Positions 1 to 34,942 of a DNA stretch of 34,942 nt are shown here, one piece after another. The notes below the pieces were generated by a model that was not told where the DNA came from, searched no databases, and worked only from the letters and a program-made list of their open reading frames with translations. How positions within the stretch are numbered: the first letter of the stretch is position 1; every line of letters starts with the position of its first letter. The position numbers and the translations under genes were made by a program. The stretch is from Bacteroidaceae bacterium (GTDB taxonomy: Bacteria > Bacteroidota > Bacteroidia > Bacteroidales > Bacteroidaceae), in the NCBI GenBank assembly GCA_017940185.1, contig JAGAZE010000014.1, forward strand, positions 1 to 34,942. The letters are read 5' to 3'.

Positions 1-50
1 CGGAATCCTCGGATACCAAATGCAAATAACAGAAAGCTGGAACTAATCAT
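1..50 (-). CDS. possible start of a gene leaving the window
   Basis: On the minus strand an ATG at 50 opens a frame of 16 codons that runs off the left edge (MISSSFLLFAFGIRGF). It lies about 23 bases downstream of a TATCTTTG box at 73-80, which is the main reason to take it seriously. The peptide is hydrophobic, like a signal or membrane anchor. Too little is present to name it. Confidence 0.3.
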   Translation of the reverse strand, partial: MISSSFLLFAFGIRGF

Positions 51-72
51 ATCATTTATAGTTTGGTCGCTA

Positions 73-80
73 CAAAGATA
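73..80 (-). promoter_or_regulatory. candidate -7 promoter box, leftward
   Basis: CAAAGATA on the plus strand reads TATCTTTG on the minus strand, an exact match to the Bacteroidetes sigma-ABfr -7 consensus TAnnTTTG. It would drive a gene lying left of the window. No TTTG is seen at the ideal -33 distance. Confidence 0.5.
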
Positions 81-152
81 AGATTTTTCCAGCAATTTCT
101 TTATCTACCAGCTCCACATCACGTCATTTCTCGGATGAACCTTCTCGAATAG

Positions 153-549
153 GTGTAAGCAGAGTGTAAGCGGCAAAAATGCCTGCATATCGAAACATCC
201 TGACACACAGTAGAATAACAGACGAGGAGTGCAAGCAGTGTAAGCGGCAAATAATCGCTTACACCTCGCAACACGCTGACAGACAGCGCATAGTGCACAG
301 TTGGTGTAAGCAAATCGAAAAAATTGAAATTCTTTAGGACAACATTGCCTGATAGTTCTTCTTTCGTTCAATATCCGGTAGCATATTGTCTGGCTTTTCC
401 TGTGATGATATGTGTAATAGGCTGGCGCGTGGAGACAATGCGCTCCCAAGACGCTCCGTGTCCTTTGTGGTGCACCAACACGCATAGCACACCGACACAC
501 AGCGAAATAACAAGAGCAGACAAGTCGCATTGCTTACACCCGCTTACAC
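153..549. repeat. family of short GTGTAAGC repeats in both orientations
   Basis: The octamer GTGTAAGC occurs at 153-160, 164-171, 238-245 and 304-311. Its reverse complement GCTTACAC occurs at 257-264, 532-539 and 542-549. A degenerate copy, GTGCAAGC, is at 229-236. The copies at 164 and 238 extend to the 14-mer GTGTAAGCGGCAAA, and each is preceded by another copy 9-11 bases upstream, giving two similar tandem units (151-177 and 227-251). A looser similarity (GACACACAG..GAATAACA versus GACACACAG..GAAATAACA) links about 202-220 with 494-511. This is a clustered intergenic repeat of unknown role. Confidence 0.75.
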
Positions 550-566
550 TCGCATTTCCTCTACGC

Positions 567-593
567 CTATGGTGCAGGCAGGTTCCACCATAG
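567..593. other. inverted repeat (8-bp perfect stem)
   Basis: CTATGGTG (567-574) pairs with CACCATAG (586-593) across an 11-base loop. No T-run follows, so it is not a typical terminator. It sits between the repeat cluster and the promoter of the gene at 718. Confidence 0.5.
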
Positions 594-683
594 AAAGCTG
601 CGTCATGCCGCAAAAAAACTGACAGTCACATTACTTCTGCATAGTTAATTCTCTGTTCATCATTCTTTATTTTCAATTCTTAA

Positions 684-691
684 TACCTTTG
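684..691 (+). promoter_or_regulatory. -7 promoter box TACCTTTG
   Basis: Exact TAnnTTTG match ending 26 bases before the ATG at 718. Because transcription would start near 698, the upstream in-frame GTG at 691 cannot be the start codon. No good -33 TTTG is visible. Confidence 0.55.
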
Positions 692-717
692 TGGCTGCAA
701 CCTCCCTATCCTCTACC

Positions 718-1569
718 ATGAAACACCTCCATTGGGGCATTATCACCGACACCGCCGACAATACACAAGCCATCTTCGATGCGCTCACCTCCTACGACAG
801 TTCCGACGTCCTTGCCACAACACACTATTCCGAAGGGCAGCCTGCTGACATACAACCTATGCTCGCTGCTGTCAATGCGCTCTATGCAGACACGCACGAC
901 ACCTGGGCCATGCCCCTCATCGTCATGGCGCTCAAGAGGGGCATACCCGTCGTCCTCAAAGACCCTGTAGACTACGCATACCACGACTTCATCCGCCTGC
1001 TGCGCATATGCGAGCAGACCGGCACCGACTGCTATGTGGACTGGAGTAGCATAGACCTGGGCCTCATCAACATGCTGCTCCACACACAACTGCACCACAC
1101 CCTCGCCAACAACGGCCACAGCGCATCACTACGGCTCCTATGTCGGTATCACGCCACCACCAGTTGTTGGCAACACCAGGCCCTGCAGCAATGCTTCCTC
1201 CTCCAGGCGCTCTGCGGAGTCATCGTAGACGCTGTGGCCATACACGCACCACACACACAACGACAGGCAGGAATACTACAGTTTGAAAACAACATGCTGT
1301 GCGATGCCCTCTGGATGCCGTGCAGCACTCAACACACGCCACACACCTCCCTCGAAGCCTTCACACCCGACCAACACCACACCATGTGCATCAACAACGA
1401 TGGAACCACCCTCATCAACAACCAACTCCACACCACCGACAGTGCTGCACAACATCTTCCGTTGCTCCGACAGATTGTCGAGGCACTGCAAGGATTCAAT
1501 GTGTGCCTCAGCACCGTCGCCAACGCAGCATCCTGCGCATGGGTCGTAGACAGACTATGCAGACAATAA
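718..1569 (+). CDS. unrecognised protein, weakly Gfo/Idh/MocA-like
   Basis: A 283-residue soluble protein with no signal peptide. I do not recognise it firmly. The stretch from about residue 69 (PLIVMALKRGIPVVLKDPV) resembles the part of Gfo/Idh/MocA oxidoreductases where an enlarged ALKxGKHVxxEKP motif ends the nucleotide-binding fold. The N-terminal GxGxxG loop is absent, so activity as an oxidoreductase is doubtful. ATG 718 is preferred over the in-frame GTG at 691 because the GTG lies inside the promoter box. Its stop codon overlaps possible starts of the DUF4421 gene (TAATG at 1567-1571), so the two are probably co-transcribed and translationally coupled. His and Thr content is high, as in the neighbours. 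Confidence 0.6.
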   Translation: MKHLHWGIITDTADNTQAIFDALTSYDSSDVLATTHYSEGQPADIQPMLAAVNALYADTHDTWAMPLIVMALKRGIPVVLKDPVDYAYHDFIRLLRICEQTGTDCYVDWSSIDLGLINMLLHTQLHHTLANNGHSASLRLLCRYHATTSCWQHQALQQCFLLQALCGVIVDAVAIHAPHTQRQAGILQFENNMLCDALWMPCSTQHTPHTSLEAFTPDQHHTMCINNDGTTLINNQLHTTDSAAQHLPLLRQIVEALQGFNVCLSTVANAASCAWVVDRLCRQ

Positions 1570-2831
1570 TGCCCCCACCCTTCACACACACACCATCGAC
1601 GCGCACTGCCGCAACACGTGGCCCACAAGCAAGGCGTAGCATCCTTGCCATAGCCCTCACTATGCTATGCTGCATCGCCACACCCGGCTATGCACACGCA
1701 CACACACAAATACACATACACATACAACGCACACACACCGACACCATACCCCCACTCACCACAAAGCACGACACTACCCACACGCTCATCAACCAGACGC
1801 AACTCACCTCACCGCTCGCAGCCTCCATCGCCAATATCATTGCTCAAACCCGACGCCTCAACGATGTCGACACCACATGGATAGAGCCACAGCAATACAA
1901 CTTCTCCGCCATGCTACAGACTACAGCCACCTACGAGATGTACCGGCTGCGAAGCAAAAGCGGACAAACACTCCTCTTCGCACCACGCGCCACCATCAAG
2001 GTAGGACCGTACTTCGGATGGCGATGGATCTTTCTCGGTTATACTTTCGACATTGGCCATCTCAACAGCGACATGAAAAAGGAATGGACGCTCAGCATCT
2101 ACTCCTCAAAAGTCGGCGTAGACCTCTTTTATCGAAAGACAGGCAACGACTATCTGCTGCGCAGCGCACACCTCGGCGACGACATCAACACCAAACCGCT
2201 GCGACACACCCACTTCTCAGGACTCAAGGTAGACCTCAAGGGATTTAACGCCTACTACATCTTCAACCATAGACACTTCTCCTATCCGGCAGCATTCAGC
2301 CAGTCCACAATACAACGACGAAGCGCCGGATCCATCCTCGCAGGAGTGGGATATACACGACATGTGCTACACCTCAACTACGACAAACTGGCACAACATA
2401 TCGACCAACATCTGCAACAGCACACACCGCTCGACAGCGGACTGGCATTCAACAACATACGCTACACCGACCTCTCACTCTCCGCCGGATATGCCTACAA
2501 CTATGTGCCATGCCGCAACCTCCTGCTCGCAGCATCACTCTCCGCAGCACTCGGATACCACTATTCACGAGGCGACATCAAAGGCGAAACGTTCACACTG
2601 CGCGACTTCTCATTCCGCAACTTCAACCTCGATGCCGTTGCACGGTTTGCCATAGTCTACAACAACAGCCGTTTCTACACCGGAGCATCGGCAATATTCC
2701 ATGCCTACAATTATAGAAAATCGCAGTTTGAGACCAACAATGTCTTCGGAAGTATCAATGTCTACGCAGGAGTCAACTTCGGGAAGAAAAAGAAAAAGCA
2801 AAAAGTCACGCAACCCAAGACAAAACAATAG
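1557..2831 (+). CDS. DUF4421 family outer-membrane-type protein
   Basis: About 424 residues. An N-terminal Arg-rich stretch is followed by a hydrophobic segment ending in an Ala-x-Ala-like site (residues ~28-45), read as a signal peptide. The central part is typical of the Bacteroidetes DUF4421 family: the WIEPQQYNFSAML region, YRLRSKSGQ, then KVGPYFGWRWIFLGYTFDIGHL and YSSKVGVDLFYRKTGNDY. The alternating aromatic strands and terminal FG suggest an outer-membrane beta-barrel, with a Lys-rich tail. The open frame extends further upstream inside the previous gene, but ATG 1557 (or ATG 1569, which overlaps the upstream stop) gives the best signal peptide. The function of the family is unknown. 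A terminator at 2865-2902 follows. Confidence 0.82.
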   Translation: MQTIMPPPFTHTPSTRTAATRGPQARRSILAIALTMLCCIATPGYAHAHTQIHIHIQRTHTDTIPPLTTKHDTTHTLINQTQLTSPLAASIANIIAQTRRLNDVDTTWIEPQQYNFSAMLQTTATYEMYRLRSKSGQTLLFAPRATIKVGPYFGWRWIFLGYTFDIGHLNSDMKKEWTLSIYSSKVGVDLFYRKTGNDYLLRSAHLGDDINTKPLRHTHFSGLKVDLKGFNAYYIFNHRHFSYPAAFSQSTIQRRSAGSILAGVGYTRHVLHLNYDKLAQHIDQHLQQHTPLDSGLAFNNIRYTDLSLSAGYAYNYVPCRNLLLAASLSAALGYHYSRGDIKGETFTLRDFSFRNFNLDAVARFAIVYNNSRFYTGASAIFHAYNYRKSQFETNNVFGSINVYAGVNFGKKKKKQKVTQPKTKQ

Positions 2832-2864
2832 CTGACGTGACACGCCCATGGGCAGGCATACGAA

Positions 2865-2902
2865 AAAGCCATCGGGTGCCAATGCCGGCAGCCGATGGCT
2901 TT
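2865..2902. terminator. bidirectional rho-independent terminator
   Basis: AAAGCCATCGG (2865-2875) pairs perfectly with CCGATGGCTTT (2892-2902) around a 16-base loop. A-rich and T-rich flanks lie on either side. It sits between two convergent genes (stops at 2831 and 2909) and can serve both. Confidence 0.8.
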
Positions 2903-2908
2903 CATTCT

Positions 2909-4006
2909 TCACTTCAGGTTGTCGCTGAAGAAGCGCGCAATGCGTTCGTAGGGTATCACCCCCGCCACATCGTCGTACAGGTCAACATGCGTGGCACCAG
3001 GGATGATGAGCAACTCTTTGTTGCCCTCTTTGGCACTTTGCCCTGTCATCTTTCGCCCCGTCATCCTCTCAAAGGCATATTCCGAAAAGTAGCGGCTGTG
3101 GGCCCTTTCTCCATGAATGAGTAGCACGGGTGCTGATATCTCGTGTGCCCATGCCAGCAGAGGCTGATTCATGAACGACTGACAGCCAATCACATTCCAT
3201 CCGTCCGTGCTGTTGCCGCTGCGCGCGTGGTAGCCGCGCGGCGTCTTGTAGTAGGCATGATACTCTTTCACAAACCATGGCGCATCGGCGGGCAGAGGGT
3301 CTGCCACGCCTCCGGCACGCTCATAAGAGCCAGCCACAAAGTCAGCGGTGCGCTGCCGCGCCAGTGCCTGACGTTTCGCCATGCGCTGTGCCGGCGTGTC
3401 TTCGCTGGCGAAGTAGCCCTCAGCATTGATCTTCGACATGTCATACATGGTCATTGCCACGGTAGCTTTTATGCGTGGGTCGAGGGCTGCTGCGTTGACT
3501 GCCATACCACCGAAGCCGCAGATGCCGATGATGCCTATCCGCGCAGGATCGATGTCGGGTTGCACACTCAGGAAGTCGACGGCAGCGAGGAAATCCTCCG
3601 TGTTAATATCGGGCGAGGCCATGCGCCGGGGTTCGCCACCACTCTCGCCAGTATACGACGGGTCGAAGGCCAGGGCCACAAAGCCGCACTCGGCCATATG
3701 CTGGGCATAGAGTCCGCTCGACTGCTCCTTCACGGCACCAAAGGGACCCGACACCGCCAAGGCGGCATATCTTCCAGATGGCGAAGCGGCACGCGGCACG
3801 TAGAGATCGGCAGCAAGGGTGATGCCATAGCGGTTGGAAAATGTCACCTTACGGTGTGTCACCTTGTCGCTCTTGGCGAAGGTCTTGTCCCATTGCTGGG
3901 TGAGAGAAAGGGTTGTCATGGTGTTGCTGTGTTGTTGCGTCTGTGCTGACACTGCTGAAACGAGCAGGGGCAGAGATAGACAGAAACTGATAAAGTGCTG
4001 TTTCAT
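2909..4006 (-). CDS. secreted alpha/beta hydrolase
   Basis: 365 residues with a clear signal peptide (cleavage near residue 21, VSA-QT). The body is an alpha/beta hydrolase of the dienelactone-hydrolase/X-Pro-peptidase-like group: AxFDPSYTGESGGEPR (113-128), the nucleophile elbow GICGFGG (161-167) and GATHVDLYD near the C-terminus with the putative catalytic His340. The elbow carries Cys163 where most relatives have Ser, which is seen in part of this group. The substrate is unknown. Its ATG shares one base with the stop of the upstream alcohol dehydrogenase gene (TAATG), so the pair is an operon. Periplasmic location is inferred from the signal peptide. Confidence 0.85.
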   Translation of the reverse strand: MKQHFISFCLSLPLLVSAVSAQTQQHSNTMTTLSLTQQWDKTFAKSDKVTHRKVTFSNRYGITLAADLYVPRAASPSGRYAALAVSGPFGAVKEQSSGLYAQHMAECGFVALAFDPSYTGESGGEPRRMASPDINTEDFLAAVDFLSVQPDIDPARIGIIGICGFGGMAVNAAALDPRIKATVAMTMYDMSKINAEGYFASEDTPAQRMAKRQALARQRTADFVAGSYERAGGVADPLPADAPWFVKEYHAYYKTPRGYHARSGNSTDGWNVIGCQSFMNQPLLAWAHEISAPVLLIHGERAHSRYFSEYAFERMTGRKMTGQSAKEGNKELLIIPGATHVDLYDDVAGVIPYERIARFFSDNLK

Positions 4007-5172
4007 TACATACTCTCCTTTAATATATTGACCACTTCGTCTCGTGTGAGTTTGTGGTATCCCGAGTCGAAGATGAGTGTGCTGTCGGCTATGGCATCAA
4101 TGTTGTCGGGTGTCACGCCCAGTTCAGCAGCGTGCATCACTAGTCCGAGGTCGTTCATCCACTGCTCCAGTCGGTCGAGTCCTTCGTTGGCTATCTGCTC
4201 ATCGGTCTTTCCCTCCGGACGCACGTCCCATACTGCCTGTGCAAAGCGGACAAACTTCTTCAGTCCGAACTGCTTCACAAAGCGATAGTAGGGTATCGAC
4301 ACTGCTGCCAGCGTCATGCCGTGAGTGGCATCGGTATGCGCACCGATGGCCTGCCCTATCATATGCACCATCCAGTCGCCGCCCTTGCCACACTTCAGCA
4401 GCGTGTTGAGAGCCCAGGTGGCAGTCCACATGATGTTGGAGCGTGCCTCGTAGTCGTGTGGGTTGTCCACGGCGATGCGGCTGCTGTGTATGAGCGAGCG
4501 CATGAGACCCTCAGCCAAATAGTCGGTGGTGTAGTCGTCGTGGCCCTGGAAGTATTGCTCCATGATGTGGCTCATAATGTCGAAGAAACCTGCCACCATC
4601 TGATACTGGGGCACGGTGAATGTGAAGGTGGGATTAAGCACGGTGAACTTGGGGAAGGCATAGGAGCCAAACACCTTGCCTATCTTCAGTCCTGCCTTGC
4701 GGTTAGTGATGACGCTTCCTCCGTTCATCTCCGAGCCTGTGCCCACCATGGTAAGCACGGCACCGATGGGTATCACCTTGCAAGTGGCTTCCTGCTGCTC
4801 AATGTAGTATGTCTGCCATGGGTCGGTGTCGCACCATGCCGAGCAGCTCACACCCTTGGCATAGTCGATGGTGGAGCCTCCGCCCACGGCCAAAATAAGG
4901 TCGACGTTGTTTTCACGCGCCATGCGGGCCCCTTCATAGAGCTTCTCCACGGTTGGATTGGGCATCACGCCCGCATCTTCCACGATAGTCTTGCCGGCTG
5001 CCTGCAGTGCGGCCACCACGGCATCGTAGATGCCATTGCGCTTGATGCTGCCGCTGCCGTAGCATAGCTGAACGACAGGACCATAGTGAGACAACTCTTC
5101 GGAAAGACAGATGAGCGCATTCTCGCCGAAATAAAGCTTCGTAGGATTGTGGTAAACGAAATTGCCTTGCAT
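4006..5172 (-). CDS. iron-containing alcohol dehydrogenase (YqhD/BdhA-like)
   Basis: 388 residues, the usual length for this family. N-terminal NPTKLYFGE and the dinucleotide-binding GGGS motif (97-100, followed by TIDYAKG) identify the group III NAD(P)H-dependent alcohol dehydrogenases. Metal ligands are all present: Asp198, His202 (DIMSH), His270 and His284 (in AHTDATHGM). It reduces aldehydes or oxidises alcohols in the cytoplasm; butanol dehydrogenase or broad aldehyde reductase are the closest named types. I chose the ATG at 5172 over an upstream in-frame ATG because family similarity starts there and a TACTTTTG box lies at 5257-5264. It is the first gene of an operon with the secreted hydrolase. 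Confidence 0.9.
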   Translation of the reverse strand: MQGNFVYHNPTKLYFGENALICLSEELSHYGPVVQLCYGSGSIKRNGIYDAVVAALQAAGKTIVEDAGVMPNPTVEKLYEGARMARENNVDLILAVGGGSTIDYAKGVSCSAWCDTDPWQTYYIEQQEATCKVIPIGAVLTMVGTGSEMNGGSVITNRKAGLKIGKVFGSYAFPKFTVLNPTFTFTVPQYQMVAGFFDIMSHIMEQYFQGHDDYTTDYLAEGLMRSLIHSSRIAVDNPHDYEARSNIMWTATWALNTLLKCGKGGDWMVHMIGQAIGAHTDATHGMTLAAVSIPYYRFVKQFGLKKFVRFAQAVWDVRPEGKTDEQIANEGLDRLEQWMNDLGLVMHAAELGVTPDNIDAIADSTLIFDSGYHKLTRDEVVNILKESM

Positions 5173-5256
5173 AATGATAGTTGATTGTTGTTGAAATGAT
5201 GGCTGAGGGTGGAAAGGAGGGAGCACAATATGATAGTATGTGTCTCTCTAACGTGG

Positions 5257-5264
5257 CAAAAGTA
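5257..5264 (-). promoter_or_regulatory. -7 box TACTTTTG for the dehydrogenase operon
   Basis: CAAAAGTA on the plus strand reads TACTTTTG on the minus strand, matching TAnnTTTG, 85 bases before the start at 5172. No clear -33 element is visible. Confidence 0.5.
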
Positions 5265-5351
5265 AGCATTTTCCGTCGATCTGCCTTACACTTTTCGTGG
5301 GTTTCTTTTCACATTTTTCTGAAAAGCACCTCACGATTGTCTACTGTTCGC

Positions 5352-5359
5352 TATCTTTG
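5352..5359 (+). promoter_or_regulatory. -7 box TATCTTTG for relA
   Basis: Exact TAnnTTTG match 38 bases before the ATG at 5398. Together with the box at 5257-5264 it forms a divergent promoter region. Confidence 0.6.
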
Positions 5360-5397
5360 CAGACACAATCGGTGTCTCCTTCATTTCTCCCTCCGCC

Positions 5398-7452
5398 ATG
5401 CTCAACAGCACTCTTTCCTTCCCCTCCCTTGTGGTGGACATCTGCCGTACTGAACTGTCACTGCACGACGACACGCTTGCCGTGGCACAAGCCCTCGTAG
5501 GGCTCACCACCGACGAGCGGCTCGGCGACGAGCAACGGCAGCTGCTGCAACACTGCCGCGACGTGGACACGCTGCAGCAGGCCGACATGCGCAAAGACAG
5601 CGACAACTACTGGCGACTGCTTGTCACCACCGCCGCCGACATACGCGTGATACTCATACTCATCGCCCGGCAGCTGGCCATGGTGAGACAGCATGCTGCC
5701 CTAATCACACCAACCAACGACAGCATGACGGTGGCACACGATGCGGCACAGCTCTATGCACCCATAGCTCACAAACTGGGACTCTATCAGGTGAAGAGCG
5801 AACTGGAAGACCTTGCCATGAAGCTTACCGAGCACGAAGCCTACTACCACATACGCACCAAACTCGCTGCTACCAAGCAGAGCAGAGAAGCATACATACA
5901 ACGCTTTGTAGCACCACTTACAGCCCGACTGCTGCAAACAGGACTGCGCTTTCACATCAAGGGACGCACAAAGAGCATACACTCCATATGGCAGAAGATG
6001 CAGAAACAGCAGTGCCCCTTCGAGGGTGTGTACGACCTCTTCGCCATACGCATCATACTCAACGACGAAACCACCGACAAACAGACCTTACACAGCAACG
6101 CACCCACCACACTGACACTGCGAAAGGAAAAAATGCAGTGCTGGCAGGCCTACTCCATAGTGACCGACCTCTACCAACCCAACACGCGCCGCCTGCGAGA
6201 CTGGATAAGCGTTCCAAAAGACAACGGCTACGAGAGCCTGCACATCACCGTACGCGGACCCGAACAGAAATGGGTGGAGGTGCAGATACGCACACAGCGT
6301 ATGGACGACGTGGCTGAACGAGGCGTGGCAGCACACTGGAGATATAAAGGAGTGGCGCAGGGAGGAAGCATCGACGACTGGTTTAACAGCATACGACAAC
6401 ACACAGGCAACAACACCATTACCGATACGGGCGAGGTGTATGTCATCACGCCGAAAGGCGACATTTGGAACTTCCCCAAAGGTGCCACCGTGCTCGACTT
6501 TGCCTATCGCATACACACCAACGTGGGCGACCACTGCACCGGCGCACGCATTAACGGACGACTGGTACCCGTCAGAGAGACTTTGCACAACGGACAGCAA
6601 GTAAGCATTGTCACATCGACCACACAACAACCAAAACACGACTGGCTCAGCATAGCCACCACGCAGAGGGCTAAAGCAAAAATACGACAGTCGCTCAAGG
6701 CCATGGAGGTGAGCGACGGACAAGTGGCTAAGGAGATGCTCGAACGCAGATTCAGAAACCGAAAGATAGAACTCCAAGAGAAACGCCTCGCACAGGTGGT
6801 AAAGCAATTGGGATATAAGGAGACAACCGAGTTCTACAAGCATCTGGCAGAGGGCAAACTCGACATGGCACTGGTGATGCAACGATACACCGCCATCGAA
6901 GATGCCAATACGGCAGAGACCGACAGCAAACAGGAAAGAATTGTGCATGCCGACCAGTTTCAGCTCAACACGCTACAACCCGACAACGAACACGCTGCCA
7001 CAAACACCACACAACTCATCATAGGAAAGGGAGTGAAAGGCATCGACTATCAGCTGGCCAAGTGCTGCAACCCCATCTACGGCGACAAGGTGTTCGGATT
7101 TCTCACTAGTGGAGGAGGAGTGAAAATACACCGCGACAACTGCCCCAACGCTCACGAACTGCAAACAAAATACCCCTATCGCATTATCAGGGCACAATGG
7201 GGCGACAATGCTGAAACCGACTACAACATCGCACTGCGCATCACAGGAAAAGACAATATCACCGTGGTAAACAACATCTCGCACATCATCATGCACGACC
7301 CGCACACAGCACTGAGATCCATCAATATCGATAGCCACGACGGACTATTCAAAGGCACACTGGGAATCGTCATCAACGACATCGCACGACTGCCGAGTCT
7401 CATACGCAAACTGAAAAACGTCAATGGTGTGAAAAGTGTAGAAAGAACCTAA
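5398..7452 (+). CDS. relA: RelA/SpoT-family (p)ppGpp synthetase with decayed hydrolase domain
   Basis: 684 residues. The synthetase domain is intact: GRTKSIHSIWQKM (189-201), VYDLFAIRII (211-220), the RLRD-type metal-preference motif (265-268), DNGYESLH (275-282) and VEVQIRTQRM..AERGVAAHW (293-314). A TGS domain follows (GEVYVITPKG.. about 345-407), then a CC-containing zinc-finger region (LAKCCNPIYGDK) and a C-terminal ACT domain. The N-terminal HD hydrolase domain is shortened and lacks the metal-binding residues: the usual LLHDVVED is replaced by ALVGLTTDE (32-40), and the usual ADRLHNMR by ARQLAMVR (90-97). It should therefore make, but not degrade, (p)ppGpp, leaving hydrolysis to another Rel protein outside the window. 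It probably starts a three-gene unit with the next two genes. Confidence 0.92.
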   Translation: MLNSTLSFPSLVVDICRTELSLHDDTLAVAQALVGLTTDERLGDEQRQLLQHCRDVDTLQQADMRKDSDNYWRLLVTTAADIRVILILIARQLAMVRQHAALITPTNDSMTVAHDAAQLYAPIAHKLGLYQVKSELEDLAMKLTEHEAYYHIRTKLAATKQSREAYIQRFVAPLTARLLQTGLRFHIKGRTKSIHSIWQKMQKQQCPFEGVYDLFAIRIILNDETTDKQTLHSNAPTTLTLRKEKMQCWQAYSIVTDLYQPNTRRLRDWISVPKDNGYESLHITVRGPEQKWVEVQIRTQRMDDVAERGVAAHWRYKGVAQGGSIDDWFNSIRQHTGNNTITDTGEVYVITPKGDIWNFPKGATVLDFAYRIHTNVGDHCTGARINGRLVPVRETLHNGQQVSIVTSTTQQPKHDWLSIATTQRAKAKIRQSLKAMEVSDGQVAKEMLERRFRNRKIELQEKRLAQVVKQLGYKETTEFYKHLAEGKLDMALVMQRYTAIEDANTAETDSKQERIVHADQFQLNTLQPDNEHAATNTTQLIIGKGVKGIDYQLAKCCNPIYGDKVFGFLTSGGGVKIHRDNCPNAHELQTKYPYRIIRAQWGDNAETDYNIALRITGKDNITVVNNISHIIMHDPHTALRSINIDSHDGLFKGTLGIVINDIARLPSLIRKLKNVNGVKSVERT

Positions 7453-7492
7453 AAGCATTAATACAAACTATAACCCGACACTCCCCATCGCC

Positions 7493-8731
7493 ATGCACAT
7501 CAACATCATTAACATCGCATCGCCGCTGCACGACGAGCAAGCACTCAACCACACACTGCAACAGCTACTGCAACACGTCAACGCTCACCACTCCATCATC
7601 GCCCCACAGCAGGCCAACGATGCCGACAACAACCAACGCCCCACCATACTCTACATCGCCACCGGTGGAACGGAAAACATAGCACGCCATATATTAAGTG
7701 AGCAACTCACCGATACGGCACAACCCATCTGGTTGCTGACATCGCAGCAGAACAACTCGCTGCCTGCCACGCTCGAGATACTGGCTTGGTGTAACAGCCA
7801 TAAGCGAAAGGCTGAAATCATCTATGGCACACCTGCCGACATAGCGCAGCGCATTGACAACATAGGGCGTTGCGCTGAAGCACGACAGCAGTGGGCCACA
7901 CAGCGCATGGCGGTCATCGGACAACCTTCCGACTGGCTCATAGCCTCAGACTACAATGCTGAAACCATACACAGCAAGATAGGAGCCACTGTCGTCGATA
8001 TTCCCATCAACGAACTGTTCGCCGCCCTACAAGGCATCACCGATGAGCAATGCCACAACGACATCGACAACAACGCATGGCTCGCACCACACACAACGAT
8101 GAAGCAGCAATGGCATGCCACGCTCGTTGATGCCACACGCATCTACCTCGCACTAAAAGCGCTCATACAACAACACCGCCTCACAGCACTCACACTGCGA
8201 TGCTTTGACCTGCTCGACACTATACACAATACGGGATGTTGGGCTCTGGCACGACTCAACGCAGAAGGCATCATTGCAGCATGCGAAGGCGATGTACCGG
8301 CCATGCTGTCGATGATGATGGCGCAAACACTGACGAAGCAAACTGGATTTATGGCCAACCCGTCGACTATAGACTACGAAAAGACACAAATCACCTTCGC
8401 ACACTGCACCGTGCCACTCAACATGGTCAACGCTTTCAGCTTCGACACGCACTTCGAGTCGGGAATAGGCATAGGCATACGCGGACAGATGACTGAAGGC
8501 GATATCACACTGCTGAAAGTAAACGGCGACCTCTCGCAACACTATATTGCCGAAGGACAACTGACTGCCAACACCTGCTCGCCGCAACGATGCCGCACTC
8601 AAACGGTCATACAACTCAAAAACCAGCAACAACTGCAACAACTCATCGACCACCCCATAGGCAACCACCACATCATACTCAACGGACACCATCAAGCGCT
8701 TCTACAGCAAGCACTCGCACTACTGAAATAA
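7493..8731 (+). CDS. L-fucose/arabinose isomerase-like protein
   Basis: 412 residues, cytoplasmic. The C-terminal half (from about residue 225) resembles the FucI/AraA-like sugar isomerase fold: ALTLRCFDLL, then NAEGIIAACEGDVPAMLSMMMAQTL, FAHCTVPLNMV and a later region with HFESGIGIGIRG. The conserved glutamates of the metal site appear in AACEGD and HFESG. It is shorter than true FucI (about 590 residues) and belongs to the uncharacterised isomerase-like group. The substrate is not known. It lies 40 bases after relA with no promoter between, and 17 bases before the nitroreductase, which suggests co-transcription. Confidence 0.75.
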   Translation: MHINIINIASPLHDEQALNHTLQQLLQHVNAHHSIIAPQQANDADNNQRPTILYIATGGTENIARHILSEQLTDTAQPIWLLTSQQNNSLPATLEILAWCNSHKRKAEIIYGTPADIAQRIDNIGRCAEARQQWATQRMAVIGQPSDWLIASDYNAETIHSKIGATVVDIPINELFAALQGITDEQCHNDIDNNAWLAPHTTMKQQWHATLVDATRIYLALKALIQQHRLTALTLRCFDLLDTIHNTGCWALARLNAEGIIAACEGDVPAMLSMMMAQTLTKQTGFMANPSTIDYEKTQITFAHCTVPLNMVNAFSFDTHFESGIGIGIRGQMTEGDITLLKVNGDLSQHYIAEGQLTANTCSPQRCRTQTVIQLKNQQQLQQLIDHPIGNHHIILNGHHQALLQQALALLK

Positions 8732-8748
8732 CATACCTCTCACACATC

Positions 8749-9492
8749 ATGAACAACATACGCACGCGTCGCACCATCCGACGCTATACGCAGCAAGATG
8801 TCGACAACCAATTGCTCACCCAACTGCTCGACGATGCCATGCGCACACAAACAATGGGCAACCTGCAACTCTACAGCGTGATTGTCACGCGCGATGCCGA
8901 CATGAAACGCCTACTCGCACCCTTACACTTCCATCAGCCCATGGTGGAACAGGCCCCCGTGGTGCTCACCTTCTGTGCCGACTTCCACCGCACCACACAA
9001 TGGTGCCAACAGCGACAGGCCACGCCGGGATACGACAACCTGTTGTCGCTACTCAACGCCGTGACCGACTGCCTGCTATATTGCCAAACATTCTGCAATC
9101 TGGCTGAAGACAGAGGGCTGGGACTGTGCTTCCTCGGTACTACCATTTACAACGCCCACCACATCATCGAACTCTTGCAGCTGCCCATGCTCACGCTTCC
9201 TGTGGCAACAATCACACTGGGATGGCCCGACGAACAACCAGCACTGACAGACAGATTGCCTGTCAACGCCATACTGCATAGTGAGACGTATCAACAATAC
9301 ACCCCGCAACAAATCGACACCATATATAATATAAAGGAGTCGTTGGCAGAAAACCTGCACTTTGTGGCAGAAAACAAAAAAGAAAATCTGGCGCAGGTGT
9401 TCACCGACTGTCGCTACACCAAACGCGACAACGAAGCCATATCGACACAATTGCTGCACACTTTGCGGCAGCAGGGTTTCATGCCCAAGTGA
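8749..9492 (+). CDS. nitroreductase-family flavoprotein
   Basis: 247 residues. It opens with IRTRRTIRRYTQQDVD, the N-terminal FMN-phosphate-binding signature of the nitroreductase superfamily, and continues with a typical VVLTFCADF strand, a GLGLCFLGTTIYN segment (about 121-133) and TITLGWPDE (about 158-166). It likely uses FMN and NAD(P)H to reduce nitro, quinone or flavin substrates; NfrA/NfsA-like enzymes are the nearest type. The start at 8749 is chosen because the signature begins there; the open frame upstream overlaps the isomerase-like gene. Its last 14 bases overlap the 3' end of the convergent glycosyltransferase gene. Confidence 0.85.
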   Translation: MNNIRTRRTIRRYTQQDVDNQLLTQLLDDAMRTQTMGNLQLYSVIVTRDADMKRLLAPLHFHQPMVEQAPVVLTFCADFHRTTQWCQQRQATPGYDNLLSLLNAVTDCLLYCQTFCNLAEDRGLGLCFLGTTIYNAHHIIELLQLPMLTLPVATITLGWPDEQPALTDRLPVNAILHSETYQQYTPQQIDTIYNIKESLAENLHFVAENKKENLAQVFTDCRYTKRDNEAISTQLLHTLRQQGFMPK

Positions 9493-10687
9493 GCACCTCA
9501 GTCTGAGTCATTATCGTCTTGCTCTCGGCATTGAAAGTGCCGATAGCCGCACGTTGCATGTTGTGGTGCTCTATCATGTCGAACATCTCATCGAAAGCAA
9601 ACAACTCCGTGTCGTACACCAGGCATACCGATGCCGCATTCTTGCTGAGCCCGGCCAGCACGGCATCAGGCGCGTTAGCCTCGACCGTACTACCCTTTTC
9701 CACCAACGACAACATGATGCCCGTCGAACGATGGATATGCTTCACCATCTCGCGCCGACGCTCATCGCTCACCAAGATGTATTCCACATCGAAGGCTGCC
9801 TTTTTAGGCACAAAACCCAGCGCCTTGCGCATGCTCTGCAGCTTCATGCGGACAAGCGTCAACGTAGCCTTCGACCAGATGGCAAACTGTATGGGAAGCG
9901 TTATCCACAAGCGCAGGTGACGATAGTGCTTGCGAAGGAAGATGAGCATCGCCTTGTAGAACACGTGCACATAGCGGAACGACGACTTCTGCGTGCTTTC
10001 ACCCTTATAGTGCAGTATGGGAAAGGGCAGGTAGTAGTTGGTATAGCCTGCCTGCAGTATGCGATAGGCCAGGTCAATATCTTCACCATACATGAAGAAA
10101 GCTTGGTCTAGCAATCCCACATGGTCGAGCACCGTTTTGCGTGTCAGAAAGCAAGCGCCGCTCACTATCTCTATCGGAGCCACCTCGTCCCAGGGAAGGC
10201 CGCTCATATAGTAGTGCCCAAACTTGGGATGGCGCGGAAACAGCTTGCACAGTCCCACCATCTTATAGAACGACGTCATCGGTGTGGGCACACCCCGGCG
10301 CGACTCCAGCGCGCGGGTGCCGTCGCTGTTCAGCATCTTCATGCCCACGGCGCCGGCATCGGGATGCGCATCCAGAAACGCGATGGCACGCTTTAGCGTC
10401 TGCTCGCCGACGATGGTGTCGGGGTTGAGCAGCAACACATAGTCGCTCGTCAGCTGGCGAAGGATGAGATTGTTGCCGCGCGCAAAACCTAGATTGTGAT
10501 GACACTCTATCCACTGCACCTCGGGAAACAGCGGGCGCAGAAAGGCCACACTTCCATCGGAACTGTGATTGTCGGCCACCCACACATCAACGTCCAGCCC
10601 CGCCGACGCACGGCGAAGGCTCTCAAGGCACTGACGAAGGTAGTGCTTCACATTATAGTTGACGATGACAACGGAGAGTTTACTCAT
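9479..10687 (-). CDS. family 2 glycosyltransferase with C-terminal extension
   Basis: 402 residues. The N-terminal GT-A domain has SVVIVNYN (5-11), ADNHSSDGS (38-46), NLGFARGNN (65-73) and LNPDT (88-92, the metal/nucleotide DxD-like site), then SGACFLTRK and the ED of YGEDIDLAYR. This is the rhamnosyltransferase-like GT2 group that builds surface polysaccharide. After about residue 290 there is a separate ~110-residue region (YILVSDERRREMVKHI..AAIGTFNAESKTIM) resembling the CoA-binding-like fold of sugar-phosphate transferases, seen in some Bacteroidetes GT2 proteins. The start overlaps the upstream membrane-protein gene by 8 bases. An in-frame upstream ATG at 10735 lies inside that gene and is rejected. 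Confidence 0.88.
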   Translation of the reverse strand: MSKLSVVIVNYNVKHYLRQCLESLRRASAGLDVDVWVADNHSSDGSVAFLRPLFPEVQWIECHHNLGFARGNNLILRQLTSDYVLLLNPDTIVGEQTLKRAIAFLDAHPDAGAVGMKMLNSDGTRALESRRGVPTPMTSFYKMVGLCKLFPRHPKFGHYYMSGLPWDEVAPIEIVSGACFLTRKTVLDHVGLLDQAFFMYGEDIDLAYRILQAGYTNYYLPFPILHYKGESTQKSSFRYVHVFYKAMLIFLRKHYRHLRLWITLPIQFAIWSKATLTLVRMKLQSMRKALGFVPKKAAFDVEYILVSDERRREMVKHIHRSTGIMLSLVEKGSTVEANAPDAVLAGLSKNAASVCLVYDTELFAFDEMFDMIEHHNMQRAAIGTFNAESKTIMTQTEVLTWA

Positions 10688-11102
10688 CTTGTTGTTTCGT
10701 TTCGTTGTTCCAACGCTGCTGGGTGGGGAACACAAATACCATGGCCAGCAGTAGGATGATGCCGAGATAGGCGAAGGCCACTTTCATAAAGAGGTAATAG
10801 CACACCACATCGGCCATCATCGGCACCCACAGCAACAGCCAGCGCAGTAGTGCCATACGTCCGTAGCTGTCGGCACGCACTCGCAGCTTACGCCGCACGG
10901 TGCGTGTCTGCATCAGGCGCAACGCCACGGGCACGGCAAGGAGCGTCAGCACGCTCATCACCAGCTGGACGACAAACTCTATGGGCTGACGTCCGGCCAA
11001 CACGCCATTGTGCAACGCACCCGTCTCGCCCAACACCACCACAGCGGCTGCAAAGGCAAGACACGCAAAGGCTACTATCTTAAGGCTGTTATGGGTATTC
11101 AT
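10680..11102 (-). CDS. small integral membrane protein
   Basis: 140 residues with about four hydrophobic segments (roughly 7-25, 40-62, 84-102, 106-126) and a basic loop (about 64-76, RTVRRKLRVR). It resembles the DUF4293-type small membrane proteins of Bacteroidetes in size and arrangement, but I am not sure of the family. No catalytic motif is visible. It is the fourth gene of the cstA-recR unit and overlaps the glycosyltransferase start by 8 bases. Confidence 0.7.
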   Translation of the reverse strand: MNTHNSLKIVAFACLAFAAAVVVLGETGALHNGVLAGRQPIEFVVQLVMSVLTLLAVPVALRLMQTRTVRRKLRVRADSYGRMALLRWLLLWVPMMADVVCYYLFMKVAFAYLGIILLLAMVFVFPTQQRWNNETKQQDE

Positions 11103-11170
11103 TCCGTCGGATGTTCTATCTCTTATTATTTTTCTCCTTCTCCTTGTTGTTGCTGCGTGGTGCCACAGAC

Positions 11171-11782
11171 CTACTCTCCCACAGGCATGCGGTTGACTAT
11201 GGCACGTCCCAGTGTCTGCTCGTCGGCATACTGCAACTCATCACCCACGGCAATGCCACGCGCCAACGTGGTAATCTTCACCGCTGCGGGCTGCAGACGC
11301 CGCGTGATGAAGAAGGCTGTGGTGTCGCCCTCCATGGTGCTGCTCAGTGCCAAAATCACCTCTTCCAGATGCTCAGCAGCCACACGGTCTACCAGCGATT
11401 GTATTTCGATATCGTCGGGGCGCACACCATCCATGGGCGATATCAGCCCGCCCAACACATGATAGCGCCCGCGGTATTGCCCGGTATTCTCTATTGCCAA
11501 CACATCCTGCACATTCTCCACCACGCACACCACATGCTGCTGCCGCGTGGTGTCGCTGCAGATGGGGCACGTGGGGGTATCGCTGATGTTGTGGCAAGTG
11601 GTACAATACTGCACGTGGTGCCGCAAGTCGTTGAGCGCCTGAGTCAGACTCTCGGTATACTCTACATCCTGCCGCAACAAGTGTAGCACCTGCCGCAGCG
11701 CCGTCTTGGCACCGATGCCAGGCAACTTGCCCACCTGCAGCACGGCATTCTGCAGCAGTGTAGACGATGAAGCGATGTCCAT
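11171..11782 (-). CDS. recR: recombination mediator RecR
   Basis: 203 residues, full length for RecR. In order: helix-hairpin-helix [11 protein letters not shown] (20-30), the C4 zinc finger (Cys60, Cys63, Cys72, Cys75), and the Toprim domain beginning [16 protein letters not shown] with [10 protein letters not shown]. RecR works with RecF and RecO to load RecA on gapped DNA. Its ATG is two bases after the stop of the upstream beta-barrel gene, and a 68-base gap separates it from the next gene. Confidence 0.96.
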
Positions 11783-11784
11783 GC

Positions 11785-12273
11785 TTACTTGTAGATGCCG
11801 AAACCTATGCGCAGCCCCACCGTACTATAGTCGGAATGGCTCTGGAACGACTGCTGATAGTAGATGGCAGGCTCGATGGTCACCAAGCCGTTGATGAAGA
11901 AGGCATAGCCTACCTCAAAGCCGGGCATCACGTCGTTGTGGTTGTGGTTGGCATGCAGGAATTGCACGTTGGCACCCAGAAATACGCCATTGTTCTGGAA
12001 GTAGTAGCGTCCGCCGGCACCTAGCTTAAAGTGGTTGGCCACGGCGTCGTTGTCGCTCAGCTCTATCGAGGTCTGCCCCAGCAGCATTATCTGGTCCTTA
12101 ATGAAATAGCCGCCCTGTGCCTGCACACCCAGACGCAACTTCTCAAGGCCGTTGTAGCTCAGGTTAAGTCCTGTGAGCGAGGCACCGGCATACCATTTCT
12201 TCTGTTCAAACTGTGCGTTCGCGCTCAGGGCGATGCCCATGATGAGAGCGAGAGTAATGAGAATTTTTTTCAT
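11785..12273 (-). CDS. small outer-membrane beta-barrel protein
   Basis: 162 residues with a clear signal peptide ([20 protein letters not shown], cleavage before QFEQ). The mature part is a series of alternating beta-strands with glycines and aromatics (GARRYYF-like turns, [10 protein letters not shown] at the end), typical of porin-like or OmpW/OmpA-type small barrels in Bacteroidetes. No specific ligand can be given. The ATG overlaps the cstA stop by 4 bases (ATGA), so it is translated from the same message. Confidence 0.82.
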
Positions 12274-13748
12274 ATTGTAGGGATATTGTTAGTTTGTTTT
12301 TGTCGTTTCATCCATAGGGCAAACCATGCCAATGCTATCACCACCACGGCCCCTGTCACATAGTAGGCCCACTGTGCTGGCATGGCCAGTGCCTGCGGAC
12401 TCACCACGAGGAATGAGCTGCACACCGCCGTCATCCACAGCGCAGGCAGCAGCGTAATGATGTAGGGTTTGCGGCTGCGCGCCAGATACACTGTCAACAT
12501 CCACAGTGTAAACACAGCCAACGTCTGGTTACTCCATCCAAAATATTGCCATATCACATTGAAGCCGTTAGGATTGCCCATCTGCCACAGCAGCACCAAC
12601 AGGCACACTGCGAAAAGCGGTACGCTGATGAGCAGGCGCTTTGCAATACTGCGCTGCGGCATGTGTAACGCTTCGGCTATGATGAGGCGGGCACTGCGTA
12701 GTGCCGTATCGCCGCTGGTGATGGGGGCTGCCACTACACCCAACAGCGCCAAGATGCCACCCACAACGCCCAGCCAGTCGTTGCACACTATGTTCACTAC
12801 CTTCGGTGCAGCGGTGGCAAATCCGGTCTCCTGAGCACCCGCCATCACAGCATAGCCCGGTGTCGGTTCGGCATAGAAAAAATAGGAAGCCACCGTGGCC
12901 CATATCAGTGCCACGATACCCTCGGTAATCATTGCGCCATAGAAGATGGGGCGCCCCTGCTTTTCGCTCTTCAGGCAACGTGCCATCAGCGGGCTCTGTG
13001 TGGCATGAAAACCACTGATGGCACCGCAGGCAATGGTGATAAACAGGCAGGGGAACAGCGGGTCGGTCCACTTGGTGCCTTCATGCAGGGCACCCATGTT
13101 GCCTATGCCGTCCCACACCTCGGGCAACGATGGCATCTTCAACACCAGCACCACCATCAAGGCAGCTGCCATAAACAACAGGGAGAAGGCAAACAGAGGG
13201 TACACCTTGCCTATTATCTTGTCAATAGGCATCATCGTGGCTATCAGGTAGTAGGCAAAGATTATGACAATCCACATCAGTTCACTGCCCCATATGCCGT
13301 GCAATATTTGCGCGGGACTGTAGACAAACACCGCACCCACCATGACAAGCAGCAGTATAGAGAACATCAGCATCACGGCGCGCGTGCCGCGACCCAGATA
13401 CTTGCCAATGAGTTCAGGCAGACCGGCTCCGTCATGGCGCATGGAGAGCATGCCGCTCAGATAGTCGTGCACAGCACCGCCGAAGATACAGCCCAACACT
13501 ATCCACAGATAGGAAGCCGGACCAAACTTCGCTCCCATAATGGCACCGAAGATAGGACCCGTCCCGGCAATGTTAAGAAACTGTATCATGAAAATCTTCC
13601 AGTTGGGAAGCACAATATAGTCTACCCCATCGGCCTTAGCCACAGCGGGTGTCACACGGTCGTCTGGACCAAACACACGGGCAACAAAGCGTCCGTAGAG
13701 CATATAGCCCAACACTAAAGCACAAATGCTGATAAGAAACGTATACAT
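12270..13748 (-). CDS. cstA: carbon starvation protein CstA (short form)
   Basis: 492 residues with many membrane segments across its length. Family motifs: NIAGTGPIFGAIMGAKFG (59-76), GGAVHDYLSGMLS, and SGFHATQSPLMARC (about 246-259). CstA proteins import pyruvate or peptides during nutrient limitation; this is the short, roughly 490-residue form common in Bacteroidetes rather than the ~700-residue enterobacterial form. It is the first gene of a five-gene minus-strand unit and has a TACATTTG box at 13819-13826. Confidence 0.93.
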   Translation of the reverse strand: MYTFLISICALVLGYMLYGRFVARVFGPDDRVTPAVAKADGVDYIVLPNWKIFMIQFLNIAGTGPIFGAIMGAKFGPASYLWIVLGCIFGGAVHDYLSGMLSMRHDGAGLPELIGKYLGRGTRAVMLMFSILLLVMVGAVFVYSPAQILHGIWGSELMWIVIIFAYYLIATMMPIDKIIGKVYPLFAFSLLFMAAALMVVLVLKMPSLPEVWDGIGNMGALHEGTKWTDPLFPCLFITIACGAISGFHATQSPLMARCLKSEKQGRPIFYGAMITEGIVALIWATVASYFFYAEPTPGYAVMAGAQETGFATAAPKVVNIVCNDWLGVVGGILALLGVVAAPITSGDTALRSARLIIAEALHMPQRSIAKRLLISVPLFAVCLLVLLWQMGNPNGFNVIWQYFGWSNQTLAVFTLWMLTVYLARSRKPYIITLLPALWMTAVCSSFLVVSPQALAMPAQWAYYVTGAVVVIALAWFALWMKRQKQTNNIPTI

Positions 13749-13818
13749 CTAAATCATCTCCCTATTAAAAGTGTCTTTATACGACGCACACTGGGCATGC
13801 CCGTGCCACGCCAACGTG

Positions 13819-13826
13819 CAAATGTA
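13819..13826 (-). promoter_or_regulatory. -7 box TACATTTG for the cstA unit
   Basis: CAAATGTA on the plus strand is TACATTTG on the minus strand, matching TAnnTTTG, about 71 bases before the cstA start. A TTTG (13839-13842, minus) lies upstream but at only 12 bases spacing, shorter than ideal. Confidence 0.5.
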
Positions 13827-13859
13827 CTGACATTATTTCAAACGGAAAGAAAAAATACC

Positions 13860-13867
13860 TATCTTTG
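13860..13867 (+). promoter_or_regulatory. -7 box TATCTTTG for the GHL10 gene
   Basis: Exact TAnnTTTG match 21 bases before the ATG at 13889. It excludes an in-frame TTG at 13865, which lies inside the box, as the start. Confidence 0.6.
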
Positions 13868-13888
13868 CACATCACTACACACAATGCT

Positions 13889-15565
13889 ATGACCCGCCTG
13901 CGTCTCCTTCTCGCCGCCCTCGTCCTCGCTCTCGCCACTACGACAGTAGCACAGCACGCCATGCCACCCAAATATGAGGTGCGCGCCGTATGGCTCACCA
14001 CCATCAAAGGCCTCGACTGGCCTCATGCCTACACACCACATCAACAGAAAGCCGAGCTGTGCCACATACTCGACCAGCTGCAGGCGGCCAACATCAACAC
14101 CATACTGCTGCAAACACGCGTCAGGGGTACCACCATCTACCCCTCTGCCTACGAGCCCTTCGACGTGGCGCTCACAGGTGCCAATGCGCAGACAATGGGC
14201 TATGACCCACTGCAATATGCCATCGAGCAATGCCACAAGCGCGGCATGGAGATACATGCATGGATGGTGACGCTGCCCATCGGACAAGCTTCGCTGCGAG
14301 GATACAAGCACCTGCGCAACACTGTGCCCCACCTAATAAAACGCATCGGCGAAGATTGGTACCTCAACCCCGAGCAACCAGCCACAGCCACCTATCTGGC
14401 AACACTAGCCAGCGAGATAGTGGAGCACTACGACGTCGACGGCATACACCTCGACTACATTCGCTATCCCGAGACATGGCGCAATGCGTCGTCGTCGACG
14501 CCGCAGCAGCGACGCAACAACATCACCGCCATAGTGCGCGCCATACATCACGCCGTCAAGAAACGCAAACCATGGGTGAAGGTAAGTTGTTCGCCAGTGG
14601 GCAAGTATGCTGACCTGCCGCGCTACAGCAGCGGAGGATGGAACGCACGCAATGCCGTAGCACAAGATGCACAGCAGTGGCTCGCAGAAGGAATTATGGA
14701 CCAACTCTATCCCATGATGTACTTCCGCAACAATCAGTTCTTCCCCTTTGCCCTCGACTGGCAAGAGAACGCCGCCCGACGCACCGTAGTGCCAGGACTG
14801 GGCATCTACTTCATGCATCCCTCTGAAGGACGATGGACGCTACACGACATTACGCGCCAACTGGTGTTCCTCCGACAGGAGCACATGGGCTTCGCCTTCT
14901 TCCGCAGCAAGTTCTTCACCGACAACACCAAAGGGCTCTACCACTACGTTGCCCACCGCCACACACCCTACCCTGCCCTCACACCACCCATGACGTGGCA
15001 GCAGTCAACGCCGCCAGCACCACCCACCAATGTGCGCCTCAAGCCTGTACTACAGACCAACACCACATGCCTCGCATGGCAACCGGCACACGCCAACGAC
15101 GACAACGTGCGCTACAACATCTATGCCTCACCCACACTGCCCGTCGATATCAACGACGTGCGCCACCTCATCGCCATACGCGTGGCAGCCACCACTCTCA
15201 CACTGCCCGAAAACACACAGCGCACACCACTACACTACGCCGTAACAACCATTGACCGCTACGGCAACGAGAGCCTGCCCACGCCATGCACCAACACCGC
15301 CACAAACGTAGGCAATGCCATACCGCTCATCACTACCGACGGAAAGACACTGCCACTGCCAAAGGCTGCACTCACCAACAATAGGCAACGACTCATCATC
15401 GCCGACATCACAGGAAAGAGCCTCCACCAGGTGGACATCACTCACGAGGTGAAGGCACTCAACATCCGAGCACTACCCGAAGGCGTCTACCAACTCTACA
15501 CCCGCACACCCGACAACAGACGAAAATGCGTTGCTCTCTTCACCGTAAGAAGGATAAAAAGGTAA
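13889..15565 (+). CDS. GHL10-family secreted glycoside hydrolase-like protein
   Basis: 558 residues with a signal peptide (cleavage near VAQ-HA, residue ~22). The catalytic-type domain starts with YEVRAVWLTTIKGLDWP and includes NTILLQTRVRGTTIYPS, MEIHAWMVTLP and DVDGIHLDYIRYP, where the Asp of HLDY is the expected acid of this GH10-like group (YngK/DUF187). A fibronectin-like segment follows at about 395-475. The C-terminal ~55 residues (LIIADITGK..LPEGVYQLYT) resemble a type A T9SS sorting-like domain. Expected role: surface or periplasmic breakdown of a glycan; the substrate is not visible. It has its own promoter divergent from cstA. Confidence 0.85.
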   Translation: MTRLRLLLAALVLALATTTVAQHAMPPKYEVRAVWLTTIKGLDWPHAYTPHQQKAELCHILDQLQAANINTILLQTRVRGTTIYPSAYEPFDVALTGANAQTMGYDPLQYAIEQCHKRGMEIHAWMVTLPIGQASLRGYKHLRNTVPHLIKRIGEDWYLNPEQPATATYLATLASEIVEHYDVDGIHLDYIRYPETWRNASSSTPQQRRNNITAIVRAIHHAVKKRKPWVKVSCSPVGKYADLPRYSSGGWNARNAVAQDAQQWLAEGIMDQLYPMMYFRNNQFFPFALDWQENAARRTVVPGLGIYFMHPSEGRWTLHDITRQLVFLRQEHMGFAFFRSKFFTDNTKGLYHYVAHRHTPYPALTPPMTWQQSTPPAPPTNVRLKPVLQTNTTCLAWQPAHANDDNVRYNIYASPTLPVDINDVRHLIAIRVAATTLTLPENTQRTPLHYAVTTIDRYGNESLPTPCTNTATNVGNAIPLITTDGKTLPLPKAALTNNRQRLIIADITGKSLHQVDITHEVKALNIRALPEGVYQLYTRTPDNRRKCVALFTVRRIKR

Positions 15566-15676
15566 TAGGCAGAAAGCAAAAGGGAGTAAAGGTTAAAGAG
15601 TTGACATTAAAGTGTAAAACCTTTCTGCGCAAAGAGAGTTCCCGTTATCATTATTGTTATTTCAATTTCAATTTCC

Positions 15677-16261
15677 ATGTCCATCCGTTACACCAAGAAA
15701 TCAAAGCTTCTCGATATTGGTATCAGTGTTGTTGCCGCAGTGCTCTCCGTGAGCATCATGCTCTACGGCGTGGGACATTTCGGCATCAGCGAGGCATGGC
15801 CAGAGTTAGTGCTCAACATCTTTTATATCGCCTGCCTGGTGATGATGTGGATGTACATCTTCAACCGCCTCTCCACACAGCATTTCAACTACTGGTGCAC
15901 CCTGTGCATAGGCTTCACCGTGCTGTTGCGCGATGTTCTCTTCCCGCCACCACTCGATGGATACACACTGCACATCACCTGTCTCACGCTCTCCGTTCTC
16001 CTATTGCTCATGCTCACCTACTTCTATGCACGCAGAAAATGGAAAGCATATATCAAGCGCGACCTATGGCTACTCTTCATTGTAGACATGGCAATAGCAG
16101 CACTCTACAACTACGACATCTACCTCTACCCTATCAACGAATACACCGACTACCTACTCATTGAGATATGGATCAGACCCACCATCATCTACGGACTCGT
16201 AGCATGCTTCGTCAAAGAGGAAGTAAAATCGAAGGAGGAAGAGATAAGAATTGACAATTGA
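15677..16261 (+). CDS. unrecognised integral membrane protein
   Basis: 194 residues, six likely membrane segments (about 12-31, 42-62, 70-86, 95-112, 125-142, 160-178) and a charged tail (KEEVKSKEEEIRID). I do not recognise the family; phosphate-starvation-inducible PsiE has a similar size and layout and is one possibility. It starts 111 bases after the GHL10 stop and has no obvious promoter. A perfect 14-base palindrome begins at its stop codon. Confidence 0.7.
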   Translation: MSIRYTKKSKLLDIGISVVAAVLSVSIMLYGVGHFGISEAWPELVLNIFYIACLVMMWMYIFNRLSTQHFNYWCTLCIGFTVLLRDVLFPPPLDGYTLHITCLTLSVLLLLMLTYFYARRKWKAYIKRDLWLLFIVDMAIAALYNYDIYLYPINEYTDYLLIEIWIRPTIIYGLVACFVKEEVKSKEEEIRIDN

Positions 16262-16274
16262 TAATTGCAATTAT
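16261..16274. other. 14-base perfect palindrome
   Basis: ATAATTGCAATTAT is fully self-complementary and begins on the last base of the TGA stop of the membrane protein. There is only a short T-rich tail, so it may be a weak terminator or a protein-binding site. Confidence 0.4.
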
Positions 16275-16331
16275 TTAACCCCAAATCCTCTTTTCTCTCC
16301 CCCCACCAACGACCATTTTCTAATTAAAATC

Positions 16332-16362
16332 TTGCATATGCGCCCACATGTTGCTACATTTG
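16332..16362 (+). promoter_or_regulatory. promoter of the zinc peptidase gene
   Basis: TTG at 16332-16334, then 20 bases, then TACATTTG at 16355-16362 (TAnnTTTG). Spacing is ideal for the Bacteroidetes primary sigma factor. The gene starts at 16455, leaving a leader of roughly 85 bases. Confidence 0.65.
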
Positions 16363-16454
16363 CCGTACAGAATGCACACGATACAGGCAGCCCGCCTAGC
16401 CCTGGCGCAAGCGGTATGCCCATAACAATGATGTAGAACCAATATTATTATACT

Positions 16455-17321
16455 ATGAAACTATCAGGACGTCGTGAGAGTAGTAATGTAGAAGATCGCC
16501 GTGGCATGAGCGGCGGTGCCATGGCTGGTGCCGGCGGCATTGGTGCCGTTATTGTCGGAGTGTTGATAGCGTTGCTCACCGGCGGCGACCCTTCCGAAGC
16601 GTTGCAGCAAATGGGCGGCCTGGGTGCTGGCAGCGGCACGCAGGTGGAAGGGCAATATGAGGGCACGCCCGAAGAAGAGGCACAGGTGCAATTCTGCAAG
16701 CAGGTGCTGGCTTCCACAGAGGATGTATGGGAAGAGGTATTCCAGAGCATGGGACGCCGCTATGAGCCACCAACGCTAGTGTTCTTCACTGGAAGCGTGC
16801 AGAGTGCCTGCGGCGGGGCCACAGCAGCCGTGGGTCCTTTCTACTGCTCGGGCGACAGAAAACTGTATATCGACTTGTCGTTTTTCCAGCAGATGGAGCA
16901 GCAGTTGCAGTCGGGCGGCGACTTTGCACGTGCCTATGTGATAGCCCACGAGGTAGGTCACCATGTGGAGCATCTGCTAGGCACGCTCGACAAGGCACAT
17001 GCACAGATGCAGCGGCTGAGCAAGACGCAGGCCAACCAAGTGAGCGTGAGGCTTGAGTTGCTTGCCGACTACTATGCCGGCGTGTGGGGACACTATGAGA
17101 ACAAGATGTTTGGTTCGCTGGAAGACGGCGACATTGAGGAGGCCATCAACTGTGCACAACACATTGGCGACAACTACCTGCAAGAGCGTTCGCAAGGCTA
17201 TTCACAGCCCGAGTCGTTCACCCACGGAACGAGTGCGCAACGCATGCGCTGGCTGAAGCGCGGCCTTCAGACGGGCGACATGCGCACCACAACATTCACG
17301 GGCGACTATTCTGACTTATAG
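16455..17321 (+). CDS. ypfJ: neutral zinc metallopeptidase (YpfJ family)
   Basis: 288 residues. An Arg-rich N-terminus precedes a Gly-rich single membrane segment (about 20-42), then the peptidase domain. The zinc site is HEVGH (His165, Glu166, His169) with a third ligand likely Glu201 in RLELLADYYAGVW. The CGGATAAVGPFYC and LYIDLSFF stretches are family signatures. It is expected to sit in the inner membrane with the catalytic part in the periplasm; the biological substrate of this family is not established. It has its own promoter and a terminator at 17362-17396. Confidence 0.93.
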   Translation: MKLSGRRESSNVEDRRGMSGGAMAGAGGIGAVIVGVLIALLTGGDPSEALQQMGGLGAGSGTQVEGQYEGTPEEEAQVQFCKQVLASTEDVWEEVFQSMGRRYEPPTLVFFTGSVQSACGGATAAVGPFYCSGDRKLYIDLSFFQQMEQQLQSGGDFARAYVIAHEVGHHVEHLLGTLDKAHAQMQRLSKTQANQVSVRLELLADYYAGVWGHYENKMFGSLEDGDIEEAINCAQHIGDNYLQERSQGYSQPESFTHGTSAQRMRWLKRGLQTGDMRTTTFTGDYSDL

Positions 17322-17361
17322 GTTCGAAGTGAAGTATTGACACACACACGCACACACACTA

Positions 17362-17396
17362 AGCGAGGCGCCTTTCATGGTGATGGGCGCCTCGCT
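17362..17396. terminator. bidirectional terminator hairpin
   Basis: AGCGAGGCGCC (17362-17372) pairs perfectly with GGCGCCTCGCT (17386-17396) around 13 bases. It lies between convergent genes ending at 17321 and 17426. A TTT lies in the loop, and there is no long T-run. Confidence 0.75.
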
Positions 17397-17425
17397 CTAT
17401 GATATGGGTACAGCATTGTCGGGGG

Positions 17426-17941
17426 CTACAATTTGCCCACCAGGGCTTCTATCTTAGCTTTTGTGGCATCGGTATGCTGTTCGTCATTTTTTGCCGTGAC
17501 GATGCCCGTGTCGGTAACACCCCAATAGTTGCATATATCGCGATACTCTGCCATGGCACCATCGTACACACCAGGGGAGTAGGAGGAGAGCAGGAGTGAC
17601 ATCTTGGTGACCTTTGCAGGCTTGTTGACGCAATACATGCGCTGCAGGGGAGCCTGTATCTGTGCATTTAGGGTGAAGTAGTAGATGGGCGATGCCAGCA
17701 CGAGCACGTCAGCCTCTGCCATCAAGGGATAGAGTTCCTGCATGTCGTCTTTCTGTATACATGCACCGTTGCCTTTATTGTGGCAATACTCGCATGCCAA
17801 GCAACCGGCAATCTTCTTATGTGACACGTTGCAGAGTGTCACCTGGTGTCCTGCCGTTTCAGCAGCCTGCTTGTAGACCTCTGCCATCCATGCGGTGCTA
17901 CCTTTGGCGCGGGGAGAGGATTGGAGAATGAGAATGTTCAT
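17426..17941 (-). CDS. flavodoxin-like NAD(P)H:FMN oxidoreductase
   Basis: 171 residues. It begins MNILILQSSPRAKGST, the FMN-binding start of the flavodoxin-like fold, followed by a CLACEYCHNKGNGACIQKDDM segment (about 47-67) and LVLASPIYYFT (about 80-90). This is the iron-sulfur-flavoprotein/NADPH-dependent FMN reductase group, with four cysteines in the insert. The start at 17941 is chosen because the fold begins there. It lies 42 bases after pdxT with no promoter seen, so it may be the last gene of the pdx unit; an FMN enzyme there could relate to redox steps of B6 vitamers, which is a guess. Confidence 0.83.
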   Translation of the reverse strand: MNILILQSSPRAKGSTAWMAEVYKQAAETAGHQVTLCNVSHKKIAGCLACEYCHNKGNGACIQKDDMQELYPLMAEADVLVLASPIYYFTLNAQIQAPLQRMYCVNKPAKVTKMSLLLSSYSPGVYDGAMAEYRDICNYWGVTDTGIVTAKNDEQHTDATKAKIEALVGKL

Positions 17942-17983
17942 AATGATAAATGAGTTGTGTGTGTGCTTGGGTGGAAGCAAGCA

Positions 17984-18577
17984 TCAGCCAATGCTGTTGA
18001 GAAAGAGTTGGTGGAGCGTGGTGTCGTCATCAAGTTCTGGATGGAATGCCGTGACTAGTTGGTGTCCTTGCCGTGCTGCCACGATATGTCCATCAATGGT
18101 GGCGAGCGCTTCAGCATCGCCATACACCCTATTTATATATGGTGCGCGTATGAACGTCATCGGCACTTGATACTGTTGTCCGTCAGCAGCTATTGCTGCC
18201 TCAGTGTGGAAGCTTCCCAGTTGTCGACCGTAGGCATTGCGCACCACCTCTATATCCATCGTTGCCAGTCGCGGGAACGGCGAGTGTGCAGCGTGTAGCT
18301 CATCTGCCATCTGTGTTGCCAGAAGTATGAGTCCTGCACATGTGCCGAAGACAGGCATGCCTGCCATGATGGCCTCGCGCACAGGCTGATAGAGACCGAG
18401 CTCGTGCATGAGTTTCAGCATGGTGGTGCTCTCTCCTCCAGGGAGAATGAGACCATCTTTGTGCTGTTGCCAATCAGACAACTGCCGTACCTCGAAGGTA
18501 TTGGCTCCGAGGCGTTGCAGCATGTGTTCGTGTTCGATGAAAGCCCCTTGCAGGGCCATTACAGCAATGCGTTTCAC
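17984..18577 (-). CDS. pdxT: PdxT, glutaminase subunit of PLP synthase
   Basis: 197 residues. Class I glutamine amidotransferase of the deoxyxylulose-independent vitamin B6 pathway. It shows LPGGEST (45-51), the catalytic Cys80 in [10 protein letters not shown] and the His179/Glu181 pair in FHPEL. It delivers ammonia from glutamine to PdxS. The start codon overlaps the pdxS stop by 4 bases, as expected for a coupled pair. Confidence 0.96.
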
Positions 18578-19449
18578 TGTCCGCGCTCCTCCATGATGAG
18601 TTTTATCTCCTGCTCGTTGATGCCCACCATGGCCTCGCCCAAGTCTTCAGACAACTCAGCCAGCATCTTCGCATCATTGTAGTTGGTTACGGCCTTTACT
18701 ATGGCCTGTGCTCGCTTGGCGGGATTGCCGCTCTTGAAGATGCCGCTTCCCACGAAAACACCTTCAGCACCGAGCTGCATCATGAGTGCTGCATCGGCGG
18801 GTGTTGCCACACCGCCAGCGGCGAAATTGACCACGGGCAGTTTGCCATTCTGATGCACGTAGAGCACCAGGTCGTAGGGTACCTGTAGTTGCTTGGCGGC
18901 CTCAAAGAGTTCGTCTTCTGCCATGGAGGTGATGCGTCGTATCTCCTGCTGCATCATACGCATGTGGCGCACTGCCTGTACCACATCGCCGGTGCCAGGT
19001 TCGCCCTTGGTGCGTATCATCGTGGCACCCTCAGCAATGCGGCGGAGCGCCTCGCCAAGGTTGCGCGCACCGCACACAAAGGGAACATCGAACTTGGTCT
19101 TGTCGATATGGTAGACATCATCGGCAGGCGAAAGCACCTCGCTCTCGTCAATGTAGTCAATCTCTATAGCCTGCAGTATCTGTGCCTCGGCAAAGTGTCC
19201 GATGCGGCACTTAGCCATCACAGGGATGGACACGGCTTCCTGTATGCCTTTAATCATCTTGGGGTCGCTCATGCGCGACACGCCTCCTGCTGCACGGATA
19301 TCGGCAGGGATACGCTCCAGCGCCATAACGGCACAAGCACCAGCTTCCTGGGCTATGCGTGCCTGCTCAGGGGTGGTGACGTCCATGATTACTCCGCCCT
19401 TAAGCATCTGGGCGAGATTGCGGTTGAGTTCTTGTCTAGACTGTTGCAT
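18574..19449 (-). CDS. pdxS: PdxS, PLP synthase lyase subunit
   Basis: 291 residues, full length. It condenses ribose 5-phosphate, glyceraldehyde 3-phosphate and ammonia into pyridoxal 5'-phosphate. Key residues: Asp23 (VIMDV), Lys80 (MAKCRIGHF) and Lys148 (RTKGEPGTG), with the phosphate-binding GSGIF near the C-terminus. A candidate promoter lies at 19545-19576. It is followed by pdxT with a 4-base overlap. Confidence 0.97.
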
Positions 19450-19544
19450 GATATAATTATATTAATAGGTATTGATAAATGATCGTGGGCAGACACGGGG
19501 ATAGATGTTGCCACGCAGACGGCAAAGGAACACATAACTGTGGA

Positions 19545-19576
19545 GAAAGGTACGGGCTGGTTCGCAAAACGACAAA
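19545..19576 (-). promoter_or_regulatory. candidate pdxST promoter
   Basis: On the minus strand TTTG (19576-19573) is followed by 20 bases and TACCTTTC (19552-19545), one base off TAnnTTTG. A leader of about 90 bases precedes the pdxS ATG. The imperfect -7 box is compatible with a promoter that needs an activator. No other signal is seen in 19450-19616. Confidence 0.45.
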
Positions 19577-19616
19577 GAAAAGCGTGGTTTCGACAAGAAC
19601 ACCGGTAAGAAAGCGG

Positions 19617-20405
19617 CTATTGTCGGTCGTCATGCAGCAGTTTGTGAGCCATCTGCTTGCGCTGCTTGCGCCGCAACAGGTGATGGCGCTGCCGGGCGAA
19701 GACATACATGCAATGGTCGAAATCTATCCCCTTGCTCTCTGCATAAAGCGACAGAAAGTCAACGGCATCTTGATAGCTGCGGCAGAACTGCGAATACATC
19801 TTCATGGTACTCTTTAGGGTGGGTGTGCGCCCAAAGCGCATGCGGTTGATGTCGACCAATTGGAAGTGGAAACGGCCTTCACGCTGCTCTACGATGATGT
19901 TGGCATGGTTAAAGTCACCCGGGCATATGCAGTGCTGCTCCAGATGGATGACATACTTTGTGAGTGCTGTTCGTAGCTGCTGCATCGTTGTCGCTGCCTC
20001 GCCGTCACCTTGTGCCGCTTGGTTACGCAGGCAGGCATAGAGTTCGCTGAACGGTGTCCCTTTAGCTTGTTCCGACACCAACCATGAGCGGGCAAATCGG
20101 CAGCCGCGACGCTCCTCCATATAGGCTATGGGTTGCGGCGTGGCAATGCCTGCCTGCAACAATCGCATGCCATATTCATAGGCACGGCGCGCCTTCGACT
20201 TGCGCAGCAGTCCGTAGACCCATCGATTGAGAGCGTTGGGCGTGCGAAAGCGCTTCACCACGACGCACTGTCTGTCGGCAGCAACCACGCGCTCCACCAC
20301 ATTGCGACGATGGCAATACACGTGCTGAGGAGTGTATGTTCCTGCCACGATGCGCTCAAGCAATGGGCGCAAGGAAGCAAACGAAGGACTGACCACCATC
20401 TTCAT
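19617..20405 (-). CDS. Kdo/WaaP-type lipopolysaccharide kinase-like protein
   Basis: 262 residues with the protein-kinase-like fold of LPS core kinases. The ATP-binding Lys is likely Lys51 (VVKRFR), the catalytic loop is PGDFNHANII (Asp164, Asn169) and the metal Asp is Asp185 in LVDINRMRFG. A His normally seen just before the catalytic Asp is not in the usual place. It would phosphorylate Kdo or heptose in the LPS inner core at the cytoplasmic face. Its ATG overlaps the stop of the ThiD-AraC fusion gene by 4 bases, so the two are co-translated even though their roles look unrelated. Confidence 0.85.
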   Translation of the reverse strand: MKMVVSPSFASLRPLLERIVAGTYTPQHVYCHRRNVVERVVAADRQCVVVKRFRTPNALNRWVYGLLRKSKARRAYEYGMRLLQAGIATPQPIAYMEERRGCRFARSWLVSEQAKGTPFSELYACLRNQAAQGDGEAATTMQQLRTALTKYVIHLEQHCICPGDFNHANIIVEQREGRFHFQLVDINRMRFGRTPTLKSTMKMYSQFCRSYQDAVDFLSLYAESKGIDFDHCMYVFARQRHHLLRRKQRKQMAHKLLHDDRQ

Positions 20406-21295
20406 GGCAAGCGCTCCTTTCTATATTGTGACGGGGTGGTGCCGGTCATTTTTTTAAAAAACTTGGTGAGATGCGCCTGCGAGCTGTATCCCAGCGCTGC
20501 CGCTATCTGCTGCATGCTCTGCTGCGTTGTGGCCAGTTGCACTTGGGTCTGTCTAAGCAACTGCTCGTCAATAATGGTCTTTGGCGCCTTGCCTGCTACG
20601 CGCCGACACACCTGTCCTAAATACCGAGTCGACACATTCAATCTACTGGCATAGTAGGCCACGTCGCTGTGGGCATAGAGGTGTGACGATAGCTGGCTAA
20701 GAAAGTCGTTGTAGAGCATGCTGCTTCTTGATGTCAGGCCCATGGAGCGTACCACGAGCGTGTCCACATAGTCGTTGGCATGTGCTATGGCCAGAGGTAG
20801 CGGCTGTCCCTGATTGAGAAACACGCACACCGCACTTGCCATAGCGTTTGACAACCCGTGCATAGGCGTATGCCCCTGCTGGCGCTGTTCCACCACATAG
20901 GTGCATAGCGGCAACAAGCGCTCCACAATCATCTGCCGCAGCGACAACGGCACCAGCGCCTCACCGCGCGAGGAGAGAAACACAGGGTCGTAGACCACAT
21001 GGCGCGGACGATGGCGTTGCAGGCTGTCGACCACAGCATTGAGCACTGCCTGCGAGCGTATGAGCCCCACCTTCACCACATCGGGAGCCACATCGTTGAA
21101 GATAGCCTCCATTTGCCCCTCTACAATAGATGCCGGCACATCAAAAAATTCCTGTATGCCCAGAGTGGTCTGTACCGTCAGACAGGTCAATGCCGTAGCA
21201 GCCGTGGCACCGAGTGAAGCCATGGTACGCACATCAGCCTGAATGCCCGAAAGACCGGTGGAGTCGGAACCCGTGATGGTGAGAATGGGAGACAT
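20402..21295 (-). CDS. ThiD-like domain fused to AraC-type DNA-binding domain
   Basis: 297 residues. Residues 1-135 follow the N-terminal half of HMP/HMP-P kinase ThiD: LTITGSDSTGLSGIQADVRT (5-24), LTVQTTLGIQ (39-48), VVKVGLIRS (73-81) and VVYDPVFLSSRGEAL (100-114). About 70 residues that normally carry the ATP site are missing, and the HGTGCT loop with its catalytic Cys is replaced by HGLSNA (146-151). Residues ~200-297 form a two-helix-turn-helix AraC/XylS domain (VAYYASRLNVSTRYLGQVCR and IAAALGYSSQAHLTKFFKK). I infer a one-component regulator in which a dead kinase pocket senses a pyrimidine or B6 vitamer. ATG 21295 is chosen because similarity starts there and a TACCTTTG box lies upstream. 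pdxST lies downstream on the same strand. Confidence 0.88.
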   Translation of the reverse strand: MSPILTITGSDSTGLSGIQADVRTMASLGATAATALTCLTVQTTLGIQEFFDVPASIVEGQMEAIFNDVAPDVVKVGLIRSQAVLNAVVDSLQRHRPRHVVYDPVFLSSRGEALVPLSLRQMIVERLLPLCTYVVEQRQQGHTPMHGLSNAMASAVCVFLNQGQPLPLAIAHANDYVDTLVVRSMGLTSRSSMLYNDFLSQLSSHLYAHSDVAYYASRLNVSTRYLGQVCRRVAGKAPKTIIDEQLLRQTQVQLATTQQSMQQIAAALGYSSQAHLTKFFKKMTGTTPSQYRKERLP

Positions 21296-21366
21296 GAGCA
21301 AAAAGAGGTAAGAGGTGAAAAGGATGGAGACAACCATACTAGGGCAGATGACCAACATCGCCGATA

Positions 21367-21374
21367 CAAAGGTA
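21367..21374 (-). promoter_or_regulatory. -7 box TACCTTTG for the ThiD-AraC gene
   Basis: CAAAGGTA on the plus strand reads TACCTTTG on the minus strand, 71 bases upstream of the start at 21295. A TTG is 25 bases further upstream (21400-21402), slightly too far. The ~65-base leader shows no thiamin riboswitch motif. Confidence 0.55.
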
Positions 21375-21444
21375 ATACCTAATTTCGCATCTTGAGAGGC
21401 AACATTTATATTTTTCCGCTCCATGGCATTTTTTTGCCAGAAAA

Positions 21445-21476
21445 TTTGCACACTCGCTGACAGAGTACTATCTTTG
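21445..21476 (+). promoter_or_regulatory. strong consensus promoter
   Basis: TTTG (21445-21448), 20 bases, TATCTTTG (21469-21476): both Bacteroidetes elements at ideal spacing. It drives the small secreted-protein gene at 21500 and is divergent from the ThiD-AraC promoter. Confidence 0.75.
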
Positions 21477-21499
21477 CAGCGAATAAATGTGTACCTATC

Positions 21500-21808
21500 A
21501 TGACGAAACGTATACTCATATCGCTTTTCTCGCTGACGCTGCTCTTCGGCATGCCCTGCCTGCAGAGTGCTGGCGCAGCAGTTGAAATTGTGGACAACGA
21601 CTTCAATAACATCAACGTAACCATGAACGAAAACACGTTGCATGTCACTGGGGCCGCCGGACAAGTGATGCACATCTACAATGTGACAGGACTGCGCGTG
21701 ATGAGCATCAGGGTGGAAGGAGCCGACAAAAGCTACGAGCTCAACCTGCCCAAAGGATGCTACATCGTTAAGATAGGTAAGTTTGTAAGAAAAATATCTA
21801 TACGTTAG
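21500..21808 (+). CDS. small secreted protein made of a T9SS-like C-terminal domain
   Basis: 102 residues. A signal peptide (about 1-26, ending SAGA-AV) is followed by only ~76 residues, most of which look like the type A sorting/secretion domain usually found at the end of large secreted proteins: LHVTGAAGQVMHIYNVTGL, then a SYELNLPKGCYIVKIGK stretch. There is no passenger domain. It could be a stand-alone adaptor or the remnant of a larger gene. It has a strong promoter and a terminator at 21842-21890, so it is expressed as a single unit, apart from possible readthrough into the sigma gene. Confidence 0.8.
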   Translation: MTKRILISLFSLTLLFGMPCLQSAGAAVEIVDNDFNNINVTMNENTLHVTGAAGQVMHIYNVTGLRVMSIRVEGADKSYELNLPKGCYIVKIGKFVRKISIR

Positions 21809-21841
21809 CACCACTCACTCACTCCACATAATCACATGTAT

Positions 21842-21890
21842 AGGCACAACATGTAAGCCGATGAAGGATGACATGTAGTGCCTTTTTCTT
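21842..21890 (+). terminator. terminator hairpin just before the sigma factor gene
   Basis: AGGCACAACATGT (21842-21854) pairs with ACATGTAGTGCCT (21871-21883), one A-A mismatch, 16-base loop, followed by TTTTCTTT. The next ATG is at 21907, only 24 bases past the stem, and there is no promoter between. The sigma gene must then be reached by readthrough or from a promoter inside the loop region, so this may be an attenuator. Confidence 0.75.
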
Positions 21891-21906
21891 TCCTCCGCCT
21901 TCCGCC

Positions 21907-22458
21907 ATGGCCTTTGCCCACAACGACGACAAAAAGATAGCACAACTGCTCAGCTCACCCCACACGCTGCGCAAGGGCTTCGAGATGATGGTGCACTGCT
22001 ACAGCCGGCCACTCTACTGGAAGATCAGAAGCATAGTACTGGTGCACGAAGATGCTGACGACGTGCTGCAAAACACGTGGATAAAAGCTTGGAAAAACAT
22101 CAACACCTTTGAAGGAAAGTCAAAACTCTCCACCTGGCTCTATCGCATAGCCGTGAACGAAGCCCTCGATATGCTGAGACGAAAAAAGACACAGGCACAG
22201 CAACAGGGTGACGAACCGCTCACTACGGCGGCACAACTCATGGCCGACCCGCTCTTCGACGGCGACAGGGCAGAGGCATTGCTCAGAGAAGCCATCAACA
22301 CACTGCCCAACGTGCAGAGAATGGTATTCAACATGAGATACTTCGACAACATGAAGTACAGCGAAATAAGCCAAATCCTCAACACCAGCGAAGGAGCACT
22401 GAAGGCGTCCTACCACATAGCAGCAAAAAAAGTGAGCGACTATGTGTTGACGCATTAA
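21907..22458 (+). CDS. ECF-type RNA polymerase sigma factor
   Basis: 183 residues. Region 2 spans about 25-93 (VHEDADDVLQNTWIKAWKN and LSTWLYRIAVNEALDMLRRK); region 4 spans about 125-180 (LPNVQRMVFNMRYFDNMKYSEIS, NTSEGALKASYHIAAKKV). This is the group IV/ECF type. It would direct polymerase to an envelope-stress or nutrient regulon with its downstream partners. ATG 21907 is used because the upstream ATG at 21868 lies inside the terminator hairpin. Confidence 0.92.
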   Translation: MAFAHNDDKKIAQLLSSPHTLRKGFEMMVHCYSRPLYWKIRSIVLVHEDADDVLQNTWIKAWKNINTFEGKSKLSTWLYRIAVNEALDMLRRKKTQAQQQGDEPLTTAAQLMADPLFDGDRAEALLREAINTLPNVQRMVFNMRYFDNMKYSEISQILNTSEGALKASYHIAAKKVSDYVLTH

Positions 22459-22537
22459 ACTTTCGCACACTACCCTACGTCAAACAAACAGAACAATAAC
22501 AACCCGCACCACTACGCCATAACGCTTTACAAAACCC

Positions 22538-22885
22538 ATGACACCACATAAGCAGTCGGCAGAACACATTTTCAGTGTACCACCACACTACTTCGACACG
22601 CTGGAAGAGCGCATCCTCAGCAACACCGCTAAGGCAATGCTGCCAGCACAACCTGCCACCCCCCCGCACAAACTCACACTGCGCCATACACTCCGCCGAC
22701 GTATGGCAGTAGCGGCAGTGGCTGTAGGAATAATAACCACCATAGGATTGCGACTCTCAACACCCACCACCCACCACAACAACAACGCAAGCAACAATAC
22801 GGGCAACGACAACACCATAGAGACAATGATCGACTACGTGATGTACGACGACAACGACCTCTACGCCTACCTGCTCGACAACTAA
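22538..22885 (+). CDS. candidate membrane anti-sigma or regulator protein
   Basis: 115 residues. It opens with a VPPHYFDTLEERI motif (14-26), common in small Bacteroidetes proteins encoded right after ECF sigma genes, then one membrane segment (about 56-73) after a basic stretch RHTLRRR, and an acidic Asn/Asp-rich C-terminal part. The N-terminus would lie in the cytoplasm where it could hold the sigma factor. It lacks the ZAS zinc motif of classical anti-sigma factors. It lies 79 bases after the sigma gene and 17 before the Spy-like gene. Confidence 0.7.
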   Translation: MTPHKQSAEHIFSVPPHYFDTLEERILSNTAKAMLPAQPATPPHKLTLRHTLRRRMAVAAVAVGIITTIGLRLSTPTTHHNNNASNNTGNDNTIETMIDYVMYDDNDLYAYLLDN

Positions 22886-22902
22886 TCCCTTTACCCTACC
22901 CC

Positions 22903-23322
22903 ATGCTACGCTACACACTCACACTACTACTGCTCACCGCCACACTCTGCCTGCATGCACAGCGCGAACGCTTCAACCCAGAACAGTTTGAAGCACGTCT
23001 CACACAACATGTCGTGGAAGCAGCCAATTTCACACAGCAAGAAGCAGCCCTCTACACGGCAATACACCGAGAGATGCACGGAAAACAGCTCGTGCTCTTC
23101 AAGCGTATAAGACAATACCACCACAGCAACGAAACCGACCCTAAAAGGTGCAAACACATTGTGCAAGAAGTAGACAAACTGGAACTGCAACTTAAGCAAC
23201 TGCAACAAACCTATCATAATAAGCTGCTCAGCCGACTTCCAGCCGACAAGGTGTATCTCGCATTAAAAGCCGAAGCACAGTTCCATCGCAAGTCGTTCAA
23301 AAAAGCAGCGGCACGACGATAA
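22903..23322 (+). CDS. Spy/CpxP-like periplasmic protein
   Basis: 139 residues with a signal peptide (cleavage near LHA-QR, residue ~19), then an all-helical, highly charged body (FNPEQFEARLTQHVVEAANFTQQEAAL.. in several helices and LELQLKQLQQTYHNKLL) ending in a basic tail. The layout matches LTXXQ/Spy-type periplasmic chaperones. As the third gene of a sigma/anti-sigma unit it may be the periplasmic sensor or effector of that response. Prophage debris begins directly after its stop. Confidence 0.75.
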   Translation: MLRYTLTLLLLTATLCLHAQRERFNPEQFEARLTQHVVEAANFTQQEAALYTAIHREMHGKQLVLFKRIRQYHHSNETDPKRCKHIVQEVDKLELQLKQLQQTYHNKLLSRLPADKVYLALKAEAQFHRKSFKKAAARR

Positions 23323-23329
23323 CACTTAG

Positions 23330-23507
23330 ACATCACATACAGAGATGCCCACTGATTCATGTCAAACAAAGCGTTACGCAGGTGGTTAGACGCATTACGC
23401 ACTTCCTCAAGACTATCTGCAAGGTGTAGCGAGTCCGCTGTAGCACTGACAATCTTTTCCTTACCGTCTACCTGGAGTCGGATTCTGAAGGTTACATCTT
23501 TTGCCAT
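23330..23507 (-). pseudogene. N-terminal fragment of a phage tape-measure protein
   Basis: From the ATG at 23507 about 58 residues read MAKDVTFRIRLQVDGKEKIV.. then SLEEVRNASNHLRNALFDMNQW. This is the typical opening of Bacteroidales phage tail tape-measure proteins, which are usually over 800 residues long. After about 23340 the frame runs into sequence antisense to the Spy-like gene, so the rest is deleted. The first 50 or so codons are intact. Confidence 0.55.
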
Positions 23508-23547
23508 ATTTGTTTTGTAGTTTGAAAAGTTTACCTACCCTTGTCAC

Positions 23548-23706
23548 ATGTTAATGCTTTTACTTAAAATCATAGTTTATCTGATAGTTTTCCTCTTTTT
23601 TGGAGCAGCAATCTACCTTATTATCGGTATTTTCTATCTGATTTTTAGAAATGAAGATAAGATGGAGACTCGTGACGATATCATGCGCGGTATGGGCTAT
23701 TGGTAG
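23548..23706 (+). CDS. 52-residue single-span membrane peptide
   Basis: ATG 23548 (or 23554) opens a frame with an N-terminal hydrophobic stretch of about 30 residues (IIVYLIVFLFFGAAIYLIIG) and a charged tail (RNEDKMETRDD..), ending at TAG 23704-23706. Base use is AT-rich, unlike host genes. A good terminator follows at 23753-23780, which supports a real transcription unit. The family is unknown; it may be a phage or accessory small membrane protein. Confidence 0.55.
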   Translation: MLMLLLKIIVYLIVFLFFGAAIYLIIGIFYLIFRNEDKMETRDDIMRGMGYW

Positions 23707-23752
23707 GCAGCCCTCCCATCATTCTGCTGCCATCAGCAACATGATCAGTCAT

Positions 23753-23780
23753 AGCACTCCCCTCGGGGCAGTGCTTTTTT
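23753..23780 (+). terminator. rho-independent terminator
   Basis: AGCACTCCCC (23753-23762), TC loop, GGGGCAGTGCT (23765-23775; one C bulge), then a run of six T. It ends the unit of the 52-residue peptide and touches the stop codon of the convergent HNH fragment. Confidence 0.75.
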
Positions 23781-23914
23781 CATGCCTCACCCTCCCGCGC
23801 ATGCCCGTGTATCTGCTGGTGGCACTTCCCGCACACCAGAACCACGTTGTCCAGGTCAAGAGTCTTCTCCTCATCCAGGCCCTTCGGAACCAGATGATGC
23901 AGCTCTGCCTCGCC
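23780..23914 (-). pseudogene. C-terminal fragment of an HNH endonuclease
   Basis: Minus-strand residues GEAELHHLVPKGLDEEKTLD.. with LDNVVLVCGKCHQQIHGH form the last two thirds of an HNH nuclease motif (HH...N...CxxCHxxIH). The N-terminal CxxC half is missing. The frame can be read from a GTG at 23986, but the residues before Gly at 23914 do not look like HNH and overlap the plus-strand nuclease fragment. The junction near 23912 is thus a rearrangement point. Confidence 0.65.
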
Positions 23915-24265
23915 GACAAATACGGATATGACATAGAACTGCTGCCGATAATAGATGGGCAGAAATCGGCAGACACGTACAATCACACACTACAGAAAAA
24001 ACAGGAATATAAAGTCAACAAAACGGCAACAGCAAGTTCTATTGACAATCTTATCCGAGATGGAAAGAACCAAGCCGATAGCATCGTCTTGAGAATAGAT
24101 TCGGAAATTACCTTGGGTACATTACAAGATGCTGTGCAGAACCGCGTGAACAGGGAAAGGAATATTACCGATGTCACTCTCATCCGCAATGAGAAGGATG
24201 TAACTTTTACAAGAGAGCAGATAATAAGCGAATCATTCAAAATACAACCGGAAGACTTCAGATGA
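23912..24265 (+). pseudogene. C-terminal nuclease-like domain of a phage head-morphogenesis protein
   Basis: About 117 residues, from ADKYGYDIELLP to the stop at 24265. The SADTYNHTLQ..QEYKVNK part has an Asp, then Glu-x-Lys, as in PD-(D/E)xK nucleases. The later NQADSIVLRIDSEI and ITDVTLIRNEKDVTF strands resemble the CdiA-type tRNase-like domains found at the end of Mu gpF-like head proteins. The frame is open to 23651, but that part is antisense to the HNH fragment and is not homologous. The N-terminal head-protein portion is lost. The next phage gene, gpG, is the usual downstream neighbour of such a protein. Confidence 0.5.
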
Positions 24266-24424
24266 AATCTTCCGGAGGAGGGTCCGTACCCCACTTAAGG
24301 GGTAACGATCCACTGCAAAGATACGACAACATTTTCTAACCTTCCAAACAATATGACGAAAAAAAACAGAACATATCTTAAAAGCTGGCAGCTACACACC
24401 TTTGCCATCACCTTCAGACAGCTC

Positions 24425-24664
24425 TTAGAGCAAGAGGGAAAGAATACTGGCAATAGCGGCAACAACACTGCTGATGACACCGGTCAGCACAACGACACGC
24501 GAACGACGCTCACGGCGAAGCCTACCCTTGAAACCTCCTTCGTGTATGAGGATACGACCACGGCGGGTTATATGAAAGCCATAGTTCGACTCATTAAACA
24601 AGCCTTCTTCCACAAGAAAGGAGTACACTTCTTCCTCATCGGATACAGGGCACAAACAAAACAA
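24425..24664 (-). CDS. small protein with a C-terminal membrane segment
   Basis: The frame contains PVSDEEEVYSFLVEEGLF, then GFHITRRGRILIHEGGFKG and a C-terminal membrane helix (VVVLTGVISSVVAAIASILS). A winged-helix-like start with a GGF motif and a final single span is a pattern I associate with many short Bacteroidetes proteins. No ATG is present; the start given is an in-frame TTG and is arbitrary. It follows the membrane gene at 24685-25050 directly and lies on the opposite strand from the phage structural genes. It may be broken. Confidence 0.35.
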   Translation of the reverse strand: MFCLCPVSDEEEVYSFLVEEGLFNESNYGFHITRRGRILIHEGGFKGRLRRERRSRVVVLTGVISSVVAAIASILSLLL

Positions 24665-24684
24665 CCGAAAAAAGATGAAAAGGT

Positions 24685-25050
24685 CTAAAGGAACAGCAGA
24701 CACATGGCGCTCAACCATAAGAATAGAACACCCAAGCACAACATGGTGGGGCAGAAGAGCACAAAGAAGGAGAATACGGAGGGGGAAGATACAGACCCTT
24801 GAGCATTTCTGCGTCTCTGCTGAAGTTGCTCGATTGCTCTTCCCATGGCTTTTTCTCTTGTTAGATGAATGGCCATACAGCACCACACACCCGACAGAAC
24901 TGCTGCGAGTAGACACGTCATACTCAATAAAATCGTCAGCTTGCATGCAAGGGCATACGAGCCTATATCGCCGAAGACGGTTAGTAGAGCAAGTAGAGTG
25001 GACGATAAGCCTGTGTAATGACGAAGCAGAGCTGACAATTCGATGTTCAA
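24685..25050 (-). CDS. membrane protein, start unclear, possibly frameshifted
   Basis: About 121 residues with three or four hydrophobic segments (LSSTLLALLTVFGDIGSYAL, ILLSMTCLLAAVLSGVWCCM, then FSFFVLFCPTMLCLGVLFLW). Protein-like sequence continues upstream of the TTG at 25050 (YPTLQTVNQLINQKTA), but the only ATG downstream of the promoter (25108) is in another frame and shifts into this one only with a one-base change near 25095-25108. So it is either started at a rare codon or inactivated by a frameshift. It has a TATCTTTG box at 25125-25132. Possible cargo gene of the prophage. Confidence 0.45.
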   Translation of the reverse strand: MNIELSALLRHYTGLSSTLLALLTVFGDIGSYALACKLTILLSMTCLLAAVLSGVWCCMAIHLTREKAMGRAIEQLQQRRRNAQGSVSSPSVFSFFVLFCPTMLCLGVLFLWLSAMCLLFL

Positions 25051-25124
25051 AGCGGTTTTCTGATTTATTAGCTGATTGACTGTCTGCAGAGTTGGATATG
25101 ATTGTCATAAGCCGTTTTTGCCGG

Positions 25125-25132
25125 CAAAGATA
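25125..25132 (-). promoter_or_regulatory. -7 box TATCTTTG for the minus-strand insert
   Basis: CAAAGATA on the plus strand is TATCTTTG on the minus strand, an exact consensus match. It overlaps a TTTTTGCCGGCAAAGA palindrome-like site (TTGCCGGCAA), a possible operator. It serves the two small membrane-protein genes between the head-protein fragment and gpG. Confidence 0.55.
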
Positions 25133-25156
25133 CATACCTTTATTCTTCATCATAAT

Positions 25157-25720
25157 ATGACTCCACAACAGTTTATCACCCTGCTGCAGCAGTACGCACC
25201 CGAAATCACACAGGCCGTCAACCGCAAACTCCCCGTGAAAATCGGTGCCATCGGAAAAAAGTTCTTCCGGGACAACTTCCGGAAGGGAGGCTTCCAGGAC
25301 TACGGACTGCACCCATGGCAGCGTACGCACCGGCAGCGCTATGCCAAGGGCGCGGTAGCGCAGTACAAACCCCTCATGTCTGGCAGACAGAACCTCTACG
25401 GATCCATAGCATACACTCCCGCGACGGCACGTGTGTCCATAGGAACCGACGTCCCATACGCAGACATACACAACGAGGGAGCCGACATCGTCATCACAAG
25501 ACGAATGCACCGATTCTTCTGGGCAAAGTACCGCGAGGCTAACGGGGGCACATGGAAACGAAAGACACCGGAGGCGGACTTCTGGAAGGCGCTCGCCCTG
25601 AAACCCGTCGGCAGCACACTGCACATACCGCAGCGGCAGTTTATAGGAGAAAGCCGGGAACTCAACAACAAGATTCAACAGACCATAGAAGACACCATCA
25701 ACAAAATCATAAAACAATGA
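25157..25720 (+). CDS. Mu gpG-like phage virion morphogenesis protein
   Basis: 187 residues. The QFITLLQQYAPEITQAVNRKLP start, FFRDNFRKGGFQ, the WQRTHRQRY region, MSGRQNLYGSI, VPYADIHNEG and the final RQFIGESRELNNKI are the landmarks of the Mu gpG/tail-completion family (phage virion morphogenesis). The gene seems intact. It normally acts in tail assembly and would be useless alone. Its stop overlaps the ATG of the next gene (ATGA). Confidence 0.85.
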   Translation: MTPQQFITLLQQYAPEITQAVNRKLPVKIGAIGKKFFRDNFRKGGFQDYGLHPWQRTHRQRYAKGAVAQYKPLMSGRQNLYGSIAYTPATARVSIGTDVPYADIHNEGADIVITRRMHRFFWAKYREANGGTWKRKTPEADFWKALALKPVGSTLHIPQRQFIGESRELNNKIQQTIEDTINKIIKQ

Positions 25721-26052
25721 GACAGCAACTATACGACACCATCAGGCAGACCCTGCTGCGCATGCCGGGCACGCCCGTCAGACACGTCGACATCTGGAAC
25801 CACAACGTTGAATTCATAGAGCAGGAGGAACCGTTCCCAATGCCCGCAGTCTTCGTCGAGTTCGCACCCATTGAGTGGAGATACCTCAAGCCTGGCGACA
25901 ATATGCACGCTACGGCACAGCTCGCACTGCACGTCGTCACGCAGTGGGACAACACCACCCAATGCACACCCACGCAGCTCCAAACGCCAGAGAATTGTGA
26001 AGACACCCCTTTTAAACAGTTAAAAGAAATCAACTCAACTGTTATTTACTAA
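25717..26052 (+). pseudogene. 5' part of a Mu-like phage structural gene
   Basis: The first ~75 residues (MRQQLYDTIRQTLL.., VRHVDIWNHNVEFIEQEEP, then MPAVFVEFAPIEWRYLKPG and LALHVVTQW) look like the phage protein usually encoded after gpG in Bacteroidales Mu-like phages. From about residue 76 the sequence becomes low-quality (TPTQLQTPENCEDTP) and stops in AT-rich DNA, so the 3' part has been replaced by non-phage sequence near 25950-25990. The right end of the prophage remnant lies here. Confidence 0.6.
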
Positions 26053-26112
26053 AAAATCCATAAATTATGGCGAAAAATTAACACTTTTCGCCTTCAACAG
26101 ACAAGATATTAT

Positions 26113-26120
26113 TACCTTTG
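26113..26120 (+). promoter_or_regulatory. -7 box TACCTTTG for the rprX operon
   Basis: Exact TAnnTTTG match 26 bases before the ATG at 26147. A TTTTC lies 25 bases upstream, a poor -33 element. Confidence 0.6.
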
Positions 26121-26146
26121 TAGCAATCATCCGTCACAGCGTCACC

Positions 26147-27667
26147 ATGAAAAAGCGCACCATAAGCATCATCATCACCATCATGGGATTATCGTTTGTA
26201 GCCCTGCTGCTGCTACAGATACGATACATCGACGAGATGGTCGAGATGAAGCATGAACAGTTTGACGAACTTGTCAACCGTTCGCTCTACGTGGCGTGCC
26301 ACCGCCTAGAGCTCAACGAGACACTACACGCCCTGGAGAACGATGCCACCCCCGATACGCGCACACCCATCTTCGCCGACAACGATACCAGCGAAGCAGC
26401 ATTACCCCTCACACCCTTTCAGATACACTCACAGAACACACCACCAGCACAGGCTTCGAAAGGACTTATACTGCGACGCGCACAGACCTACGACGACGTG
26501 ATGAGAAGACAACAGCAGTTTCGCAACAGATACATCTACCAAAAAGCACTGCTCGACGAAGTAATCATCAACATGCTCTATGCCGCAAGCAGCGAACCAC
26601 TCGAAACTCGACTCAACATTGCCACACTGGAGCAAAACGTCAGGACCGAACTTCACAACAACGGCATCGACATACCCTTCCATATCACCATCACACGACA
26701 AGACAACCGGGAAATATACCGCTGTGCCGACTACGACGAAGAAGGCAGCGAGCAGACCTACAGCCGCGTAATATTCCAGAACGACCCCGAAACCAACACC
26801 GGACAGATACACATACACTTCCCCACGCTCAGCAAATACCTCTTCTCGTCGGTAAGCTTCATGATTCCAGCAGTGATATTCACCTTCATACTACTGCTCG
26901 TCTTCGTGTTTACCATTGCTGCACTATTCCGGCAAAAACGCTACAACGAGATGAAAAACGACTTCGTGAGCAATATGACACACGAGCTCAAGACACCTAT
27001 CTCAAGCATATCGCTGGCAGCACAAATGCTCAATGACGGCGCAGTGAGCAAAAACGAAAAAATGACACAACACCTGGGCAACGTCATCAACGAAGAAACA
27101 CGTCGACTGCGACTGCTGGTAGACACCGTCCTGCAAATGTCGATGTTCGACAGAAAAGACGCTGTGCTTAAGAAAAAAGACACTGACATAGCCGAAATAG
27201 TCCACCACGTGGCACATGCCTTCCAACTGAGAGTGGAACACACACAAGGAAACATACACATAGACAACGAAGCCACACACACACACATCATCGCCGACGA
27301 GATGCACATCACCAATGCCATCAACAACATCGTCGACAACTCCATAAAATATCGCGACCCACAACGACCACTCCACCTGCGCATACGAACATGGAACGAA
27401 AACAACTGCTTCGCCATAAGCATCAGCGACAACGGAATGGGAATAAAAAAAGAACACCTCAAGAAAATATTCGACAAGTTCTACCGCATACACACCGGCA
27501 ACAGACACGACATTAAAGGTTTCGGACTAGGACTGGCCTACGTCAGAAACGTGGCAACACTACACGGAGGCAGCATCAGCGTGGAAAGTGAATACGGAAA
27601 AGGCACCACCTTCACACTCATGCTCCCACTCTGTCAAACGCAACAATCAACAACAACAAATAACTAG
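26147..27667 (+). CDS. rprX: RprX-like sensor histidine kinase
   Basis: 506 residues. Two membrane segments (about 7-24 and 236-261) frame a ~210-residue periplasmic sensor part. The dimerisation/phosphoacceptor box is NMTHELKTPISSI (276-288) with His279; then come the N box (NNIVDNSIKY), DNGMGI, FDKFYRI and GFGLGLAYV. This is the Bacteroidetes RprX type, whose stimulus is not established. It lies 8 bases before its response regulator and heads a four-gene operon. The leftover prophage ends just upstream of its promoter. Confidence 0.92.
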   Translation: MKKRTISIIITIMGLSFVALLLLQIRYIDEMVEMKHEQFDELVNRSLYVACHRLELNETLHALENDATPDTRTPIFADNDTSEAALPLTPFQIHSQNTPPAQASKGLILRRAQTYDDVMRRQQQFRNRYIYQKALLDEVIINMLYAASSEPLETRLNIATLEQNVRTELHNNGIDIPFHITITRQDNREIYRCADYDEEGSEQTYSRVIFQNDPETNTGQIHIHFPTLSKYLFSSVSFMIPAVIFTFILLLVFVFTIAALFRQKRYNEMKNDFVSNMTHELKTPISSISLAAQMLNDGAVSKNEKMTQHLGNVINEETRRLRLLVDTVLQMSMFDRKDAVLKKKDTDIAEIVHHVAHAFQLRVEHTQGNIHIDNEATHTHIIADEMHITNAINNIVDNSIKYRDPQRPLHLRIRTWNENNCFAISISDNGMGIKKEHLKKIFDKFYRIHTGNRHDIKGFGLGLAYVRNVATLHGGSISVESEYGKGTTFTLMLPLCQTQQSTTTNN

Positions 27668-27675
27668 ACAATGCT

Positions 27676-28389
27676 ATGGAAGAAAGAATCAACATCCTGC
27701 TCTGCGAAGACGACGAAAACCTAGGTATGCTGCTCAGAGAATATCTCGAGATGAAAGGCTACAACACCGTGCTCTGCTCGGATGGCGACGCAGGCTACAA
27801 AGAGTTTATGCGCATCAAGTTCGACCTGTGCATCTTCGACGTGATGATGCCCATCAAAGACGGATTCACATTGGCAAGCGACGTGAAGAAGGTCAACCCA
27901 AACGTTCCCATCATCTTCCTCACTGCAAAGCAGATGAAAGAAGACATACTGGAGGGATTCCGCCTCGGTGCCGACGACTATGTCACAAAACCATTCTCCA
28001 TGGACGAACTGGTGTCGCGCATAGAAGCCATCATGCGACGCGTGAAAGGAAAACAGAAAAAAGACACCTTCATATACCACTTCGGACGCTTCACGCTCAA
28101 TGCGCAAAAGCAAATGCTCACCATCGACGACAAACAGATAAAACTCACCACCAAGGAGAACGACCTGCTAGCCATGCTCTGCGCACACATGAACGAGATG
28201 CTGCAGCGCGAATATGCACTGAAAACAATATGGGTGGACGACAACTACTTCAACGCACGCTCCATGGATGTCTACATCACCAAACTGCGCAAAATACTTC
28301 GCGACGACCCACAGGTGGAAATCATCAACATTCACGGAAAAGGATACAAACTCATCGCACCCATCAACACCAACGAACTACCACAATAA
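27676..28389 (+). CDS. rprY: RprY-like OmpR-family response regulator
   Basis: 237 residues. The receiver domain has the acidic pocket (Glu11, Asp12, Asp13), the phosphoacceptor Asp55 (FDVMMP), Thr83 and Lys105 (TKPFS). A winged-helix DNA-binding domain follows from about 135 (FTLNAQKQML.., ERDLLAML-like region, RSMDVYITKLRKIL, IHGKGYKL). It is the partner of the kinase just upstream. Confidence 0.94.
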   Translation: MEERINILLCEDDENLGMLLREYLEMKGYNTVLCSDGDAGYKEFMRIKFDLCIFDVMMPIKDGFTLASDVKKVNPNVPIIFLTAKQMKEDILEGFRLGADDYVTKPFSMDELVSRIEAIMRRVKGKQKKDTFIYHFGRFTLNAQKQMLTIDDKQIKLTTKENDLLAMLCAHMNEMLQREYALKTIWVDDNYFNARSMDVYITKLRKILRDDPQVEIINIHGKGYKLIAPINTNELPQ

Positions 28390-28398
28390 GCACGCAAC

Positions 28399-28860
28399 AT
28401 GGCCTTCAACGAGCACAACAAAGATGAGTTTCCGCCAGCACACACCGCCGAACACTTACTCAACCAGACCATGGTGCGCATGTATGGATGCCAACGGTCG
28501 AACAACGCACATGTGGAGAGAAAGAAAAGCAAGGTGAGCTACACGCTGCCACAAAAGCCCGACCGCAAAGCGGAACGCGAGATAGAAGAGCGCATAAACC
28601 AACTCATTGCCGACGACCTGCCCGTCAGCTACCAGACAACAGACAGACAACATCTGCCCGAAGGCATCGACACCAGCCGACTGCCCGATGATGCCAGCCA
28701 AGAGATACGACTCGTAAGCATCGGCGACTACGACGTGTGCCCATGTCTGGGAAAACATGTAAGGTCAACAGCACAGATAGGGCAATTCAAAATACTTGGC
28801 ACCAATTGGGACGAAGCCACACACACCTACCGCATAAGATATAAAATCACTGAGAGCTGA
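28399..28860 (+). CDS. AlaX-like tRNA editing-domain protein
   Basis: 153 residues. It carries the two zinc-binding motifs of the alanyl/threonyl-tRNA synthetase second additional domain: HTAEH (His15, His19) and CLGKH (Cys116, His120), the latter followed by VRSTAQIGQFKILG. Stand-alone AlaX proteins hydrolyse Ser- or Gly-mischarged tRNA-Ala. The protein is shorter than the classical AlaX-M and close to AlaX-S. A Lys/Arg/Glu-rich helical insert lies at 55-72. It starts 9 bases after rprY, which places it in the two-component operon. Confidence 0.82.
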   Translation: MAFNEHNKDEFPPAHTAEHLLNQTMVRMYGCQRSNNAHVERKKSKVSYTLPQKPDRKAEREIEERINQLIADDLPVSYQTTDRQHLPEGIDTSRLPDDASQEIRLVSIGDYDVCPCLGKHVRSTAQIGQFKILGTNWDEATHTYRIRYKITES

Positions 28861-28861
28861 C

Positions 28862-29716
28862 ATGCACATCATCATACGCAATCTCATCACCGTGGTGCGC
28901 AACCACACCATCGCACAGCAACAGCCCCTGCTCCCCATGTCCAACTACAAATGGCAGCAGGTGGCCATGTTGCTCATGGCGCTAGGATTGCCCTACGAGG
29001 AGATGATGCCCGCCGACAAACGGAAAGTGTCAGTCAAGGCACGCCAACTGCTGGCAAAAGCACAGCGCAACAGCCATCCGACATTAGACAACGACAGCCA
29101 GGACGTTGACAATGTCATGCCCAACAGCAACGACACCCTGCGGGCTGTGATGAGAAACCGCCACACCAACAGAAGACTGCAACAGCTGCAAGACGATGAA
29201 GAGAAAGACGAAGACAAGGCACCTGCCACATGGGAATTCTTCAATCTCATGGTCTACAATGCCGAACAACTCATCGGCGGACGGGTACATATGCCAGCAC
29301 TGCTGCTCATGGTGACAACACTGCAACAACAGGGACACCTCATCGACTATCCCAAACTTGAAACATGGATACAGCAGCTACACCTCATCAAGCCCGTCAA
29401 CTGGCTCACCACGGTGCTCGTCGAGGTGTGGGGCATGGAGGAGGATGAGATACAATACACCTACAATCCCCATCCCAAGGCTGCCGACATGCTCTACAAG
29501 GCACTTCACAAGCTGCTGGCACGCCTTGAGAAAGTAGCACGCAAACCGCGCTCACTGGGCAAGGCTATACTTATGCCGTTGTCGCAGACCACACCCAAAG
29601 ACATGAAAGGACTGTGCCTGCTGCCACGACGCAAGACATTGCGCTATGCACCAAGAGAGGCACTGCCACTGATGCTCAGCAATTTCCACCAACACATGGA
29701 AGCAATGGAAGAATAG
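28862..29716 (+). CDS. unrecognised soluble protein
   Basis: 284 residues with no signal peptide. I do not recognise it. It has a mostly helical look, an acidic/basic low-complexity segment (about 97-121, QLQDDEEKDEDK) between two folded parts, and a basic C-terminal third. It begins two bases after the TGA of the AlaX-like gene, which makes translational coupling likely, and it ends the rprXY operon. Its 3' end faces the convergent hydrolase gene 24 bases away with no clear terminator. Confidence 0.75.
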   Translation: MHIIIRNLITVVRNHTIAQQQPLLPMSNYKWQQVAMLLMALGLPYEEMMPADKRKVSVKARQLLAKAQRNSHPTLDNDSQDVDNVMPNSNDTLRAVMRNRHTNRRLQQLQDDEEKDEDKAPATWEFFNLMVYNAEQLIGGRVHMPALLLMVTTLQQQGHLIDYPKLETWIQQLHLIKPVNWLTTVLVEVWGMEEDEIQYTYNPHPKAADMLYKALHKLLARLEKVARKPRSLGKAILMPLSQTTPKDMKGLCLLPRRKTLRYAPREALPLMLSNFHQHMEAMEE

Positions 29717-29740
29717 GTCGGCACACACCCACACCAATAC

Positions 29741-30670
29741 TCACCACGAAGAACGCAGGAAGGCATCGACACGATGGCGATATTCCTCACGATGATCTTT
29801 ATAGGCTTGCGCATGCTCACTACCAGGCGCAAGCCATAATTGTTTCTTTTCTGCCTTGGCAGAATACAGCCGAAACACCATCGCAGTAGGCACAAAGGTA
29901 TCGCGCGTGCCATGGATAAACAGCATAGGATAATCCGAACGCTGCACACATGCCAAGGCCGAGGCCTCGCCAAAGCGCCAACCATACTTCAACTTGCACA
30001 GCGCACTGGCAGCATAAAGCACAGGAAAGGTGGGCAAACCAAACTCACACTTCAACTGCCAGGCAAACTCATCCCACACACTCGTGTAGCCACAGTCCTC
30101 CACCAGTCGCACCCAACGCACACTAGAAGGCATGCTGTCGGCAGAGAGCATCATCGTGGTGGCAGCACCCATCGACACACCATGCACCACCACGCTGTCG
30201 GGGCGAAACAACGTTATCCAGCGCAGCACATCTTCCTTGTCATGCCACCCCATACCAATGGCATCGCCATCGCTCATGCCATGGGCATGAAGGTCGGGCA
30301 ACACCACGTTGTAGCCAAAGTCAGCAGAATACATACGGGCAAGGTACAGAAAGTCTATGCTACAGTTGCGCCAACCATGCACGATAAAGGCTGTGCGCCC
30401 TACACCACCATTTATATATAAGGCATGGTGGCGCTCACCATTGGGCATCAGCAGAAAAGTGTCGGCTACAGCATGGCAGCGCTGCAGACTGTCCCACCAC
30501 TGCCGTGTCTCAGGATAACGCGCAAACTGACGATAAAGACACGAGTCGACATCCGAGCGATGCGGCTCAGGCGACAGCGCATACTGCAACATGTAGAGGC
30601 CGCTGCCCACTGACACGGCCAGCAGCAACAGCAGCATAGCCAAGGTTATCACTACTATACGCCTACGCAT
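29741..30670 (-). CDS. membrane-anchored alpha/beta hydrolase
   Basis: 309 residues. An N-terminal membrane segment (about 5-30) is an uncleaved anchor or signal. The hydrolase domain shows AFIVHGW (94-100), the nucleophile elbow GVSMGA (Ser166 in VVHGVSMGAATT), Asp257 (FIHGTRDTFVP) and His286 (GSEHAQAY): a full Ser-Asp-His triad of the FrsA/BAAT-like group. Substrate unknown; ester or peptide hydrolysis at the periplasmic face is likely. It has its own strong promoter, divergent from the tRNA gene. Confidence 0.88.
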   Translation of the reverse strand: MRRRIVVITLAMLLLLLAVSVGSGLYMLQYALSPEPHRSDVDSCLYRQFARYPETRQWWDSLQRCHAVADTFLLMPNGERHHALYINGGVGRTAFIVHGWRNCSIDFLYLARMYSADFGYNVVLPDLHAHGMSDGDAIGMGWHDKEDVLRWITLFRPDSVVVHGVSMGAATTMMLSADSMPSSVRWVRLVEDCGYTSVWDEFAWQLKCEFGLPTFPVLYAASALCKLKYGWRFGEASALACVQRSDYPMLFIHGTRDTFVPTAMVFRLYSAKAEKKQLWLAPGSEHAQAYKDHREEYRHRVDAFLRSSW

Positions 30671-30735
30671 ATCACAATCCTTTCAACAATACAATAAACG
30701 CTGATGCTCCCCTACCTCATCCTCCACACCCGCGC

Positions 30736-30767
30736 AAAGATACACCATATCTCTTATCCAGCCAAAC
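30736..30767 (-). promoter_or_regulatory. consensus promoter of the hydrolase gene
   Basis: On the minus strand TTTG (30767-30764), 20 bases, TATCTTTG (30743-30736). Both elements and spacing match the Bacteroidetes consensus; leader of about 60 bases. Confidence 0.75.
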
Positions 30768-30803
30768 ACACCATTGACAGTCTACACTTTTTTATGGTCA
30801 AAA

Positions 30804-30834
30804 TTTGCTGAATGACAAACTATCCTTACCTTTG
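30804..30834 (+). promoter_or_regulatory. consensus promoter of tRNA-Ser
   Basis: TTTG (30804-30807), 19 bases, TACCTTTG (30827-30834), with the mature tRNA starting 12 bases later at 30846. Confidence 0.8.
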
Positions 30835-30845
30835 CATGCGCTTTT

Positions 30846-30933
30846 GGAAAGGTGCTCGAGTGGTTGAAGAGGCACGCCTGGAAAGCGTGTAAGCGTCGAA
30901 AGCGCTTCGCAGGTTCGAATCCTGTCCTTTCCG
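30846..30933 (+). tRNA. tRNA-Ser(GGA)
   Basis: 88 bases. The acceptor arms GGAAAGG and CCTTTCC pair, the anticodon loop is CTGGAAA giving anticodon GGA (codons UCC/UCU), a long variable arm typical of tRNA-Ser follows (around GTAAGCGTCGAAAGCGCTTC), and the T arm carries GGTTCGAATCC. The 3' CCA is not encoded (GCAC follows). Confidence 0.96.
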
Positions 30934-30942
30934 CACATCACT

Positions 30943-30961
30943 GCCAAGCTCCGGGCTTGGC
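30943..30961 (+). other. hairpin downstream of tRNA-Ser
   Basis: GCCAAGC (30943-30949) pairs with GCTTGGC (30955-30961), five-base loop, no T-run. It may help 3' processing of the tRNA transcript; the real terminator seems to be the next hairpin. Confidence 0.45.
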
Positions 30962-30975
30962 TTCCGCATACAAGG

Positions 30976-31013
30976 CCGATGCATGTCAGCTCACATGCAC
31001 CGGTCATTTTTTT
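30976..31013 (+). terminator. terminator of the tRNA transcript
   Basis: CCG-A-TGCATGT (30976-30986) pairs with ACATGCA-C-CGG (30993-31003), loop of 6, then TCA and a run of seven T (31007-31013). The T-run overlaps the last codons of the convergent glycerate kinase gene. Confidence 0.7.
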
Positions 31014-32125
31014 GTCCCTTGCAGCATGGTTGTCACGGCGCGCCCCATCGTAGCTGTGATATTCTGCCTTGCAGTATCGGCATTCATGGCATCGTCGCCC
31101 GGAGCAAGCACGTCGTTAATGCACAACAGGCGACCAAAGCCCGCTTCCCGCAGCAGCGCCTCATCGTCGATGCGCCCAGCCAAGAGCCATGTGTCGGCAC
31201 TCTTTTTCATTGCACGCTGCAGTATGCCATAGGGCACCTTGCCCATCAGCGTCTGGCGGTCGGCATGTCCCTCACCCGTCACCACGATGGTGTCGGCGTG
31301 CAATAGTGCATCGAAACGATAGAGGTCTAACAATATGTTGATGCCCGATTGCTGCGTGGCATCGAGATATTGCATCAGCGCATAGCCTATTCCCCCTGCG
31401 GCTCCCGCCCCTGGCATGCTGCTCCTGTCGCGCTGGCAGCACTGCGCCGAGCATTGGGCAAAGCGGATGGCACGCTCTTCAAGAAGCTCTACCATGGACG
31501 GTGTGGCTCCTTTCTGCGGAGCAAACACGCGGGCTGCCCCATGCTGTCCGAACAGCGGCGCATCCACATCACACGCCATCATCACAGGGCACGGCGCCTG
31601 CCAAGCGCCGGAGGGGAAGGCATCGGCGTCCGAAAACAGAGCATCGGCATTCGATTCAAAAAACGACTGCAGGGCCCGTAGCATGCCACGCCCCGCATCG
31701 CAGGTACACGTACCGCCGAGGCCTATCACCATCCTCTGGCAGCCACGGCGCCAGGCCTCTATCATCATCTCCCCCAGTCCGTATGACGAGCAGCGTAGCG
31801 GGTTGCGCTCCTCAGGCGCCACGAGATGCATGCCGCAGGTGGCAGCACTCTCTATCACGGCCGTACCGTCGTCGAGCAACAGGTAGGTAGCATCCACGAG
31901 GCGCCCCAAAGGGTCGTGAGCGGTCATCACCACACGCTGCCCTCCCGCACAGGCCGCCACGGCATCGACAAAGCCCTCGCCACCATCAGACATGGTCAGA
32001 CTATGCACCACGGCCTCTGGACACACGCTGCGAACGCCCTGGCACACAGCAGCATTGACAGCGACCGACGACAGACAACCTTTGAAGGAGTCGGAACACA
32101 AAATAAAAGTAGGAGGTGTTGACAT
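31004..32125 (-). CDS. glxK: glycerate kinase (GarK/GlxK type)
   Basis: 373 residues. It begins with the family signature ILCSDSFKGCLSSVAV, and has MSDGGEGF (about 47-54), the VIGLGGTCTCDAGRGML loop and the later PGAGAAGGIGYAL and VTGEGHADRQTL segments of the type I (MOFRL-unrelated) glycerate kinases. It phosphorylates D-glycerate to 2- or 3-phosphoglycerate in the cytoplasm. ATG 32125 is chosen because the fold starts there; the upstream extension of the frame has no similarity. It is divergent from the TonB receptor gene across 101 bases that hold an inverted repeat. Confidence 0.93.
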   Translation of the reverse strand: MSTPPTFILCSDSFKGCLSSVAVNAAVCQGVRSVCPEAVVHSLTMSDGGEGFVDAVAACAGGQRVVMTAHDPLGRLVDATYLLLDDGTAVIESAATCGMHLVAPEERNPLRCSSYGLGEMMIEAWRRGCQRMVIGLGGTCTCDAGRGMLRALQSFFESNADALFSDADAFPSGAWQAPCPVMMACDVDAPLFGQHGAARVFAPQKGATPSMVELLEERAIRFAQCSAQCCQRDRSSMPGAGAAGGIGYALMQYLDATQQSGINILLDLYRFDALLHADTIVVTGEGHADRQTLMGKVPYGILQRAMKKSADTWLLAGRIDDEALLREAGFGRLLCINDVLAPGDDAMNADTARQNITATMGRAVTTMLQGTKK

Positions 32126-32144
32126 GAGGTGAAAGGAATTGCGA

Positions 32145-32178
32145 TACAATAATAACGAAGTTTTGCCGTTATATTGTA
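32145..32178. promoter_or_regulatory. inverted repeat in the divergent spacer
   Basis: TACAAT (32145-32150) + ATAACG (32152-32157) pair with CGTTAT (32167-32172) + ATTGTA (32173-32178), 12 base pairs with one bulged A and a 9-base loop. It lies about midway between the glycerate kinase and TonB receptor starts. It could be an operator or a leader hairpin. No clean TAnnTTTG box is seen in this spacer. Confidence 0.45.
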
Positions 32179-32226
32179 GAACAGACGCTATTTTCTTTTC
32201 GCATCCTTCCCCTATCGACACCACCA

Positions 32227-34602
32227 ATGAACACATATCGCCTTCTCTCTCTCTCCTTCCTGCTCATGCTATGCGGGCATGCGCTGTCGCAGTCGTTCAC
32301 CCTTCAAGGCAAGGTGACCGATGAAGACGGCAACCCCTTGGAGCTCGCCACAGTGATGATAGGTAAGCAAAACAAACTGACCATGACCAACCTGAAGGGC
32401 GAATACACCCTTGAGGCGGCGAGTGCCGACACCGTAGAGGTGCGTTTCTCCATGGTGGGCTATCGTGCCAAGGTGCGCAAGCTGGTGCGTCCCCGCGGCA
32501 AGCAGACACTCATCATACAGCTCTTCAGTCACAACGAGCTGGAAGGCATCACTGTGACACAGACACGCCGACAAACCAGTCAGACGGAAGACATCGACGC
32601 CAAGGTGACTAAGCAGATGGTGTCGGCCAGCGGCAATGCCGTGGAAGATGTCATCAAGATGCAGGCGGGCGTGTCGTCGCGCGACGAACTGTCGTCGCAA
32701 TATAATGTACGAGGAGGCTCGTTCGACGAAAACAGCGTCTACATCAACGACGTGGAGGTATACCGTCCCTTCCTCGTGCGAAGCGGACAACAGGAAGGAC
32801 TCTCGGTGATCAACTCCGACATGGTGGAGAAAATCAATTTCTCCACAGGAGGCTTTGAGGCGCAGTATGGCGACAAGATGTCGTCGGCACTCGCCATCAC
32901 CTACAAGCGCCCCACACGCTTCGAAGCATCGCTGTCGGCAAGCCTGCTCGGAGCTTCGGCATACGTGGGACTGGCAACAAAGAAAATAGCATGGACACAC
33001 GGACTGAGATATAAAACCAACCGCTACCTGCTCTCCACACTGGAGACAAAGGGAGAATACAACCCCAATTTTCTTGACTATCAGACCTACTTCAGCTATC
33101 GCCCCAACAAACGCTGGTCAATCGATGTGATAGGCAACATCTCCGACAATCACTACAACTTCAAGCCCGAAGATCGTGAAACACGCTTCGGCACGTTGGA
33201 AAACGTGAAGGCCTTCCGCGTATACTTCGACGGACACGAGAAAGACCTCTTCCGCACCTACTTCGGCTCGCTCAGCATCACCCGGCACTTCACCGACAAC
33301 ACGTCGCTATCGCTCATCGGCTCGGCATTCTCCACCGACGAGCAGGAACGATACGACATACAGGGACAATACTGGCTCACACAGACCGAGACCAGCGAAA
33401 ACCTCGGCGTAGGCTCCTACATGGAACACGCACGCAACTACCTGAAGGCCGATGTGCAGAGTGCACAGCTGGTGATGCGCCACCGCACAAAAAAACACGA
33501 ACTGCGACTCGGCGTGGCGCTGCGCAACGAACGCATACGCGAGAACAGCCGCGAATATGAGATGCGCGACTCGGCAGGATACACCATGCCACATACAGGT
33601 ACTGACCTCAACATGATCTATACCCTCGCCGCACGCAACCGACTGAAAGCCACGCGCATAGAAAGCTACGTGCAAGACACCTACCGCTTCGCCACCGACA
33701 GCAACCGCACATTCTTCACCCTCAACTACGGTGTGCGTCTCGCACGATGGAGCTTTAATAAGGAAACCATCGTCAGCCCAAGAGCATCGCTTGCCATAGT
33801 ACCAGCTTTCAACAACGACATCACATTCCGATTTGCCACCGGACTCTACTATCAGGCACCCTTCTACAAAGAACTGCGCGACACCACCACCATCAACGGC
33901 ATCACCTATGCCACACTCAACGAAAAAATCAAAAGCCAGCGGTCCATACACTTCATAGCCGCCTTCGACTACCGCTTCAAGGTAAGAAACCAGAAATTCC
34001 GCTTCACCGCCGAAGCCTACTACAAGGCACTGTCCAACCTCGTGCCCTACAGCGTGAGCAATGTGAAAGTGGTGTACTACGGCACCAACGAGGGCAGCGG
34101 ACACAGCGCAGGACTCGACCTGAAACTCTATGGCGAATTTGTGCCCGGCACCGACTCGTGGCTCGCCATATCGCTCATGGATACGAAGATGAAACTCAAC
34201 AACAAGACCATCGCCATGCCCACCGACCAGCGCTATGCCGTCAACCTCTTCTTCACCGACTACTTCCCAGGCACCGACCGATGGAAAATGTCGCTCAAGC
34301 TCACCTATGCCGACGGCCTGCCCTTCTCGGCACCACACCGCGAGCTGGAGACCAACGCCTTCCGCTCTCCAGCCTACAAACGCGTCGACGTCGGCATGAG
34401 CTACCGACTGCTCAACAATGAAAAGAGGGAGAAAAACAAGTGGCTACGCAACATTTGGCTCGGAGTGGACGGACTCAACCTCTTCGGCATCAACAACGTC
34501 AACTCCTACTACTGGATTACCGACGTCACCAATCAGCAGTATGCCGTTCCCAACTACCTCACCGGCCGACAAATCAACGCACGACTGCTGGTAGAATTCT
34601 AA
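32227..34602 (+). CDS. TonB-dependent receptor with carboxypeptidase-regulatory-like domain
   Basis: 791 residues. A signal peptide (about 1-21, ALS-QS) is followed by a CarboxypepD_reg-like domain (about 23-100: LQGKVTDEDGNPLELATVMI..), a plug domain (about 115-215: VSASGNAVEDVIKMQAGVSS, YNVRGGSFDENSVYINDVEV, the FEAQYGDKMSSAL stretch) and a 22-strand-type barrel ending in the aromatic LLVEF. It is a TonB/ExbBD-driven outer-membrane importer; the substrate is not visible. No SusD-like partner follows in the window, so it is not a standard SusCD pair. Confidence 0.92.
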   Translation: MNTYRLLSLSFLLMLCGHALSQSFTLQGKVTDEDGNPLELATVMIGKQNKLTMTNLKGEYTLEAASADTVEVRFSMVGYRAKVRKLVRPRGKQTLIIQLFSHNELEGITVTQTRRQTSQTEDIDAKVTKQMVSASGNAVEDVIKMQAGVSSRDELSSQYNVRGGSFDENSVYINDVEVYRPFLVRSGQQEGLSVINSDMVEKINFSTGGFEAQYGDKMSSALAITYKRPTRFEASLSASLLGASAYVGLATKKIAWTHGLRYKTNRYLLSTLETKGEYNPNFLDYQTYFSYRPNKRWSIDVIGNISDNHYNFKPEDRETRFGTLENVKAFRVYFDGHEKDLFRTYFGSLSITRHFTDNTSLSLIGSAFSTDEQERYDIQGQYWLTQTETSENLGVGSYMEHARNYLKADVQSAQLVMRHRTKKHELRLGVALRNERIRENSREYEMRDSAGYTMPHTGTDLNMIYTLAARNRLKATRIESYVQDTYRFATDSNRTFFTLNYGVRLARWSFNKETIVSPRASLAIVPAFNNDITFRFATGLYYQAPFYKELRDTTTINGITYATLNEKIKSQRSIHFIAAFDYRFKVRNQKFRFTAEAYYKALSNLVPYSVSNVKVVYYGTNEGSGHSAGLDLKLYGEFVPGTDSWLAISLMDTKMKLNNKTIAMPTDQRYAVNLFFTDYFPGTDRWKMSLKLTYADGLPFSAPHRELETNAFRSPAYKRVDVGMSYRLLNNEKREKNKWLRNIWLGVDGLNLFGINNVNSYYWITDVTNQQYAVPNYLTGRQINARLLVEF

Positions 34603-34858
34603 AGACAGGGGCTATGAAGCAGCTTCAGATGGTTGTTTGGGCAGTTGGTTGTATGGACGTTCAGGAGCAATTTTTCAACTCGTCAACTTTCAGCTCGGTT
34701 CATCGTTTGGTTGTCTTGTCTAAAGTCTAATGACCGATTTGGGTTTAAGCATTCACTACAATGTGTGTAGACGAGGCCATCTGCTGTCGGATCTGCAAGT
34801 ATTGACTTATACTGATATAGGTAGACACATTTACTAACAATTAAAATGTGTATCCATT
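34603..34858. other. spacer before the transposase gene
   Basis: 256 bases. A 38-codon frame at 34614-34730 (MKQLQMVVWAVGCMDV..) has no clear protein character, though it may be the remains of a gene that followed the receptor. The inverted repeat ACACATTT (34825-34832) / AAATGTGT (34844-34851) sits just before the transposase ATG. The left end of the insertion sequence must be inside this spacer, perhaps near 34810-34830, but the exact border is not visible. Confidence 0.4.
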
Positions 34859-34942
34859 ATGAGTAGAAAGTATCAAAAGTACAGTGAAGAATTCAAGTTG
34901 TCAGTTCTTCGTGACTATTATTCTTCCGGCATGAGTAAGAAA
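34859..34942 (+). CDS. start of an IS3-type transposase (OrfA), cut by the window edge
   Basis: 28 codons are present (MSRKYQKYSEEFKLSVLRDY..). The YSEEFKLSVLRDYYSSGMS start is characteristic of the helix-turn-helix DNA-binding subunit OrfA of IS3/IS150-group insertion sequences in Bacteroidetes. The rest lies beyond the right edge. Codon use is AT-rich compared with the receptor gene. Confidence 0.65.
   Translation, partial: MSRKYQKYSEEFKLSVLRDYYSSGMSKK

Follow-up and report, generated by a model that had tools for sequence, protein, structure and literature searches.

Archaeal ThiR combines a helix-turn-helix (HTH) domain with ThiN and acts on thiamin genes. Activators of the AraC/XylS type usually sense through a cupin or another domain, not through a kinase. 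PdxR activates PLP genes when B6 is scarce and is stopped by its ligand, its sensor being unrelated to the one presented below. PdxR, PdxQ and PdxW are given as MocR-type B6 transcription factors in passages of PMC5320631, and passages of PMC9997740 and PMC6593275 also mention PdxR; the word AraC is absent from the main texts of all three papers. Among the matches listed, in a search with subscription journals mostly outside its reach, no description of a ThiD–AraC protein or of an AraC-type B6 regulator was found. The fusion presented here is an AraC-family protein whose type of sensor was not found described in the searched literature.

The gene lies on a contig of a Bacteroidaceae bacterium (JAGAZE010000014.1, assembly GCA_017940185.1), analysed as one window of 34,942 nucleotides (table 1). 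Its product is probably a pseudokinase-based vitamin sensor, most likely for a B6 vitamer with PLP favoured, which would activate pdxST; this reading draws on sequence comparison, from which we infer both the ligand and the sign of regulation.

Table 1. Features of the window, and comparison loci of the same order.
Feature	Position or locus	Strand	Remarks
pdxT, PLP synthase glutaminase subunit, predicted target	17984..18577	-	TIGR03800 201.9 bits; 4-nt overlap with pdxS
pdxS, PLP synthase lyase subunit, predicted target	18574..19449	-	NF003215 513.4 bits, TIGR00343 499.7 bits
-7-like box of pdxS promoter, TTCCTTTG	19523..19530	-	29 nt after operator GAAC
Candidate pdxS operator, TTGTCGAAACCACGCTTTTCTTTGTCGTTTTGCGAACCAGCCCGTAC	19550..19596	-	9.7 bits, second highest of 69,792 window positions
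Kdo/WaaP-family kinase gene	19617..20405	-	4-nt overlap with fusion
ThiD pseudokinase–AraC fusion gene	20402..21295	-	297 aa + stop
Helix and AraC/XylS two-HTH DNA-binding domain, residues 190–297	20405..20728	-	Pfam HTH_18 at 215–293
Catalytic-loop remnant and following helices, residues 146–186	20738..20860	-	HGLSN replaces HGTGC
Substrate half of ThiD fold, residues 1–135	20891..21295	-	G9 S10 D11 G17 D21 Q42 Q61 K75 G77 as in ThiD
-7-like element upstream of fusion gene, TACCTTTG	21367..21374	-	read by eye; putative function
pdxST loci without detected fusion or operator, same order	L078, L080, L082, L084-L087, L174-L183		

A ThiD-derived domain joined to an AraC-type DNA-binding domain

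The N-terminal part of the window's fusion descends from ThiD; the substrate side and the fold are kept; the catalytic Cys is lost, as are most residues of the ATP part. The protein matches the ThiD model TIGR00097 over profile positions 1–131 of 254 (118.2 bits, below the cut-off of 204.95) and the pyridoxal kinase model NF009077 at 66.4 bits (cut-off 385), HMP-P kinase being the best enzyme model (118 over 66 bits). No listed NCBIfam family reaches its curated cut-off, either for this protein (among the best 25 of 31 families) or for the fusions of L081, L083, L067, L072, L036 and L037. On the substrate side G9, D11, D21, Q42, K75 and G77 are kept; ahead of the catalytic loop 14 residues are left, as against 61–79 in 42 ThiD, and neither the catalytic Cys (the loop reads HGLSN) nor TPN is present. 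The C-terminal part is an AraC-type DNA-binding domain, matched by PF12833 (79.6 bits, cut-off 33.6) and PF00165 (41.5 bits, cut-off 26.6). At E 0.01, Pfam finds Phos_pyr_kin, HTH_18 and HTH_AraC only; the GntR winged HTH and the aminotransferase domain are absent at this threshold. A sequence-only reading of the window had proposed this architecture, and its four elements are borne out: the retained substrate-pocket half (residues 1–135, with key residues conserved), the loss of most of the ATP part (about 61 residues, where about 70 had been stated), the change of HGTGC to HGLSN (the catalytic Cys occurs in 0 of 62 fusions) and the complete two-HTH domain, for which both Pfam models score above cut-off.

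Relatives were sought in named genomes and in genome samples at the level of genus, family, order and phylum. Within the genomes sampled, the fusion family is confined to the window's order, Bacteroidales, and among the carriers are Prevotella koreensis (L037) and, with a protein 75% identical to that of the window, an uncultured Prevotellaceae (L035). Among 395 genomes of the phylum sample, where as in the order sample at most five candidates were scored per genome, the window itself was the sole match to cover both parts at E 1e-60, the other three having the kinase part only. In a maximum-likelihood tree of the kinase parts, a single branch (100/100) separates 62 fusions from 42 stand-alone ThiD, and the family would appear from these sequences to have a single origin from ThiD.

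The catalytic loop is HGTGC in 41 of the 42 stand-alone ThiD and HGTGD in one, and its last position in the fusions is N (39), G (18) or S (5), with neither Cys nor Asp at the catalytic position, and no TPN, in any of the 62. The segment from residue 131 to the HG loop measures 61–79 residues in ThiD and 11–78 in fusions. Full-length fusions with a dead loop exist (e.g. L081, L083, L067 and L072), the proteins with a full-length domain having 347–386 residues, and the best tree requires two changes from the long to the cut form, the deciding branches being moderately supported (92/57 and 88/81). These two observations suggest that catalysis was lost with the fusion or soon after it, and that the ATP half was trimmed later.

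G9, S10, D11, G17, D21, Q61, G77, H146 and G147 are invariant in all 62 fusions, K75 is found in 61 of them, and Q42 in 61 fusions and in 42 of 42 ThiD. In ThiD, the Gln/Glu at the equivalent of position 44 and its neighbours contact HMP. For ten close pairs of fusions dN/dS ranges from 0.04 to 0.17; between the window and L035 it is 0.098, with a near-saturated dS of 2.0. A frameshift or assembly artefact was rejected on the grounds of the same architecture in relatives and of purifying selection. Indeed, the possibility that a close relative would have the kinase segment restored by a frameshift was looked at, and the close sister L035 is equally short.

Two genomes carry unusual copies. In G607 the fusion (L186:574-1350) has about 259 residues, encoded in a single open frame from which a further stretch is deleted in frame; it adjoins pdxS, and the operator there scores 34.5 bits. 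In this protein the substrate half of the kinase is incomplete too, which speaks against a sensor. In G218 a second, long-branched copy (L156) has no pdxS in its stretch and could be a paralogue with another target; the other fusion of this genome (L155) is divergent from pdxS.

Occurrence and position relative to pdxST

Three things tie the fusion family to pdxST: occurrence, position and a common candidate operator. In 60 genomes of the same genus, that of the window included, pdxS (TIGR00343) was detected in 28 and the fusion in the same 28, the fusion being found in 0 of the other 32; shared descent makes such counts non-independent, and linked genes disappear jointly. In 24 of these 28 genomes the fusion lies upstream of pdxS on the same strand, with a gap of 24–986 nt by match ends. 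The four others differ in layout: in G631 the fusion is 1.8 kb upstream, in G588 it is on the opposite strand, in G604 it is 144 kb off, and in G628 pdxS is on another contig. In a comparison of 34 loci, pdxS is present in 33. The earlier reading had taken the protein for a sensor of HMP or a B6 vitamer that does not phosphorylate its ligand, had named pdxST as the prime candidate target and had proposed a survey of genomes for linkage, with unrelated neighbours as a point against; the homologues mostly adjoin pdxST, and the comparative evidence (co-occurrence in the genus, position and candidate operator) points to that target.

Many of the genomes compared are incomplete assemblies. Of 201 genomes of the family, 40 have pdxS, and 33 of these the fusion (28 from the search at E 1e-30; tblastn revealed five more, situated at the pdxS locus or close to it). 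The fusion was not found in the 161 family genomes lacking pdxS at E 1e-30, a threshold that missed the five just mentioned, which are full-length forms. Of the 46 family genomes with matches, 28 are fusion carriers; the kinase-only matches of the other 18 (L029 and L032-L034 among them) were rejected as hidden fusions, since the ThiD encoded there stands alone, has HGTGC and lacks an AraC part. In the order sample (393 genomes) pdxS occurs in 19, the fusion in 10 including the window, and both in 8. Two sets of genomes thereby speak against the sensor reading: G499 and G561, of one genus, have the fusion with no pdxS detected, and 7 of 40 pdxS genomes in the family and 11 of 19 in the order have no detected fusion. 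The fusions of G561 (L150/L036) and G499 (L151) have a strong operator of their own, and the gene upstream resembles L-aspartate oxidase (nadB, by eye).

In the window, as in G592 within the genus set, a Kdo-kinase gene lies between the fusion and pdxS. This arrangement was seen in 2 of 34 loci (the window and L035), and the Kdo/WaaP kinase had no match in a set of 25 loci. On the divergent side (21500-22885) the window encodes three proteins. One is small and weakly matches a C-terminal sorting tail (DUF6383/Por_Secre_tail), another has sigma-70 regions 2/4, and the last, again small, has no Pfam match; L035 also has the first two. Rfam gave no match at gathering score in 17000-22500.

The candidate operator

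A motif upstream of fusions, first spotted by eye, was then found by Gibbs search. The resulting model of 47 bp was trained on 32 promoters, all upstream of fusions and picked from 59 searched, and reads TTGTCCAAAATGAAGTTTTTTTTGTCAAAAAGGGAACATCATTTTGT. Its columns self-correlate best at an offset of 21 (0.60), i.e. a direct repeat with a 21-bp period, on one face of the helix. When left out, the training promoters score from 0.9 to 54.6, two of them reaching only 0.9 and 8.0. Over all loci, duplicates counted, a score above 20 bits is found at 84 of 3.42 million positions, and in the loci retained for the site count 43 of 44 such sites lie upstream of a fusion or of pdxS; in L169 a 51.5-bit site lies 476 nt upstream. 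Nine of the sites above 20 bits precede pdxS and had no part in the training set. The operator also precedes unlinked pdxS genes, in the close relatives L065 and L066, where pdxS is convergent to the fusion, and in L172 (genome G628), where pdxS is on another contig.

The distance from the GAAC of the operator to a -7-type box, whose consensus we take to be TAnnTTTG, is 28 nt in 36 of the 44 sites, 29 in five and 30 in one, two sites having no recognised box. When training promoters are included, a site before the fusion or pdxS reaches at least 15 bits in 46 of 63 fusion loci and at least 5 bits in 54; nine, L035 and L169 among them, have no site of at least 5 bits within 260 nt of the fusion or 250–260 nt of pdxS. 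By comparison, 17 pdxS promoters from genomes without detected fusion score at most 0.7 bits, and no fusion-like frame was found in these control loci. A MocR gene beside pdxS in such genomes was considered and rejected, Pfam finding none among ten neighbours, each from a different one of the 17 loci. A second, near-identical operator copy at L153:6485-6531, the only one of the 44 sites not upstream of a fusion or pdxS, lies 3' of a gene that by eye resembles CTP synthase, and no likely gene follows it on that strand.

The candidate operator before the window's pdxS is weak (9.7 bits); it stands in the register of the family (28–30 nt in 42 of the 44 sites of relatives), and its score is attained by 1 of 109,640 positions on the plus strand of eight control loci. 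An operator before the window's fusion gene was rejected, the best score there being -8.6. The copy before pdxS in L035 has a lower score (3.9 bits) and stands in register as well. The Kdo-kinase gene seems to have come between the fusion and pdxS, the operator having stayed with pdxS or been re-made there. Elsewhere in the window, positions 15628-15674 (minus strand) score 10.6 bits, slightly above the pdxS site, for no evident reason.

Proposed mechanism, alternatives and known systems

We propose that a B6 vitamer, most likely PLP, would be held without phosphorylation in the old substrate pocket, and that the two HTH units would bind the pair of direct repeats, which lie just before the -33 region of the promoter of pdxS or of fusion–pdxST and touch it. 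Given the placement of the -7 box in Bacteroidetes promoters, the bound regulator would span about -76 to -30 and could recruit RNA polymerase. Scarcity of B6 would lead to activation of pdxST, which would stop once ligand is bound, and in most relatives the fusion would activate its own operon as well. XylS and similar AraC/XylS activators have their operator placed likewise, upstream and touching the -33 region, and it is this resemblance that suggests an activator. PLP is favoured because MocR regulators of PLP genes use it, and because the title of 4ywr, a ThiD-like structure, reads as holding pyridoxal phosphate. A change of ligand within this fold is plausible since, according to passages of PMC7093009, S. 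aureus pyridoxal kinase accepts both pyridoxal and HMP. Several results weigh against the proposal: the ThiD-like pocket (Q42) and the better score with the HMP-P kinase model, the nine fusion loci lacking a site of 5 bits, the two low left-out scores and, in the window, the weakness of the pdxS site, its absence before the fusion gene and the slightly higher score at 15628-15674.

Of the alternatives, the most probable differs in sign only: the fusion would be a ligand-bound repressor of pdxST. The operator includes the -33 region, and the bound protein could block polymerase; however, a fixed register to the -7 box and an upstream placement are typical of AraC/XylS activators, and both are observed here (28–30 nt in 42 of 44 sites), leaving repression rather unlikely.

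It is also conceivable that this regulator of pdxST senses an intermediate, an amino acid or a partner (PdxS or PdxT), the ThiD part having become a module for dimerisation or protein contact. With the ATP half gone, and in G607 some of the substrate half as well, a small ligand may no longer be held, and the conservation of residues could serve folding. The residues kept are nevertheless those which ThiD keeps on its substrate side, presumably as substrate contacts, whereas catalytic and ATP-side residues are gone, and we consider this alternative quite unlikely.

The ThiD-type pocket with its Q42, and the rank of HMP-P kinase as best enzyme model, would suit a domain that still senses HMP or HMP-P, in a thiamin-pathway regulator also touching pdxST. 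The distribution of thiC makes this very unlikely. Indeed, in the 60 genus genomes fusion and thiC occur together in 9, the fusion only in 19, thiC only in 7 and neither in 25 (Fisher p 0.40; Fisher values for co-occurrence are given as description only, as shared descent and the joint loss of linked genes make them overstate significance). The 16 genomes with thiC are exactly those with a stand-alone ThiD above 250 bits, and in the window's own genome (89% complete) neither thiC nor another ThiD was found, a provisional absence. Moreover, an Ala common to all 42 ThiD is replaced by Ser in 46 of 62 fusions (S16 in the window). Regulation of the thiamin pathway was rejected, and HMP is disfavoured as ligand, because the fusion is independent of the distribution of thiC and ThiD; a B6 vitamer is the favoured candidate.

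A bifunctional protein, regulating and still phosphorylating a vitamer, might be imagined from the relatives with a full-length kinase domain (347–386 residues), but it is highly improbable given the lack of Cys, Asp and TPN in all 62 fusions and of about 61 ATP-part residues in the window. That the gene is a decaying fragment without function, as the deletions in its kinase part might suggest, is hardly credible in view of the low dN/dS of the ten pairs, the open frames in relatives and the conserved operator.

With somewhat less assurance than for the window's protein, the sensor reading may be extended to a new family of B6 regulators in Bacteroidales, in which a dead ThiD-derived domain would sense PLP or another B6 vitamer and the AraC domain would activate de novo PLP synthesis. 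After a single origin, the family would first have lost catalysis and then, more than once, its ATP half. If so, living intermediates of an enzyme becoming a sensor would be at hand, as a graded series from full-length dead kinase to half-domain in which the steps can be read. The candidate operator would likewise predict promoters under control of the fusion in Prevotella and its kin. In the passages of the papers examined, the transcription factors named for PLP synthesis are of MocR type; the fusion is a candidate for a second, unrelated solution in gut and rumen bacteria.

Compared with PdxR and other MocR proteins, which join a GntR winged HTH to an aminotransferase fold, the likeness lies in the use of an enzyme fold as sensor, in the control of PLP genes and in the PLP ligand of MocR (passages of PMC5320631 and PMC9997740); the sensor of the fusion is instead a ThiD pseudokinase of ribokinase fold, and its DNA-binding part is AraC-type. 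With ThiD (TIGR00097) the fusions have in common the fold and the substrate-side residues, but the window's protein reaches 118 bits where the cut-off is 205, and neither its catalytic Cys nor the greater part of its ATP segment is left. From pyridoxal kinases of the ThiD2/PdxK type (B. subtilis 2i5b, S. aureus 4c5l) it is further removed, with 66 bits against 385 and no catalysis expected. Archaeal ThiR resembles the fusion in having a vitamin-pathway enzyme domain as its sensor, and differs in the enzyme, in the HTH and in acting on thiamin genes. Finally, the fusion shares with AraC/XylS activators such as XylS and RhaS the two-HTH domain and, as putative binding sites, direct repeats of 21-bp period beside the promoter, conserved in relatives and with a weak copy in the window.
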